Source: Deltaproteobacteria bacterium (GTDB lineage Bacteria > Myxococcota_A > UBA9042 > DTJE01). From it: a DNA stretch of 64,000 nucleotides. The notes below the pieces were generated by a model. That model was given only the letters and a program-made list of their open reading frames with translations, had not been told where the DNA came from and did no database searches. The stretch's first letter is position 1, and each line of letters starts with the position of its first letter. A program made the position numbers and the translations under genes. This document shows, one piece after another, positions 1-64,000 of this stretch. The stretch covers positions 1 through 64,000 of the forward strand of contig JAKPOP010000003.1 in NCBI GenBank assembly GCA_029547805.1, read 5' to 3'.

Positions 1-849
<849 letters not shown>

Positions 850-990
850 CCCCCTCACCTCTCCGTTGGTGAGTCCTCCGGCGCCGGGTTCGTGCCGCGG
901 CGTGAATGCCAGATTCTATCCGGATCCTGGCAACTCTGCCGTTGCCTTGTTCGGAGGCTGCCGGATTCAGGTGCGAGGCGCCCCTGGGCA

Positions 991-1686
991 TCACCCGAAG
1001 ACCAGGGATCCGGAGGGCCATTCCCGGAGGCTCGCGTGCCCATCCCGGGCCACGATCACGTGGTCCAGGACCCGGATCTCCAGGCAGCGGGCCGCCTCCA
1101 GCAACCGGTTCGTGAAGCGAAAGTCCTCGGGGCTCGGGGTCGGGTCCCCCGAGGGATGGTTGTGAACGAAGACCACCCGACCCACCGACTCCTTCACCAG
1201 CACCGTGAAGACCTGCCGGGGCGTCAGGTTGACCCCCGACTCCCAGCCCCGGGCCAGCACCCACTCCCCTACCAGCCGGTTCCGGCTGTTGACCGCCAGG
1301 GCCACGAAGGCCTCGTTGGCGTCGAAGGCCAGACGTCGGCAGCGCTCCGCGACGCGCTGGGGACTGTCCAGCACCGCGTCCCCATCCGGCGTCTCCAGCA
1401 GCACCCGCCGGCCCATCTCCCAGGCGGCGGCAAGCCGTCCGGCCTTCGCGATCCCCAGACCATGGATCCGGGCCAGTTCGCCCGGTCGCCGGTCCGCCAG
1501 GCGCCGCAGGGACCCGGCCTCCCGGAGCAACTGCCGGGCCAGGGCCGGGCCCGGGAGCCTCCGGGTCCCCGGGGACAGGATCAGGGTCAGCAGTTCCTCG
1601 TCGGCCAGGGCCTCGACCCCGACGCCGATCATCCGCTCCCGAGGCCCGATCCGGGCCTCCGGCCCCAGGGCATCGCTCCGTGCCAT
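991..1686 (-). CDS. radC: RadC family protein (JAB/MPN+ domain)
   Basis: This is a 231-residue protein, the usual length for the family. It has an N-terminal helix-hairpin-helix part (IHGLGIAKAGRLAA) and a C-terminal JAMM/MPN+ domain with the metal-ligand motif HNHPSGDPTPSPED. The start at 1686 is chosen because GGAGGAG lies 4 nt upstream; an in-frame extension to 1791 has no such site. RadC proteins were named for DNA repair, but their role is disputed and many sit with mobile or competence genes. Here the neighbours are housekeeping, so no specific role is inferred. Confidence 0.93.
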   Translation of the reverse strand: MARSDALGPEARIGPRERMIGVGVEALADEELLTLILSPGTRRLPGPALARQLLREAGSLRRLADRRPGELARIHGLGIAKAGRLAAAWEMGRRVLLETPDGDAVLDSPQRVAERCRRLAFDANEAFVALAVNSRNRLVGEWVLARGWESGVNLTPRQVFTVLVKESVGRVVFVHNHPSGDPTPSPEDFRFTNRLLEAARCLEIRVLDHVIVARDGHASLREWPSGSLVFG

Positions 1687-1930
1687 GCATCTCCTCCAAT
1701 CCAGTCCGGGGATGTTCTCTGCACGGGCAATGCCAGGAGTCGATGGTCTGCAACTGCACGTCTTCAATGAGAGATCGCTCCTTCTCGTCAACGCCTCGGC
1801 TGCGGGTCCTGTTGGACCGTCCAGCTGGCGTCCAGTTGGGGACGGCTCGCGGGGGCGTGGAGAAGAGGGCCTGAGGACGAGGCGACCGACGCTGTGGGTG
1901 GGGAAGCCTGGCCCCAGGATCGATTCCTGA
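1687..1930. other. Intergenic spacer between pntB and radC
   Basis: The 244 bp between the pntB stop and the radC start hold no convincing reading frame, hairpin or promoter pair that I could identify. The spacer must contain the radC promoter. Confidence 0.5.
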
Positions 1931-3343
1931 TCAGGCGTTCTTCAGCTCTTCCAGGATCCCGGTCAGGGCTGCCTTCGCATCGGAAAAGACCATCAATGCG
2001 TTTGGGGCCTCGAACAGTTCGTTCTTGATTCCGGCGAAACCCGACCCAAGGCTGCGCTTCACGACCAGCACGGTCCGGGCCTCATGGACGTTCAGGATCG
2101 GCATTCCGTAAATGGGGCTCTTGGGGTCCCGGTTGGCCGCCGGGTTCACCACGTCGTTGGCCCCGAGCACGACCACCACGTCAGTGTTGCGGAACTCGGG
2201 ATTGATCTGGTCCATCTCGACCAGCTGCTCGTAGGGGACGTTCGCCTCGGCCAGCAGCACGTTCATGTGGCCCGGCATCCGGCCGGCGACCGGATGGATC
2301 GCATAACGGACCTGGACCCCCCGGCGTTGCAGTGCCTCCGCCAGGTCCCGCAGCGCGTGCTGGGCCTGGGCCACGGCCAGGCCATACCCCGGCACGAAGA
2401 TGACGCTCTGGGCGCCCTCCAGGATCATCGCCGCCTCGTCGAGGCCTGCAGACTTGACGTTCTGATAGTCGCTGCCGCCGCCGGAGGACGTCGTCGTCGC
2501 TCCGAATCCCCCGAACATCACGTTGGCCAGCGACCGGTTCATCGCCTTGCACATGATCTGGGTCAGGATGATCCCCGCGGCTCCGACCAGGGACCCGGTG
2601 ATGATCAGCATCTCGTTGTGGATCACGAAGCCCGTCATGGCCGCCGCGAGGCCCGAGTAGGAGTTCAGCAGCGAGATCACCACCGGCATGTCCGCGCCGC
2701 CGATGGGAATGACCAGCAGCACGCCCAGGACCAGGGACAGCCCGGTCAGCACCCACAGGGCCGCCTGGATCTCCTCCGGGCCGTTCGCGAAGCCAGCCAT
2801 GTAGCCTCCCACCGCCAGGGACCCCAGGCCCACCAGCACCAGGATCAGATGGCGCCCCGGCAGCAGGGTCGGATTTCCAGAGACCAGTTCCTGGAGTTTC
2901 GCGAATGCCACCAGGGACCCGGTCAGCGTCACCCCGCCGATCAGGATCGAGAGGGCCACCGTGACCGCCGCGTCCATGCCCATTGCAGGGCCGATCGCGG
3001 TCAGGCCCTTGTCCAGCACGTCGTGGTAGACCAGGGAGAGGGCCACCACCGCCGAGGCGCCGCCCCCAAGTCCATTGAAGATGGCGATCATCTGAGGCAT
3101 GGCCGTCATCTTGACCCGGTAGGCGAAGACCAGCCCGATGACGGACCCCGTTACCAGACCCGCCAGGATGAAGGACCAGTGCAGTTTCTCGAGGCCGACC
3201 AGCGTCACGACCACCGCCAGCAGCATGCCCACCGCCGACAACAGGTTGCCCTTCCGGGCCGTCGGCACCCGCTGCTGCATCTTCAGGCCGATGATGAACA
3301 GCGACGCAGCCACCAGGTTCAGCACCACCACCATCGATTTCAT
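1931..3343 (-). CDS. pntB: NAD(P) transhydrogenase subunit beta
   Basis: This 470-residue membrane protein is the beta subunit of proton-translocating transhydrogenase, which couples hydride transfer from NADH to NADP+ with proton entry. The first ~280 residues form many hydrophobic helices (domain II). The C-terminal ~180 residues are the NADP(H)-binding domain III, seen in GYGLAVAQAQ, VAGRMPGHMNVLLAEA and GANDVVNPAA. It is the last gene of the pntAa-pntAb-pntB operon, starting 4 nt after pntAb. Family length and order match the three-gene form known from Rhodospirillum. The likely role is NADPH supply. Confidence 0.96.
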   Translation of the reverse strand: MKSMVVVLNLVAASLFIIGLKMQQRVPTARKGNLLSAVGMLLAVVVTLVGLEKLHWSFILAGLVTGSVIGLVFAYRVKMTAMPQMIAIFNGLGGGASAVVALSLVYHDVLDKGLTAIGPAMGMDAAVTVALSILIGGVTLTGSLVAFAKLQELVSGNPTLLPGRHLILVLVGLGSLAVGGYMAGFANGPEEIQAALWVLTGLSLVLGVLLVIPIGGADMPVVISLLNSYSGLAAAMTGFVIHNEMLIITGSLVGAAGIILTQIMCKAMNRSLANVMFGGFGATTTSSGGGSDYQNVKSAGLDEAAMILEGAQSVIFVPGYGLAVAQAQHALRDLAEALQRRGVQVRYAIHPVAGRMPGHMNVLLAEANVPYEQLVEMDQINPEFRNTDVVVVLGANDVVNPAANRDPKSPIYGMPILNVHEARTVLVVKRSLGSGFAGIKNELFEAPNALMVFSDAKAALTGILEELKNA

Positions 3344-3347
3344 GGCT

Positions 3348-3629
3348 TCACTTCCCCTTCCGGAACATCTTCATCATCCGGTCCGTGACCGCGTAGCCGC
3401 CCACCACGTTCACGGTGGCCAGCACCACTGCCAGGAGGCCCAGCAGGCCCGCCAGGTCCGCCTCGGCGCTCGCAGCCGTGTAGAGGGCCCCGACCAGGGT
3501 CACCCCCGAGATGGCGTTGGCGCCGGACATCAGCGGCGTGTGCAGCGTCGGAGGCACCTTGCTGATGACCTCGAAGCCCAGGAACACCGCCAGCACGAAG
3601 ACCGTCAATCCCGCCAGGAACGCTTCCAT
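3348..3629 (-). CDS. pntAb: NAD(P) transhydrogenase subunit alpha, membrane part
   Basis: This 93-residue protein has three hydrophobic segments and the signature region FEVISKVPPTLHTPLMSGAN followed by AISGVTLVGAL. It is the split-off membrane half of the alpha subunit; in enterobacteria it is fused to the soluble part. Its ATG overlaps the pntAa stop by one base (TGATG), which implies translational coupling. It makes the complex with PntAa and PntB in the inner membrane. Confidence 0.95.
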   Translation of the reverse strand: MEAFLAGLTVFVLAVFLGFEVISKVPPTLHTPLMSGANAISGVTLVGALYTAASAEADLAGLLGLLAVVLATVNVVGGYAVTDRMMKMFRKGK

Positions 3630-4777
3630 CAGCCGTTACCTCCCTGTTCCAGGGCCGCCATCACGTCGGGCTGCCGGACCTCTCCCCGATGCACGACCAG
3701 CGCCCCGGCGACGATCGGGTCCTCCAGGTTCACCGCCAGTTCCCCCTTGGGCACCAGCAGGCGCACCGCCTCCAGCAGGTTCCGGGCATAGACCTCGCTG
3801 GCGTTCCGGGAGAGCGTCGAGGGCAGGTTCCGCTGCCCGATGATCGTGACCCCGTGGTGCTCCACGGTCTTCCCCGGCTGCGACAACTCGCAGTTGCCGC
3901 CCTGCTCGACGGCCATGTCCACGATGACCGATCCCGGGCGCATCTCCTCGACCATCTCCCGGGTCACCAGCACCGGCGCCCGCTTCCCTGGAACCAGGGC
4001 CGTCGTGATCACCGCGTCGGCGGCGACGATGCGTCGCCGGACCTCGGCCTTCTGTCGCTCCAGGAACTCGGGGGAGGCCTCCCTCGCATAGCCGCCCTCC
4101 CCTTCCAGGTCCCCCATGCCCTCCACCTCGATGAACCGGGCTCCGAGGCTCTGGACCTGCTCCTTCACCGCCGCCCGGACGTCCGAGACCTCGACCACCG
4201 CCCCCAGGCGTCGGGCCGTCGCGATGGCCTGGAGCCCGGCGACCCCGGCCCCCAGCACCACGACCCGGGCCGGGGTGATGGTCCCGGCGGCGGTCATCAG
4301 CAGCGGCATCATCCGTGGCATCGCGTCGGCCGCCAGCAGCACGGCCTTGTATCCTGCGATGTTGCTCTGGGAACTGAGCGCGTCCATCGCCTGGGCTCGG
4401 CTGATCCGTGGGACCCGGTCCAGGGCGAAGGCCGAGGCCTTCCGGGCCGTCAGTGCCCGGACCGCGTCCCGGTTCTGCAACGGCCACAGGAACGACACCA
4501 GGATCGCCCCCTCCTTGAAGCCCTGCAGGAAGGCCGGTTCCGGGGGATTCACAGCCAGCACCACGTCGGCCGTCGCGACCGCCGAGGCGTCGTTGGCAGG
4601 CACGATGGTGGCCCCGGCGGCCCGGTAGTCCTCGTCGGACCAGAAGGCCCCCTGCCCTGCGCCCTGCTGGACCCGGACCTGCAGGCCCTTCTTGAGCATC
4701 GCCTGGACGGTCTCCGGGGAGGCCGCAACGCGACGCTCCCCCTCCTGTGTCTCCCGCCGAACGAGGATTTCCGCCAT
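3629..4777 (-). CDS. pntAa: NAD(P) transhydrogenase subunit alpha, soluble part
   Basis: This 382-residue soluble NAD(H)-binding subunit (domain I) starts like its relatives with MAEILVRRETQEGERRVAAS. It carries the dinucleotide-binding core VVVLGAGVAGLQAIATARRLGA at about residues 170-190, followed by DVRAAVKEQVQSLGA. The family also includes alanine dehydrogenase, but the neighbouring pntAb and pntB settle the assignment. The start has GGGAGCGGG upstream. It is first in the operon, so the promoter should lie in the 180 bp before 4957. Confidence 0.95.
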   Translation of the reverse strand: MAEILVRRETQEGERRVAASPETVQAMLKKGLQVRVQQGAGQGAFWSDEDYRAAGATIVPANDASAVATADVVLAVNPPEPAFLQGFKEGAILVSFLWPLQNRDAVRALTARKASAFALDRVPRISRAQAMDALSSQSNIAGYKAVLLAADAMPRMMPLLMTAAGTITPARVVVLGAGVAGLQAIATARRLGAVVEVSDVRAAVKEQVQSLGARFIEVEGMGDLEGEGGYAREASPEFLERQKAEVRRRIVAADAVITTALVPGKRAPVLVTREMVEEMRPGSVIVDMAVEQGGNCELSQPGKTVEHHGVTIIGQRNLPSTLSRNASEVYARNLLEAVRLLVPKGELAVNLEDPIVAGALVVHRGEVRQPDVMAALEQGGNG

Positions 4778-4957
4778 CGACCCGCTCCCTGTCAGAGTGG
4801 AAATCGGAATCCGGAGTCGCGAAAAGGGTAATCACCGCCGGGAATCTGGCAAGAGGGCGGGCCTCCGGGTCCTCCGGGGCCAGGGAGGCGGGGGGCGCCA
4901 GGCCTCGAATTGCGACAGGTCCTGGGTCTCGATTGCCTGCGGGCGGCCGGTGATGGG

Positions 4958-5698
4958 CTACAGGGACATCTTCTTGAACAGGGCCTCCGGGATGTGGATC
5001 ACGGCGAGCAGGATGGGCCTCCAGAAGGCGGGCAGATAGACCACGTCCCTCCGACGGTCCATGGCCCGGACGATGCCCCGGCCGACCTTCTGGGGTGACG
5101 CGAAGAGGGGGGACTTTTGCAGGTGGGCCGTCATCGGGGTGTCCACGAAGCCGGGCTTGATGGTCACCACGGCGACCCCGCTCTTCCAGAGGCGATTCCG
5201 GAGCCCCTGGAGGAAGGTCGCCACCGCGGCCTTGGAGGTGCCGTAGAGGTAGTTGCTCTGGCGCCCCCGGTCCCCGGCCACCGACCCGATCACCGCGATC
5301 ACGCCCTGTTTCCGGGCCTCGAAGGTGTTGGCGATGGGGGTCAGGATCGACACGACGCTCAGGAAGTTGACCTTCAGGTCCCGCTCGGCCGCCCCGTAGT
5401 CCGCCCGTCCCCGGGCCTCGTCCGACAGCACCCCGTGGGCCACCAGCACCCGGTCGATCGGGCCCCCGAGGGCCTGTTCGGCCGTCTCCAGCAGCGAGGG
5501 GTGCCGGTCGAAGTCCAGGGCGTCCATCACCAGCGTCTCCACCTGGGTCGCGCCCCGAGCCCGCAAGTCCCCGGCCAGGACCTGGAGTTTCTGTGGGTCC
5601 CGGGCGACCAGGAAGAGGCGCTCCTTCCGGGAGGCCCAGGTGCGGGCGGCCTCGATGGCGATGGCGCTGGTGCATCCGAAGACCAGGATCCGGGACAT
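4958..5698 (-). CDS. Short-chain dehydrogenase, DprE2-like
   Basis: This 246-residue short-chain dehydrogenase/reductase begins with an altered Rossmann motif FGCTSAIAIEAARTW. It has the catalytic YGTSKAA (YxxxK) and a serine in IGSVAGDRG. The C-terminus is hydrophobic (PAFWRPILLAVIHIPEALF), as in enzymes acting on polyprenyl-phosphate sugars. It most resembles decaprenylphosphoryl-2-keto-erythro-pentose reductases (DprE2), which finish the epimerisation of polyprenyl-phosphoryl ribose to arabinose. The partner DprE1-like oxidase lies 13 nt upstream in the same operon. The lipid carrier and sugar are inferred, not shown. Confidence 0.82.
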   Translation of the reverse strand: MSRILVFGCTSAIAIEAARTWASRKERLFLVARDPQKLQVLAGDLRARGATQVETLVMDALDFDRHPSLLETAEQALGGPIDRVLVAHGVLSDEARGRADYGAAERDLKVNFLSVVSILTPIANTFEARKQGVIAVIGSVAGDRGRQSNYLYGTSKAAVATFLQGLRNRLWKSGVAVVTIKPGFVDTPMTAHLQKSPLFASPQKVGRGIVRAMDRRRDVVYLPAFWRPILLAVIHIPEALFKKMSL

Positions 5699-5711
5699 CA
5701 GGCACCTCCTC

Positions 5712-7043
5712 TCAGGGCATCACCCGGCGCCAGAAACCCGAGGACAGTGCCGGGTCCTTGTGGCGCAGGAACTCCTCCAGCCGGGGGAAGAAGGCCCGGA
5801 ACGACGCCGGGCTCATCCGGGCATCCTTGGCCGGATAGACCGTCCCGCCGACGTCCCGGACCCGGGCGTCCAGGCGGTTGCAGAGGTCCAGCACGTCCTG
5901 CCCGGACATCGGGAAGTCCATCGCCAGCGTCACGCCGCGGCCCTGCATGAACGACAGGGGGCCCTCGGGGGTCATCGACCCGCAGGTCTTCATCACCGAG
6001 ACCGGGCTGCCGAGCCCGGAGGCCGCGACCTCCTCCAGGATGCCCCGGATTCCCGGGCGGGCCTGGGCCCAGGGCACCAGGCATTGCCACTGCAGGAAGC
6101 CTCGGCGCCCGTAGCCCCGGTTCCAGTCCCGGATCGCGTCCAGGGGGTAGAAGAAGGGGCCGAAATGGCCCACCGCGTGGACCCGGTCCCGCAACTGCTT
6201 CGCGTAGTAGAGGCGGTTGAACCAGCGAATCGTGAAGGGGTTCAGCAGGAAGCCCGGGAGGTCGAAGGGCACCGACAGGCCCGGTTCCTTCGGTGGTTGG
6301 AGGCGGCGGTCGGCCGGGAGGCGTTCGGCCCATTCCCGGGAGGCGAACCGGCCCCGGTTGAAGAGGCCCCGGCCGAGGCCACGCCCCGAGGCCGTCACGT
6401 CCACCCACGAGACGATGAAGGGCCAGTCGGCCTCGCTGGCCTCGCTGAGGTCGAAGAACTCCTCCAGGTCCCGGGTCTTGATCGACTCGCTCTCGATGCC
6501 GTGGCTGTCGATGGGGACCAGCGGGAACTCGGCCCAGGTGATGATGCCCGTCAGGCCCAGGCCCCCGATGGTGGCCCGGAACAGGTCCGGGTGCTGTTCC
6601 CGGGAGCAGACGATGCGGCTCCCGTCGGACCGGACCAGTTCCAGGCGCCGGACCTGGGCCCCGAAGGTCCCGGCCTGGTGGTGGTTCTTGCCGTGGACGT
6701 CGTTGGCGATGGCCCCGCCCACCGTCACGAAGCGGGTGCCAGGCGTGGTGGGCAGGAAGAAGCCCCGGGGCACGAAGACCCGGATCAGGGTGTCCAGGGA
6801 GACTCCCGCCTCGCATCGCAGCAGGCCCGTGAGGGGGTCGAAGTCCAGCAGGCGGTCCAGGGGCGTGAGGTCCAGCAGCGTGCCGCGGGGGTTCAGGCAA
6901 CTGTCGCCGTAACTGCGGCCCAGTCCCCGGGGCAGGAAGGGGCCGCCCTCCCCGGTCAGATCCGGCAACTGGTGGCTCCAGAAGACCGGCGTGACCCTCT
7001 GGTCTTCCGCGATCGGATAGCGTCCCCAGGACGGATGTCTCAC
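5712..7043 (-). CDS. FAD-linked oxidase, DprE1-like
   Basis: This 443-residue flavoprotein has an FAD-binding type 4 domain, shown by RGLGRSYGDS near residue 40 and GGAIANDVHGKNHHQAGTFG near residue 125. A C-terminal cap follows. These motifs match DprE1, the oxidase that converts decaprenylphosphoryl ribose to the 2-keto form. The reductase-like partner follows directly, so the pair probably acts as a two-step 2'-epimerase on a polyprenyl-phosphate sugar for envelope glycan synthesis. In mycobacteria this supplies arabinan; the product in this organism is unknown. Confidence 0.85.
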   Translation of the reverse strand: MRHPSWGRYPIAEDQRVTPVFWSHQLPDLTGEGGPFLPRGLGRSYGDSCLNPRGTLLDLTPLDRLLDFDPLTGLLRCEAGVSLDTLIRVFVPRGFFLPTTPGTRFVTVGGAIANDVHGKNHHQAGTFGAQVRRLELVRSDGSRIVCSREQHPDLFRATIGGLGLTGIITWAEFPLVPIDSHGIESESIKTRDLEEFFDLSEASEADWPFIVSWVDVTASGRGLGRGLFNRGRFASREWAERLPADRRLQPPKEPGLSVPFDLPGFLLNPFTIRWFNRLYYAKQLRDRVHAVGHFGPFFYPLDAIRDWNRGYGRRGFLQWQCLVPWAQARPGIRGILEEVAASGLGSPVSVMKTCGSMTPEGPLSFMQGRGVTLAMDFPMSGQDVLDLCNRLDARVRDVGGTVYPAKDARMSPASFRAFFPRLEEFLRHKDPALSSGFWRRVMP

Positions 7044-7316
7044 GACGGCCCTCCCCGGACCGGACCCGGGGCCATTCTACACGGTCACCGGTGCAGGTCC
7101 ACGGCAAACGCCGTGCATGGGACGCCGTCGGTCAGACCGACGGAGAGGGGCCCCGAGTCCTCGACGCCTCCGGGGCTGGTCCGATCGGGGGTCGTGCTGT
7201 TTCAGGGAGTGGCGTCCCGGAGGCCAGGAGACCCTTCCGACGAGGCCGGCGGGCAGGGTCCTGTCTGGCATTTTCCGGGAACATCCGAGGGTTGGGACCG
7301 AGGGGGGCGATGCGGC
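7044..7316. other. Non-coding spacer upstream of tRNA-Pro
   Basis: About 270 bp between the DprE1-like start and the tRNA promoter. No frame here has a ribosome site and a family-like sequence. It presumably contains the promoter of the minus-strand DprE1/DprE2-like operon, but I could not pick out a convincing hexamer pair. Confidence 0.45.
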
Positions 7317-7345
7317 TTGCCAAGGGCATTTCCTTGTGCTACAAC
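7317..7345 (+). promoter_or_regulatory. Predicted sigma70-type promoter of tRNA-Pro
   Basis: TTGCCA at 7317-7322 and TACAAC at 7340-7345 are separated by exactly 17 bases. The tRNA begins 19 bases after the -10 element. This is a position- and sequence-based prediction only. Confidence 0.6.
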
Positions 7346-7363
7346 GTCGGCGCTTTTTGGGCC

Positions 7364-7438
7364 CGGGGCGTAGCGCAGCCTGGTTAGCGCACTTGACTGG
7401 GGGTCAAGGGGTCACTGGTTCAAATCCAGCCGCCCCGA
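7364..7438 (+). tRNA. tRNA-Pro (anticodon GGG)
   Basis: The cloverleaf folds with acceptor CGGGGCG (7364-7370) pairing CGCCCCG (7431-7437). The anticodon stem is CTTGA/TCAAG with loop CTGGGGG, giving anticodon GGG at 7399-7401, which reads CCC. The T-arm is ACTGG-TTCAAAT-CCAGC, so the first T-stem pair is an A-C mismatch where bacterial tRNA-Pro normally has G-C. The discriminator A at 7438 is followed by CCG, so the CCA end is not encoded and must be added after transcription. Confidence 0.95.
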
Positions 7439-7446
7439 CCGGGGAG

Positions 7447-7491
7447 AGCCCGCGGCATCGAGGGAGCAATCCCACCGATGCCGCGGGCTTT
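7447..7491 (+). terminator. Rho-independent terminator of tRNA-Pro
   Basis: A perfect 14-bp inverted repeat, AGCCCGCGGCATCG (7447-7460) and CGATGCCGCGGGCT (7476-7489), with a 15-base loop ends in a short T run. It lies 9 bp after the tRNA. Confidence 0.85.
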
Positions 7492-7600
7492 CGTGCATTC
7501 AGGGCCTGCGTCGTCACGTCGCTCAAATCGGTCCAGGGGCATGCCCGTCGCGAGAAGGCAGAGTGCTAGAATCCCATTCAGCAGGCCCGGAGGAAGGCCC

Positions 7601-10600
7601 ATGATCTGGGGTTCACGCGTGACATTTCTGCCTGTCTTCCTGGCGCTGCTGGCGACCACCACCCCATCCTGCGACGGCCCGGTCGGCCCGACAGGAGACC
7701 TTGCAGGCGGGGAGGTCCTCGCCGACGCGACGTCCGAACTGCCGCTTCCCGATGGCGCCATCCCGGTGGTGACAGGCTCCCTGACTGCAACGGAGTCGGC
7801 CTGGATCGAGGCTGGTGCCGCCTGGTCTCGGGCCGCGTCGGCAGCCACCCAGATGGTCGTGGCGGTGAACGGACTGGTCCTGTGCAACGTGGACCAGTAT
7901 GGGCAATCCCCCCGGCAGGAGCGCCTGGACGCCGCCCGGAAGTCCCTGGAGGTGCTGGATGCCGCGGGGACGCGCCTGGCGACGGCCGCGGACCATCTGG
8001 AGGGGGCGGTTGCCGGAGCGATCCTGCAGGACGGCAGTGTCCCACAATCCCTCTCATCCCTGCCCTTCGCGCTGGCCGTCCGAGACGGGAAGGTCGTTGA
8101 ACGCCTGCGCGACCTGGCGGACGCCTGCAAGGCAGAAAGTGCCCGGGTGAAGACCCTGCTGGATCCCCTGGACGTGGTCTCGATGAGCAATGCCGCCCTC
8201 GACCCTGTGGTGACTGCCCTGTCCGCCGACCCGGCCCTGGCCGTGGCCGCCGGGCCGGTGGTGGCCACTGCGGGGTCGGTGACCCGGACGGTCCTGCCTA
8301 TGCCGGCGCCGGCCGCGCTGGCCGTGGAAGGGGCATCCCAGGTGGCCGCGTTTGTCGGGGAGGTCCCGGTGGTGGCCGGCATCGCGGACGCCGACGGTAC
8401 CGCGGGGGCCGTGCCACTGGCTGCCGAAGCCCCCCGGCCGCTGGTCTGGCGCGCCGACGGCCTGGCGCCGACAGCCGCCGACCGCGCCGTGGCCGCAGAT
8501 CCCGCAGAGTCCGACCCCATGGAAGGCGTCCTGGCGACCCTGTCCTTCCCGCACCCCGCGGCGGCCGTGCTGGACACGCGCCCGCTGCAGGGCGCCGACG
8601 CCTGCTGGACGGGTCAGGGCGCGACGGAGGCGGCCTGCTCGCTGGCCGCAACGGGCCTGCTGCCGCCGGGCACCTACGTGGATCGGGAAAACGGCGGCGC
8701 CCTGGTCACCGTGGAAGGCATCTCCCTGTCGGTGGCCCGGCGCATCGGCGCGGGACTGGATGTCGATGACGTGGTCGTCACCCTGCCAGCCGATCCGGAT
8801 GCGGCCCCACCGACAATCAGCGGCATGTCCCCGACCGAGGGCCCCGTCGGCACGGCCATCACGATCTCCGGCAGCGGCTTCGGGACGGACCCGGCCGCCG
8901 TGCGGGTCGAATTCAACTGCGGCCAGTGGGCCATCGTGCCCCCTGCCATGGTGTCGGACGTCTCCCTGACGGCCGTCTTCCCGCCCCGTCCCACCCTGGA
9001 CATCGCAGGACCATGGTGCACCTACAATCCCTCACGCTCCCAGGCCTGCGGCGTGTCGGTCCGGGTCCAGGGCCGTCCCGCCTGGGGCGGCTACTTCACG
9101 CTGATCGCCATGCCTCCTTGCCCGCCGTCGCTGCAGGGGGGAATCCTTCCCGGGACCGCCAGCGTGGGCGACCCGGTCAACGTCTACGGCCGAGGCTTCT
9201 CACCGAACCCGTCGCAGAACGAGGCCCGCTTCGGCGGCGGCGTCGTGGCCACGGCCTCCAAGGTCGATCCGGACCCCTACGAGCCTGAACTGGCCCGCGT
9301 GACCTTCGTCGTGCCCGAGGGCGCCGTCACCGGCGACGTGTCCTTCCGGAATACCGAGGGCATTGGCGAATGGTCGTCGTCCACCTCGCCCCTCACGATC
9401 GTCCCGCCCACCGTGCCAGTGCTACTGCCGGGTCCCTCCGCAGGGGGCCTGCATGTCCCCTGTCTGGCGATGGAGGCGGGCCGCCCGACGCAGCAGAACT
9501 GGTGCCACGACTTTTCGTGGGTCCTCGGCCAGAAGGATGTGGGGCTCCTGGACTGGGACAGCCCGCGGTCGTCCATCGGCCTGGCCGTGCTGGTGGACAC
9601 ACGGCTGGGATCTGCCCGCCTGCCTGCCCTGCCCCTTCCGGATGGTCGCCTGCTCCTGTCCCGCCTGGACGACGCCTTCAGCATCCTGGCCGGCCTCAGG
9701 CCCGGCGACACGGTGACCTTCCGGGCCCAGGGGCGCGAACGGGCGAACCTCTTCGTGCGCACCTCAGAACCCCTGGTCCTGCCGGTGGTCTCGCGTTACG
9801 AGCCAGGCACCTTCCAGACCTTCGAGTCCAGCGTGTGGACCTACGGATGGGATCCCCCGCCCCTGGAGGTCGCTCTGGGGGACGCGCTGGTCCTGACACC
9901 GTCGGACGTCAACGACACCCTGACGGCCCCCGGGCTGTGGGAGGGCACCCTCTCCTTCGGGCAGGGGACTCCCGAGTTCCCAGGCTGGGAGGACTTCTCG
10001 TACCTGCGGGGCATCCGGGTCGTGATGGACCACCCCGGTACCTTCACGGTGACCAACGGGAAGGGGGTCTCGCGAGTCGTGGAGGTGCGCCGGGAGGGTG
10101 CCGAGGGGGGCGGCACCCTGGCGTTCTACGATTTCGACAAGTACATCAACGTCCCGGTGCCCCATCTGGCTCAGGACGGCGGCTTTCTGGGTTGCGGTGG
10201 GGTCCGCGTCGAGATCCCCCCCGGAGCACTGCCGCTGCATGACGGGGACGGTGGCTACATCGTCTGGTGCCAACGTACTCCGCTGGCCTCGATGGGCCAT
10301 CCGGAACTGACCGCGGGAGGCCTTCAGACCCAGGTCTGGTTCGATCCCGAGCCGCCGGCCCTGCTCAAGCCCGTCACGATCACGATCCCCTACGACCCCG
10401 AGGCACGCGGATCGGACGCGGAACTGGGGCTCTACGACCCGGCCAGCGGCCTCTACGCGAACCTTCCGGCCGAAACCGTCGGCGACCGCCTGCGCCTGGT
10501 CCTGCCCGCCGGGACCTACGGCACCGCCCCGGCCGCTCCGACCGGCGCGATCCGGCTCCTTGCCTCCTCTCCATTCCCCCTCCGGGACCTCTCGTTGAAC

Positions 10601-12004
10601 CAGGTCCTCGGGGCCCTGGTGGCCGCGGCCTACAAGTCCCAGAAGGGGGTCCTGAAGGACGACGTGCGGCAGTTGCAGGTGAACTACGTCGCCACGCCAG
10701 GGGAGGCCTCCCATGTCTCCGATTCATACGCCGGCGAGGTCCTGGCAGCGGCCCAGGCCGCCTGGGACTTCATGACCAGAGAGGGATGGCCGAAGCCCGA
10801 CGGGTGGTTCGGGGGCTGGATCGTGCTGACCATCACGGACATGGGGCCGCTCACCCAGGCGGCAGAGGGTTCCACGACGAAGGGCGTCTTCGGCCAGCCA
10901 TGGGTCACGATCAACAGTCAGTGCGCATCGGGTACCCAGGTGGCCACCACCACCGCCCACGAGATGGGTCACGTCTTCCAGCGGCAGGTGAACAACGTCT
11001 TCAGCCTGAAGTGGATCGACGAGGCCGCCGCCCAGTGGACCGCCGTGGGCGCCCTGGGATCGGGTGCGGACATCAGTGGGGACATCACCTGGGCCTCCGG
11101 CTTCCCCTCAGTCACCCTGCCCCCCACCTTTGGCAGCGGCTGGTCGCTTTCCGGAGGCTACAGCCAGCAGCAGGCCTACGCCGCTGGCGCCTTCACCGTC
11201 TGGATGGAGTCCGTGTCCCGGGGCAGCGTGCTGCGCGTCTATGAGCAGTTGCGGGATTCCTACCTGGCCTACGAGGACGCCCGAGGAACCCTGGCGGCCG
11301 CCGCGGGCAGGACCGTCCAGGACCTGATCGTCGAATTCGGGAAGGCCTACTGGGGGCAGACCCTGGACCTGGTGAAGGACCTGCGCCTGGGTGCCGCCCC
11401 CTATCGATCCTGGGTGGATTGGACCGGCATGGCCGTGGGGGATCGGCGTCCGCCACTTTCCAGCCTGCGCTGGGACGTGGACCTGGGCGTCAAGGATGCC
11501 GAGATGGCGGGCCGGGACCTGGTCGTGCGCTCTTCGGGCCTGGGCGCCGGACAACTGGCCTGCATTTACCGGGATGCGGTCCCCTGCACGGACGCCGCTC
11601 CCCGCATGGAGCAGGTCCGTCTGCTGGACAAGGACCATCCCGCCGGTCTGCTGGGTCCCCACGGGATGGGCACGCGATGTTACCGCGTGCTGATCCTGAA
11701 CTTCTCCAGCACCGAGACCGCGGACGTCACGGTCACGCTGTCCACCCCGCAGGTGACGGGCGTGTCGCCCTCGCAGGGGAAGAACGACGGGGGCTACTCC
11801 ATCACCTTGTCGGGCCACGGCTTTGGCGACGTTCCCGGATCGGTGCACCTGGCCGGCTTCAGGCTGAACGTCACGGCCTGGTCCGACCAATCCATCACCG
11901 CCACGATGTTCAACGCGGGCACGATGACCGGCAACGTGGACCTGAAGGTCTTGACGACCGAGGGGGCCTGGTCCAACGCGGCGACCTTCACGCTGGTGGA
12001 TTGA
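7601..12004 (+). CDS. Large lipoprotein with IPT/TIG, ZU5-like and zincin peptidase modules
   Basis: The start at 7601 is chosen because GGAGGAAGG precedes it and because it opens a signal peptide ending in the lipobox LLATTTPSC; an in-frame ATG at 7478 lies inside the tRNA terminator. The 1467-residue protein has IPT/TIG-like segments near residue 403 (SGMSPTEGPVGTAITISGSG) and near 505, and at the extreme C-terminus (TGVSPSQGKNDGG). A ZU5-like stretch is at about 861-975. A gluzincin-type motif HEMGH at about residue 1120 is followed by WIDEAAAQW, which could supply the third zinc ligand. It is probably a surface-anchored metallopeptidase or peptidase-like adhesin. The substrate is unknown, and the full set of catalytic residues is not proven. 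Confidence 0.85.
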   Translation: MIWGSRVTFLPVFLALLATTTPSCDGPVGPTGDLAGGEVLADATSELPLPDGAIPVVTGSLTATESAWIEAGAAWSRAASAATQMVVAVNGLVLCNVDQYGQSPRQERLDAARKSLEVLDAAGTRLATAADHLEGAVAGAILQDGSVPQSLSSLPFALAVRDGKVVERLRDLADACKAESARVKTLLDPLDVVSMSNAALDPVVTALSADPALAVAAGPVVATAGSVTRTVLPMPAPAALAVEGASQVAAFVGEVPVVAGIADADGTAGAVPLAAEAPRPLVWRADGLAPTAADRAVAADPAESDPMEGVLATLSFPHPAAAVLDTRPLQGADACWTGQGATEAACSLAATGLLPPGTYVDRENGGALVTVEGISLSVARRIGAGLDVDDVVVTLPADPDAAPPTISGMSPTEGPVGTAITISGSGFGTDPAAVRVEFNCGQWAIVPPAMVSDVSLTAVFPPRPTLDIAGPWCTYNPSRSQACGVSVRVQGRPAWGGYFTLIAMPPCPPSLQGGILPGTASVGDPVNVYGRGFSPNPSQNEARFGGGVVATASKVDPDPYEPELARVTFVVPEGAVTGDVSFRNTEGIGEWSSSTSPLTIVPPTVPVLLPGPSAGGLHVPCLAMEAGRPTQQNWCHDFSWVLGQKDVGLLDWDSPRSSIGLAVLVDTRLGSARLPALPLPDGRLLLSRLDDAFSILAGLRPGDTVTFRAQGRERANLFVRTSEPLVLPVVSRYEPGTFQTFESSVWTYGWDPPPLEVALGDALVLTPSDVNDTLTAPGLWEGTLSFGQGTPEFPGWEDFSYLRGIRVVMDHPGTFTVTNGKGVSRVVEVRREGAEGGGTLAFYDFDKYINVPVPHLAQDGGFLGCGGVRVEIPPGALPLHDGDGGYIVWCQRTPLASMGHPELTAGGLQTQVWFDPEPPALLKPVTITIPYDPEARGSDAELGLYDPASGLYANLPAETVGDRLRLVLPAGTYGTAPAAPTGAIRLLASSPFPLRDLSLNQVLGALVAAAYKSQKGVLKDDVRQLQVNYVATPGEASHVSDSYAGEVLAAAQAAWDFMTREGWPKPDGWFGGWIVLTITDMGPLTQAAEGSTTKGVFGQPWVTINSQCASGTQVATTTAHEMGHVFQRQVNNVFSLKWIDEAAAQWTAVGALGSGADISGDITWASGFPSVTLPPTFGSGWSLSGGYSQQQAYAAGAFTVWMESVSRGSVLRVYEQLRDSYLAYEDARGTLAAAAGRTVQDLIVEFGKAYWGQTLDLVKDLRLGAAPYRSWVDWTGMAVGDRRPPLSSLRWDVDLGVKDAEMAGRDLVVRSSGLGAGQLACIYRDAVPCTDAAPRMEQVRLLDKDHPAGLLGPHGMGTRCYRVLILNFSSTETADVTVTLSTPQVTGVSPSQGKNDGGYSITLSGHGFGDVPGSVHLAGFRLNVTAWSDQSITATMFNAGTMTGNVDLKVLTTEGAWSNAATFTLVD

Positions 12005-12081
12005 TTCGTCCGGTGTCTTGTCCACGACCAGTCGCATTGGCGTCAGATTCCCTCGGTTGGATTTTCACGAATTCGGCTCAT

Positions 12082-12152
12082 TAGCGACTTGACATGCGCT
12101 CTACCCTTCGGAAAAAATCCGCGGAGGGGTCTGTTTCGTGTATGGAAGATAC
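12082..12152 (+). repeat. Promoter-like repeat, copy 1
   Basis: TTGACA at 12089-12094 is followed after 17 bases by an A-rich -10 region at 12112-12118, then by the shared block CTGTTTCGTG-ATGGAAG. It is the most diverged of three copies (others at 14948-15031 and, inverted, 15681-15765). It lies directly before the ion channel gene, and GGAGGGG within it is positioned as that gene's ribosome site. Confidence 0.7.
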
Positions 12153-13211
12153 GATTTTCACTCGATGGTCTTGCTATGGTTCCTGCTGATCATGTTGTGT
12201 GCGCCTGCTCGGGCCACGCCGCCTGGTGCGCAGAACGGGGTCGGCGAGGCGACGGTGCGACGTACGCTCCAAGTCGGGATAACGCTGACGGCCCTTCGAG
12301 ACGTGGACGATGTCCACGGTACGTTCTTCGCCGATTTCTACCTGTCCGCTTATTGGCAGGAGGCGGGTTGTGCGACCCTGGCAGGGAGCGCCGAGAGTCG
12401 GATAGTCGATGTGGCGGAGGCGTGGAAGGCCGTCCAGAATCCGTACATCGAGTTCGTCAACTCCTACGGGCGGGAGGAGACCCGCCTTCAGGGCAACGAT
12501 GAAATTCTTGTCCATTCGAACGGGATGTGCACCTACACGTTCCGGTGCTCATGAGTCTTCAGGTCCCCCCTGGACCTGCGCCGGTTCCCCTTTGATCGTC
12601 AGAGGTTCGGCATTGCCATCGAGTCCGCTGTGTTCGGCGTGTCCCGTATCCGCCTCGTTCCCGGCAGGTACAACGACTTGAGCGACCTGAACCGGAAGTT
12701 GCTCGACCTTCCGGACTGGAGGATCGTGGGCGTTGGCTTGGAGGAAGGGATCGGGGAATACCCGTACCTGGTGGACGAGGAGACCTTGTTCTCGCGCGTG
12801 ACCCTGACGGTGGACGTGGAGCGCCGTCGCGGCTACTACATCTGGAAGTTCCTGGTTCCCCTGGTGTTGATCGTACTCCTGTCGTGGGTCGTATTTTGGA
12901 TCGGCTCGGGGGAGCTCGAGTCACAGATGCAGGTATCGATCAAGTGCGTCCTGTCGGTCATCGCGTTCAACTTCGTCATTTCCGAACAGCTTCCGCGAAC
13001 CGGCTACCTGACCGTGCTGGATTATTGGGTACTTCTGTCATACATCTTCGTGGCGGCCGGCACCTTCGAGAACGTGGTGGCACACCGCCTCGTGCGTGCG
13101 GGACGCGAAGGCGCGGCGGACCGGGTCGATCACTGGTCGAGGGTGTTGTTCCCAGCCACCTACGTCCTGCTGAACGCCCTTGTCTTTGTCCACTCTCTGC
13201 TGCTGTCGTAA
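12138..13211 (+). pseudogene. Pentameric ligand-gated ion channel with in-frame TGA
   Basis: One continuous frame from a GTG at 12138 (GGAGGGG 8 nt upstream) encodes a prokaryotic Cys-loop-type channel (GLIC/ELIC family) of about 357 codons, interrupted by a single TGA at 12552-12554 (codon 139). Before the stop are a signal peptide and the N-terminal beta-sandwich. Directly after it comes SPLDLRRFPFDRQ, the conserved segment of the Cys-loop region. Four membrane helices occupy about residues 233-357, including KFLVPLVLIVLLSWVVFWI and SEQLPRTGYLTVLDYW. The family forms homopentameric cation or anion channels. The expected residue at the stop is probably Gly (GGA to TGA). A sequencing error is possible. 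Alternatively, two truncated products would be made, neither a working channel. Confidence 0.88.
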
Positions 13212-13261
13212 CGCGGTCCATCAACCCCCTGCCCGGCTCCTGGGGGACGTCACCGTTTCGC

Positions 13262-13341
13262 CTGTCAAGGGAGTCCGATTTAAAGAAGTTAGGGGACACG
13301 ATCTGTTACGAGCCTGTCCATGCCCAAGAGCCACGGAGGGG
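13262..13341 (+). repeat. Left copy of ~80-bp inverted repeat bracketing the accessory segment
   Basis: The sequence from TGTCAAGGGA through AAGTTAGGGGACACG and GAGCCTGTCCATGCCC to AGAGCC recurs in inverted orientation at 21932-22011 with only scattered differences and a small gap. The two copies are 8.6 kb apart and bracket the densest set of decayed genes. Confidence 0.85.
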
Positions 13342-13422
13342 TACAAACCGGGTCGATCCGTTACAGGTCAGACCGGTCAGATGGGTGACACGTTGAGGCG
13401 TCGACTGGAGGAGGAGCCAGCG

Positions 13423-14575
13423 ATGCCATGGAGGCATCGAAGCGTCCTGGAAGCACGGCTGGAGTTCGTGAATCTGGTGAAGAAAGGGGGAAGGAGCGTT
13501 GCGGAGGCGGCACGGGAGTGGGGGGTGAGCCGTCAGACGGCGCACCGGTGGCTGAAGCGGTACGACCTGGAGGGCGAGGAGGGCTTGCGGGACCGGTCGA
13601 AGGCGCCGCGGGTCATTCCGCACAAGACACCCGATGAGATGGAGGAGCGGGTGCTGCAGGTTCGGCGGCAGTACCCGACGTGGGGGGCCGAGGAAGATCC
13701 GGGTCTCGCGGATCTGTCGGGAGCCTGGTCTGACGTGGCCTGCGGCCAGCACGATGGGCGAGATTCTGGAGCGTGCGGGGATGGTGATTCCGCGGAGGAC
13801 GCATCGGAGGACGCCCGCCTCGACCACGCCGGGGAGTCATGCGAGCGGCCCGAACGACGTCTGGCCCGTGGACTTCAAGGGGCAGTTCCGGCTGGGCAAT
13901 GGCCGGTATTGTGACCCCCTGACGGTAACGGACCATTTCAGTCGGATGCTTCTGGGCTGCCATGCCCTGGAGACGACCCGGGCTCAGGATGTTCGCTCGT
14001 GTCTTGAGGAGGTGTTCACAACCGACGGAGTGCCCCGGGCTCTGCGGTCGGACCATGGGTCTCCCTTCGCGAGTCATGGAGTTCTGGGGTTGAGTTCACT
14101 GGGCGCCTGGTGGATGACCCTGGGCTTGCGACATGAGCGCATGGCGGTCGGCCATCCCGAGCAGAATGGCCACCACGAGCGCATGCACCGGACCTTGAAG
14201 CAGGAAACGACCCGGCCTCCGGCCCATCCGCTGGGCGGCCAGCAGGAACGATTCCACGCGTTCATGACCTGCTTCAACGAACAGCGGCCCCACCAGGCCA
14301 TCGACATGCAGACGCCGGCCAGCATCCACGAGCCGAGTCCACGTCCGTACCGAGAGGCCGAGCCCTACGACGACTCCCGTGTTGACGACGTCCGCGTCGT
14401 CGCGCCCGGCGGGACCATTTCGGTTTCTGCGATCCACGGTCGGAATCACCGCCGCCCTTGCCGGCCAGGAGGTCGGACGGATTGAACTCGACGACGCCGT
14501 CTGGCTCGTCCAGCGGACAGGACCTGGGCCTGTTCGACGTGGGTGAGACCTCCATCTCACCCCTTGAGACGCATC
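13423..14575 (+). pseudogene. IS481-family transposase, multiply frameshifted
   Basis: A start at 13423 after GGAGGAGGAG opens the typical helix-turn-helix N-terminus (VAEAAREWGVSRQTAHRWLK). Near 13690 an extra base shifts the frame, and the protein continues as RKIRVSRICREPGLTWPAAS. The DDE integrase core is intact in that frame: WPVDFKG, LRSDHGSPF and GHPEQNGHHERMHRTLK. Near 14435 a second shift leads to ALAGQEVGRIELDDAVWLVQ, and near 14520 a third leads to LGLFDVGETSISPL, the usual C-terminus. IS481 transposases are normally one frame, so this copy is inactive unless several sequence errors are assumed. Confidence 0.88.
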
Positions 14576-14581
14576 ACCGCG

Positions 14582-14609
14582 AGGCAGCCCCCGCATGGGG
14601 GGGCTGCCT
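14582..14609 (+). terminator. Hairpin downstream of the IS481-like transposase
   Basis: AGGCAGCCCCC (14582-14592) and GGGGGCTGCCT (14599-14609) form a perfect 11-bp stem with a six-base loop. No T run follows, so it may be a rho-dependent or bidirectional terminator. Confidence 0.55.
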
Positions 14610-14680
14610 GCCCACCCAGAAGGAACAGGTGTCACGGATATACACGGTCTGTTTTGTCGCCCATGTTCCCGATTGCACAC

Positions 14681-14915
14681 GAACCCGCCCCTTACAGGCC
14701 CCTCCCGCTACCGGCCGCCATGGCGACGAGGGACCACAACCGCTCGTCACCACCGGCGCCCACCCCACCGCCGAACGGCACCAGTCCGCACGCCTTCTTC
14801 CGTACCCGAGTGACTCCTCCCCAAGACCGCATCCGCCGACCCCTTGACGCCCCTCGAACCCCCGACCGATAACCGCCCTGGAGGCGGAAAACCGCCATGA
14901 AGATTCCTACACGCA
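14681..14915 (+). mobile_element. IS91-like element, 3' end remnant (copy A)
   Basis: This segment is nearly identical to the tails at 17685-17914 and 21637-21863. It ends with GGCGG-AAAA-CCGCC (14883-14896), a small terminal hairpin of the kind found near IS91-family ends, followed by ATGAAGATTC. It carries none of the transposase, only the non-coding tail. Confidence 0.7.
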
Positions 14916-14947
14916 TCAAACCCCTCATTTTCCAGCCCTTCCCTTGC

Positions 14948-15031
14948 GTCGAAAAAACTTGTTGACATGCTCTGTACCCCTGGGCACAATCGACCAGCAG
15001 GCCTGTTTCGTGGATGGAAGTTCCTGTTGGC
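14948..15031 (+). repeat. Promoter-like repeat, copy 2 (inverted pair with copy 3)
   Basis: TTGACA (14962-14967), a 17-base spacer and CACAAT (14985-14990) form a strong sigma70-type promoter, followed by CTGTTTCGTGGATGGAAG. Copy 3 repeats almost the whole unit in opposite orientation at 15681-15765, so both point inward across the AT-rich gene. The only frame started here ends after about ten codons. Confidence 0.8.
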
Positions 15032-15041
15032 CTAGTTAGGC

Positions 15042-15392
15042 TCACGAGAGTTGTTTAACAAATTCACATTCTTCTTCGAACTTCGAGACCTCTTGTGTTG
15101 ATGCACCTAAAATTTGAAGCCACTTTTCCTCTCTATTCTCCATCATTTCGCACAAGACCTTTATATATCCTGGTAAAACTCCAGCCGAGTTATGAGACAG
15201 AACTCGTGTTTTGTAGTAGGCAGATTTATATTGGTCCCTGCATGCTGGGATTGATGCCAAAGCCTTTCTCATCGCCTCGACTTCAATCAAGAGTTCAACT
15301 ACGATTCGTGATAGTACGGAGCTCAATTCTTTCGGATCATTCGAGGTCAAGAGTTTCCAACCAAGGCTTTCGACAAATGATTTCTCGTCCAT
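15042..15392 (-). CDS. Small AT-rich protein of unknown function
   Basis: This 116-residue protein has an excellent ribosome site (TAGGAGGA, 8 nt before the ATG). It is hydrophilic and probably mostly helical, with the C-terminal stretch EEKWLQILGASTQEVSKFEE. No family is recognised. The gene and its surroundings (about 15.03-15.68 kb) are far richer in A+T than the rest of the window, a sign of recent transfer. It lies between the inverted promoter-like repeats. Copy 3 points toward it from about 290 bp upstream and could drive it. Confidence 0.7.
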   Translation of the reverse strand: MDEKSFVESLGWKLLTSNDPKELSSVLSRIVVELLIEVEAMRKALASIPACRDQYKSAYYKTRVLSHNSAGVLPGYIKVLCEMMENREEKWLQILGASTQEVSKFEEECEFVKQLS

Positions 15393-15680
15393 TTTCGAGT
15401 CCTCCTATAAGAATAGTCTTACTAAAACGGTGGATCTCGGAAATAATCGTCCACCAACTGCCCCCTAATAAAAATCATATTTTATTATCTTTGCTTGTCA
15501 TGACCATCAACCAAAAGTCCCTGTAAATATTTAATCAAGTTTCCTCATATATAGTTTAGTTGGCTATCTGTTCCCAATCTTTTCCTCTGGCAATTCTTTG
15601 AAAGGTACAATAGATATCCCGCATTGTCTCTAAGCCAGCCTTTGATTATTCCCTTCGCAGTTATCTTTGTTTGGGCAGAT

Positions 15681-15765
15681 GCCAATAGGAGCTTCCATCC
15701 ACGAAACAGTCCTGTTGACAGATTTTGCCCAGGGGTAGAGAGCATGTCAAGAGTTTGTTTTCGTC
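15681..15765 (-). repeat. Promoter-like repeat, copy 3
   Basis: Read on the minus strand, TTGACA (15750-15745), 17 bases, then CAAAAT (15727-15722), followed by CTGTTTCGTGGATGGAAG. It is the inverted partner of copy 2, with about four fifths of positions identical over ~80 bp. Confidence 0.8.
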
Positions 15766-16055
15766 CAATGCATTTGGCACTCCGGGTGGTCTTTGAGGAG
15801 CCATTGGACTGCGGACAGGAGGTTGGTTCTGTGGTGTGGTATCAGGGTGTTATATTATTACGCTATTACATGGGGTTAGCGGTGACCATTTCTCGAACGG
15901 TTCCATTGAAAAGGTTCGCAGTGGGCGTTCCTTTCCCGAAGGTCTCTACCGGTGCCTTTAAGCCGTGTTTCCCTGTGCGAAGCACCACCCGACAGCGTTC
16001 CCTTGCGATCTCTGGCAGGTCAGACCATATCTCTACGCCTCGAGCCGCTTCCTCT
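15766..16055. other. Low-GC stretch without recognised gene
   Basis: About 290 bp between promoter-like repeat copy 3 and the helicase remnant. Short frames exist on both strands, but none has a ribosome site or a recognisable sequence. It appears to be junction DNA whose composition shifts from AT-rich to GC-rich. Confidence 0.4.
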
Positions 16056-17040
16056 GAACCACGGACCTCCTCTTCGGGCGACGACCGGGACTTCGGGCAC
16101 CCGCGCGCCATCTTCGTGGGCAGCTTGAAATGCCTGTGCCGCAGGCCCGAGCTGCTGTGCGCCGTTCGTGCGGTGGTCGTGGACGAGGCCCACCTGCTCG
16201 ACGGCACGTCGAGAGGCGACCAGATGACCGTCCTGCTGCGGAGGCTCGCTCGGCTGTCGCGACCGGCCAGGCAGCAGCTCGTGGCGATGACCGCCAAGGT
16301 GGCTGCCCCGGCCTCGATGGCCGTGCGCCTGTTCGGCAGGCAGGCGTCCGTCGTCGTTTCGGGCGCCAGCAGGCCCATGCAGATCCATGCAGATCGTGTA
16401 CGCGGGCGACCCCGTGGCTGCGACTCGCCTGATGAGGGAGCACGGACTGGCCAAGGCCATCGGGTTCTGCAACAGCCGCAGGCGCGTCGAGGACCTGGCG
16501 CGCGGCCTCGCCGCGATGCCCGCCTGGCCTCCCGAACGGGTCATGGTCCACCACGCCAGCCTGTCGCGGCGCGAGCGCGAGGACGCCGAACGCGCCTTCC
16601 GCCGGTTCGAGGCGGGGCTGCTGGTGTGCACCACCGCGCTCGAGCAGGGCGTGGACATCGGCGACGTGGACGCGGTCGTGCTGGTCGGCGCGTCCGACTC
16701 GGTCGCCTCGTTCCAGCAGTGCGTCGGCCGCAGCTGCAGGCGGGCGTCCGGCCTGCTCGCCATCTGCGTGCCCGACCTCTAGTCGGACCGACGCTCCTTC
16801 GACGCAATCGCGGCCGCGGGACGCCTCGTCGCCTCCACGTGGCTGATGGACCAGGGCGAGCGCGGGCGCATCCACAGCAACATCCCGGACTCCCGCGCCG
16901 TCAAGGTCGTCGACGCCCTCACGGGCCGCACCATCGGCGAGGTCTCCATCTCGGGCGACGACGGCTTCGTCGCTCTCGGAGGCCGCACCTGGCGCGTGCT
17001 CGGCCCGGGACGCGGCGGCCACCGCGTCCCGGCCACTTCT
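16056..17040 (+). pseudogene. SF2 DEAD/DEAH-box helicase remnant
   Basis: The N-terminal Walker A region is missing. What remains reads VVVDEAHLLDG (motif II), MTAK (motif III position), AIGFCNSRRRVEDLA (motif IV), VMVHHASLSRREREDAERAF, CTTALEQGVDIGDVDAVVLVG (motif V, given in part) and QQCVGRSCRR (motif VI). A 10-bp tandem duplication of CATGCAGATC (16376-16385, 16386-16395) shifts the frame; removing one copy restores it. A TAG at 16780-16782 then stops it, yet the same frame continues to about 17040 with a C-terminal domain (VVDALTGRTIGEV). At least three independent lesions mean it is dead. It resembles Lhr-like or plasmid/island DExH helicases. Confidence 0.82.
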
Positions 17041-17134
17041 TCCCCCGAACCGACGCAGACGACCACGGGGAGGGCCGCCACAAGCCCCTGTGCGCCCCCA
17101 TCGACGGCTTCTCCTTGCACGCCGCGCACAGTCG
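17041..17134 (+). pseudogene. IS91-like transposase, N-terminal scrap
   Basis: In one frame the sequence reads HKPLCAPIDGFSLHAA, matching the start of the Y2 rolling-circle transposase domain of IS91-type elements (DGFxLHA). It is cut off by the deacetylase fragment that follows, and resumes in the C-terminal remnant at about 17255. Confidence 0.55.
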
Positions 17135-17248
17135 CGGACGACGACCGCGTTGTTGAAGTAGCAGTGCCCACCGAACAGGTCGCGCGAGGCATGGTGGCCG
17201 GGAGGACGGCACCGCCCATAGGGCCACGAGGGCACGCCCGGCCACGAC
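17135..17248 (-). pseudogene. Histone deacetylase/acetylpolyamine amidohydrolase fragment
   Basis: On the minus strand one frame reads RPPGHHASRDLFGGHCYFNN followed by AVVV, the two adjacent active-site motifs of the deacetylase superfamily (RPPGHHA and CxxNN). Only about 35 codons are present, with no family-like sequence on either side. It is a fragment stranded between two pieces of an IS91-like transposase. Confidence 0.7.
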
Positions 17249-17254
17249 CTCCCG

Positions 17255-17914
17255 GGAGGTCTCACCCGGTACCATGGGGTCCTCGCGAACAGGTCGAAGC
17301 TCCGCCTCTTCCTTCCGGCGCCCCGTCACCCCATCGTCCGGCTCACCAACCGTCATGCCGAGACCTCACCACCTCGGCTGGGCCCAGTTGCTCCGCCACG
17401 TCCTCGACGTTGACGGGCTCAAGTGCCCCCGCTGCTCCACGCCCATGGCCGTCCTCGCGTTCTTGACCGACCCCGCCGTCATCAGGAGGATCCTCGCCCC
17501 CCTCAAGATGCCCTCCGCCGCCGCCACTCGCTCCCGCCAGGGGACCGGTCGACTTGGATGACCTGTTCTTCAACGAGGACGCCCATCGCACCGCCCAGTT
17601 CGCCGGCCCATTCCACGACCCCTGGCCCGACCAGACCCCGGGTCACGCCCGCTCCCCGCCCTGACCTCCCGGCGGCCCCGAACCCGCCCCTTACAGGCCC
17701 CTCCCGCCACCGGCCGCCATGGCGACGAGGGACCACAACCGCTCGTCACCACCGGCACCCACCCCACCGCCGAACGGCACCAGCCCGCACGCCTTCTTCC
17801 GTACCCGAGTGATTCCTTCCCAAGACCGCATCCGCCGACCCCTTGAACGCCCCTCGAACCCCCGACCTGTAACCGCCCTGGAGGCGGAAAACCGCCATGA
17901 AGATTCGTACACGC
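17255..17914 (+). mobile_element. IS91-like element, 3' part (copy B)
   Basis: It contains transposase remnants TRYHGVLANRSKLRLFLP and, after a frame change, HLGWAQLLRHVLDVDGLKC with PRCSTPMAVLAFLTDP, the usual C-terminal region of IS91-type Y2 transposases. The common non-coding tail follows, with terminal hairpin GGCGG-AAAA-CCGCC at 17883-17896. The large central part of the transposase is missing, so it cannot move by itself. Confidence 0.8.
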
Positions 17915-17946
17915 CCCAACGGTGCATCCAACACGGGAGAATGACG

Positions 17947-18188
17947 ATGACCGAACCATGGACCACACTGGACGAGCAGGAGTATCGGGCGCTTGACAAC
18001 AAGGGCTATTCCGCTCGATCCGTCGATGAGGAGATGCGTTACAAGCACCTCGAGGCTCGACGAGAGCTGGCAATGCTCCAGGAGGCGGCACGAAGTTCTG
18101 CCACAAGTGCGAGAGCCCCGGGGCCAAGTGCCCCAAGTGCCATTCGTCCGACGTGGACGAGCACCATGAGAAAATCTACGGGGACTGA
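17947..18188 (+). pseudogene. Small zinc-ribbon protein, frameshifted
   Basis: An ATG at 17947 with GGGAGA upstream starts a hydrophilic N-terminus (TLDEQEYRALDNKGYSARSV). Near 18085 the frame must shift by one to reach GTKFCHKCESPGAKCPKCHS with a TGA at 18186. The second half has two CxxC pairs, as in a zinc ribbon. The family is unknown. The gene begins about 30 bp after the end of IS91 copy B, so that insertion may have cut off its promoter. Confidence 0.55.
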
Positions 18189-18206
18189 TCCTGCCCGCGC
18201 CAGGCG

Positions 18207-18560
18207 TCATTGCCAGAGAGCGCGAATCAGCATTCCAGCGCCGATTCCCGCCAGCCCGGTTGCCAGGGCCAGCCAGATTGGCCATCTAGGGCGGGTCCCG
18301 ATCGCCGGCTGACGATGATGGGTGGGTCCGCGAAGTTCCAGTGACATCTGCATGCCGGGGCTGCTCTCCCGCAACCACCACCAGGCCTCTTCGGCGCTGG
18401 CGGGTCGATGAGGCGGGTCGGGCTGCAACAGCGTGGGGTGGGCCAGTGGGTCGCGGCCCGAGAAGTCGTCGGCATAGCCGCCCAGCAGCGTCACGGGGCG
18501 CGGCGCCTCGGTTTCGGGTCTGAATGCCAGCGTACACGGCGGGACGCGCAGGTCAACCAT
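18207..18560 (-). CDS. Hypothetical protein with C-terminal membrane helix
   Basis: This frame of 117 residues contains a Pro-rich N-terminal half (LLGGYADDFSGRDPLAHP). One membrane helix sits at the very C-terminus (IWLALATGLAGIGAGMLI), so it could be tail-anchored. The start at 18560 has no good ribosome site; an internal ATG at 18350 is an alternative. It follows the glycosidase gene on the same strand by 24 bp. No family is recognised. Confidence 0.45.
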   Translation of the reverse strand: MVDLRVPPCTLAFRPETEAPRPVTLLGGYADDFSGRDPLAHPTLLQPDPPHRPASAEEAWWWLRESSPGMQMSLELRGPTHHRQPAIGTRPRWPIWLALATGLAGIGAGMLIRALWQ

Positions 18561-18584
18561 TCAATGGGACCGGCCCCCCAGGCG

Positions 18585-20105
18585 TCAGGGTTGCAGACGG
18601 TGTGGGGCGCGGGCGTGGACCGCGGTCATCCGGTCCACCAGGACCTGCCAGGGGTCGTCGTGGATGTCCACCAGGCCGAAGTTGTTGTCCTCGCCGTCGA
18701 AGCGTCCCCCGGCAGGCTGATCGACCCACTCGAACCAGTGGTGGCCGACGATCCAGGGATGGCGATAGCAGTCGTCGGCGTAGGCCTCGAAGGCATCCGC
18801 GCGGTCCTGCTGGGTGTCCAGCACCGGGTAGATCGGCGGGTATCCGTTGGGCAACCCGCTGTCGGCGGCGCGGAAGCTGAACTCGGTGATCAGGATCGGC
18901 AGGCCCGAGACCTCGGCATAGCGTTGCAGGAAGCCCGACGAATCGATCAGCGGGCCGAAGGCGTCCTGCAGCGCCGCGGCCATGCCCTCGACGAACACGT
19001 AGTTGTTGACCGAGAACACGTCCAGCCAGGCCCCGGCAGCCTCGACGACCGGCTCGGGCGTCAGCACGCTGACCGCCCGAACGCCCAGGATCAGGTGGTT
19101 GGGATCGGCCTCGCGGACCGCGGTAGTCGTGACCTGGAAGTAGCGGTCGGCCAGCACGCGCAGGAACCCCTGGGGGTCGCCGACCCACTTCTCGGCCTCG
19201 ATGCGCCCCGGGGCCTCGACCGGCAGCGCCAGGTAGTCGGCCAGCAGCGTCTTCTGGGACCGCCAGTCCGGGCCCCAGCGCAGCTCGTTGTCCAGGAACC
19301 AGCCCAGCAGGTTCGGGTCGTCCTTGCGGGGCGCGACCTGCTTCGACGCCACGTCGCGGCAGCGCGCCTCGAACTCGGGCGAGAAGTAGTCCGGGATGTT
19401 TCCTTCCAGCCAGTCGGACCCGGTGATGTACAGGATCACGGTGTAGGCCATCCGGTCGCCCAGCAGGTTCGCGTCGGACCACGCTCCCAGCGTGTTGAAG
19501 CCCCAGGATTCCAGGCGGTCCCCGGTGGCCTGCGCCCAGGCCGCGTTGTCGCCGTACTTCGCCAGCACGGTCTCGCGATAGGGGCGCGTCCCGGTCGTGC
19601 GATCCTCGCTGCCGTTGGGGTGGCAATCGCAAATCCCGATGCTGTAGAACGGCGCGCCGTCGGGCGTCACCAGCCACCAGCGGCCGTCATCGCCGCGGTG
19701 GGTGCGGTAGAAGCCGGTCGCCTTGAGATCGGTCGGCCGCACGATCGGCCCCCAGTCGACGCCGGGGTCCGCCGGCGGCAGGTCGGAGACCGCATCGGGC
19801 TTCGGCGCGTCGTCCGCGTCGTCGTCCGCGACGTCGGACACTTCGGCAGGGGGCGCGTCCGGCGGTTCTGCCGGATCGGGAGCGTCGGCCGCGTCCGGGA
19901 AGACCGCGTCGCGAACGGCGTCGACGGCGTCCGCGTCTCGAAGGCCCGGGTCAGGCGGCCCGCCGTCGTCGGCGACGTCCGGTCCGATGGTGGCGTCGGC
20001 GGTGTCGCCGGAACCGCCGCAGGACGCGACGGACAGCGCCAGCAGCAGGAAGGGCAGCGCGGAACCGTTCCGGCGCGTGTTGAAGGGGGCGTGGCTGCGG
20101 TTCAC
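18585..20105 (-). CDS. Lipoprotein glycoside hydrolase, agarase-like (clan GH-A type)
   Basis: From a GTG at 20105 (GAGGA upstream) the 506-residue protein has a signal with lipobox LALSVASC, then an Asp/Pro/Ala-rich linker to about residue 120. The catalytic part opens with GRWWLVTPDGAPFYSIGIC. A Glu in LGWFLDNELRWG fits the acid/base of a clan GH-A barrel, and a second Glu in PILITEFSF fits the nucleophile. Similar proteins are often annotated as agarase-like, but the substrate cannot be read from sequence. It is intact despite lying in a decayed region. Confidence 0.8.
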   Translation of the reverse strand: MNRSHAPFNTRRNGSALPFLLLALSVASCGGSGDTADATIGPDVADDGGPPDPGLRDADAVDAVRDAVFPDAADAPDPAEPPDAPPAEVSDVADDDADDAPKPDAVSDLPPADPGVDWGPIVRPTDLKATGFYRTHRGDDGRWWLVTPDGAPFYSIGICDCHPNGSEDRTTGTRPYRETVLAKYGDNAAWAQATGDRLESWGFNTLGAWSDANLLGDRMAYTVILYITGSDWLEGNIPDYFSPEFEARCRDVASKQVAPRKDDPNLLGWFLDNELRWGPDWRSQKTLLADYLALPVEAPGRIEAEKWVGDPQGFLRVLADRYFQVTTTAVREADPNHLILGVRAVSVLTPEPVVEAAGAWLDVFSVNNYVFVEGMAAALQDAFGPLIDSSGFLQRYAEVSGLPILITEFSFRAADSGLPNGYPPIYPVLDTQQDRADAFEAYADDCYRHPWIVGHHWFEWVDQPAGGRFDGEDNNFGLVDIHDDPWQVLVDRMTAVHARAPHRLQP

Positions 20106-20285
20106 GGGCGGTCCTCGCGAGGTCCCGGCGAACGGTAGCGGAGCCGGGCCAGCCGATCAAGCGGGTGCTACAGGTTCCGTTGCATCGTTTCATCGCGCCG
20201 GGATGCCGATTTCGCGAATCGTGCGTGGCATTGCGGACCCGGCGCGCCAGAACGGATTTTTTGTACGAAAAATCGGAAGGAAGGC
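20106..20285. promoter_or_regulatory. Spacer with inverted repeat before the citrate synthase fragment
   Basis: GATTTTT-N6-AAAAATC at 20255-20274 is a 7-bp inverted repeat just before the ribosome-site-like GGAAGGAAGG. It could be an operator or part of the former gltA promoter region. No gene is evident in this spacer. Confidence 0.35.
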
Positions 20286-20575
20286 ACGGGCGACTTCGCG
20301 GAACTGACCTTCCGGGGCCGGACGATCCGGCTGCCGGTCGTCGAGGGCGCCGAGGGCGACATCGGCCTGGACGTCTCGTCGCTGCGCAGCGAACAGGGCG
20401 CGATTACGATGGACCCGGGATTCGCGAACACGGGGTCCTGCCGCAGCGCCATCACGTTCATCGACGGCGAGCAGGGCATCCTGCGCTGCCGGGGCTACGA
20501 CATCGCGGATCTGGCCGAGCACACGACGTTCCCGGAAACGGCGATGCTGCTGCTGAAGGGGGAGCTGCCGACGAT
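20286..20575 (+). pseudogene. gltA: Citrate synthase, N-terminal fragment
   Basis: The frame reads FAELTFRGRTIRLPVVEGAE, then SLRSEQGAITMDPGFANTGS and RSAITFIDGEQGILRCRGYD, the first ~95 residues of type II citrate synthase. Homology stops near 20575, where it meets the 3' end of an opposed gene. A ribosome site (GGAAGG) stands before ACG GGC GAC, where ATG would be expected, so the start codon also seems lost. It is a truncated duplicate or the left half of a rearranged gene; the rest is not in the window. Confidence 0.85.
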
Positions 20576-20576
20576 C

Positions 20577-21079
20577 TCCAGAGTTTCCTCGTGCCAGACG
20601 TCCGGGGCCTTTGGTTGGGCCATTATCACCCGGATGATCGGGTCGGTCTCCGGGGGCAGGACCATGGTGATGACCTCTCGCAGATGCTTGCAGCATCTCC
20701 TGGGGTCACGGCCAGAGAAGTTCTTGGCCCGCTCTTGGCCGTCCGGGCAGGAGCACGTGAGGGCTGCGGGGTCCACCGTGCAGGTGACCCCTGCCTCGGA
20801 ATGACCATCGACCGTCATCGGCTCACCGGGCAACTCAGGGACCTCGCGGGAGAACACTGGCTCCCGCGTCATCCTCGTCCGTGGCCCAGCAAGAGCAGCA
20901 CGGGCACTTTCCTCGGCTTTCTGGTAGCGAGACAGACGGTAGAGACCATGGCCGATCAGCACAAGGAAGAGGGGCAAGAGGATCCCGGCCCATCCGAACT
21001 CGCTGGACAGCCACAGGAAGGGGACGACCACGATAAGGGCTATCAGCCATCCTACGCATCCAACGTCATCCTTCCCCAT
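20577..21079 (-). pseudogene. SWIM zinc-finger membrane protein, C-terminus lost
   Basis: A start at 21079 (MGKDDVGCVGWL) opens a protein with two adjacent membrane helices (LIALIVVVPFLWLSSE and GILLPLFLVLIGHGLY). A SWIM-type motif follows, with CSCPDGQ and CCKHLREV. SWIM domains are small zinc folds that bind DNA or proteins. The frame runs on into antisense citrate synthase sequence and stops at 20495, so the natural C-terminus was probably replaced at a junction near 20576. An upstream in-frame start at 21190 is inside IS91-like DNA and unlikely. Confidence 0.6.
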
Positions 21080-21168
21080 GCGGGCCCCTGCGCCATGAGG
21101 ATCCGATGACATGGCGAGTCGACTGGCGTGATCAACGCCACCCGAGGCTGACGAAGACGTGCCCCTTA

Positions 21169-21863
21169 CCAGAGCCTCACCCGGTACCATGGGGTCCTCG
21201 CGAACAGGTCGAGGCTCCGCCCCTTCCTCCCGGCGCCCCCTGGGGGCGGCTCGCGGGTCGGCACGGTTGAAGAGCCGCCGGTCACCCCATTGGCCGGCTC
21301 ACCAACCGTCATGCCGCGACCTCGCCACCTCGGCTGGGCCCCGTTGCTCCGCCATGTCCTCGACGTTGACGGGCTCAAGTGCCCCCCCTGCTCCACGCCC
21401 ATGGCCGTCCTCGCGTTCTTGACCGACCCCGCCATCATCAGGAGGACCATCGACCACCTCAAGCGGCCCTCCGCCCCGCCGCCGCTCGCTCCCGCCAGGG
21501 GACCGGTCGAGTTGAATGACCTGTTCTTCAACGAGGACGCCCATCGCACCGCCCAGTTCGCCGACCCCTTCCACAACCCCTGGCCCGACCAGACCCCGGG
21601 TCACGCCCGCTCCCCGCCCTGCACCCCCGGCGGCCCCGAACCCGCCCCTTACAGGCCCCTCGCGCCACCGTCCGCCATGGCGACGAGGGACCACAACCGC
21701 TCGTCACCACCGGCACCCACCCCACCGCCGAACGGCACCAGTCCGCACGCCTTCTTCCGCACCCGAGTGACTCCTTCCCATGACCGCATCCGCCGACCCC
21801 TTGACGCCCCTCGAACCCCCGACCGATCACCGCGCTTGAGGTGGAAAACCGCCATGAAGATTC
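21169..21863 (+). mobile_element. IS91-like element, 3' part (copy C)
   Basis: One uninterrupted frame from about 21173 reads SLTRYHGVLANRSRLRPFLP, then HLGWAPLLRHVLDVDGLKC and LTDPAIIRRTIDHLKRP. This is a less damaged version of the transposase C-terminus seen in copy B. The tail then matches copies A and B and ends with GGTGG-AAAA-CCGCC near 21840. The N-terminal catalytic tyrosine domain is absent. Confidence 0.8.
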
Positions 21864-21931
21864 CTCGACTCCCTCCCTCAGGGTCATGACCCCAAGTTTG
21901 TGTCCAAGAAAACCCGATGCAGGTCAGGCGA

Positions 21932-22011
21932 TCCTCCGGGGCTCTTGGGCATGGACAGGCTCGTAAAAGAACGTGTCCCCTAACTTCGTAAAAATTGGTG
22001 TCCCTTGACAC
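21932..22011 (-). repeat. Right copy of ~80-bp inverted repeat
   Basis: The reverse complement of 13262-13341, sharing AAGTTAGGGGACACG and ACGAGCCTGTCCATGCCC. It lies 70 bp after the end of IS91 copy C and about 130 bp before the McrC stop. Confidence 0.85.
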
Positions 22012-22082
22012 TTGACGACGAACCATGCCGTGCCCCTCCGGGGTATGGCATCACCTGGACCTGTTGGGGCACACCCCCCTCG

Positions 22083-22137
22083 TCAGGTGGTCCCGAATTC
22101 ATGGCAATCTGGTGGTCCCTTCCTCGTGGCAATTGAC
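22083..22137. repeat. Two tandem ~27-bp imperfect repeats beside mcrC
   Basis: TCAGGTGGTCCCGAATTC-ATGGCAATC (22083-22109) is followed directly by CTGGTGGTCCCTTCCTCGTG-GCAATT. The shared GGTGGTCCC...GTGGCAAT pattern resembles multiple terminal repeats at insertion-sequence ends such as those of IS21, but no transposase accompanies it. Confidence 0.5.
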
Positions 22138-22142
22138 AGGCA

Positions 22143-23543
22143 TCAAGCTGCCAGAACCTCTCGGAACGAGCGCAGGCACCGCTCCTTGTGCTCGGGGTTG
22201 CGGTAGCCGAACGGCACGGCCGCGAGCACGAGGCGCACGCGGCGTCTTCCCGAGGTCACCGTGGCGACCGTCGCCCGCAATCGATCCTCTTCGTCAACGC
22301 ACGGGTACACCAGCAGGGTGTCGACTTGCGGGGCGTCCGCGAGCGAGGCGTAAGCAAGCGCCTGATGTAGGTCGGCGCGGTGCTCGACGCGCACCTCGTC
22401 CGAAAGTCCCCTCCATCCTCGCTGGGAGAGAAGCTCAAGATGCGCCTTGTACTTGGCATCCACAAAGACGACGCGCTCGGCGCCGCGGAGCTCAACGTCC
22501 GGGACCAGCGCGCTCATCGACTGCGCTGGTCCGTGCCAGTGCAGCGGTCCTCGCGCCCCCTGGAAGGGGCTCGCCGTCATGCCGAGCTGACGTCCGAGGT
22601 CGGCAGTGAACGCGGCGATCCAAGCCTCCCACACCGCATCTATCGAGAGGTCCCAGGCAAGCCCGTCGAGGCTGCTTGCTCCGCCGAGTCCGCGCTCCTC
22701 GGCGACCCACATCATGGCCTCTACCGCTTCGCTCACCCACGCGGAAGCACCAGCCAGGTTCCAACTCAAAGAAGGCCGCCGCAGTGCGCCACTTCCCACG
22801 ACGGACTGGAGTTCTGCCACGCGCCCGAGCAAGTACCTCGCGGGAGGAGACCAGGCCACCGACGAGAGGTCCTCCACAAGACGCGAGAGCGTCCAGCGCA
22901 CGGAGGCGAACAGGTCAGGATCGTCGTCCGGCTCGGAGAATCGGCAGGGGAATGTGGTCCATGCGCCTCGTGAAACCTGGGTCGTAGCCCATGTCGTCCA
23001 ATCGACCCGCCCGCGTGGGCTCGTCCGTTTCTCCGCGCGCTCAACGAATCCTCGCCGGCGGTGTCGCAGCAGGGCCGCGATGCGCTCGATGACCGGACCA
23101 GCCAGTATCCAAGGCGGCACCTCGCGCGACGACCCTGGTACAGGCTGAGCCCCGCCAAGCCTGGGCTCGACGGAGAACCCAATCGCATTGAACACTGCCC
23201 CAAGCCCAACCCATTGGAAACGCGGCTCAATCAGGAGCCCTGCCGCGACCTTCCGTGTGGCAGGGCTGAGCAGCGGAACGGCACCGATACGAGAACCTGG
23301 CTTCAGCATCACCCGAAGCACCGGGTCCACGCGGATCTCGTGATGGAGACCCAGTCGCTGCAATCCGGCCATGTTCGTGGCGAGAAAAGGCTCGACCCAC
23401 CGGTCTCCGGAGGCACCGACGTGGTGAGCGTGAATGGAGACAGGCTCCCCGTGGTCTTTCCCCTTGAGCAGCGGCCGAGACGACGACTCCGCCGCCATCA
23501 GGGCCGCACGCGATCGCCCCTTCCTGGTCTGACCTCGTGCCAT
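22143..23543 (-). CDS. McrC-type nuclease subunit of a methylation-dependent restriction system
   Basis: This 466-residue protein has the McrC layout: a beta-rich N-terminal part and a C-terminal PD-(D/E)xK nuclease. Asp349 in ALVPDVEL and Asp362-Ala-Lys-Tyr-Lys in VVFVDAKYK form the catalytic signature. In the known system McrC is recruited by the McrB motor and cleaves DNA carrying modified cytosines. Its ATG overlaps the McrB stop by one base (TGATG), which implies coupling. No frameshift is seen, so unlike its left-hand neighbours the pair looks functional. It protects against modified foreign DNA such as phage. Confidence 0.88.
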   Translation of the reverse strand: MARGQTRKGRSRAALMAAESSSRPLLKGKDHGEPVSIHAHHVGASGDRWVEPFLATNMAGLQRLGLHHEIRVDPVLRVMLKPGSRIGAVPLLSPATRKVAAGLLIEPRFQWVGLGAVFNAIGFSVEPRLGGAQPVPGSSREVPPWILAGPVIERIAALLRHRRRGFVERAEKRTSPRGRVDWTTWATTQVSRGAWTTFPCRFSEPDDDPDLFASVRWTLSRLVEDLSSVAWSPPARYLLGRVAELQSVVGSGALRRPSLSWNLAGASAWVSEAVEAMMWVAEERGLGGASSLDGLAWDLSIDAVWEAWIAAFTADLGRQLGMTASPFQGARGPLHWHGPAQSMSALVPDVELRGAERVVFVDAKYKAHLELLSQRGWRGLSDEVRVEHRADLHQALAYASLADAPQVDTLLVYPCVDEEDRLRATVATVTSGRRRVRLVLAAVPFGYRNPEHKERCLRSFREVLAA

Positions 23544-25003
23544 CAGCGCTCCATCAACCGAGACTCGATCCGATCCGCGAGGCCGGCGACCGCCTCGCTG
23601 GCCGAACCACAGAGCTTCTCGTCCAGGTAGTGCCGCAGCAGCGGCACGAGCTCGAACCGCATGCGCCGCGCCACCCGGTCAGCTCGGCCGGCAGGATCAA
23701 GATCGGGGCGTGGGTCGAGGAAGTAGGCATGACCGGGGACGAGGCGCAGCGTATCCTCGTCGGCGAACTCGACGAAAGTGTGGATGGTGTCCGCGAAGGT
23801 CTCGGTGGCGAGAGCGACACCCCCCTGCTCCACGGCCTGCAGATCGGGCCATATCTCGACGAACGCGAAGCGCCGCCGAATGGCGATGTCCATACGCGCG
23901 ATGGTCCGGTCCGCGGTATTACGCGTTCCGAGCACGAGAAGATTGGGGGAGAGCATCAATTCCGGATCGTGGCCAGCTGGCGCGTGCGGGAGCCGAACCC
24001 TGCGCGTGGACTCCCCTACCTCGAAGAGCACGATCGCCTCGCCAAGCACGCGTGCGAGATCCGCGCGGTTGATCTCGTCGATGACCAGCACGTGCTTTCG
24101 CTCCCGAGCTGCCGCATTGGCAACGAGCAGATCGCCGGGACGGACGTCGAAGGCAAGCCCCTGCCCGGTCGGACGCGGGAACAGCCCGACGACGAAATCC
24201 TCATAGGTTCGTGCCGCATGGAACTGGACTCGCGTGGCCGACCCGACACGGTCCGCGATCTGATAAGCCAAGCGCGTCTTGCCAGTTCCGGGCGGACCTT
24301 CGAGCACCACGAAGCGCCGCTCGCGCAGAATGGCAAGCAGCTCCTCGAGCGGCACGGCCGGGAACACCGCCCCGGCTATTTCCTCGAGGCGCCGGTCCCA
24401 CCGTTTTTTGAGGTCGCCGGTCATCGGCGTGCCATGTTCGTGGAAGAACAAGTCGAGCAAGTCCTCGACAGCGTGGCCGTCAGCGCGGCTGCGGACCGGG
24501 ACCGCTGCGTAGATCACCCGCGCGTACGCCTTGAGCGCGGCCGGGATGTCCGGCCACTGCTGGGTGATGATGTTCGGGACCTCGGTGCTGACGTCGAGCA
24601 GGTCCGGCTTGACCCAAACCTTGCCCCGATGAAGTCGCGAGAGTGCCCGAAGCCGACGGGCGTGCCCCGGCCTTCCCAGAAGGGCCGTATCCGCGCCGAA
24701 ACCGTTTGTGCCGATCACAAGCACGGCGACGCTCCCTTGCTCTCCGGGGAACCAGACGAACGACGTGCCCTCGTAGGGCCCGGACTTCGGATTCTCGGAG
24801 GTGATCCAGCCCGCGTAGGAGGCTACGTCTTCATCCTTCTGCAGGTTCACGCGGATCTGGAAGCGGCCTTTGTGATACGCCGCACAGTGGTAGCGCTCGT
24901 CGTAGACCCGACCAAGCAGCGTTCGCACTGCGTCGCCGTCGCCCATCGCGCTCCACGACCGTCCTTGGACCATGCCGTCGATCAATTCGTTCATCGCGCT
25001 CAT
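23543..25003 (-). CDS. McrB-type AAA+ GTPase motor with uncharacterised N-terminal domain
   Basis: This 486-residue protein has Walker A GPPGTGKT (236-243), Walker B VLVIDEINRADLARVL (305-320) and the McrB signature GTRNTADRTI (359-368), where most relatives have MNTADRS. The first ~200 residues hold a separate domain (SFVWFPGEQGSVAVLVIGTN) that I do not recognise. In McrB relatives this position carries the modified-DNA reader, so it is the likely specificity domain. The start has AGGAG 6 nt upstream. It forms a two-gene operon with mcrC. Confidence 0.88.
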   Translation of the reverse strand: MSAMNELIDGMVQGRSWSAMGDGDAVRTLLGRVYDERYHCAAYHKGRFQIRVNLQKDEDVASYAGWITSENPKSGPYEGTSFVWFPGEQGSVAVLVIGTNGFGADTALLGRPGHARRLRALSRLHRGKVWVKPDLLDVSTEVPNIITQQWPDIPAALKAYARVIYAAVPVRSRADGHAVEDLLDLFFHEHGTPMTGDLKKRWDRRLEEIAGAVFPAVPLEELLAILRERRFVVLEGPPGTGKTRLAYQIADRVGSATRVQFHAARTYEDFVVGLFPRPTGQGLAFDVRPGDLLVANAAARERKHVLVIDEINRADLARVLGEAIVLFEVGESTRRVRLPHAPAGHDPELMLSPNLLVLGTRNTADRTIARMDIAIRRRFAFVEIWPDLQAVEQGGVALATETFADTIHTFVEFADEDTLRLVPGHAYFLDPRPDLDPAGRADRVARRMRFELVPLLRHYLDEKLCGSASEAVAGLADRIESRLMER

Positions 25004-25017
25004 GGCAAACTCCTAAA

Positions 25018-25184
25018 TCTCCCTCCGTTTCGGCCCGCAGCCGGTCGAGGTACGCGGAGCAGCCGAAGGTACGGATGCGTCGACGGCCTCCTCGGCCACC
25101 ACGGTGGTGCCCTCGAGGAAGAAAGCGAGATAGCTCTCGAAATCGCCCTGGCTGCGGACGCCTGTACCGCACCCGGTTCCCTAC
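25018..25184 (-). pseudogene. C-terminal remnant of an unidentified gene upstream of mcrB
   Basis: An open frame without a start reads QGDFESYLAFFLEGTTVVAE, continues to GCGPKRREI and ends with TAG 11 bp before mcrB, partly overlapping its ribosome site. The composition looks coding and the position suggests a former first gene of the operon. A TAG upstream closes the frame, so at most ~55 codons survive. The family is unknown. Confidence 0.3.
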
Positions 25185-25677
25185 GCGCTCTCTCTTACCA
25201 GACTCCGCCCGTGTGTCAATAGTGGCCTCGTCGTCTGAAAAATCCCCTCAAATGCGAGATGCCCGTCGAGGTGGACTCGAGCGGCTCGATGTACGTTACA
25301 CCTCGAAATTTTGACAAAAAAGAGGATGGAAGCGGCGGTGCCGCTCGGGAAGTATCGCGGACCCTGTCGCGACGGATGCGACGGAACGCGGGCCACAGGG
25401 GTTCGAGGCCGTCGTTGGCCCAACAGCGGTCGCCACGGGAAAGGTCGTGAACCTTGTGGACCAAAGGTCAGTGCGGGCAGCCTTGCCCCCTCCGTGCTGC
25501 CCGAACCTGTCCACCGGCGCCGTGATCCAGGAGTGCCAGGACATCGTGGGTCGCGGCGACGAGGCCGGATGCCGGATCGCCCAGGGAAGCCTGTTGCGCC
25601 TGTGCCGCAAGCAGGAGGCTTGTGCCGCGAGCAAGAGCAGGATCGGGATCCTCCGCGTCGTCGGGATGGGCCTCAGG
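25185..25677. other. Junction region without recognised gene
   Basis: This stretch of about 490 bp separates the McrBC block from the GH5-like lipoprotein gene. It includes a short AT-rich patch (about 25305-25325). On the plus strand a frame from 25447 reads IQECQDIVGRGDEAGCRIAQ and on through LRVVGMGLRSA, but it runs into antisense of the next gene and has no ribosome site. It is most likely the right-hand edge of the accessory region. Confidence 0.4.
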
Positions 25678-27087
25678 TCAGCGCACGCGGAAGGAACGGG
25701 GCCCCCCGGGGCGTGCGGGAATGCGGAGGAGGCCGGGGCGGATGACCTCGGGGACGATGGGCTCCCCGTCCAACAGGAACTGCCAGTCCGACAGGCCGAA
25801 GCGTTCAGGCCAGAGGACCTCCGAGTCGCCGGCCCGGGGGTCCTCGACCCACTCGAGGTCGAACTGACGGGCCTCCGGGTCCCAGAGGACGCGGGTCGGG
25901 GGCCCCGACAGCCGCGAGGGAGACGGTCGGAGGATCTCCACCGACGATGGGTGCCAGTCGCCGGTCTCGGGATTGCGCAGGGCAAAGCCCGAGGTCCCCT
26001 CGACGAAGATCCAGGGAAAGGCCCCGGCCCCCGCCTCGTCCAGCAGGCCGTACAGGGATCGGAGATAGAGACCCAGGTTGGATGTCCGGAGGTCGCCGCC
26101 CATCTCACCAAGGCCCCAGGGGACTCCCAGGCGTCTGGCCTCGGCGGCGATGGACTGCACGAAACCTCGATCGATGGAGACGTCCTCGTCCCAGCGGAAG
26201 GCGGTCTCGACCGAGGGGTTGTAGTAATGGGGCAGCAGGTACGACCGGGAGGGGGCCGGAGCCTCGCGGAAGGTCGTGGCCTGCTGGACGCTCACGAGAA
26301 CCGAGGGCTCGAAGAAGACCAGGCTCCCAGGAAGGACCTCCTGGACCACCCGGTCGAATTCCTGGTAGAAGGGGCCCAGGTAGTCCGCCTCAAACTCCTC
26401 GAAGGGAATCGTCCCGGGAAAGGGCTCATTGATGGGGTCGAAGCCCAGGACGCCCTCGTTGCCCACCAGGGCCCGGGCGACCTCCCGGGCGGCCCGGGCA
26501 TGGTGGGCCCAGAGGCCGCGGTCCTTCCAGAAGGCGTCGAAACAGCCGCTGACCTCCCGGCTGAAGTAGTTGAAGAAGAACGGATCGATGGGCTGGAAGG
26601 AGGCGTAGAGGGACTCGTCGCAGGCCCACCGGGGGGCGCCGTGGAGCCCGAAGCCGATGCCGAAGAGGTCCTGGTGCAGGTCCACCACCACCAGGAGCCC
26701 CGCCTCCCAGGCCTGGCGGGCCAGGTCGGCCACCAGGGCCACGTAGTCGGCGTCGTAGCGGTCCGGATCGGGCTCGATGCGGTCCCAGTTGATCACGAGG
26801 CGGATCGCGTTGAGTCCCGAGGCGGCGACCTGATCGAACTCGGCCCGGGCCAGGTTGGTGGGTTGACTGTTCCAGAAGTCCCGATCCCGGACAGGGTAGT
26901 TGACGCCCCGAAGCCAGACCGCGCGCCCGGCCCCATCCCGGAGGAGCCCTCCCTCGGTCCGCCAGGTTTCGGGCAGAGGCGGGTCGGGGGCCACGTCACC
27001 AGGACCGGTGCCGCCGGAGGTGCACCCGCTACCGACCAGCATCACGGCCGCGATCGCCATCGAGACGGTTCGAAGTCTTCTGTTCAT
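25678..27087 (-). CDS. GH5-family lipoprotein, endoglycosylceramidase-like
   Basis: The start at 27087 (second of two adjacent ATGs) is preferred because GGGAGG is then properly spaced. A signal with lipobox VMLVGSGC gives a lipid-anchored protein of about 469 residues. It shows the GH5 features WLRGVNYP, VVVDLHQD, FDPINEPFPG (acid/base Glu) and WGLGEMGG (nucleophile Glu). A C-terminal beta domain follows, as in endoglycoceramidases. It probably cleaves a glycan or glycolipid outside the cell; the exact substrate is inferred only from family resemblance. It is divergent from the lipoprotein at 27267. Confidence 0.85.
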   Translation of the reverse strand: MNRRLRTVSMAIAAVMLVGSGCTSGGTGPGDVAPDPPLPETWRTEGGLLRDGAGRAVWLRGVNYPVRDRDFWNSQPTNLARAEFDQVAASGLNAIRLVINWDRIEPDPDRYDADYVALVADLARQAWEAGLLVVVDLHQDLFGIGFGLHGAPRWACDESLYASFQPIDPFFFNYFSREVSGCFDAFWKDRGLWAHHARAAREVARALVGNEGVLGFDPINEPFPGTIPFEEFEADYLGPFYQEFDRVVQEVLPGSLVFFEPSVLVSVQQATTFREAPAPSRSYLLPHYYNPSVETAFRWDEDVSIDRGFVQSIAAEARRLGVPWGLGEMGGDLRTSNLGLYLRSLYGLLDEAGAGAFPWIFVEGTSGFALRNPETGDWHPSSVEILRPSPSRLSGPPTRVLWDPEARQFDLEWVEDPRAGDSEVLWPERFGLSDWQFLLDGEPIVPEVIRPGLLRIPARPGGPRSFRVR

Positions 27088-27225
27088 CATGTCCTCCCGG
27101 ACGCCGTGGCGATTCTACCCTTGAGCCAGCGTCTGATGCTTGATCGCGCCGGAGGGGGCCTCCGAACTCGGAATGCCTCAGACCTTCCAGCGTCCGGCAG
27201 AGGAACGGTTCACGACGGCTTCCTT

Positions 27226-27231
27226 TATAAT
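27226..27231 (+). promoter_or_regulatory. Candidate -10 element (TATAAT)
   Basis: A perfect TATAAT lies 36 bp before the start at 27267. No good -35 hexamer stands at 16-18 bp, so the promoter may need an activator. Confidence 0.4.
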
Positions 27232-27266
27232 CTGCCGCGGAACCTGGGTCTGAGAGGTGGCGAGAC

Positions 27267-29666
27267 ATGTCCTGGAAGGCATTGCGTTGGATGACCCTCG
27301 GAGGACTGGCATGGATGGCGGCCTGCGAACTGCCGGGGGACGAGGGCCCGGCGTCAGGCGGTCCGGCGGGATTTCTGGATGACCGGGCCGCCGGGGCCCT
27401 GACGGTGGACCACGAGGCGGTCGTGCGCTTCCAGGGCGACTGGTCCGAGGTGACCACGGTGGCGCCCATCTACGCCGGGGGACGCCTGCGCCTGGAATAC
27501 GACCCGTCCCGGCTTCCCTGGTGCCGGGCGACCTACAACGGGATGCCGGCCTGGGGCATCACGGCCCGCTGGAAGGCCCTCCCGGGCGGCGTGATCCGCG
27601 ATGCGCCCCTGGCGGCCAACGGGGCCTGGATGCAGGCGGTGATCCAGGTCCCGGAGGACGCCACGGCACTGGAGGTCTGGTTCGTCAACACGGACCGCCA
27701 GGGCTGCCGGCAGGTCGATTCGGATTTCGAGGCGAACTACCGCTTCGAGACCACCCTGCCCTCCCCTCCGGTGGACCTGGTGTTCGGCCCCGACTGGACC
27801 GAGGAGGCCCGGGGCACCCTGCGCCAGGGAGGCATCGCCAGAATCCGCTATGCGCCGCAGCGCCTGACGGCCTGCAGGGCCACCGACGACGGGGCCCGGG
27901 CCTGGAACATCCTGGCCTCCTGGCGCTTCGCCCCCGGCGGCCAGACCGGGAGCGTCTCCCTCTACGAGGGGGACTTCTTTGGCGGCGACGCCGCGATCCG
28001 TCAGCCCCTGGTCCCCATCCCGGAGGACGCGACCTCGGTCTCCTTCTGGTTCGCCAATGCGGACCGCACCGGCTGCCAGGCCTGGGACAGCGACTACGGG
28101 CGCAACTACACCTTCCCCATCGCTCCCAGGGACGGGGCCCTCCGGGTGGGATGGGCCGGGGACTTCGACTTCGTGTGGTTCCACCGGGACCCGGCCTGGC
28201 ACCGGGGGGACGTGGACCCGGTCTGGTACTTCGATTCGATGGGCGGGGCCGAGGTGGCCACCTCGGTGGAGGTGCAGGTCTGGGCGCCAGGCATCACGGA
28301 CCGTGCGTATGGAAGCAACGACGAGGCCCGGCAGGCCGCCGAGGCGTTCCTGCGAGCCGAGGCGGTCACCGACGCGATCCCCGGGGCGGTCGAGGGGTTC
28401 GGGACCGTGCCGCTGGCCTTCCAGCGCAAGCAGGGCAACAACTTCGTCTATGCCTTCTCGCTGGTCTCGCTGCGGCGGGCCGTGGCCAGGGACGGGCTCT
28501 ATCGCTACTACGTCCGCTTCAGCGCCGACGAGGGGTCCTCCTGGCTCACCGCAGGCCGCGACGGGGACCGGATGCGACGGCTGGTGCTGGCCAGGACCCA
28601 GGAATGCGGGCTCTTCCCGGACCATCCCCCCGAGGGATGTCCAGTGGACCGGGTCGTCCAGTGGGCCGGCGACCTGGGGCGCATTGCGACCCATGCCTGC
28701 ACCTTCTCGATGGGCGTGCCGGACCCGGTGACCTTCTACAAATCGGGTCTGGGGCATGACTGCATGGCCCTCACGGTGGACGTGTACGTCCCGGGAGTCA
28801 CCGACGCCGGTGGGAACCCCGAGGCGATCCTGGCCGAGGTGGAGACGGACGTGGGCTTCTCCGGTGGCCCTCTGGCCACACCGGCCCGCTATCGGCTGGC
28901 CTTCCAGGGGAAGGAGGGCAACAACCACCGCTTCGCGTGGTGGGTCCAGGAGCACGTGGGGCGGGCGGACCGAGGCGACTACCGCTACCGCTTCCGGATC
29001 TCCGCCAATGGCGGCAAGACCTGGTATGTGCTGGGACGGCAGTCGGGGCCCGCGGACCCGACCTGGCGTACGCTGCGGATCCGGAACGACTCCTCCGACG
29101 GGGACCCGGTCTCGGTCTGTGACGGGGTCTGGCGCTTCGACGGGCCGACCAATGTCTTCTCCGCCTGCATGGACTACGAGACGCCCCCGTCCTACGACGC
29201 CCGGTACTGCGAGTTCTGGGCCAATGCCCTGGGCCGGGGGTCGATGAGCCACAATGGCGCCTCGGCATCGTGGATCGAGGCCTGGATCCGTGTCGGGCCC
29301 GTCGAGGGCACGCCCCGGAATGTCGGCCTGTGGGTCCGGGCCCGAGGCGATCAGGGCCCGTCCGAGGCCTTCGTGCTGGGGCGGGAGGTCGAGCCCGGGT
29401 ACTGGTTCACGGGGTATACCCATGCCCGGACGATTCCCGGCCAGGGGGGCTGGTCCCAGACCGTCGAGGCCTTCGCCTTCTTCATGGACGTGCAGCGCCC
29501 CGGCGGGGAGATGGTGCGGCTGTGGCAGAGCCGCCAGGGGACGAACTGGACCGTCGAGGAGAACTTCCGGGAGCCCGGGTTCGTGAAGGGCATCGGCGTC
29601 GGCCAGATCGAGTACTGCGTCGAGTCGGCGCCCGTGCTGCAACCGAAGCACGCCTGCGTTCCATGA
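27267..29666 (+). CDS. Secreted lipoprotein with repeated beta domains
   Basis: This 799-residue protein has a signal and lipobox LAWMAAC, with ribosome site GGTGGCGAG. Two similar ~130-residue units follow, each with a Trp and a Cys pair (RLPWCRATYNGMPAWGITA; RLTACRATDDGARAWNILA). Two larger units centre on FQRKQGNNFVYAFSLV and FQGKEGNNHRFAWWVQ, so the protein appears built by internal duplication. The first pair resembles an uncharacterised domain seen in myxobacterial exported proteins (possibly DUF6209; from memory, not searched). The function is unknown, perhaps extracellular binding. Confidence 0.8.
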   Translation: MSWKALRWMTLGGLAWMAACELPGDEGPASGGPAGFLDDRAAGALTVDHEAVVRFQGDWSEVTTVAPIYAGGRLRLEYDPSRLPWCRATYNGMPAWGITARWKALPGGVIRDAPLAANGAWMQAVIQVPEDATALEVWFVNTDRQGCRQVDSDFEANYRFETTLPSPPVDLVFGPDWTEEARGTLRQGGIARIRYAPQRLTACRATDDGARAWNILASWRFAPGGQTGSVSLYEGDFFGGDAAIRQPLVPIPEDATSVSFWFANADRTGCQAWDSDYGRNYTFPIAPRDGALRVGWAGDFDFVWFHRDPAWHRGDVDPVWYFDSMGGAEVATSVEVQVWAPGITDRAYGSNDEARQAAEAFLRAEAVTDAIPGAVEGFGTVPLAFQRKQGNNFVYAFSLVSLRRAVARDGLYRYYVRFSADEGSSWLTAGRDGDRMRRLVLARTQECGLFPDHPPEGCPVDRVVQWAGDLGRIATHACTFSMGVPDPVTFYKSGLGHDCMALTVDVYVPGVTDAGGNPEAILAEVETDVGFSGGPLATPARYRLAFQGKEGNNHRFAWWVQEHVGRADRGDYRYRFRISANGGKTWYVLGRQSGPADPTWRTLRIRNDSSDGDPVSVCDGVWRFDGPTNVFSACMDYETPPSYDARYCEFWANALGRGSMSHNGASASWIEAWIRVGPVEGTPRNVGLWVRARGDQGPSEAFVLGREVEPGYWFTGYTHARTIPGQGGWSQTVEAFAFFMDVQRPGGEMVRLWQSRQGTNWTVEENFREPGFVKGIGVGQIEYCVESAPVLQPKHACVP

Positions 29667-29702
29667 CGGAACCCGATCAGGTCCAGCAGGAGGGAGGAGG
29701 TC

Positions 29703-30968
29703 ATGGAAAGGGACTTCCGGTGGGGATGGGTGCTGGTCGTGGGACTGGTCGCGGGATGCGCCGGCGGATCCACGGAAGGCCCGGACGCCGCGACCGATGA
29801 CGGCACGGGTTCCGACGCGGTGGAGGCCAAGGACATCCGGCACGGGGACGGGCCCCCTCCAGACCTCCCGGCGGACCCTGGTCCCGATGGGACCGTTCCC
29901 GACGGGATGGACCCGGACCATGGGGCTGCCGGGGACCTTTCGGCGACGGACCTGGGGGGCGGTGAGGTGGACCTGGCGTCGTGGTGCGACCGTTGGACCG
30001 CCGCCTGGTGCGGCTTCCAGGTCCGGTGCGGCTGGAGGGCGTCGGCCAGTCTGGACGCATGCCGGGATGCCCTGGCGGCCGAGTGCCCCGGGCCCTGGCT
30101 CCCGGCCATCCAGGCCGAGGGAGGGCTGGCCTTCGACTCCGTGGCGGCGGCCTCGTGCCTCCAATCCCTCGCGGCCACCTCCTGCCAGGACTGGTGGGCG
30201 ACCTTCCGGGAGGCCCGGGACCCGTTCCCCGCCTGTGCCACGGTCCTCCGGGGACTCCGTTCCGTCGGCGAGGGCTGCTCCTGGACCATCGAGTGCCCGG
30301 ACCATGCCTGGTGCGACCTGTCGTCCTGTCCCGGTGGCTGCCGGGCCTTCGCTGCGGTTGGCGATCCCTGTGACCTGGATCGCCCCTGCGACCCCCTGGA
30401 GGCCTTCTGCCGCGAGGGGACGTGTGCCGCTCTGCCGGGGGTCGGGGACCCCTGCCCCGACGGCTGGTGCCTGTCACCCCTGGTCTGCGAGGGCGGCGTC
30501 TGCCAGGTCCCAGGCGGCCCCGGGGAGGCATGTCGTCCGGAGGAACCGGGATGCCTGCAGGGGCTGGTCTGCCGCGGCGATGGCGAGGGACGCTGCGACC
30601 CTCCCGGTGCGTCGGGGGACCCGTGCTTCCGGGCCGTCGAGTGCGCGGACCCGACGGGCAGGGACGTTCTCACCTGCGTGTCGGGGCGATGCCGGGAGGC
30701 CCCGGGACCGGGCGACCCCTGCCCGGATCTGGTCTGTGGGAACGCCTGGTGCGACAGCGGCGGCGAGGTCCCGACCTGCCGGGCCCTGCCGGCCGAGGGC
30801 GAGTCCTGCCTCCAGGGCATCCTCTGCGCCGAGGGGCTCTGGTGTCACCAGGGCCGCTGCGAGGTCAGCCTGACCGACGGGTCTCCCTGCGACGGCCCCT
30901 GGCAGTGTGCCTCCGGGCGATGCGTGGCCGGCCACTGCCGGTCCCCGGGGGCCCTCCCCTGCCCTTGA
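29703..30968 (+). CDS. Cys-rich lipoprotein
   Basis: This 421-residue protein has lipobox LVVGLVAGC, a long Asp/Pro/Gly linker (about residues 20-95), then a helical Cys-containing region. About ten short Cys-rich units follow, of the form G-x-x-C-x-x-G-x-C, such as GDPCPDGWCLSPLVCEGGVC. Such repeats resemble Dickkopf-type or EGF-like modules in myxobacterial surface proteins and imply many disulphides outside the cytoplasm. It starts 37 bp after the preceding lipoprotein gene with GGAGGAGGTC upstream, so the two are likely co-transcribed. Its role is unknown. Confidence 0.85.
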   Translation: MERDFRWGWVLVVGLVAGCAGGSTEGPDAATDDGTGSDAVEAKDIRHGDGPPPDLPADPGPDGTVPDGMDPDHGAAGDLSATDLGGGEVDLASWCDRWTAAWCGFQVRCGWRASASLDACRDALAAECPGPWLPAIQAEGGLAFDSVAAASCLQSLAATSCQDWWATFREARDPFPACATVLRGLRSVGEGCSWTIECPDHAWCDLSSCPGGCRAFAAVGDPCDLDRPCDPLEAFCREGTCAALPGVGDPCPDGWCLSPLVCEGGVCQVPGGPGEACRPEEPGCLQGLVCRGDGEGRCDPPGASGDPCFRAVECADPTGRDVLTCVSGRCREAPGPGDPCPDLVCGNAWCDSGGEVPTCRALPAEGESCLQGILCAEGLWCHQGRCEVSLTDGSPCDGPWQCASGRCVAGHCRSPGALPCP

Positions 30969-31040
30969 CCTGCCGGAAGGTCCCTTCGTTCCTGTTCATG
31001 GATTTTCGGGAATCGGTGTCTCGTCAGGCCGTAGACTCTG

Positions 31041-32123
31041 TCAGAAGCCCTCCGAATCGGAAGGCGGGAAATCGCTTGATGGCGTCCCAGTAGGGTTTGG
31101 CAAGGTCGCGGGATCAGACGAAGCACGGCGAGCGATGTCGAGGAACGGCAGGCACAGGGCCGCCAGCCCGTTCACAGCGATGGCCCGCAGAGTCAGAATC
31201 ACTTGAGTGGTCATACCAGTCGCCGGGTCGAGACCGAGGATGTCAAACAGAACATACCCTCCCGCCTCGGTGGTTCCCAGGCGGGAGGGCAGAACCGCAA
31301 TCAGGTAGCCCATGACCATGAAGCCGGTCCAGATCATGCCGACGGTGGCCAGATCGTAGGCTCGGTCCAGCAGGTACAGGACAATCCAGTAGGAAATCCA
31401 GGAAAAGATGCGACCGAGGACCTGCCATTTCAGGACAGCCCGCCATGCGCTGGGGTGTTCGCTGCGAAACTGCCGGACCAACCGGTCCATTTGCCTGGCA
31501 CGGGCCAGGATTTCCTCGGGGTTTGCAATCGGCAGGCGCAGAAGGCGCACCATTCGAGTAAAGAGTTGACCCATGCCCACAGTGATGAGGATTTTCATCG
31601 CAGCCCAGGGAAGGAACGAGAGGACCACCGCCGGGATCATCCACAAGGACACGGTTCGAAGCGATGGATCGCCAAATAGTAGGGCCGCCGCCAGCGAGAT
31701 GACCGCCGCCGTAGGCTTGGCCAGTTTGAAAGCGTAGTTCCAGATGATCGTCCCACTGACTGCATGTTCCGTGGGAACTCGTCGAGAGATCAACGCACCC
31801 TTGAGCACTTCCCCGGTCTCAAGTGGAATGAAGCGATTCACAAACGCGCCAGTCTGGTTGACGACGAAGAGATAGAAGCGGGAAATGGGAGCCGGGAGCA
31901 CCCTGCGGAAGGCCGCTGCATCTACCAGGGCCTCGAGGACTCCCAGGGTCATCAGCAAGATCGCACCCGGCCAGCCGAGACGATCCAAGTGGGTCTTGAT
32001 TCGGTCCCAGCCGATGCGGTCCAATAGCCAAAGCAGGCCCGCAACAGCAAGCAACAGGAACGAGAAGCGCCACACCGTTCTCCAGGGAGATCGCCTGCTG
32101 GCCGCCAGATTCCCCTGTCCCAT
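31041..32123 (-). CDS. Membrane protein of the lysylphosphatidylglycerol synthase TM/flippase-like family
   Basis: The start at 32123 is chosen because its ATG overlaps the upstream stop as TGATG; an ATG at 32129 is too close to the purine-rich site. The 360-residue protein has about eight membrane helices, with conserved-looking spots such as NQTGAFVNRFIPLETGEVLK and LPSRLGTTEAGGYVLFDILG. The family (COG0392-like) includes the flippase half of MprF and putative lipid-carrier transporters. Coupling to a CDP-alcohol phosphotransferase suggests it moves or modifies the lipid that enzyme makes. Confidence 0.83.
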   Translation of the reverse strand: MGQGNLAASRRSPWRTVWRFSFLLLAVAGLLWLLDRIGWDRIKTHLDRLGWPGAILLMTLGVLEALVDAAAFRRVLPAPISRFYLFVVNQTGAFVNRFIPLETGEVLKGALISRRVPTEHAVSGTIIWNYAFKLAKPTAAVISLAAALLFGDPSLRTVSLWMIPAVVLSFLPWAAMKILITVGMGQLFTRMVRLLRLPIANPEEILARARQMDRLVRQFRSEHPSAWRAVLKWQVLGRIFSWISYWIVLYLLDRAYDLATVGMIWTGFMVMGYLIAVLPSRLGTTEAGGYVLFDILGLDPATGMTTQVILTLRAIAVNGLAALCLPFLDIARRASSDPATLPNPTGTPSSDFPPSDSEGF

Positions 32124-33294
32124 CACCATTTTCCCCGTGCCACGAAGATGTGAATCAGCAGCAGGAGGAAGAACACGGCCGAGAGGGCTGTGAAGGCAAT
32201 CAGAAGCCAGGGGAGTGCTCCAATCACTGCGCCCAGGAGAATCAGCAGGAGGTAGGCGTCCCGTCCTGTCAGCGTCTTCAGCTCCGACCACCACGTGGTC
32301 GGCGGAGGAGGCTCGTCGGGGGCTCTGGGAGCGGGCGGAGTGTCGAACCACCAGTACAAGCCAATGCCATGAACCCATTTGCAGTGAAAGTTGGCCGCCC
32401 CATACAGGAATGTCGCCAGCCCGGAAAAGGCACCCAGCCATCGGGCACCGTTCCATGCCGGGCCCTCGGTCGAAGCGACGTGCATCCCGAGGGCCACCAG
32501 GAACAGCGCATTGACGACCTCATCCCAGGCACTGTCGTACCACTTGCCAAATTCGGTCTGCTGATACCGGATGCGGGCGACTTCTCCATCGCAGCCGTCG
32601 AGAATCGATGAAATCTGCATGAGAAGAGCCCCCAGAACTCCGTAGATCCAACCCGGAAAGGAGAGGATTCCGGCTGCGACGATTGCCATGAGACCAGCGA
32701 TCGTCGTGATCTGGTCTGGGGTCAGCGGGGTCTTGAGCAACCAGTAAGTCCATCGGGTGCTGAACCGACGGTTCACGTGACGCGCGATCAGTCCTCCCGG
32801 TCGCAGGCGCAGCCGTGCCAGCATGGACCGAGTGATCGCGTTCGCTTCCTGCTGGCTACGAGGCATGGGCCAGGAGCCGCCGGGGAGGTCCACAATGCGG
32901 TCAGCCTTGCATTTCCAGGGAAACCACCCTTCTCCGCTTTCGAAATCGGCCTGTCGCGGGGGGCGTCGGGTCCCCACAACATCGCCGGGACAGTTCGTCC
33001 CTGGTCGTCACGAAAGGACAGGCATTCCCGGTCTGCAACCCGTGTGGCGCCCAGGAAATTCAGTGCGTCGTAGTCTAGCACACAGCCAGCCTCCACAACC
33101 AGAATGGGACATTCCGAAGCAGGGACGCCTCCCTGAAGGTCCTCCTGTCGGACCAGCCGTGTCTGAATTCCTGACCGTTCCAGGCCCCGTGTCCACCGAT
33201 CGACAAGTCCCAGGCCGCCCACGTGATAGGGAGGGAGATTGTCTGAGACGATCAGCAAGGCCTCTCGCGCTGCCTGGCGAGCCGAAACTTCCAT
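32123..33294 (-). pseudogene. Bifunctional nucleotidyltransferase/CDP-alcohol phosphotransferase, split at a G6 run
   Basis: From an ATG at 33294 one frame gives a nucleotidyltransferase-like half (LLIVSDNLPPYHVGGLGLVD; ILVVEAGCVLDYDAL). The second frame carries the CDP-alcohol phosphotransferase half with the family motif DGCDGEVAR-x8-G-x3-D-x3-D. The frames meet at six Gs at 32958-32963 (plus strand); adding one base there joins them as PDAPP-RQADFES. Known fusions of this type make phosphoinositol-type lipids or solutes. Either the run is a sequencing error, the gene is phase-variable, or it is dead. Alone, the second half could start from a GTG near 32977. Confidence 0.8.
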
Positions 33295-33457
33295 GATGGA
33301 TGCATCCCTTGTCTTGCGCACAAAAAGCAGGTGGCACGTTAACGTGGATGGACGAGGATCGGAAGTCCCGATTTCAAGAAAGGCGAGGAATTTGCGGACG
33401 CCACGCCAGGATTCGCGGGAGAATCAGTCGGCCACCCCCATGCCTTTCCAGTGGGCA

Positions 33458-34870
33458 TCATGACCGGTGGACGTGGATGGGCAGCCCGCCGGCCGCCTCG
33501 GCGGCCTCCAGGGTCAGTTCCGAGAAGGTCGGGTGGGGATGGATCGTGCCGACCAGGTCCTCCAGCGTGGCCCCCATCTCCAGGGCCAGGGTCCCCTCGG
33601 CGATGAGTTCCGAGGCCATCGGGCTGACGATGGCCTGGCCCAGCACCCGGCCGGTCCGGGGGTCGTGGAGGACCTTCGAGAAGCCCTCGGTGTCGCCGGT
33701 GGTCCAGGCCCGGCCCAGGGCCGTCAGAGGAAAGCGGGCCACGGCGTACTCGATGCCCTCCCGGCGGGCCTCCTGCTCCGTCAGGCCGGTCCAGGCGACC
33801 TCGGGGTCCGTGAAGGCCGCCGCGGGGATGGCATGGTGGTCGAAGGCCGACGGCCGGCCGGCCAGCACCTCGGCGGCGACCTTGCCCTCCCGGGAGGCCT
33901 TGTGGGCCAGCATCGGCCCCGGGGTGATGTCCCCGATGGCCAGGATGTGCGGCACCGAGGTCCGCCGCTGCTCGTCCACGACGACGAACCCCCGGGCGTC
34001 CAGGACCACGCCGGCCCGGTCAAGGCCGATGTCGTCGGTGTTGGGACGTCGCCCCACGGCAACCAGCACCTGGTCGAAGTGCTCCTTCCGGGAACCGCCG
34101 GGCCCCTCCAGCGTCGCCTCGAAGCCGTCGCGGCCAGGGACGACCGTCGCGACGCGGGTCTTCAAGTGCACCGCCTCCAGAGTCCGGAGAAGACGCTTGT
34201 GAAGGACCCGGGAGATGTCCTCGTCCGCCCCCGGGACCAGGGTCTCGGCCATCTCGACCACGGTCACCCGGGACCCGATCCCCGCATAGATGGACCCGAT
34301 CTCCAGGCCGATGTAGCCTCCGCCGATCACCAGCAGGCGCCCGGGGACCTCCGGGACGTCCAGGGCCTCCCGCGAGGTCCAGGCCCCCTCGATCCCCGGG
34401 GGGATGACCGGCCGGGACCCGGTGGCCACGATGGCCTGGCGGAAGTCGATGCCCGCGAGGTCCCCCTCGACCAGGTCCAGGGAGTGGGGGCCCGTGAAGC
34501 GGGCCCGTCCGTGAATCACCTCGATGCCCCGTTGCCGCAACAGCCCGGCGACGCCCTGGCTCAGGCGGTCCACGATGCCGTCCTTCCAGGCCCGAAGGCG
34601 CCCCGGGTCCAGTTGCAGTCCCTGGACGGTGAGCCCGAAGTCCTGTCCGTGGCGTGCCGCCTCGGCGACCCCGACGGCGTGAATCAGGGCCTTGGACGGG
34701 ATGCAGCCCTCCAGCAGGCAGGTCCCGCCAGGGCGGTCCCGATCGTCCACCAGCACGACCTCCAGGCCCAGGTCCGCGGCCCGGATCGCTGCAACGTAGC
34801 CACCGGGGCCGCCCCCGACCACCACCAGTTGCGTCGCCTGTCGCAGGGATCCCATCACCATGGCCTTCAC
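33458..34870 (-). CDS. lpdA: Dihydrolipoyl dehydrogenase (E3)
   Basis: This 470-residue flavoprotein disulphide reductase reoxidises dihydrolipoamide with NAD+. It shows the FAD motif LVVVGGGPGGYVAAIRAADL, the redox-active cysteines in GGTCLLEGCIPSKAL, the NAD motif LLVIGGGYIGLEIGSIY, and the C-terminal active-site HAHPTFSE-type sequence (as IHPHPTFSELTLEAA). Its ATG overlaps the E2 stop by four bases (ATGA). It is the last gene of the dehydrogenase operon and may also serve other lipoyl complexes. Confidence 0.96.
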   Translation of the reverse strand: MKAMVMGSLRQATQLVVVGGGPGGYVAAIRAADLGLEVVLVDDRDRPGGTCLLEGCIPSKALIHAVGVAEAARHGQDFGLTVQGLQLDPGRLRAWKDGIVDRLSQGVAGLLRQRGIEVIHGRARFTGPHSLDLVEGDLAGIDFRQAIVATGSRPVIPPGIEGAWTSREALDVPEVPGRLLVIGGGYIGLEIGSIYAGIGSRVTVVEMAETLVPGADEDISRVLHKRLLRTLEAVHLKTRVATVVPGRDGFEATLEGPGGSRKEHFDQVLVAVGRRPNTDDIGLDRAGVVLDARGFVVVDEQRRTSVPHILAIGDITPGPMLAHKASREGKVAAEVLAGRPSAFDHHAIPAAAFTDPEVAWTGLTEQEARREGIEYAVARFPLTALGRAWTTGDTEGFSKVLHDPRTGRVLGQAIVSPMASELIAEGTLALEMGATLEDLVGTIHPHPTFSELTLEAAEAAGGLPIHVHRS

Positions 34871-36282
34871 CCCTCCACTGCCAGTCGCACCGGGTCCTGC
34901 AGCAGGTCCCGGACCAGGCCCAGGAACCGCGCTGCCTCGGCGCCGTCCGCAATCCGATGATCGAAGGACAGGGTCATCGGAAGCATCGTCCGGACGACCA
35001 CCTGCCCATCCCGAACGACCGGCCGTTCAATGGCCCGGCCCATGCCCAGTATGGCCGATTCCGGGTAGTGGATCGCCGGGACGAAGGAGGTGCCCCCCAG
35101 GACGCCGATGTTCGTGATCGTGAACGTCCCGCCCTGGAGTTCCTCGACCTGGATTCCACCCTCGCGGGCTCGTCGGGCCAGATCCTCGATCGCCGAGGCG
35201 ATCTCCGCGATGGGGCGTCGGTCGGCGTCCTTCAGGTTCGGGACGATCAGACCCCGGTCCGTGTCCACGGCGATGCCGACATGGAAGTAGCGCTTGAAGA
35301 CAATCTCTTCCCGGAAGGGGTCCAGACTGGCGTTGAAGACCGGGTGGCGCTTGAGGGCGATGGTCACCGCACGGACCGCGAAGGCCAGCAGGGTCAGGCG
35401 CGTGGCCTCGGGGCCCCGACGGGCGTTCTCCCGGCGACGGAATGCCTCCAGGTCCGTCACGTCCGCCTCGTCCATGTGGGCCACGTGGGGGATGAGAATC
35501 ATCGCGGTGACGGTGTTCCGGGCCACCTTGCGCCGGATGGATCGCACCGGCTCCCGGAGGACGTCGCCCCAGCGACCGAAGTCCGGCAATGGCTGGAGGT
35601 CCAGATAGGGGATGCCGCCACTTCCAGCCACGGGGACCGGCGCCGCAAGGACCTCCGGGTCCTCGGGTCGGGGAACCGCAGTGGCCAGCGCCGGAGTCGG
35701 GGCTGCCGCAACGGCCCGGACGTCCTCGGGCGTCACCCGGCCTCCGGGTCCACTGCCAGGGACCTGGCGGATGTCCACTCCCAGTTCCCGGGCCAGGCGG
35801 CGGGTGGCCGGAGCCGCCGCCACTCGGAGGACGCGGCCCGGGATGCCCAGGGGACCTCCCGTTCCGGGGCCGCCGCCGGGCCTGGGCAGCGGGAGATTCG
35901 CGGCTGCGACGGGGGGCGCCGGTTCGACCGGTCGGTGTTCCGATCGTTTCGCGGGAGCCGGAATGTCGGCCGATGCCTGGGCGGTTCCGACGGCCTCGTC
36001 CGTCCGCGAGGGGGGGACCGCCCCGGTACCGGGAGAGGTCGACGCGTCCCCCACGTCCAGCACCACGAGCACCTGTCCCACCCGGACCGTATCACCCTCC
36101 TGGGCCCGGAGTTCCACGACCCGACCACTCCTGGGCGACGGGATCGTCACCGCGGCCTTGTCGGTCTCCACATCGATCAGGGGCGCGTCCTCCGGGATGA
36201 CCTCCCCAGGTCGGACATGCCACCGGAGCACCTCGCCCTCGTGGATGCCTTCCCCGAGGTCCGGCAGTCGGAACTCGAACAT
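34867..36282 (-). CDS. Dihydrolipoamide acyltransferase (E2) of alpha-keto-acid dehydrogenase
   Basis: This 471-residue protein starts with one lipoyl domain (lysine in DVETDKAAVTIPSP near residue 42). A Pro/Ala-rich linker follows, then a peripheral subunit-binding domain (ATRRLARELGVDIRQVPGSG) and a catalytic acyltransferase domain ending in SFDHRIADGAEAARF with the active-site His. It is the core of the complex, taking the acyl group from E1 to CoA. Sequence does not firmly separate pyruvate from branched-chain substrates; the E1alpha/E1beta form fits both. Confidence 0.93.
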   Translation of the reverse strand: MFEFRLPDLGEGIHEGEVLRWHVRPGEVIPEDAPLIDVETDKAAVTIPSPRSGRVVELRAQEGDTVRVGQVLVVLDVGDASTSPGTGAVPPSRTDEAVGTAQASADIPAPAKRSEHRPVEPAPPVAAANLPLPRPGGGPGTGGPLGIPGRVLRVAAAPATRRLARELGVDIRQVPGSGPGGRVTPEDVRAVAAAPTPALATAVPRPEDPEVLAAPVPVAGSGGIPYLDLQPLPDFGRWGDVLREPVRSIRRKVARNTVTAMILIPHVAHMDEADVTDLEAFRRRENARRGPEATRLTLLAFAVRAVTIALKRHPVFNASLDPFREEIVFKRYFHVGIAVDTDRGLIVPNLKDADRRPIAEIASAIEDLARRAREGGIQVEELQGGTFTITNIGVLGGTSFVPAIHYPESAILGMGRAIERPVVRDGQVVVRTMLPMTLSFDHRIADGAEAARFLGLVRDLLQDPVRLAVEG

Positions 36283-36293
36283 CGTTCACCCCC

Positions 36294-37265
36294 TCACGGA
36301 TTCAGGGTCTTGCGGATCGCCTGCTGCACTCGGGCGCTGTCGGGAAGATAGAGGGATTCCCGGGCGAAATAGGGTGTGACCACATCGTAGCCCGTGACCC
36401 GCTGGATCGGCGCCTCCAGGTCCCAGAAGACCTCGTCCAGCACCGCCGCCACGACCTCCGACGAGGGCCCGAAGGCGCGGTAGCCCTCCTGGACCACCAC
36501 CAGGCGTCCTGTCTTCCGGACCGATGTGGCGATGGTCGCCACGTCCATCGGATGCAGGGTCAGCAGGTCGACGACCTCCACCGAGGCCTCCCCGGCAAGG
36601 TTCTCGACGGCCTCCAGGACCGGCCGCATCATGGCGCCCCAGGACACGACCGTGACGTCGGTCCCGGGTCGGACCACCTGCGCCTGGCCAATCACGCCCA
36701 CTTCCTCCTCGTCGGGGACCTCCTCCTTGAAGGCCCGGTAGGACCGCTTGGGCTCCAGGAACACCACCGGGTCCGGGTCCCGGATCGCCGCCACCAGCAG
36801 GCTCCGGGCGTTCCGGGGCCCCGAGGGGATCACGACCTTGACCCCCGGCAGGGCGTAGAGGGCCTCCCGGGCCTCGCTGTGGTGTTCCAGGGCCCGGACG
36901 CCCCCTCCGTAGGGAAACCGAAGGACCAGCGGCACGGTCCATCGCCCACGGGATCGGGACCGATAGCGGGAGACGTTGCCTTCCAGTTGAGCCATCGCGT
37001 TGAAGGTGAAGCCGTCGAACTGGATCTCGGCGACGGGCTTCAGTCCTCCGATGGCCATGCCCATGGCCGACCCCAGGATCCCCGATTCCACGAGCGGCGT
37101 GTCCAGCACCCGGTCCCCGCCGAAGCGGGCGTGAAGTCCGTCCGTGACTCGGAAGACGCCACCGTTGATCCCGACGTCCTGCCCCAGGACGATGACCGAC
37201 GGGTCCCGCTCCATCTCCTGTCGCAGAGCCAGGTTCAGGGCCTCCACCATGTTTCGTTTCGCCAT
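36294..37265 (-). CDS. Alpha-keto-acid dehydrogenase E1 component beta subunit
   Basis: This 323-residue transketolase-like protein has VIVLGQDVGINGGVFRVTDG and FPYGGGVRALEHHSEAREAL, typical of E1beta of pyruvate or branched-chain dehydrogenase. It forms an alpha2beta2 enzyme with the upstream gene, whose stop is one base from its ATG. The C-terminal domain (VVVQEGYRAFGPSSEVVA) belongs to the same family. Confidence 0.94.
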   Translation of the reverse strand: MAKRNMVEALNLALRQEMERDPSVIVLGQDVGINGGVFRVTDGLHARFGGDRVLDTPLVESGILGSAMGMAIGGLKPVAEIQFDGFTFNAMAQLEGNVSRYRSRSRGRWTVPLVLRFPYGGGVRALEHHSEAREALYALPGVKVVIPSGPRNARSLLVAAIRDPDPVVFLEPKRSYRAFKEEVPDEEEVGVIGQAQVVRPGTDVTVVSWGAMMRPVLEAVENLAGEASVEVVDLLTLHPMDVATIATSVRKTGRLVVVQEGYRAFGPSSEVVAAVLDEVFWDLEAPIQRVTGYDVVTPYFARESLYLPDSARVQQAIRKTLNP

Positions 37266-37266
37266 C

Positions 37267-38355
37267 TCAGGCCTCCCCTCGGACGCGCCGCAGGAACTCC
37301 TCCCGCTGGGCCTTCAGGGCCGCCGGGGGAACGGCATACAGGTGATCGAAGGACGCATCGGGGTGTTCCCGGAGCAGCCGCTCCGCCTCGGCCTCGAACT
37401 CCTTCACCGAGTCGTCGATCTCCTTCCGAACCTCGGACACCAGCGCCTCTTCCCGGGCCGCATCCCACCATCCCCGCTTCTCCAGGTAGCCCCGGAAGCG
37501 CGGGATCGGGTCCTTCGCCTTCCAGGCCTCCACCTCGGCCTCGTCGCGGTAGCGCTTCGGGTCGTCGGCGGTGGTATGCATCCGCATCCGGTAGGTGACC
37601 GCCTCGATCACCGTGGGACCTCCACCGGACCGGGCGCGGTCCAGGGCCTCCCGGGTGGCCCGGAACATCGCCAGGGCGTCGTTGCCATCGACCCGGATTC
37701 CCGGGATTCCCGCGGCCACGGCCTTCTGAGCCAGGGTCTCGGCCCGAGTCTGTCGCGCGAGAGGCGTCGAGATGGCCCACTGGTTGTTCTGGATCACGAA
37801 GACCACCGGGACCTGCCAGACCCCCGCGAGGTTGATGGCCTCGTAGAAGTCCCCCTGGGAAGTGCCGCCGTCACCCAGGAAGACCAGGACGGCCGCGTCC
37901 TTCTCCCCTCGCAGGTTCATGGCCTGCCCGATCCCCACCGCATGGAGGGCCTGGGAGGCGACGATCACTGCCAGGGGAAGGGTTCGGGACCCCTCCGGGA
38001 CCTCGTTCCCCTCCTCGAATCCGGCGTTGTAGAGAAAGATGCGGAACAGGGGGATGCCTCGCATCAACTGGGCCGGTGCCTCCCGGAAGGACACGACGAG
38101 CCAGTCCCGATCGGTGAGGTTCAGAGCGGGCGCGCAGGAAGAGGCCTCCTGCCCGGTGGTGGGGGCGAAGGTGCCGATCCGACCCTGACGCTGGAGTTTC
38201 AGCAGGCGGTCGTCCACCTCCCGGGCCCGGACCATGCCATGGTAGAGCCGCAACGCCACCTCCCTGGAGGGACGGGGATCCTTCTTCGCATCGAGCCGAC
38301 CGTGCTCGTCCAGGACCTGGAGATAGGGAATCGTGAAGGTGGTCACCGCAGGCAT
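37267..38355 (-). CDS. Alpha-keto-acid dehydrogenase E1 component alpha subunit
   Basis: The start at 38355 is set by GGAGGACAGG directly upstream; an in-frame start at 38454 lies before the promoter and is rejected. The 362-residue protein has the thiamine-diphosphate motif GDGGTSQGDFYEAINLAG followed by NNQWAIS, and RMRMHTTADDPKRYR near the phosphorylation-loop region of the family. It decarboxylates the 2-oxo acid and reductively acylates the E2 lipoyl group. It is first in the E1alpha-E1beta-E2-E3 operon. Confidence 0.94.
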   Translation of the reverse strand: MPAVTTFTIPYLQVLDEHGRLDAKKDPRPSREVALRLYHGMVRAREVDDRLLKLQRQGRIGTFAPTTGQEASSCAPALNLTDRDWLVVSFREAPAQLMRGIPLFRIFLYNAGFEEGNEVPEGSRTLPLAVIVASQALHAVGIGQAMNLRGEKDAAVLVFLGDGGTSQGDFYEAINLAGVWQVPVVFVIQNNQWAISTPLARQTRAETLAQKAVAAGIPGIRVDGNDALAMFRATREALDRARSGGGPTVIEAVTYRMRMHTTADDPKRYRDEAEVEAWKAKDPIPRFRGYLEKRGWWDAAREEALVSEVRKEIDDSVKEFEAEAERLLREHPDASFDHLYAVPPAALKAQREEFLRRVRGEA

Positions 38356-38410
38356 CCTGTCCTCCTCGGGATGGGGTCCGACAGGTAACGGAACCCGGAT
38401 TCCGAAATCA

Positions 38411-38438
38411 AACGTAGGCACCGCGGGGGAGATGTCAA
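38411..38438 (-). promoter_or_regulatory. Predicted promoter of the alpha-keto-acid dehydrogenase operon
   Basis: On the minus strand TTGACA (38438-38433), a 16-base spacer and TACGTT (38416-38411) lie about 55 bp before the E1alpha start. Confidence 0.65.
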
Positions 38439-38559
38439 GGCGGCAGTCGCCCAACGACCACCCGGGAGGGGAAGGGTCCCTCGGTCACCGGAAGGAGGGG
38501 AAGGTCGTCACCACTCGCCACGCGTTGACACCGGTCGCGGCGCGTCCCCGTCTCCCCGC

Positions 38560-38588
38560 TTCGCTCGCGGCCATCGGGCTGCTACACT
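38560..38588 (+). promoter_or_regulatory. Candidate promoter of the lipoate ligase gene
   Basis: TTCGCT (38560-38565), 17 bases, then TACACT (38583-38588), about 65 bp before the start at 38654. This is weak at the -35 element. It is divergent from the dehydrogenase operon promoter 120 bp away. Confidence 0.4.
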
Positions 38589-38653
38589 CCGACGGCCTGC
38601 CCTTGCGGGCGAAGACCGTTCCCGCGATCGGGAGACGGACGCAGGAGCATGGA

Positions 38654-39349
38654 ATGCCGGGAGCGTCGTTGGAATTGCAGGTCTTCCAATCCCTTCCGGG
38701 GGACCCCCACCGGGACCTGGCCTTCGAGGAGGACCTGGTTCGGAGGGCACCGCCGGCAGCCCTGTTCCTCTATTCCTGGCCCCGGCCGGCGGTCGTGCTG
38801 GGGTGCGGCCAGCGGGAATCCGACGTGGACCTGGCCTTCTGCCGCCGAGAAGGCATCCCGGTGGTGCGCCGCGCCTCGGGAGGGACCGGCGTCGTGCACC
38901 ACGACGACCTCGCGGTGTCACTGGTCCTGGCCGCCGACCATCCCTGGGCCCGACGAATCGGGGACCTCTATGACCGGTTCCTGGAGGTCCTCCAGGAGGC
39001 CCTGGCGCAGGTCGGCGCCTTGACCGAACGATACGTGGGCCCCGCCTCGCCGGGCAGGCCCCGGTCGCCGATCTGCTTCGAGGGGATGGGACGGGAGACC
39101 CTTCTGGTGGGAGGACGCAAGGCGGTGGGCTGTGCCCAGGCCCGGCGCCGCCTCGCGGTGCTGGTCCACGGGTTCCTGCTGATGCACCTGGACCCGGTGT
39201 TCCACGGTGCGGTATTCGGGGTGTCGCCGGAGCGCATCGAGGCCTCCCTGGCCCCCTTGCCTCCCCTGGACCGGCGGGCCCTCCTCGGAGCCCTGGTGGT
39301 GGGGTTTCGGGACGCCCTGGAGAAGGTCGCTCGGGGTTCCCGGCCGTGA
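38654..39349 (+). CDS. Lipoate-protein ligase A family protein
   Basis: From an ATG at 38654 (AGGAG upstream), 231 residues include the lipoate/biotin ligase core PVVRRASGGTGVVHHDDLAV and the lysine motif GRKAVGCAQARRR. The family attaches lipoate or octanoate to lipoyl domains. Standing divergent to an E2 gene with one lipoyl domain, it probably modifies that protein, using scavenged lipoate or octanoyl groups. Whether it is a LplA-type ligase or a LipM-type octanoyltransferase is not settled; no separate C-terminal LplA accessory domain is visible. Confidence 0.88.
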   Translation: MPGASLELQVFQSLPGDPHRDLAFEEDLVRRAPPAALFLYSWPRPAVVLGCGQRESDVDLAFCRREGIPVVRRASGGTGVVHHDDLAVSLVLAADHPWARRIGDLYDRFLEVLQEALAQVGALTERYVGPASPGRPRSPICFEGMGRETLLVGGRKAVGCAQARRRLAVLVHGFLLMHLDPVFHGAVFGVSPERIEASLAPLPPLDRRALLGALVVGFRDALEKVARGSRP

Positions 39350-39380
39350 GAAGGGATCCGACGGCTGGCGGGAGGAAGGA

Positions 39381-40784
39381 ATGACCCGGAAGGTTCGAGA
39401 CGTCTTCGACGCGGTGGTGCTGGGGGCGGGTTCCGCCGGATCGGCGGCTGCGGCCTTCCTGGCCGAGGCGGGGCTCCGGACCGCCCTGGTGGATGCCCGT
39501 CCCCTGGCGCAGGCCGGGGCCTCCTGGGTCAACGCGGTGCCCCTCTGGTTCTATGACGAGGCGGGCATTCCCCGGCCCAGGTCGCCAGAGGCGGTATCGC
39601 CAGGCAAGGCCCTGGTGATGCGATCAGTCCACGGCCCCGGGTCGTTCCGCATCGACCCGGCGCCGGCGCCGACGGTGGACATGGCCCTGCTGGTCGCACG
39701 GTTCCAGGACCAGGCCAGGAACGCCGGCGCCCACCTCGTCGGTCCCGTGCGGGACCTGCACTGGCGTTTCGAAGGCGACCGTCCGGTAGAGATGACGGCA
39801 CGCCATGCCCCGGAGGATGGCCCGCCGGCGTCATTGCAGTGGCGGGCATCGCTCTTCGTCGATGCGACGGGCCTCCAGGGCTTCCTGCGGGGCCAGGTGC
39901 CCCCGCTTCAGCAGGACTGCCCGATGCCCGGCACGGGTGACCTCTGCGCGGCGATCCAGGAGGACTGCGAGGTCACGGACCGGGCCGCAGCGGCCACCTT
40001 CCTGGAACGGGCGGGCATGGTCCCCGGCGACGTGGCGGGCTGGGTCGCGGTCCGGGGGGGATACTCCACCGGGATGGTCCACGTCCACGAGGGCCTGGAT
40101 CGGGCAGGACTGCTCATCGGCGTGACCGGAGACGGGCGCCACGGCACGGCCCGGGAGTTCCTCGGTGCCTGGAAGGCGCGGTTCCCCTTCCTGGGGAAGG
40201 GCCTCCGGACCGGGGCGGGACTGATTCCGGTCCGCAGGCCCCTGGACCGCCTGGTGGCGCCGGGGGTGGCCTGTGTCGGTGACGCGGCCTGCCAGGTCTT
40301 TCCCGGACACGCCAGCGGCGTCGGCATGGGCCTGCTGGCGGCCCGCCTGCTGGCAGAGGCCTGCGGGGCAGCGCAGGACCCGGGGGACCTGGAGGTCCTG
40401 TGGCAGTATGCCGTGCGCTTCCAGCGCAGCCATGGCCCGATCCTCGGAGCCTTTGACGTGTTCCGCCGCATGGTCTGGGTCCTTCCAGAAGAGGATGTCC
40501 AGGCCCTGACGGACCTCGGTTTCGTTGGCCCGTCCACGACCCGCATGGCCCTGTCCCAGCGCGTCGCCCTGCTGGACCCGAGGGACCTGTTCCACCTGGG
40601 CGCCGGGGCGATCCGAAGGCCCGACCTGGCGGCGCGGCTTGCGGTCACGGGTCCCCGCATGGCGGCGGTGGCGGCCATCTACCGGGCCTACCCCGCTTCC
40701 CCGGACCGGGAGGCCCTGGCCCGCTGGTCCCGGACCCTTGCCGTCGCCGGGGGCACCGTGCCGGACGTGACGGCCGGGCGTTGA
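39381..40784 (+). CDS. FAD-dependent oxidoreductase, geranylgeranyl-reductase/halogenase-like
   Basis: This 467-residue flavoprotein has N-terminal GAGSAGSAAAAFLAEAGL, and the second FAD contact CVGDAACQVFPGHASGVGMG with a Gly-rich turn. These place it in the group with geranylgeranyl reductases and related monooxygenases. GGAGGAAGG precedes the ATG. It follows the lipoate ligase by 31 bp and may share its transcript. The substrate is unknown; an isoprenoid or lipid reduction is only one possibility. Confidence 0.8.
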   Translation: MTRKVRDVFDAVVLGAGSAGSAAAAFLAEAGLRTALVDARPLAQAGASWVNAVPLWFYDEAGIPRPRSPEAVSPGKALVMRSVHGPGSFRIDPAPAPTVDMALLVARFQDQARNAGAHLVGPVRDLHWRFEGDRPVEMTARHAPEDGPPASLQWRASLFVDATGLQGFLRGQVPPLQQDCPMPGTGDLCAAIQEDCEVTDRAAAATFLERAGMVPGDVAGWVAVRGGYSTGMVHVHEGLDRAGLLIGVTGDGRHGTAREFLGAWKARFPFLGKGLRTGAGLIPVRRPLDRLVAPGVACVGDAACQVFPGHASGVGMGLLAARLLAEACGAAQDPGDLEVLWQYAVRFQRSHGPILGAFDVFRRMVWVLPEEDVQALTDLGFVGPSTTRMALSQRVALLDPRDLFHLGAGAIRRPDLAARLAVTGPRMAAVAAIYRAYPASPDREALARWSRTLAVAGGTVPDVTAGR

Positions 40785-40842
40785 ATGGGCGACGGCCCCG
40801 TGCAAACGCCAGGAAAGGCCCAATTCCACGCCCCTCCGCCGC

Positions 40843-40871
40843 TTGACCGGTCCACGGGGACATCCCGATAC
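40843..40871 (+). promoter_or_regulatory. Predicted promoter of pyruvate kinase
   Basis: TTGACC (40843-40848), 17 bases and CGATAC (40866-40871) lie 41 bp before the start of pyk. Confidence 0.55.
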
Positions 40872-40912
40872 TGCGACCGCCGCGGTAACGACGCGGCGTT
40901 GGGAGGACCGAG

Positions 40913-42382
40913 ATGAACCGACTGTCGATGCGGACCAAGATCGTGGCCACCCTGGGACCGGCCTCCAGTGCCCTGGAACAGATCCGGGCGCTGCTGGAGG
41001 CAGGGGTCAGTGTCTTTCGACTCAACTTCTCCCACTCCACGGCCGCCGATGCCCGGGAGGCCATTGGCCGGATTCGGGAGGTTCGGAGGGAGATGGACCT
41101 CCCGGTGGCCATCATGGCCGACATCAAAGGTCCGGCCATCCGGGTGTACGGCTACGATCAGCCGATTCCCCTTGAGGCCGGGGACCTGTTGCGGATCGAG
41201 TCCCGGCCTGCCGAGGGAATCGAGACGCTCGTGTCCCCCGATGCCCTCCACGTCTTCACGAACCTGCCGGACATCGATTCGCTGTGCGCCGACGGCCAGC
41301 GGGTGCTTCTGATGGATGGTCTGCTGGCCGGCGAGGTGGTTGGCCGGGACCGGGCCGTGGTGGTCGTCCGGCTGGGCAACGGCGGGGCGCTTCGTCCCAA
41401 GGCGCACCTGACCATCCCCAACGTGGACTACCCGATTCCCTTCCTGTCCGAAAAGGACATCCGGGACATCACCCAGGCCGTGGAGGAGGAGGTGGAGTAC
41501 CTGGCCCTCTCGTTCGTCCGTGAGGCCACCGACGTCGAGGAGGTTCGCCGACTGATTGGACGCTGCCGCACTGCCTCCGGACGGCCTCCGGCCACCCGGA
41601 TCATCGCAAAGATCGAGAACGCGATGGGGCTCCGGAACGCCGAGGCCATCGTCCGGGCCTCCGACGGCATCATGGTGGCCCGAGGAGACCTGGGCGTGGA
41701 GGTGGCCATCGAGCAGGTCCCCATCGCTCAGAAGCAGTTGATCCGCACCGGCTACCTCGATGCGAAGCCGGTCATCACTGCGACCCAGATGCTGGAGTCG
41801 ATGATCGAGAAGCCGATGCCCACCCGGGCCGAGGCCAGCGACGTCGCCAACGCAGTCTTCGACTCCACGTCGGCCGTGATGCTGTCCGGCGAGACGGCCA
41901 TCGGGCGCTATCCTGTCCGGGTGGTCGAGACGATGGGGGCGATCATCCGGGAGGTCGAGGCGAACCTGGACCTGGATGCCCATTTCCGGACCGTGCCCCC
42001 AGAGGTCCAGAAGGGAGACCTGCCCACGATTCTCTCCTGCAACGCCGTCTCGGTGGCTCACCAGTGCCGTGCCGCCGCGATCGTCGTGCTGACCGAGACG
42101 GGGCACACTGCCCGGTTGCTCTCGCGCCTGAGGCCGCCGATGCCGATCTTCGCCTTCATGAAGGACGACCGGGTCTATCACCAGCTGGCCATGAACTGGG
42201 GAGTCTATCCGTTCCTGCTGGAGGGACCCGAGGAGGGCCTCGATGCGATGGTGGTCCAGACGCTTCGGACCTGCAAGACGAAGGGGGCCCTGAAGGCCGG
42301 GAACCGGGTCGTCTTCCTGGCCGGGCTGCCCCTGTCCCGCCGGGGCACCACGAACGTCATCCGCGTCGAAACCGTGCCGTGA
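40913..42382 (+). CDS. pyk: Pyruvate kinase
   Basis: This 489-residue enzyme converts phosphoenolpyruvate and ADP to pyruvate and ATP. It shows RTKIVATLGPASS, the substrate-binding FRLNFSHS, the catalytic-lysine region IIAKIENAMGLRNAEAI, the metal/phosphate site MVARGDLGVEV, and ATQMLESMI. The C-terminal regulatory domain is present. A strong ribosome site (GGGAGGACC) precedes the ATG. Its product feeds the dehydrogenase encoded just upstream, if that complex uses pyruvate. Confidence 0.96.
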   Translation: MNRLSMRTKIVATLGPASSALEQIRALLEAGVSVFRLNFSHSTAADAREAIGRIREVRREMDLPVAIMADIKGPAIRVYGYDQPIPLEAGDLLRIESRPAEGIETLVSPDALHVFTNLPDIDSLCADGQRVLLMDGLLAGEVVGRDRAVVVVRLGNGGALRPKAHLTIPNVDYPIPFLSEKDIRDITQAVEEEVEYLALSFVREATDVEEVRRLIGRCRTASGRPPATRIIAKIENAMGLRNAEAIVRASDGIMVARGDLGVEVAIEQVPIAQKQLIRTGYLDAKPVITATQMLESMIEKPMPTRAEASDVANAVFDSTSAVMLSGETAIGRYPVRVVETMGAIIREVEANLDLDAHFRTVPPEVQKGDLPTILSCNAVSVAHQCRAAAIVVLTETGHTARLLSRLRPPMPIFAFMKDDRVYHQLAMNWGVYPFLLEGPEEGLDAMVVQTLRTCKTKGALKAGNRVVFLAGLPLSRRGTTNVIRVETVP

Positions 42383-42475
42383 CGGCCGCACGGCGACGGG
42401 ATTCCAGGCAGTTGCCAGCCTGCAGCACCGGGAGGAGGATTGCTCCGAGAGTCTCTCCGCCCGAGAGGGAAGATC

Positions 42476-44020
42476 ATGAAGAGGAAATGGACGTGGGCCC
42501 TGCTCCTGGCGGCCTGGACGGCCTGCCAGGGCGGGAACGGGAACCCGGCGGTTCCGGACGTGCCGGACACCGATCGGGACGAGGCCTCGGTGGACCTGCG
42601 GGAGGTCCCGCTGGACGGCGGCCAGGAAGACGAGGCCAGCCAGCCGGCCGACGAGGGATCCGATCCGGTCCTCGAGGAGGCTGGGACGGACGCCCCTGGA
42701 GACCTCGCTCGTGACCTCCCTCTCGAGGAGGGGCCTCCCCTCCCCTGTCCTCCCTCCCGGTGGCCGTCGGGCAATTTCGCGCCCTTCGGGGACCTTGGCG
42801 ACCCGATGATCCAGATTCACCCGGCAGTGGCCTTTGACGGAGAGGCGGTCTGGTGGGCCTTCAACCTCCCGGCCGGGGATGGGAGCGGCAACCTGTCTCC
42901 CTGGGCCGCCCGGATGGCCTGCGACGGGTCCTTCCTGGTTCCTCCCTTCCGGGTCGAGGCCGAGGGGTACAACGCCGTGGACCCGGCCATCGCCGTATCG
43001 GGGGACTCGGTGCTGGTGGCCTGGCAAACCGATGTCCCCGAGGAGGCCCCGGCCAACATGAGCGTCCGGGTCCGGGCCTTCCTGCAGGATGGAACTCCGC
43101 GAACGGACGGGCCCCTTCGACTCGTGCCCCGTTCGGGCGGGGAGCCGGTGGCCGCGACGCTGTGGATGCCCAACCTGGCACCGACGACCTCGGGCTTCCT
43201 GCTCTCCGCAACCCTGGCCGACCCGAACCGAGGGAAGTTTCAGACCATCCTCTCTCGCCTGGGGTTTGACGGAAGGGTCCTCGACGCCGGGGAGGGTCAG
43301 GTCGGGGACTGGTGGATGCCCGCCCCCGATGAAGGCGCGAGCCAGACCTACGGGACGGCCCTGGAGCAGGACGGTTTGTGGGTGACCTGGGTGCGCAGTC
43401 CCGAGGAGGCCTCGGACCAGGTGCAGGTCGTTCACGGACCGGTCTTTGGGGGCCCCCTCGACGGACCCCCCGCCTGGTTCCCCGACTCCTCGACCCCTGG
43501 GTCTGCACCGGTGCTGGCCTCCCGAGGCGGCGACCAGGCACTCGTGGTTCTGGGGGCTTCCGTCGGAACTTCCGATGTGGCGATCCGGATTCGCCAGGTT
43601 CATCCGGCGCCCCCGAGCCCTCGGGATCTCGTCCTCGATGCCCCCGGAAGGCAGGATGTGGCGCCAGCCCTGGCCCTGGGTCCCACGGGAGGGATGGCGG
43701 CCTGGTTCCGGATCCGCTCAGGCTACCTGGCCGACGTGCGGACCCAGGCCTTCCGGACGGATCCCGAAGGCCTGACTCCCGAGGCGGAGGAACGGCTGAT
43801 CAACGAGACCGAGGACGGAGAACCCCACGACGCCATCGCCGCCTATCCCCTCGCGGTCACCCCCGTGGGTCCAGGGGCCTTCCTGGTGGCCTGGGTGGAG
43901 CGGCGCAAGGTCCCGGGGCAGGACGCCCGGTACCAGGCGACGGCGCGCTTCGTGGAGACCTCCTCGACGATGGAATCGGCAGCTGCCGAAGGCCTGATCG
44001 GGGGCCTCAGGGAACCGTGA
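42476..44020 (+). CDS. Lipoprotein, probably beta-propeller-like
   Basis: The start at 42476 follows GAGAGGGAAG and opens a signal with lipobox LLLAAWTAC. An Asp/Glu/Pro-rich linker runs to about residue 90. The remaining ~420 residues show repeated beta-type units with phrases such as HPAVAFDGEAVWWAFN, DPAIAVSGDSVLVAWQ and APVLASRGGDQALVVL, as in propeller-fold surface proteins. There are 514 residues in all. No family is recognised. The 3' end overlaps the convergent gene at 44007 by 14 bp. Confidence 0.8.
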   Translation: MKRKWTWALLLAAWTACQGGNGNPAVPDVPDTDRDEASVDLREVPLDGGQEDEASQPADEGSDPVLEEAGTDAPGDLARDLPLEEGPPLPCPPSRWPSGNFAPFGDLGDPMIQIHPAVAFDGEAVWWAFNLPAGDGSGNLSPWAARMACDGSFLVPPFRVEAEGYNAVDPAIAVSGDSVLVAWQTDVPEEAPANMSVRVRAFLQDGTPRTDGPLRLVPRSGGEPVAATLWMPNLAPTTSGFLLSATLADPNRGKFQTILSRLGFDGRVLDAGEGQVGDWWMPAPDEGASQTYGTALEQDGLWVTWVRSPEEASDQVQVVHGPVFGGPLDGPPAWFPDSSTPGSAPVLASRGGDQALVVLGASVGTSDVAIRIRQVHPAPPSPRDLVLDAPGRQDVAPALALGPTGGMAAWFRIRSGYLADVRTQAFRTDPEGLTPEAEERLINETEDGEPHDAIAAYPLAVTPVGPGAFLVAWVERRKVPGQDARYQATARFVETSSTMESAAAEGLIGGLREP

Positions 44021-45443
44021 CCGTGCGGGACTGCCAGGAGGAGTTTCCGATGCCGTCCACGGCCCAGACCAGGACCTCGTAGGTTCCCGGCGCCGGCCAC
44101 GTGTGGCTGACCTCGCTGCCGGCGGCCGAGGCCAGGTCCCCGAAGGACCAGAAGACCTCGGAGATGCCGTCGCCATCGGTGGCCTCGGTCCGCAGGCGCA
44201 GTGTGAGACCGCGGGATTCGACGATCTCCGGGGGGGGCAGCCGAGGGTCCTCGTTGTCGGTCCTGGGCCATTGCTCCGGCGGAATCGGCGCCGGTTGTTG
44301 AATCGGAAGGACCCAGGTCTCCCCGTCAGGCCCCGATTCGATGCGCCCACCGGCCAGGGACAGAGCCTCCCGGGCGAGCCGTTCCGTGGCCTCCAGGCAC
44401 TGTCGCACGGACCAGTCCGTGTAGTCGAAGGTCTTGTCCCAGTCCATCTCCGTGACGTATTCGGCCGGAATCCCCGAGAGGCCCAGGTAGGTGCCCAGGA
44501 TTCCCCCCACCGTCGAGGGGTTGCAGTCGCTGTCCTGGCCGCCGCGCATCGCGATCACGATGCTCTTCCAGAAGTCCCCGTTCCCGTAGAGGAGCCCCAT
44601 CAGCACGTACCCGGCATTGAGTTTGGCGTCGATGTTGTAGGGCTTGTCCCGCCCGTAGGGGCACCGGTCCCGCTGGCCCCATTTCTGCTCGATCTCGGCC
44701 CAGGTCGCGGTCCAGTCGTCGGGATGCGCCCGGTGGCCGTCCACCACGTCCTGGAGCAGCCGTCGGAAGTCGGTCTCCGGCGGAACGGCGTCGAGCCCCG
44801 CCTGGATGACCTCATCGAGAGTCGATGCGGTGAAGGCCGCAGCGTGCATCGCGGCGACGAAGACGCCGCCCATCACCCCGTCCCCATAGCCGATCAGGTG
44901 GCCGTGACGCCAGGCCAGTTCCGCGGCGGTGGCCGGGAGTCCGGGGCTCATGAGGCCCAGGAAATCCGATTCGATCTGCCAGTCGATGTCGTCGCAGTGC
45001 TCGTTCTTCCGGTAGTGTCCCGACTCCGGTGCCGCGATCCCGTTCCGAAGGTTGTTCCGGGCCGCCTCGTTTCCGTGCCAGAGCATGAACCGGGTCGCCG
45101 CAAATGCCTGCCCCAGGTCATTCCACGAGGTCCGAACCCCGTGGCGGTCCATCGCCTGCAACAGCGGGACCTCGACGTAGAGGTCATCCTGCATCCAGGC
45201 GGTGAAGAAGGCGGTCGGGTCCCACTCCGGGACCTCCCCCTCGGGGATGATGCGGCCCAGATAGCCGAACTCGGTGAATCCGGCGGCGACCACTCCCACC
45301 ATCTGGCCGACCCACCCACCGGCCATGCGGTCCCGCACCAGGTCCCCCGAGAGACGGACCGCCGGGGCCTCGTCCGGAGGGGAATCGCCGCAGCCCGCCG
45401 CCAGGAGCCAACCAGCGATCGCCACGATGCGGATGCGCGACAT
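44007..45443 (-). CDS. Lipoprotein ADP-ribosylglycohydrolase-like protein with C-terminal PKD-like domain
   Basis: A lipobox (GWLLAAGC) makes this 478-residue protein exported. The central helical domain has family features: an N-terminal RMAGGWVGQMVGVVAAG, an acidic pair in WMQDDLYVE where the family usually has TDDT, and RGGQDSDCNPSTVGGILG near the second metal site. The last ~80 residues form a PKD-like beta domain (WSFGDLASAAGSEVSHTWPA). The classical enzymes remove ADP-ribose from proteins in the cytoplasm. An exported, altered-motif version may act on a different glycoside or nucleotide sugar. Confidence 0.82.
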   Translation of the reverse strand: MSRIRIVAIAGWLLAAGCGDSPPDEAPAVRLSGDLVRDRMAGGWVGQMVGVVAAGFTEFGYLGRIIPEGEVPEWDPTAFFTAWMQDDLYVEVPLLQAMDRHGVRTSWNDLGQAFAATRFMLWHGNEAARNNLRNGIAAPESGHYRKNEHCDDIDWQIESDFLGLMSPGLPATAAELAWRHGHLIGYGDGVMGGVFVAAMHAAAFTASTLDEVIQAGLDAVPPETDFRRLLQDVVDGHRAHPDDWTATWAEIEQKWGQRDRCPYGRDKPYNIDAKLNAGYVLMGLLYGNGDFWKSIVIAMRGGQDSDCNPSTVGGILGTYLGLSGIPAEYVTEMDWDKTFDYTDWSVRQCLEATERLAREALSLAGGRIESGPDGETWVLPIQQPAPIPPEQWPRTDNEDPRLPPPEIVESRGLTLRLRTEATDGDGISEVFWSFGDLASAAGSEVSHTWPAPGTYEVLVWAVDGIGNSSWQSRTVTVP

Positions 45444-45466
45444 CCTCCCCTCCCTGGCGATGCCCC

Positions 45467-46423
45467 TCAGAGAGACTCGACCCCCTCGGCGACCCGGAGC
45501 GGGAAGGCCGTTCCAAAGACCACCAGCAACTGCTTGCGAGCCTTCGCCAGCAGCGCGGCCGGGGCCCGGCGTCCCCGCCAGGAGGCGGCATCGGGACCGA
45601 AGGAAAAGGCCTTGGGGTCCTTCTCACCAACGCACTCGGCCACCTCCCCGTCTTCCAGGACGTTGCCCTGGAGCAGCGCGGCGGCCACCAGCAGGTTCAC
45701 GAAGCCGTGGTGCCACTGCTCCCCCACCATCCGGCGAAAGGGGACGTGGAGGCCGCCGGTGGCCTTCAGGGGGACCCCGTGCCGGGCGCAGAGGACCAGC
45801 ATCCGGGCGACCCGATCCACGGAGGGAAAGGACTCGGGCTGGGTGCCGCCGCAGCGGATCTTGGCGCCGAAACGCGCGGACCCGCCGACCTCCGCGAGCC
45901 CTTCCACCAGCATCCGGTCGGCCTCCTCCGAGTCGTCCTCGGCGCTTCCCTCGACGAAGAAGTCCACCGAGGACGGGACGGCATCCTCCAGGGCCTCCAC
46001 GCACCGGACGCAGAAGGATCGGGCCCGTTCGGGCTTCATCGTCGCCTGCACATCCCGGGGAAGGCGGGCCTCCACGGCCTCCACGGAGAAGAAGCGGGGT
46101 CCCGACCCCCGGGCTCGGACCGTCGCCATGATGTCCCCGTCGGTCCGGATGCGTCCCAGCACGTCCACCTCGTTGTCGCCGCCGCCCAGGATCACCGAGA
46201 TCCGCCAGACCGCGTCCTCGCCCAGGGAGATCTCCTGGGCCAGGCTCTTCGATTCAGGCAGGCGGGCAACGGGGACCACGAACCGCCCGAGCATCCACCC
46301 GGTGTCGCTCCGGGCGATCCGCGCATGAGCCAGCATCGCCCCGGTGAGGTCCATCGCCGCGGGGGGGAACACCGAGGCGTCATCCACGGCCACTTTCAAG
46401 AGGGTCTTCAGGGACTCCTGCAT
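45467..46423 (-). CDS. Conserved hypothetical protein
   Basis: This 318-residue soluble protein has a good ribosome site (AAAGGAG). It has no signal peptide or membrane helix. The stretches ARFGAKIRCGGTQPESFPSV and HGVPLKATGGLHVPFR look like strand-loop active-site segments of an enzyme, perhaps barrel-type, and similar uncharacterised proteins occur in other phyla (recalled, not searched). It lies 23 bp before the ADP-ribosylglycohydrolase-like gene on the same strand, so the two may be co-expressed. The function is unknown. Confidence 0.8.
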   Translation of the reverse strand: MQESLKTLLKVAVDDASVFPPAAMDLTGAMLAHARIARSDTGWMLGRFVVPVARLPESKSLAQEISLGEDAVWRISVILGGGDNEVDVLGRIRTDGDIMATVRARGSGPRFFSVEAVEARLPRDVQATMKPERARSFCVRCVEALEDAVPSSVDFFVEGSAEDDSEEADRMLVEGLAEVGGSARFGAKIRCGGTQPESFPSVDRVARMLVLCARHGVPLKATGGLHVPFRRMVGEQWHHGFVNLLVAAALLQGNVLEDGEVAECVGEKDPKAFSFGPDAASWRGRRAPAALLAKARKQLLVVFGTAFPLRVAEGVESL

Positions 46424-46522
46424 GCCAGGGGACTCCTTTCCCGGAAAGGCGTCAACGACTATGCGATGAGCAGCGGGGATTCGTAAAGAGGGAAAATGGA
46501 GAGCGCGAAGAAACCGGCCGGG

Positions 46523-47110
46523 TCAGCCGTGCTTCTGGAAGAACTCCAGGGCCCCCTGGGGGTCCGCCTTCATGGTGTCGGCCCCCGGCGTCCAGTTGGC
46601 CGGGCAGACCTCGCCGTGAATCCGGGTGTACTGGATGGCGTCCAGCACCCGGAGCGTCTCGTCGACGCTGCGGCCGATGCCGAGGTCATGGACGACCTGA
46701 TAGGCGATCTTCCCTTCGGGGTCGATGATGAAGAGGCCCCGCAGCGCGATTCCGGGATCCACCAGCACCCCGTAGTCCGACGAGATCTTCTTCGAGATGT
46801 CCGAGACCAGGGGATAGGCGATGTCTCCCAGGCCGCCCTTGCTCCGGGGGGTCTGGATCCAGGCCAGGTGACTGTACTCGCTGTCCACCGACACGCCGAG
46901 GACCTCGGCATTCCGCTTGCGGAAGTCCTCGATCCGGTCGCTGAAGGCGGTGATCTCCGTGGGGCAGACGAAGGTGAAGTCCAGCGGGTAGAAGAAGAGG
47001 ACCACCCACTTGCCCCGGTAGGACGAGAGGTCCACCGTCACGAACTCCTTTCCTGAAACGGCCTTGGCGATGAACTGGGGCGCCTGCGTGGTGACCAGGG
47101 GAACTGCCAT
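46523..47110 (-). CDS. 2-Cys peroxiredoxin (AhpC/TSA family)
   Basis: The start at 47110 has AAGGAGG upstream and gives 195 residues, the usual length. The peroxidatic Cys49 is in [10 protein letters not shown] and the resolving Cys is in HGEVCPANW near residue 170. Such enzymes reduce hydrogen peroxide and organic peroxides in the cytoplasm using thioredoxin or a flavoprotein partner. It is divergent from glnS. No partner reductase is nearby. Confidence 0.95.
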
Positions 47111-47188
47111 GGGGACGACCTCCTTTTGTGATTGACGATCCTTCTGCCGAGAGGTCCGGGCACCTGAACCAGGACCGTAGGCATCCGG

Positions 47189-47217
47189 GAATATGGGCCT
47201 TCCCAAGAAATCGTCAA
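47189..47217 (-). promoter_or_regulatory. Candidate promoter of the peroxiredoxin gene
   Basis: On the minus strand TTGACG (47217-47212), 17 bases, then ATATTC (47194-47189). The leader to the start codon is about 80 bases. No regulator site was recognised. Confidence 0.45.
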
Positions 47218-47250
47218 TGGGGGTAGACTTCCGCGACCTTGGAGGACACC

Positions 47251-49425
<2,175 letters not shown>

Positions 49426-49509
49426 CCTCCCGGCCGGATGGTCCCGGAGGGCCTTCCGTCACCCGTATCGTGCCCGTTCTTGGATGGGTTCCCGCCGCGA
49501 CCCGGCTTC

Positions 49510-50268
49510 CTACCACAGGAAGGGAAGAATCGCTCTGCGTTCGGGCGGATAGTCCGGGAAGCGTTCCCGGTACCAGGCATGGTGGGCCACGGCACGGGGG
49601 AAGAGGTTCGCGGCGGTCCAGATCGAGAAGACGAGCCCGCCGATGGACCAGGTCAGGATCGCCCAGCCGGTCCACTGGACCCACTCGCCCAGATAGTTCG
49701 GTGAGGTGACCCACTGGAAGAGGCCCCCTCGGGGAATTCGGTATCCTGTCTCCCCGGGGGCTCGAAGGGTCCGTAGCAGGTAGTCGGAGTGGACGTGGGT
49801 CGCGAGGCCACCCAGGAACAGCACAAGCCCCAGCAGGAACCGCGGGTCCCCCAGCCACGTGTCCGGTCGGGGCGGGGCGACCAGGAACAGACCGCCGGCA
49901 TTCAGGAAGGCATTTCCGATGTTGAACAGGAACCCCATCGCCACCACCACGATGGGGACCGAGTGGCCCGATCGGATCAGGAAGGGATAGACCAGGGTCC
50001 GGTAGCCGTAGTGCAGCAGCCAGAGGCCCAGGAAGACCCACGCCGTCACGTTCTGGAAGGGCCGTCCGGCCAGGAAGAACAGGATCGTGGCCACGATGGC
50101 CGGGCTCTCCATCAGGACCCAGGCCGGGCGAGGCGGCAGGGCCGGACCCCACTTCCGGCTGCCGTGGCGGCCATAGCCGGCCGGGAGACGCAGCAGCACC
50201 ACGAACACCAGGGCCGCCAGGCCGAGGTAGATCCAGACCACCGTGCGATGGAGTTCCAGGAGATTCAT
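49510..50268 (-). CDS. Membrane protein, 3-oxo-5-alpha-steroid 4-dehydrogenase-like
   Basis: This 252-residue protein has about six membrane helices. The C-terminal family signature includes GETGYRIPRGGLFQWVTSPN, YLGEWVQWTGWAI and HHAWYRERFPDYPPERRAIL, matching steroid 5-alpha-reductase-type enzymes that use NADPH to reduce an enone. In bacteria the true substrate is usually unknown. The start overlaps the stop of the Rrf2-type regulator (ATGA), so the two are translationally coupled and the regulator may control it. Confidence 0.85.
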   Translation of the reverse strand: MNLLELHRTVVWIYLGLAALVFVVLLRLPAGYGRHGSRKWGPALPPRPAWVLMESPAIVATILFFLAGRPFQNVTAWVFLGLWLLHYGYRTLVYPFLIRSGHSVPIVVVAMGFLFNIGNAFLNAGGLFLVAPPRPDTWLGDPRFLLGLVLFLGGLATHVHSDYLLRTLRAPGETGYRIPRGGLFQWVTSPNYLGEWVQWTGWAILTWSIGGLVFSIWTAANLFPRAVAHHAWYRERFPDYPPERRAILPFLW

Positions 50269-50690
50269 GGGGTGCTCGGTGAATGGCCGGCCCCGAACTC
50301 TGCCAGGGAGGTCCGGGCCAGGCGGTCCCGGACGTCTCGGGTCGCCCGGACCAGGGTGTCCCCGAAGAGGCAGTGGCCCGCCGGACAGTGGGGGTGATCC
50401 ATCAGGCAGCCGCCCGGGTGCAGGGGACCGTCGATGGCCTCGTAGATCTCCAGCAGCGTGTACTCCGCGGGGGACCGGGCGAGGCGGAATCCCCCGTGGG
50501 GGCCCCGGACGCTGCTCAGAAGGCCCATCCTGGCCAGACGCTGGAGGACCTTGGCCAGGTGGGCCGACGATACGGGGAGTTCGTCCTTGAGGTCCTTCAC
50601 CGAGAGCCAGCGAGCGGGATCCCGAGCCAGGATCACCATCGCGTGAAGACCGATCGATGCGGCCTCCGAGACCCGGACCAGCGGATTCAT
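50265..50690 (-). CDS. Rrf2-family transcriptional regulator
   Basis: From 50690 (GGAGGGGG upstream) 141 residues form a winged-helix regulator, with VKDLKDELPVSSAHLAKVLQ (recognition region) and VRGPHGGFRLAR (wing). Three cysteines, Cys95, Cys102 and Cys107, spaced like the [2Fe-2S] ligands of IscR and NsrR, suggest it senses iron-sulphur status, redox or nitric oxide. It begins a two-gene operon with the steroid-reductase-like membrane protein. Confidence 0.9.
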   Translation of the reverse strand: MNPLVRVSEAASIGLHAMVILARDPARWLSVKDLKDELPVSSAHLAKVLQRLARMGLLSSVRGPHGGFRLARSPAEYTLLEIYEAIDGPLHPGGCLMDHPHCPAGHCLFGDTLVRATRDVRDRLARTSLAEFGAGHSPSTP

Positions 50691-50727
50691 GAGGCCCCCT
50701 CCGGAGTCCACGGCGAACAACCGCGCC

Positions 50728-50757
50728 TTCCATAATGGAAATCCCGGATTTGGTCAA
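50728..50757 (-). promoter_or_regulatory. Promoter of the rrf2 operon with overlapping palindrome
   Basis: On the minus strand TTGACC (50757-50752), 17 bases, then TATGGA (50734-50729). A perfect palindrome TTCCAT-A-ATGGAA (50728-50740) covers the -10 element, so a bound regulator would block it. Self-repression by the Rrf2 protein is the simplest guess. The opposite strand may carry the murI promoter (TTGGTC-N17-GGATAC). Confidence 0.55.
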
Positions 50758-50812
50758 TCGTTCCGTTCCGGCGGATACTTCCTGAGGCGATGGGAGGGGC
50801 TGGAGACTGGCG

Positions 50813-51691
50813 ATGGAACAGGGACCGATCGGGGTCTTCGACTCGGGCTTCGGGGGACTGACGGTCCTCCGCAGCCTCCGGGAACGCCTCCCAGGCTACG
50901 ACTATCTCTACCTCGGGGACAGCGCCCGGACGCCCTATGGGACCCGCAGCCATGAGCGCGTGCTGGAGTTCACGCGGGAATCGGTGGAGGCCCTCTTCGA
51001 GGCTGGTTGCCCCCTGGTGGTGGTGGCCTGCAATACGGCCTCGGCCCGGGCTCTCCGGGTGCTTCAGCAGCGACACCTGCCGCGATTTCGCCCGGATCGG
51101 CGGTTGTTGGGCGTGGTCCGGCCCTCGGTGGAGGCCCTGGCGAACCTCCCCCCGGGGGCCCACCCCGGGCTCACCGCCCCGTCGTCGGTCCAGGGAACCG
51201 TGGCGGTGCTGGGAACCCCGGGGACCATCGCCTCCGGGACCTACGCCGTGGAACTGGGGCATCTGGCTCCAGGCCTCCGGGTGATCCAGCAGGCCTGTCC
51301 CCTCTGGGTGCCCCTGGTCGAGGCGGGGGAGATCGAGGGTCCAGGGTGCGAGTGGTTCCTGCATCGCTACCTGGATCCCCTCTTCCAGGACCCGGACCCT
51401 CCGACCCGCATCCTGCTCGGCTGCACCCACTATCCCCTGCTGCGTCCGGGAATCCTTCGAATCGTGCCTCCCGGAACGGAGGTCCTCTCCCAGGGGCCTC
51501 TGGTGGCCGAACGGCTGGAGGACTGGCTCCGGCGGCACCCGGAGTTCGAGGAGCGGCTGACGCGCCATGGCGAGATCCGCTACTGGACCACCGACGACCC
51601 CGGCCGTTTCGACGACATCGGCGGCCTGCTGATGGGGATGTCTCTTCGTTCCCGGCGCGTGGACCTGCCGCCCTTCCGGGGGAACGAATAG
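50813..51691 (+). CDS. murI: Glutamate racemase
   Basis: This 292-residue enzyme supplies D-glutamate for peptidoglycan. It shows GVFDSGFGGLTVL with the first catalytic-site Asp, YLGDSARTPYGTRS, the first catalytic Cys in VVACNTASARAL, and the second in LLGCTHYPLLRP. The gene is divergent from the rrf2 operon and convergent with the M16 peptidase gene, whose stop is 18 bp away. Confidence 0.96.
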   Translation: MEQGPIGVFDSGFGGLTVLRSLRERLPGYDYLYLGDSARTPYGTRSHERVLEFTRESVEALFEAGCPLVVVACNTASARALRVLQQRHLPRFRPDRRLLGVVRPSVEALANLPPGAHPGLTAPSSVQGTVAVLGTPGTIASGTYAVELGHLAPGLRVIQQACPLWVPLVEAGEIEGPGCEWFLHRYLDPLFQDPDPPTRILLGCTHYPLLRPGILRIVPPGTEVLSQGPLVAERLEDWLRRHPEFEERLTRHGEIRYWTTDDPGRFDDIGGLLMGMSLRSRRVDLPPFRGNE

Positions 51692-51708
51692 CCCCCGGCA
51701 TCCGGAAT

Positions 51709-54459
51709 TCAGAGGGGGTTCCCGTCGGGGTCCAGCATCACCACCGGTCCCCGGCCAAGAGCCTCCAGGTCTTCTCGGATTCGCGCGGCGTCGCCCACCA
51801 CCACGATGGAGACCCGGTTCATGTCCAGGTAGCGGGACGCCGCCCGCTCCAGGTCCTCGGGGGAGACGCGGCGGATCATCGCCGGATACTGGACCAGCGT
51901 CTCTTCCGGCAGGCCGTAGAGGATCAGGTCCAGGTACCGGGAGGCGACCTTCTGGAGCGTCTCGAAGCGTCGCGGATAGCCATTGACGAGGCTGTTGACG
52001 GCGTACTCCAGTTCCTGACCGAGGATCGGACGCTTTCCCCGGACATCGTCCAGTTCCCGGAGGATCTCCTGGAGGGCCGGAACCGTGACCCGGGTTTCCA
52101 CCGGAGCGGTGGCCACCAGGGCCCCGGCGAACCGGGAGTACTGGAACTGGGCCCGGGCGCCATAGGTGTAGCCCTTGTCCTCCCGGAGGTTCAGATTGAG
52201 GCGGCTCACGAACTGGCCCCCCAGGGCCGCCTCCAGGACCTCCAGGACCGGGAAGTCCGGGGTGTTCCGGGCGGGTCCTGGAAGCGCGGCGATGATCACT
52301 GACTGGGCGGCTCCAGGGCGATCGACCAGGTAGATCCGCGACGCGTCGGGCGACCGGAGGGGTGGAAGCGCCGGGTCCGGGGCGCCCTCCGGGTCCTTCC
52401 AGGTCCCGAACAGGTCCCGCACCAGCGGTTCCAGCGTGTTGCGATCCACATCCCCCACCACCAGCAGTCGAGCCCCGGCCGGGCGCATCCGCGACCGCCA
52501 CCAGCGAGCGACGTCTTCCCGCTGGACCGCCCTGAGGCCCGCCTCGGTCCCCATCGGGGATCGCCCGTAGGGATGGTCGCCGAAGAGCACCTTCCGGGAC
52601 ACCTGGGCCGCGATCCAGGTCGGGACGTCCCGGGCCTGGACCAGGTCCACGAGGTGCAGGTCCCGCTGTCGCTCGACCTCGTCTTCCGGGAAGTCGGGGC
52701 GCAACAGAAGGTCTGCGAAGAGCCGCATCGACTCGGGCAGCCGAGGGCGAATGAGGGACATCCGGGCCAGCACGGCGTCGGTGTTCGCCTGGGCCTCGAA
52801 CTGCGCTCCCAGGCGCTCCAGGGCCTCGGCGATCTCCTGGGAAGTCTTCCCGGCGGCGCCTTCCTCCAGCAGGTCCGTGGTCAGGGACGCCAGGCCCGAC
52901 CGGTCCGGCGGCTCGGCCGAGAGGCCGCCCGGGAGGATCATCCCCAGGAAGACCAGGGGCACCTCGTGGCGCTCCACGAGGCTCACCTCCAGGCCGTTGG
53001 GCAAGGTGAACACCTGGCGGGTCGGCAGGTGGAAGTCCGCATCCCGTCCTCGGCCGGGCAGGGAGGATCGTTCCGTCGGGGAGGCGGTTCCCTCCGTCGC
53101 GGGACCCAGAGAAGCCGGCCTGGGGATCACGCGCAACGCCACCTTCGGAGCACGAAGGATCCGCCTGGCGGCGTCCCGGACCTGTTCCCGGGTCAGGCCC
53201 AGGTACCGATCGAGGTCCCAGCGGAAGCGGTCCGGGTCCCCGAGGTGCTGGGCGTAGAGGTTCATCCGGTCGGCGATGCCGCCGAAGCCCCCGATGTTTT
53301 CCATGGAGCGGAGGAAGTCCGCCGCGATCGAGGTGACGGTGCGCTCCAGTTCCTCCCGGGTGATGCCATCCCGGACCAGGTCGTCGATGACCGCGGCGGC
53401 GGCTGCCTCGACCTCTTCCAGGGAGTGCCCGGGCTTCGGAGTCAGGACGACCTGCAGGATGCCCGAGAGTTGCGATGAGCCGTGAAAGGCGCTGGCGTCC
53501 TGGGCAATCTGCATCCGGTGCACCAGTTGCTGGTACAGCCGCGAGGTCTTGCCCCCGCCCAGGACCTGGGCCAGGACGTCCATGGCCGCATCGTCCGGCG
53601 AGAAGAGAGGCACGGAGTGCCAGGTCCAGTAGGTCCGGGGCAACTGGACGCGGTCCTCCATCTCCAACGACAGGTCCCGGCTCAGGGCCGGTACCCAGGC
53701 CTGGACCTGTGCCCGAGGAGGACCCGGCGGGAAGGCCCCGAAGTACTTCCGCACCAGGGTCATGGCCACGTCGGGATCGAAGTCTCCGACAATGGAAAGG
53801 GTCGCGTTGTCCGGGCCGTACCAGGTCCGAAAGAAGTCCTTGACATCGTCGAGACTCGCGGCGTCGAGGTCCGCCATCGACCCGATCGTGGGCCACGAGT
53901 AGGGATGGTTCGGCGGGTAGAGGACCTGCAGGATCCGCTCCCAGACCAGCCCATAGGGACGATTCTCATAGTTCTGGCGCCGCTCGTTCTGGACCACCGA
54001 TCGCTGGTTGTCCAGGCGTTCCTGGGTGATCGCGTCGAGCAGGAAGCCCATCCGGTCCGATTCCAGCCACAGGGCCCGTTCCAGCCAGGCCGACGGAACG
54101 ACCTCCCAGTAGCGGGTCCGGTCGGTGCCGGTGGCCCCGTTCACGGCCCCACCGATGTCCTGCAGGGGCTTGAAGAAGTCGTCGTTGAAGTGGGCAGAAC
54201 CCTGGAACATCAGGTGCTCGAAGAGGTGGGCGAACCCGGTTCGGCCGGGGCGCTCGTTCCGAGACCCGACCCGGTAGTTGATGTCGATGGCCACCAGCGG
54301 GGCCCGGGCATCCCGGAGCAGGAAGACGGTCAGGCCGTTCTCCAGGCGGTGGACCTGTGGTTTCAGCAGAGTCAGGGGGTTCTCCATCATCTTCCCTCTC
54401 GCCTCCCGTCCGGGAACACACAACAGCACCAGGATCATCCAACCGACGACGCGCTTCAT
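51709..54459 (-). CDS. M16-family zinc peptidase, two-domain, exported
   Basis: This 916-residue protein starts with a signal-like MKRVVGWMILVLLCVPGREA. The N-terminal half has the inverted zinc motif HLFEH (78-82) in GFAHLFEHLMFQ, with the downstream Glu in the usual helix (QRSVVQNERRQNYENRPYG). The second half repeats the fold without the zinc ligands (ASLTTDLLEEGAAGKT). This is the usual active/inactive pair of periplasmic M16 peptidases, which degrade small unfolded peptides. GAGGAGG precedes the ATG. Confidence 0.93.
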   Translation of the reverse strand: MKRVVGWMILVLLCVPGREARGKMMENPLTLLKPQVHRLENGLTVFLLRDARAPLVAIDINYRVGSRNERPGRTGFAHLFEHLMFQGSAHFNDDFFKPLQDIGGAVNGATGTDRTRYWEVVPSAWLERALWLESDRMGFLLDAITQERLDNQRSVVQNERRQNYENRPYGLVWERILQVLYPPNHPYSWPTIGSMADLDAASLDDVKDFFRTWYGPDNATLSIVGDFDPDVAMTLVRKYFGAFPPGPPRAQVQAWVPALSRDLSLEMEDRVQLPRTYWTWHSVPLFSPDDAAMDVLAQVLGGGKTSRLYQQLVHRMQIAQDASAFHGSSQLSGILQVVLTPKPGHSLEEVEAAAAAVIDDLVRDGITREELERTVTSIAADFLRSMENIGGFGGIADRMNLYAQHLGDPDRFRWDLDRYLGLTREQVRDAARRILRAPKVALRVIPRPASLGPATEGTASPTERSSLPGRGRDADFHLPTRQVFTLPNGLEVSLVERHEVPLVFLGMILPGGLSAEPPDRSGLASLTTDLLEEGAAGKTSQEIAEALERLGAQFEAQANTDAVLARMSLIRPRLPESMRLFADLLLRPDFPEDEVERQRDLHLVDLVQARDVPTWIAAQVSRKVLFGDHPYGRSPMGTEAGLRAVQREDVARWWRSRMRPAGARLLVVGDVDRNTLEPLVRDLFGTWKDPEGAPDPALPPLRSPDASRIYLVDRPGAAQSVIIAALPGPARNTPDFPVLEVLEAALGGQFVSRLNLNLREDKGYTYGARAQFQYSRFAGALVATAPVETRVTVPALQEILRELDDVRGKRPILGQELEYAVNSLVNGYPRRFETLQKVASRYLDLILYGLPEETLVQYPAMIRRVSPEDLERAASRYLDMNRVSIVVVGDAARIREDLEALGRGPVVMLDPDGNPL

Positions 54460-54514
54460 GCCATCGCCTCCTCGAGGCGGAAGAATAGACTCTTCCTCGG
54501 GGGATGCCTACGGG

Positions 54515-56986
54515 TCACGACCGCGACATCCACCAGGCCAGGGCCCCGATGCCCAGGACTCCGGCCAGGACCCAGGGAATCCAACGCCAGAGGGACGTCC
54601 GGAACGGGACGGCCTGTCGCAGGGTCTGAAGCGACGGATCCTGGGGGTCCAGGGTCTCGATGCGCCGGAGGACCTCCTGCTGCTGTTCGGCGTTCCGGGC
54701 CGCCTGGAGGGCCTTCAGGAGGTGCTGTCCCGTGGTCCGGCGGACCGCGACGGCCGACTCGCCCCGGAGGACCTGCGAGAGCCAGACCCCCATCTCACCG
54801 GCCTCGGGAAAGGCCGGGTCGTCGGCCCGGATGGACGCCATCGAGGTGCGGTACCAGAGGGCGATGCGGCCCTCCACCTCCGGGTCTCCCCTGCCCCACT
54901 CGAGCAATCGGTCCAGGAAGTCCCGTCGATCGGCCCAGGAACGGCCGGCCAGGCCCTCGTCCAGACGATCGACCACCTCCCGCTTCAGGAGGTCCCGGAT
55001 CGATCGACAGATGGCCGAACGGGGCTGTCCCGCCAGGAGTCCCGCGATGCGGAATCCGTCCCGACTGGACAACGGCAGCGAACGGGACCCCCTGTCCAGA
55101 TACCAGTGGGCCAGCTGGTCCAGGAGGTCGTCGGGCGGCAGGGTATCCAGGATCGTCTGCACCATCTCGACCCAGGTGCCGGTCTCCCGGGGGTCCTGAA
55201 GCCAGGCCAGGGCCTCCTGGCGCAGGACCTCGCCGCATGCCTTCCCGGCATCCCCTCGGAGCCGTGCCCAGATGCGGCGCCCGTGACGGATGGTCTCCTG
55301 GCGGCGGGGGCCCTGGTCCACCAGTCGCCGGGAGGCCAGCCAGAGGTCCAGAAGGACCCGATCGGGGACGTCCGGCAGGCGTTCATAGAGGTCCAGCAGC
55401 GCCAGGGCCTCTCCGGTCCGGCCCGACACATCCAGGCGGCGGATCCGCTCCAGGGCGAAGGAACGGGACCCCCGAAGGGCCGGAAAGGTCCGCAGCAGGG
55501 ACTCGAGGGTCTCCCCGGCGGCCTCCCGGGCCTGGAGATACGCAAGGAAGGTCCGGGCCACCTCCCGGGCCGGGACCGGCCTGATCACGGCCTGCAGCAG
55601 GATCCCCCGGAGGTCCTCCGGGATGTCCGGAAGGCGGTCCAGGTTGCACCGGGCCGCGTCCCCAGGGTCCACCTGGACCTCCCTGGGCCACGGGGACTCG
55701 CCGAAGGCCACATCCAGGTCCGAGGCGTCCAGCAGGTCCGCCAGCAGGAGGTCCAGGCGCGCCCGCCGCTCGGCCCAGAAGGCCTGGAGCACCGGACCCC
55801 GGTTCGAATCGGGAAAGAGGGAGGCGATGTCCCGTTCCCGGTGCCGGGCGGCCTCATCGATCCAGGCAGGCGGTGGATCGGCGAGGCCCAGGTCCTGGTC
55901 CCGGCCGCCGGCCTGTTCCCAGAGGCGGAAGACCGGGGCCTGGAAGGAGTCGCCCGGCCGCCGCAGGAGCGGCAGTTCCCGGGCCATCCGATCCAGGGCC
56001 TCCCGGGCGTCCTCGGGGTAGTCCCGGGCGAGGGCCAGCCCGGCGCGCCAGAGGGCCACGTCCCAGAGACAGAACCGCTTCGCCAGCAACTGGTCCAGGA
56101 TCCTCGCGGCACTGGCCGCCTCGCCCGTATAGCCCTCGATCCGGGCCAGGGAGAGTTCCATCCAGGAGTCCAGGAAGGGGTCCCGGTTCAACGTGGAGGC
56201 CCGGACCTCCATCACCTCCCGGGTCAGGATGGCCCCTTCCTGCCGCAGGCTGGCCAGTTCCCGGGCCGAAGGAGGCCGGGGACGGCCGGGAACCCCTTCG
56301 CCGAGGGTCTCGCCAAGGCGTTCGTGAAGGGCGTACATCCGGAGGAAGTCGTCCCGGAGGGTCCCGGTGGCCTGTTCCCGCATCAGGGCGATCTGCATGC
56401 CGAGGGTCGCCCGGACCTCGGTGGCGAAGGCCAGGTGGTCCACGAATCCCGAGTGGTTCTCCAGCAGGTGCAGCCACGAGACCTGGCGGGGGTCCGCCAT
56501 GGAGGCCTCCAGGGTGATCCGGAGGAGTCGAGCGGCAGTGCGGACCGCAGGCAGGGGGGATCGCCGGACCAGGTCCGCCGCCTCTTCGATGGCCACGTCG
56601 GACCCCCGAACCCCCAACCGGTTGCAATGGAGCAGATCCAGGAGTTCCCAGGCCAGGGCCTGGAGGTCGCGGTCCAGGGACGGGAACCAGGACTCCCATC
56701 GTCGAGTCTCTTCCAGGGCGCATTCCACGAAGGAAGGGCCCAGGGAATCGGGCCGTTCGGACCCGTCGATGACCTCCTGAATGGCCAGGATCAGGACCCT
56801 GGCGGCCCGAAAGTGGTCCTCCAGGGCAATCCCCGCCTCGACGGATTCCTGGAGCCGCCGCATGCGGTCCGGGAAATCCCCGGGCCCCAGGCGGATGTCC
56901 AGGGATTCCATCTGTTCCTCGAGTTGCCGGATCCCGGCCTGGCCGGGATAGGTCAACCGGGGAGTGGGGGACGATTGGCCGGTCAT
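54515..56986 (-). CDS. Large helical protein with C-terminal membrane anchor
   Basis: This 823-residue protein has no signal peptide, is Leu/Arg/Asp-rich and appears alpha-helical throughout, reminiscent of solenoid repeats without a clear TPR or HEAT signature. One membrane helix at the very end (WIPWVLAGVLGIGALAWWM) makes it tail-anchored with the bulk in the cytoplasm. The start lacks a good ribosome site, but 51 bp after serC it may be read by coupling. No family is recognised. Confidence 0.78.
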   Translation of the reverse strand: MTGQSSPTPRLTYPGQAGIRQLEEQMESLDIRLGPGDFPDRMRRLQESVEAGIALEDHFRAARVLILAIQEVIDGSERPDSLGPSFVECALEETRRWESWFPSLDRDLQALAWELLDLLHCNRLGVRGSDVAIEEAADLVRRSPLPAVRTAARLLRITLEASMADPRQVSWLHLLENHSGFVDHLAFATEVRATLGMQIALMREQATGTLRDDFLRMYALHERLGETLGEGVPGRPRPPSARELASLRQEGAILTREVMEVRASTLNRDPFLDSWMELSLARIEGYTGEAASAARILDQLLAKRFCLWDVALWRAGLALARDYPEDAREALDRMARELPLLRRPGDSFQAPVFRLWEQAGGRDQDLGLADPPPAWIDEAARHRERDIASLFPDSNRGPVLQAFWAERRARLDLLLADLLDASDLDVAFGESPWPREVQVDPGDAARCNLDRLPDIPEDLRGILLQAVIRPVPAREVARTFLAYLQAREAAGETLESLLRTFPALRGSRSFALERIRRLDVSGRTGEALALLDLYERLPDVPDRVLLDLWLASRRLVDQGPRRQETIRHGRRIWARLRGDAGKACGEVLRQEALAWLQDPRETGTWVEMVQTILDTLPPDDLLDQLAHWYLDRGSRSLPLSSRDGFRIAGLLAGQPRSAICRSIRDLLKREVVDRLDEGLAGRSWADRRDFLDRLLEWGRGDPEVEGRIALWYRTSMASIRADDPAFPEAGEMGVWLSQVLRGESAVAVRRTTGQHLLKALQAARNAEQQQEVLRRIETLDPQDPSLQTLRQAVPFRTSLWRWIPWVLAGVLGIGALAWWMSRS

Positions 56987-57037
56987 GGGCCCAGCATAGC
57001 GGTGATCGGCCGGACGGTCCAGCCGGGCGGTCCACTG

Positions 57038-58135
57038 TCAGCCGTGGCGGACGACGAAGTCCTCCATGAAGGAGACCAGCGTCTGGACCTGGTCCACGGT
57101 GACCGCGTTGTACATCGACACCCGGATGCCCCCAAGATCGCGGTAGCCCTTCAGACCCACCATTCCGGCCTGTTTCGCCTCCTTCACGAAGAGGTCGTCC
57201 AGTTCCGGGGAGGGGAGGCGGAAGTCCACGTTCATGAGGGACCGGTCCTCGGGGACCGTCACATAGCCCTGGTAGAACCCCGGATGGCGATCGATGCACC
57301 CATACAGGAGTTCCCCTTTCCGCAGGTTCGCCGCCTCGATGGCCTTCAGGCCCCCGATCTCCCGGTTGTAGGCCAGCACGTTTCGCAGGATGTAGATCGA
57401 CCACGTCGGAGGGGTGTTGAAGAGGCTGTTCGCGTCGGCGTGGGTCTTGTAGGCCAGCATCTTCGGGAGGTCGGTGCGGCACTGGGCCAGCAAGTCCTTG
57501 CGGATCAGCACCACGACCAGCCCCGAAGGACCCAGGTTCTTCTGTGCGCCGGCGTAGATCAGCCCGAAGGGCCGCACGTCGAAGGGGCGCCACAGGAAGT
57601 CCGAGGACATGTCGCAGACCAGCGGAATGCCTCCAGTCTGGGGAAAGGTCTTCCACTGGGTGCCGTAGATGGTGTTGTTGCTGCAGAAATGGACGTAGGT
57701 GCTGTCCTCGTGGACCGAGATCTCCTCGGGTCGGGGAAGTCGCCGGAACCCCTCCGACTCGGTCGTGGCGATGCAGCGCGCCGCATCCCCGGCCACGACT
57801 CGTGCCTCCTGGAAGGCCTTCTTGGCCCAGGACCCCGTCACGATGTAGTCGGCCTTGCGTCCACCCCAGAGGAGGTTCATGGGGACCATTGCGAACTGCA
57901 GATTGCCACCGCCCTGAAGCAGCAGGACCTGGTACTCCTGGGGGACGTCCAGCAGTTCCCGGATCAGGTCGATGGCCTCCTGGTGGACCGCCTCGTATTC
58001 CTTGCTCCGGTGGGAGATCTCCATCACGGACATCCCGGTGCCCGCAAAGTCCAGCAGTTCGTCCCGGGCCCGTTCCAGGGGCTTCAGCGGCAGGGCCGCA
58101 GGACCGGCGTAGAAGTTGATGACCCTCTTTTCCAT
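57038..58135 (-). CDS. serC: Phosphoserine aminotransferase
   Basis: The start at 58135 has GGAGG five bases upstream and gives 365 residues, the usual size. It begins VINFYAGPAALPLKPLERA and shows ELLDVPQEYQVLLLQGGGNL, the PLP-lysine motif IYAGAQKNLGPSG and the family segment HADANSLFNTPPTWSIYIL. It transaminates 3-phosphohydroxypyruvate in serine synthesis and can act in pyridoxine synthesis. serA and serB are not in the window. Confidence 0.96.
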   Translation of the reverse strand: MEKRVINFYAGPAALPLKPLERARDELLDFAGTGMSVMEISHRSKEYEAVHQEAIDLIRELLDVPQEYQVLLLQGGGNLQFAMVPMNLLWGGRKADYIVTGSWAKKAFQEARVVAGDAARCIATTESEGFRRLPRPEEISVHEDSTYVHFCSNNTIYGTQWKTFPQTGGIPLVCDMSSDFLWRPFDVRPFGLIYAGAQKNLGPSGLVVVLIRKDLLAQCRTDLPKMLAYKTHADANSLFNTPPTWSIYILRNVLAYNREIGGLKAIEAANLRKGELLYGCIDRHPGFYQGYVTVPEDRSLMNVDFRLPSPELDDLFVKEAKQAGMVGLKGYRDLGGIRVSMYNAVTVDQVQTLVSFMEDFVVRHG

Positions 58136-58369
58136 CGCTGCCTCCAACCTTCCATGAGAGCGAAACCAGGAACCGGCCTTGATGTTAGCGTTTCCCTGGG
58201 AGAAGGCAACCGAAAAGAGCCGGAATCGTCGGGTCTCGCGGTCGCCCTGGGCGGCGCCGGCGCACCCGACCTGACCGCCGACCTCCAACCGATCCATTCG
58301 GTACCGCGTGGTCCGATGCTGCTATGATTGGCATGTTGCAAGGGAAGGCCCGAGCCGGAGGGGGGAGAC

Positions 58370-58843
58370 ATGAACCGACGAACCGGATCCAAGGCGCTGC
58401 TCCTGGTGCTGGTCCTCGTGGCCTGGCAGTGCGAGACCGAGGACCGCCGCAAGGTCTTCGGGGCCCTGTGCACCGACGGGACGGACTGCGAAAGCGACGA
58501 GTGCTGGGACGGGCGGTGCGTCTCCAGGGGGAAGGCCTGCGGGACCCAGGCGGAATGCGAGGACGGACAGGAGTGTTCCGTGGACGAGTGCGGCCAGGAC
58601 GGTCGCTGCTGGTACCGGGTGAACCTGGCGGTAGCGGCCTGCGTTCCCCTGGGGACCACGACGTGCGCCTGCGGGGCCCCGGGGGTCCGGGTGCTGGCGA
58701 ACGGCTGCACCTGGCCCGACGCCACCCAGTGTACCGGGTGGCACTCGGTGGTGGTGGCACAGGGCCGGGAGTCGGAGGAGGCGTTCCGGGACGGCACCAC
58801 CCTGTGCATGGAGGACTGCTGCCTCACGATCCAGTGCCCCTGA
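58370..58843 (+). CDS. Small Cys-rich lipoprotein
   Basis: From an ATG at 58370 (GGAGGGGGGAGAC upstream), 157 residues include a signal with lipobox LVLVLVAWQC. About 18 cysteines follow, in units such as GTDCESDECWDGRC and AECEDGQECSVDECGQDGRC. The arrangement resembles the Cys-rich repeats of the lipoprotein at 29703. It is probably disulphide-bonded and surface-anchored; the function is unknown. Confidence 0.85.
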   Translation: MNRRTGSKALLLVLVLVAWQCETEDRRKVFGALCTDGTDCESDECWDGRCVSRGKACGTQAECEDGQECSVDECGQDGRCWYRVNLAVAACVPLGTTTCACGAPGVRVLANGCTWPDATQCTGWHSVVVAQGRESEEAFRDGTTLCMEDCCLTIQCP

Positions 58844-58907
58844 CAGGACCCGCGGTGGACCACCTCGCGAAGGGGCTCGCGAACGAACGGAGGCGAAAGG
58901 GGGGAGA

Positions 58908-60113
58908 ATGGTCCTGCTCGGATCGTTTCTGCACCGGGAGGCCCTGGCCGACCTGGTGGGCAAGGCCCTGGAAGATCGCTTCGACGCCGGGGACGCGGTG
59001 CTCTGGAAGCGCCTGGTGAGCCTCAATGCCTGGGCCGTCCGCACCTGGTCCGACCGTTTCGCCGAGGACCTGTTCCGGGCACTCTATGGACAGGTGCCTC
59101 CCTCCTTTCCGGCGTCCACGAAGGCCGAACTGAAGGACCTGGTGGTGGCCAACCCGCCGGTCCGAACCCCTCGCATCGACCAGTTGATCGACGCCTATCG
59201 CGCCTTTCCGGAGGACTTCTACCGGGAGACTCCCTACGACGGCAGGGTCTTCACGCTGGGGGATCCTCCGCAGTACATCGGCAGCCGTCGCATCAAGCGG
59301 GTGCGCCGAATCGCGGAAAAGACCTCCCGCCGGCTCATCGACTACCTCTTCGACCAGATTCGGCAACGAGCGGACGAACTGGCCGAGGAGCGGGCCCGGA
59401 GGCTCGGGGTCCAGAAGGAACGCCTGGTCACTCCGCCGGACGAGATGGCCAGGGAGTTCGCCCACGCCGAGCGCCGGGTCCTGAAGTCCATCCGGGACCG
59501 CCTCTTCGTCGCCGCGATGCCCCTCTTCCACATCGACGACATCGTGGGGGTCCGCGTGCTGATGGAGAACGGGCTCCAGGAGCGATTCGTCCGGTGGCTC
59601 GAGTCCCACCCGGACCTCTCGATCGTGGACGAGAAGCACTTCACGGGGAATTTCCGCGGCAAGAACATGGTCGTGGCCCTCCGGCTTCCGATGGAACAGG
59701 TCCGGCAGGTCGCCGTTCCCAGGGAGGTCGCGGATCGCTGGGTGACCCGGGGCGTGATCGCCCGTCGGGAGGAGGCCGACGGCCTGTGGCGGGACTTCCT
59801 GGACGGCAGCGAGGGACACGTGCGCCTGGAACTCCTGCAGGTGGACTACGAGGGGCTGTTGGAATCGGAGATCGGCCGGAGCATGCACGAGGCCCACATC
59901 CTGGAGCAGCGGGAGAATGCGGCCTACAAGGGGCGGCTCGCGACCAACCTCGAGGCCCTGATGGACTGGCTTCTGGCCTACGCCCTCTGCCCTGCCAGGC
60001 CCTTCGAGGGCATCCCGATCGTGTTGCGGGGCACCTATCTTCCGGACTACTTCGACCGGCTCCACCGGCGCCTGTATCAGCCCTCGGCGGGCAACACCGG
60101 CCTCACCCTGTGA
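58908..60113 (+). CDS. Hypothetical protein with weak nucleotidyltransferase-like motifs
   Basis: This 401-residue soluble protein has a strong ribosome site (AGGGGGGAGA). The N-terminal ~180 residues are helical. A core follows with FHIDDIVGVRVLMEN, FTGNFRGKNMVVALRLP and VRLELLQVDYEGLLESEIG. That order of segments recalls the RelA/SpoT-type synthetase fold (DIIGIRV..., then a strand pair, then EIQ...), but key residues are not convincingly conserved, so it is recorded only as a hint. The 3' end overlaps the convergent gene by 11 bp. Confidence 0.75.
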   Translation: MVLLGSFLHREALADLVGKALEDRFDAGDAVLWKRLVSLNAWAVRTWSDRFAEDLFRALYGQVPPSFPASTKAELKDLVVANPPVRTPRIDQLIDAYRAFPEDFYRETPYDGRVFTLGDPPQYIGSRRIKRVRRIAEKTSRRLIDYLFDQIRQRADELAEERARRLGVQKERLVTPPDEMAREFAHAERRVLKSIRDRLFVAAMPLFHIDDIVGVRVLMENGLQERFVRWLESHPDLSIVDEKHFTGNFRGKNMVVALRLPMEQVRQVAVPREVADRWVTRGVIARREEADGLWRDFLDGSEGHVRLELLQVDYEGLLESEIGRSMHEAHILEQRENAAYKGRLATNLEALMDWLLAYALCPARPFEGIPIVLRGTYLPDYFDRLHRRLYQPSAGNTGLTL

Positions 60114-63100
60114 CCCTCGGGACCCGTCCGAACCGGGCCAGGGCCTCGATCCAGGGCACGACGTGCCGGTCCTTCGGGGACCCATAGACGGCCCGTTCCC
60201 GGTCCCGCGGCGTCGTGATCATCTCGATCTCGGCCGTGAGGGGCGACCAGTGGTGGGCCCGCTGCACCGCCGAGGGGATCTCGCAGCGGGCCATCTCCTC
60301 CGTCCGATGGTTGCGAACGCGGGTCGCGTGCCCCACCGCCTCGTCGAAGGGCACCTGGCTGTCGTGGAGGGCTCCCGGCAACTGGTGGGTGTGCATCCAC
60401 CAGAGCCATTCCAGCACCTCGGGGCAGTGTTCCAGGTCCGCGATTCCACGGGTGACGGTTGTGGGAACCCATGTCGCGAACTGCCCGTCCCGGTGCAGGG
60501 CCACGGCGCGCTCCAGGGTCAGGGAATGGGCGCCGGCCAGGACCTCGACGAAGTGGCGGCTGTCCAGCAGCACCTGGACCGCCCGCAAGAACCCGTCAAT
60601 GAGGCTCTGGGAATAGAGGACCTGGTAGTGCTTCAGGAAGCGCTCCCCCTGCTCCATGGCCAGGCGCATCTTGTGGGCCCCGCAGGTCCCGTGGACGCTG
60701 CCGTTGGCCGCGGAATAGATCAACTGGCGACCCACCAGACGCCTGAGGACCTCCTGCTGGTCCGGCGTGCCTCCCCGGAGGAACGACTCGGCGAGCAGCC
60801 CGTTGGCGCATCCCTGGGAGTAGCCGATCCAGGCCCAGGGGCCTCGGACCCCGTGGAGGGCCCGGAGAATCGCCGAGGCGTTGTATTCGAGGCTCCGGAA
60901 CAGGCCCGTGTCGGCCCGGACCAGTCGGATGCCCCTCCGGGCCTCGATGCGCCTCCAGGCGTCCTCCAGTTCCCGGCCGTCCTTGCCGTCGGTGATGACG
61001 CCCATGGCGCTGACCACCGTCAGGTCATAGCGCCCCGGCGGCGGGGCCACCAACAGGCGGACCAGTGGGTCTCGGGAAAGGGCCGCCCGGTCCTCCGGGA
61101 ACCAGTAGAGGGCCTCGATGACCGCATCGATCAGGTCCGATTCCCGGGAGGGCACCGGCCGCCCCAGGGTCCTGGCCAGCCATTGCCGCACCTGGTCCAC
61201 GTCCTCCCGGACGTTGTCCACCACGGACCAGACCCGAAGCGCCTCCTCATGTCGCTGCCAGACCCTCTTCAACCAGGGAACCTGGAAGGCGTCGGGCACG
61301 GCCTGCAGGAAGGCGCCACAGGTCTCGCAGGCCATCAGGTAGGAGTCCCGGACGCTCCGGATGGCGGCCCTGGAGTCCTTGCCGTCCAGGGACAGGGCGG
61401 CCGCGGCGGCGTCGGCGGCCTCGCAGGCCCGTTGCGCCTCCTGTTCCAGCGAGGCCTCGGTTCCCTGGAGGGGCCGGGCCGCCGGGATCGGCGGATGATG
61501 GACCTCCCGGAGCCGGGCCCGCCGGGCCTGCCAGAGGCCGGATCGGTCCAGGACCTCCGAGGCCAGGTCCATCAGGGCCCCGAAGTAGGACTCCCGCACC
61601 CGGGAGCCGCCGGCCAGGAAGTCCTCCCGCCTCGGCACCGGCAGTCCCAGTTTCGCCTCCACCAGCCCCGGGACGTCGATGGGGTCGCGCAGGGCCGTCT
61701 GAGGCAGATTGAGCATCGCCATCAGCACCCCGGCCAGGATGTGGGGCGCCTGCTGCGAACACTCGAAGAGCACCGCGACCAGGAAATCGGGGTCCCGGAT
61801 GCGGATCAGTTCCAGCAGGAGCCGGTTGTTCCACTGGGTCGCCGCAGACCCGAAGGGGTCCGCCAGGCCAATCTGCAGGAGGTCGGCGACATCCATGGGA
61901 CCGAGGGCGCAGGGCGGCGGCCAGTCGGGAGAGCACTCCAGGATCGGCAGGGGGCCCAGGACCTCCCCCAGGAAGGCGGCGATCGTCGCGGCACGTCCCG
62001 GCGACTCCAGGGGACCGGGGGCCGCCACGACCCGGGCAATGGAACGTTTGGCAGCGCGGACCCAGGCCAGGCGATGGACGGACTCCTCGGGCCAACGGTC
62101 CCGGACCCGGGGAAGGATCCAGTCCAGTTGGGCCAGGGTCAACAAGGTCGCGACGTCGAGCAGTCGTTGCCGATCCTCCGGAGAGGAGGCGGGATCCCGG
62201 GCGATCCGATAGAGGGTTCCGGCGTCTGGGACGTCCTCCAGGCTCGCGGCCCACCGGTCATCCTGGTCGATGGGCGGCAACTGCCGGGCGTCCGGGGGCG
62301 GCTGGGGAGGACCGGGTCTGGTGATGAGGTCCAGCCACCGGAGCACCCCGTCCACTTCGTAATCGGCCTCCAGGTCCGGGAGGGCGTCCCGGATCCAGGC
62401 CTTGGCCGCACGGAGATCGAGTCCCCGACCCTCGGTGACGTCCCGGACCAGGGGCTCCAGGGAGGCGCCCCACCGGGGCGTGCCGGTCAGCAGCCGAGAC
62501 AGCATCCGGCAGAGGACCGGTCGGGGAATCAGGTCCCCCGGGGAACGAATCCCCTCTTCTTCGAGGTGGGTCCTCAGCGAGGACGTGGCGCGGCGCAGGG
62601 AGGCAATCCGTGCCCCGAGACCCGGTTCGAAGTGGGCCAGGACCTCTTCCAGGGTCCGAAGGATCTCGCCGAACCGGAAGGGATCCTCCGGCAGGGAGCC
62701 GGATCGAAGGACCTCTTGCCAGTGGGAGAAGGGACCGAAGCCCTCCGGGAACCGGAGGTCCAGGCGTCCCCCGGGTCCGAACCGGATCAGCAGGGACCCC
62801 TGTTCCAGGCCCGGGAGGGTGAAGCGGGAGGGGCCATGACGGGAAGAGGTCAGGGTGAAGGGATCCGGAGGCAGTTCCCATCGGAGGTCCATCGCGAGGC
62901 CCTCGATGCCCCGGGAGGAGACGTCGCCCTCGCGCCAGCCCAGGTCGATCCGGGCGCCCGGTTCCAGCGTGAACCGTCGACCCGAGAGGTCTGCCCGGGC
63001 CTCCTGGATCGTCAGGGCGAGGCCGCCCGACGGTTCGTAGTGCGCGGGGCCGCCCGAGACTCCCGGAAGACCGAACCGAACTCGGGAGTCCAGGTCCACC

Positions 63101-63987
63101 CGGGAGTCCACCTGGACCCGCAGCAGGGGGACCGACAGGTCCATTTCGGGAATGGCTGGGACCTGGGCCTGGATCGCCTGCCGCAACCGGCCCTCCAGGC
63201 GAATCCGACCCTGGATTCCCTGGCGAGGGCGTCCCGTCTTCAGGGAGGCCTCGATCACGCCCTCGTCCAGTTCCAGGAACCAGCCCTGGTCCTCCCCCTC
63301 CCGCAGGTCCCGGAGGGGCATGGAGACCCGTCCCGACAGGGAGAACCCGCCCCCGGGAAAGCGGATTTCGCTGCCCTCGGGACCGTGGGAAAAGAGCATG
63401 CCCCCCTGTGCCCGGAGGTGTTCCAGCCGGACCTGCAGGGTGGTCTGCCCCTTCAGGGATGGGTGCCAGGACCGTGCCTCGATGTCCAGGAAGGGGATCC
63501 GGAATCCCGGCCGGGCCACCAGCAGGACCTCGGCCCGAAGAATCCGGGGCCGTGAGACGGCGTCCGGTGCGCCGAAATCCAGCGCGAAGGACCCCTCGGT
63601 CCGCAGCCGGACGGCACCCTCCGGAAAGGACAGCACCAGGGTCGGCACCCGGAACGACAGGAGATCCCGGGACCGGGAGAGGCTGCCCTGGACCTGAATC
63701 CGAAAGGACTCGGGGGTGGTCGCCTGCCCCACGAGACGAGTCCCGTCCACCATTGTCGTGGCCACGGAGCACCGGGGCAGGTCCCCCTCCCCTTCCAGGG
63801 ACCCCTCGCCCCGGTCCAGGAGATTCCAGAGGAAGCGTAGGATGCCCATGGTCTGGACCCGCTCGGCGTGGAGGTGTCCCGAGGCCAGGGGGGTTCCGCC
63901 GAGGATTGCCGGGAGGGAGGCATGGGGCACCGGCAGGATGGCTGCCGGGAGGGTGACATTGCGAAAGGGCCAGGTCGCCCGGTCCAT
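60103..63987 (-). CDS. Very large protein with C-terminal alpha/beta-hydrolase-like domain (start may lie outside window)
   Basis: The frame is open to the window edge and an ATG at 63987 is only the first visible; an ATG at 63849 (MGILRFLWNLLDRGEGS) is another possible start. The first ~430 residues are beta-rich and resemble AsmA-like envelope proteins (TLQVRLEHLRAQGGMLFS). A helical middle of ~500 residues follows. The last ~330 residues contain WAWIGYSQGCANGLLAESFL, a GxSxG nucleophile elbow, and a late His in SPKDRHVVPWIEAL, which fits a hydrolase. Neither a substrate nor a location can be stated. Confidence 0.72.
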   Translation of the reverse strand: MDRATWPFRNVTLPAAILPVPHASLPAILGGTPLASGHLHAERVQTMGILRFLWNLLDRGEGSLEGEGDLPRCSVATTMVDGTRLVGQATTPESFRIQVQGSLSRSRDLLSFRVPTLVLSFPEGAVRLRTEGSFALDFGAPDAVSRPRILRAEVLLVARPGFRIPFLDIEARSWHPSLKGQTTLQVRLEHLRAQGGMLFSHGPEGSEIRFPGGGFSLSGRVSMPLRDLREGEDQGWFLELDEGVIEASLKTGRPRQGIQGRIRLEGRLRQAIQAQVPAIPEMDLSVPLLRVQVDSRVDLDSRVRFGLPGVSGGPAHYEPSGGLALTIQEARADLSGRRFTLEPGARIDLGWREGDVSSRGIEGLAMDLRWELPPDPFTLTSSRHGPSRFTLPGLEQGSLLIRFGPGGRLDLRFPEGFGPFSHWQEVLRSGSLPEDPFRFGEILRTLEEVLAHFEPGLGARIASLRRATSSLRTHLEEEGIRSPGDLIPRPVLCRMLSRLLTGTPRWGASLEPLVRDVTEGRGLDLRAAKAWIRDALPDLEADYEVDGVLRWLDLITRPGPPQPPPDARQLPPIDQDDRWAASLEDVPDAGTLYRIARDPASSPEDRQRLLDVATLLTLAQLDWILPRVRDRWPEESVHRLAWVRAAKRSIARVVAAPGPLESPGRAATIAAFLGEVLGPLPILECSPDWPPPCALGPMDVADLLQIGLADPFGSAATQWNNRLLLELIRIRDPDFLVAVLFECSQQAPHILAGVLMAMLNLPQTALRDPIDVPGLVEAKLGLPVPRREDFLAGGSRVRESYFGALMDLASEVLDRSGLWQARRARLREVHHPPIPAARPLQGTEASLEQEAQRACEAADAAAAALSLDGKDSRAAIRSVRDSYLMACETCGAFLQAVPDAFQVPWLKRVWQRHEEALRVWSVVDNVREDVDQVRQWLARTLGRPVPSRESDLIDAVIEALYWFPEDRAALSRDPLVRLLVAPPPGRYDLTVVSAMGVITDGKDGRELEDAWRRIEARRGIRLVRADTGLFRSLEYNASAILRALHGVRGPWAWIGYSQGCANGLLAESFLRGGTPDQQEVLRRLVGRQLIYSAANGSVHGTCGAHKMRLAMEQGERFLKHYQVLYSQSLIDGFLRAVQVLLDSRHFVEVLAGAHSLTLERAVALHRDGQFATWVPTTVTRGIADLEHCPEVLEWLWWMHTHQLPGALHDSQVPFDEAVGHATRVRNHRTEEMARCEIPSAVQRAHHWSPLTAEIEMITTPRDRERAVYGSPKDRHVVPWIEALARFGRVPRVTG

Positions 63988-64000
63988 GATCCGGACCTGC

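Follow-up and report, generated by a model that had tools for sequence, protein, structure and literature searches.

A promoter-like repeat in a deltaproteobacterial genome is very probably the right terminus of an ISCR/IS91-like rolling-circle clade

The window, that is the whole 64,000-nucleotide stretch of Deltaproteobacteria bacterium DNA analysed here, contains three copies of a short repeat, two on the forward strand (c1 and c2) and one inverted (c3), together with a ligand-gated ion channel gene, a small AT-rich orphan gene and remnants of insertion elements (Table 1). The three copies lie where the earlier note had reported them, and their number is far above shuffle expectation. The 18-mers TTGACATGCNCTNTACCC and CTGTTTCGTGNATGGAAG have three matches each with 0 mismatches; in 100 dinucleotide shuffles, with up to 3 mismatches allowed, the mean number of matches was 0.16 and 0.07, respectively, and no shuffle got to three. 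The earlier note had proposed to search the full genome and its relatives for the repeat and to map what follows each copy. In the genome of the organism (4.08 Mb in 32 contigs) this search yielded a fourth copy, c4, at C27:27531-27598. A 16-base pattern run over the contigs matched at 56 scattered places, about the chance level, and was discarded.

Table 1. Features of the window, with the best limits of the repeat copies
Feature	Position	Strand	Evidence
c1, solo right end (oriIS)	12088..12155	+	R1 model, 44.9 bits; alignments
Ligand-gated ion channel gene after c1	12138..13211	+	Neur_chan_memb 6.6e-15, LGIC_1 2.1e-29
3′ remnant of ISCR-like element, second right-end type (TTGACGCCCCTCGAACCCCCGACCGATAACCGCCCTGGAGGCGGAAAACCGCCATGAAGATTCCTACACGC)	14680..14917	+	96% identical to 17679-17915
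c2, right end (oriIS)	14950..15031	+	R1 model, 61 bits
AT-rich orphan gene, 116 aa, AGGAGG ribosome site	15042..15392	-	ORF, downstream of the c3 promoter signature
c3, solo right end (oriIS), facing c2	15681..15763	-	R1 model, 61.8 bits
ISCR-like remnant	17261..17915	+	Transposase C-terminus 17261-17516, right end ~17840-17915
ISCR-like remnant	21161..21872	+	Transposase C-terminus 21161-21463, right end ~21800-21872

All three copies in the window carry a -35/-10 signature. The layout of c2 is TTGACA-N17-CACAAT followed by a box and the terminus GTTCCTGTTGGC, that of c3 is TTGACA-N17-CAAAAT with the terminus GCTCCTATTGGC. In c1, where the outward signature starts with TTGACA at 12089, the spacer is one base longer (TTGACA-N18-AAAAAT, or AAAAAA if a spacing of 17 is imposed) and the tail is degenerate; the claim that the -10 region always follows at exactly 17 bases thus stands for c2 and c3 and fails for c1. 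No more than ~70-85 bp is left of c1, c3 and c4, and none of the three has its own transposase remnant; upstream of c1 no such remnant was found within 2.5 kb. Copy c2 starts ~35 bp past another ISCR-like right end, which terminates at 14917. A degenerate transposase, IS481-like by appearance, occupies 13300-14640 of the window. A 117-bp piece of its 3′ part (85%) is also found immediately before c4, on another contig (L012:7415-7531).

In other genera of the window's bacterial family, a loose search found the box TTTCGTGGATGGAAGTTC well over the reversed-pattern control. A first profile, built from 14 copies, had confident matches in several genera, and a wider profile of 74 positions detected the unit in 12 of the family's 13 genomes and in none of the 39 genomes searched from the rest of the class. 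Among the genomes searched the clade is confined to this family. Thirty-one copies could be aligned in almost gapless register. In 19 non-redundant copies information content peaked in the box, was also high in the -35 (TTGAC) and -10 (AxAxTC) elements and low in the spacer, and dropped to background or near zero past +26, with positions numbered from where the box core begins. Within the end, positions +14 to +17 carry a conserved GTTC; past +26 the copies share no conserved target tetranucleotide (GAAC, CAAG and GTTC are the targets of the IS91/ISCR family). In several subfamilies (for example L166, L172, L239, L240 and window 14909-14917) the GTTC core precedes the octamer (C)TACACGC, in some with a one-base shift; the octamer may belong to the terminus or be a preferred target. 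The repeat matched no Rfam family, no conserved RNA structure was detected, and no DNA hairpin is common to all ends. As to the subterminal dyad symmetry of an IS91/ISCR oriIS, the hairpin GGCGGAAAACCGCC is present only in the end type found at 14.9 and 17.9 kb; among the other ends, L171 (z -2.0) alone folded more stably than its shuffles.

All-against-all comparison revealed that the similarity between copies stops abruptly at about +26, and that the DNA past that point is unrelated. In G011 two 616-bp copies are 98% identical and then diverge. Two contigs of G003 (C39 and C43) have exactly 141 bp in common, ending at +26, and then differ. In G008 the sequence common to four copies runs exactly to +18 and does not reach +26. 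Many copies are located within 350 bp of a contig start, with the start on the upstream side, as would be expected if a longer multi-copy element lay upstream and interrupted the assembly. Comparison of G001 with G008 did not yield an empty site: a gene at 7478-12004 is common to both, and nothing past that gene is shared. Nor was an empty site recovered from the relatives of G011, which share nuoN and differ in the other flank. Six contigs from G003, G009 and G010 (L154, L156, L158, L159, L160 and L200) begin at or close to a right end and break off within the transposase of another copy, the orientation being the same in every case. This pattern hints at arrays of direct repeats in which 2-6 kb separate one element from the next. 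At ~20-2430 of L163 (G007:C40) a stretch of 35% G+C directly follows a right end, and is in turn followed by an opposite-strand gene resembling, by reading, a reverse transcriptase; it is possibly a retroelement.

The DNA upstream of the ends connects them with a transposase. The upstream part of the G011 copies matches the window at 17.4 kb, a stretch that reads like the C-terminal part of a transposase of the IS91 type. The Y2_Tnp search of the family with Pfam identified a copy, L195 (G008:C43), in which a 602-aa transposase is still present. This protein has both the HUH/Y2 transposase domain (Y2_Tnp, 7.4e-20) and the IS91 zinc-binding domain (Zn_Tnp_IS91, 5.4e-18), both over the Pfam cut-offs. 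Its best NCBIfam matches, ISCR_clade_Ia (1.4e-82) and IS91 (3.6e-24), are under the curated cut-offs. The module ends ~290 bp past the transposase stop. With the L195 transposase as probe, a transposase fragment was found near seven ends (L195, L157, L154, two in L171 and two in the window), and at all seven the C-terminal part has the same orientation as the end and precedes it by ~200-410 bp. This is the arrangement of an oriIS past the 3′ end of the transposase gene. No left boundary (terIS) of a full-length copy was recovered.

The window itself holds remnants only. In addition to c1-c3 it has three further right ends of a more distantly related sister type, near 14841-14917, 17840-17915 and 21800-21872; the first of these (14841-14914) was matched by the R2 model with 25.8 bits. 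The two degenerate transposase C-termini listed in Table 1 were detected by tblastn with the L195 transposase (7e-19 for the first, 2e-21 for the second), and the element at 21 kb is 88% identical to 17262-17906. The stretch at ~17.4 kb had no Pfam match, being too short or too decayed. A Pfam search for Y2_Tnp found no match in the organism's own genome, and the elements therefore appear to be fossils there.

ISCR elements have been studied most as vehicles that move resistance genes in proteobacterial plasmids. The transposase of L195 belongs to the same family as those of ISCR1 (33% identity) and ISVsa3/ISCR2 (35%), and the likeness extends to the ends. The terminus TTCCTATAC is also found 221-224 bp past the transposase stops of ISCR1 and ISVsa3, where it occurred by chance in 24 and 8 of 20000 shuffles, respectively. 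The final bases TTCCTATACgC match the termini of both elements, and the ISVsa3 right end reads ...GGCGTTTATTCTTCCTATACG. In ISCR1 the shared terminus falls within the published 22-bp oriIS, GTGGTTTATACTTCCTATACCC (PMC13023784). Many copies end in GTTCCTAYACGC, like the IS91/ISCR oriIS ...TTCCTATACCC; in c1-c4 this terminal sequence has diverged. The R2 model did not recognise the ISCR1 and ISVsa3 ends as a whole, so the common part must be short, the terminal ~9-10 bases only.

Like ISCR1, the elements described here have a right end roughly 220 bp past the transposase stop, outward promoter sequences at oriIS and variable DNA beyond the terminus. They differ from ISCR1 in having a single promoter signature at a fixed place, with the -35 element ~44 bases before the core box, and a family-specific box, TTTCGTGGATGRAAGTTC; their copies are mostly degenerate, and a link to class 1 integrons was not seen. 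Taken together, the position of the repeat, its transposase and its terminal bases make it highly probable that it is the right terminus (oriIS) of an ISCR/IS91-like rolling-circle clade. What counts against this is that no left end, conserved target tetranucleotide or empty site was recovered, that the copies in G008 part at +18, that c1, c3 and c4 are so short, that the organism's own genome has no Y2_Tnp match, and that the likeness to the ISCR1 and ISVsa3 ends is limited to the last bases. The earlier note, which knew of no named element that fits, had recognised the kind of object correctly, namely the end of a mobile element with a built-in promoter: the sharp end, the transposase linkage and the multi-copy identity all agree with this, and it is the IS91/ISCR elements that fit.

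What the -35/-10 signature does was considered separately. It is conserved and points outward, and the hexamer consensus with its 17-base spacing fits sigma-70. In ISCR1 the oriIS promoters (POUT) are functional, and they increased downstream expression 13- to 15-fold in a reporter (PMC6218425); in the present family the promoters are known by their signature, from which we infer that the ends carry an active outward promoter. It is conceivable, though we consider it the weaker of two readings, that the same blocks within an oriIS are binding or strand-opening sites of the transposase and do not work as a promoter. In favour of this variant, the nearest downstream gene was in sense orientation in 20 and in antisense orientation in 13 of 33 copies (crude gene call), a strand bias that is not significant, and the more divergent copies L170, L171, L195 and L200 match the -35 element poorly. 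The sigma-70 fit and the proven ISCR1 promoters argue against this variant.

The same mapping bears on the view that the repeat is immobile and serves a regulon or a single gene family as a conserved promoter-leader, which might be suggested by the hexamers and their spacing being the best conserved positions outside the box. The earlier note had reasoned that a repeat found only before stable RNA or one gene family would be a plain conserved promoter. The genes that follow the copies are unrelated and on either strand, and the 20 sense and 13 antisense cases give no sign that the promoter generally drives one gene. The sharp end, the multi-copy identity, the assembly breaks just upstream and the linkage to transposase remnants also speak against a promoter-leader, and we regard it as extremely improbable. 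The more specific proposal that c1 drives the channel gene found no support either. Translation of that gene revealed a single in-frame TGA (12552-12554), which reflects either a pseudogene or a sequence error.

The arrangement of c2 and c3 invites yet another reading, in which they bound a single MITE-like unit or cassette of 0.8 kb as its terminal inverted repeats, and this unit carries the AT-rich gene with its promoter. The two copies are inverted and 84% complementary across 80 nt. The interval between them has 40% G+C and one gene, the orphan, which stops 11 bp short of the c2 terminus; it had no Pfam, NCBIfam or viral-contig relative, and its best PHROG match was non-significant (E 0.26). 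A TIR-bounded unit would show paired terminal inverted repeats around a recurring interior, with target duplications. Elsewhere the end occurs singly, with the transposase on the other side and unrelated DNA on the side that would be the interior, and a second pair of such ends was not seen in the organism's own genome. We therefore consider a MITE or cassette very unlikely. GTTAGGC, which follows c2, had also suggested an integron-like attC/attI site; this reading was dropped because the motif is absent after the other copies.

In the oriIS interpretation the two copies are indeed inverted and facing, as the earlier note described, and are not two ends of one element. Since c2 begins ~35 bp past an ISCR-like right end, its body side is the IS-rich stretch on the left; the body side of c3 lies to the right. 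The two copies are facing right ends of separate elements, whose bodies, present or former, are outside 15.03-15.68 kb, and the AT-rich gene is therefore flanking DNA. The c3 promoter signature points at this gene, which may thus be transcribed from c3. There is only a slim chance, in our estimate, that in this bacterial family the minimal ~75-bp ends have turned into independent mobile promoters which ISCR-like transposases move in trans, and that two facing ends form a new type of gene-capture unit around an AT-rich foreign gene.

The solo ends can be accounted for by what is known of the IS91 family. Transposition proceeds from oriIS to terIS, or to a chance stop, which leaves right-end pieces (PMC3189936). 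For IS801 of Pseudomonas syringae, a member of the IS91 family, one-ended transposition yielded right-end fragments of 229, 360 and 679 nt; most natural IS801 fragments were attributed to rearrangement (PMC3189936). The IS801 pieces were caught transposing and measure 229-679 nt, whereas the solo ends of the present family are down to ~70-85 nt long and are known from sequence. By the same route, an HUH transposase would nick at the right terminus and replicate leftwards through the element. If the left end were missed or lost, short right-end pieces would remain, which would explain why solo ends such as c1, c3 and c4 differ in the sequence upstream of them. Longer copies that later decayed would have the same outcome. 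Within the last ~75 bases there would be a sigma-70-like promoter directed outward over the terminus, and every insertion would then put a promoter beside the landing site.

The repeat is very probably a worn-down right end. As such it adds a new local branch to a known family and does not define a novel type of mobile unit. What looked like a promoter repeat without a name can now be recognised as the terminus of an element, and the 74-position profile can locate right ends of this ISCR-like clade even where the transposase has decayed. Relatives of ISCR that share this end design, outward promoter signature included, are present in draft genomes of one bacterial family.
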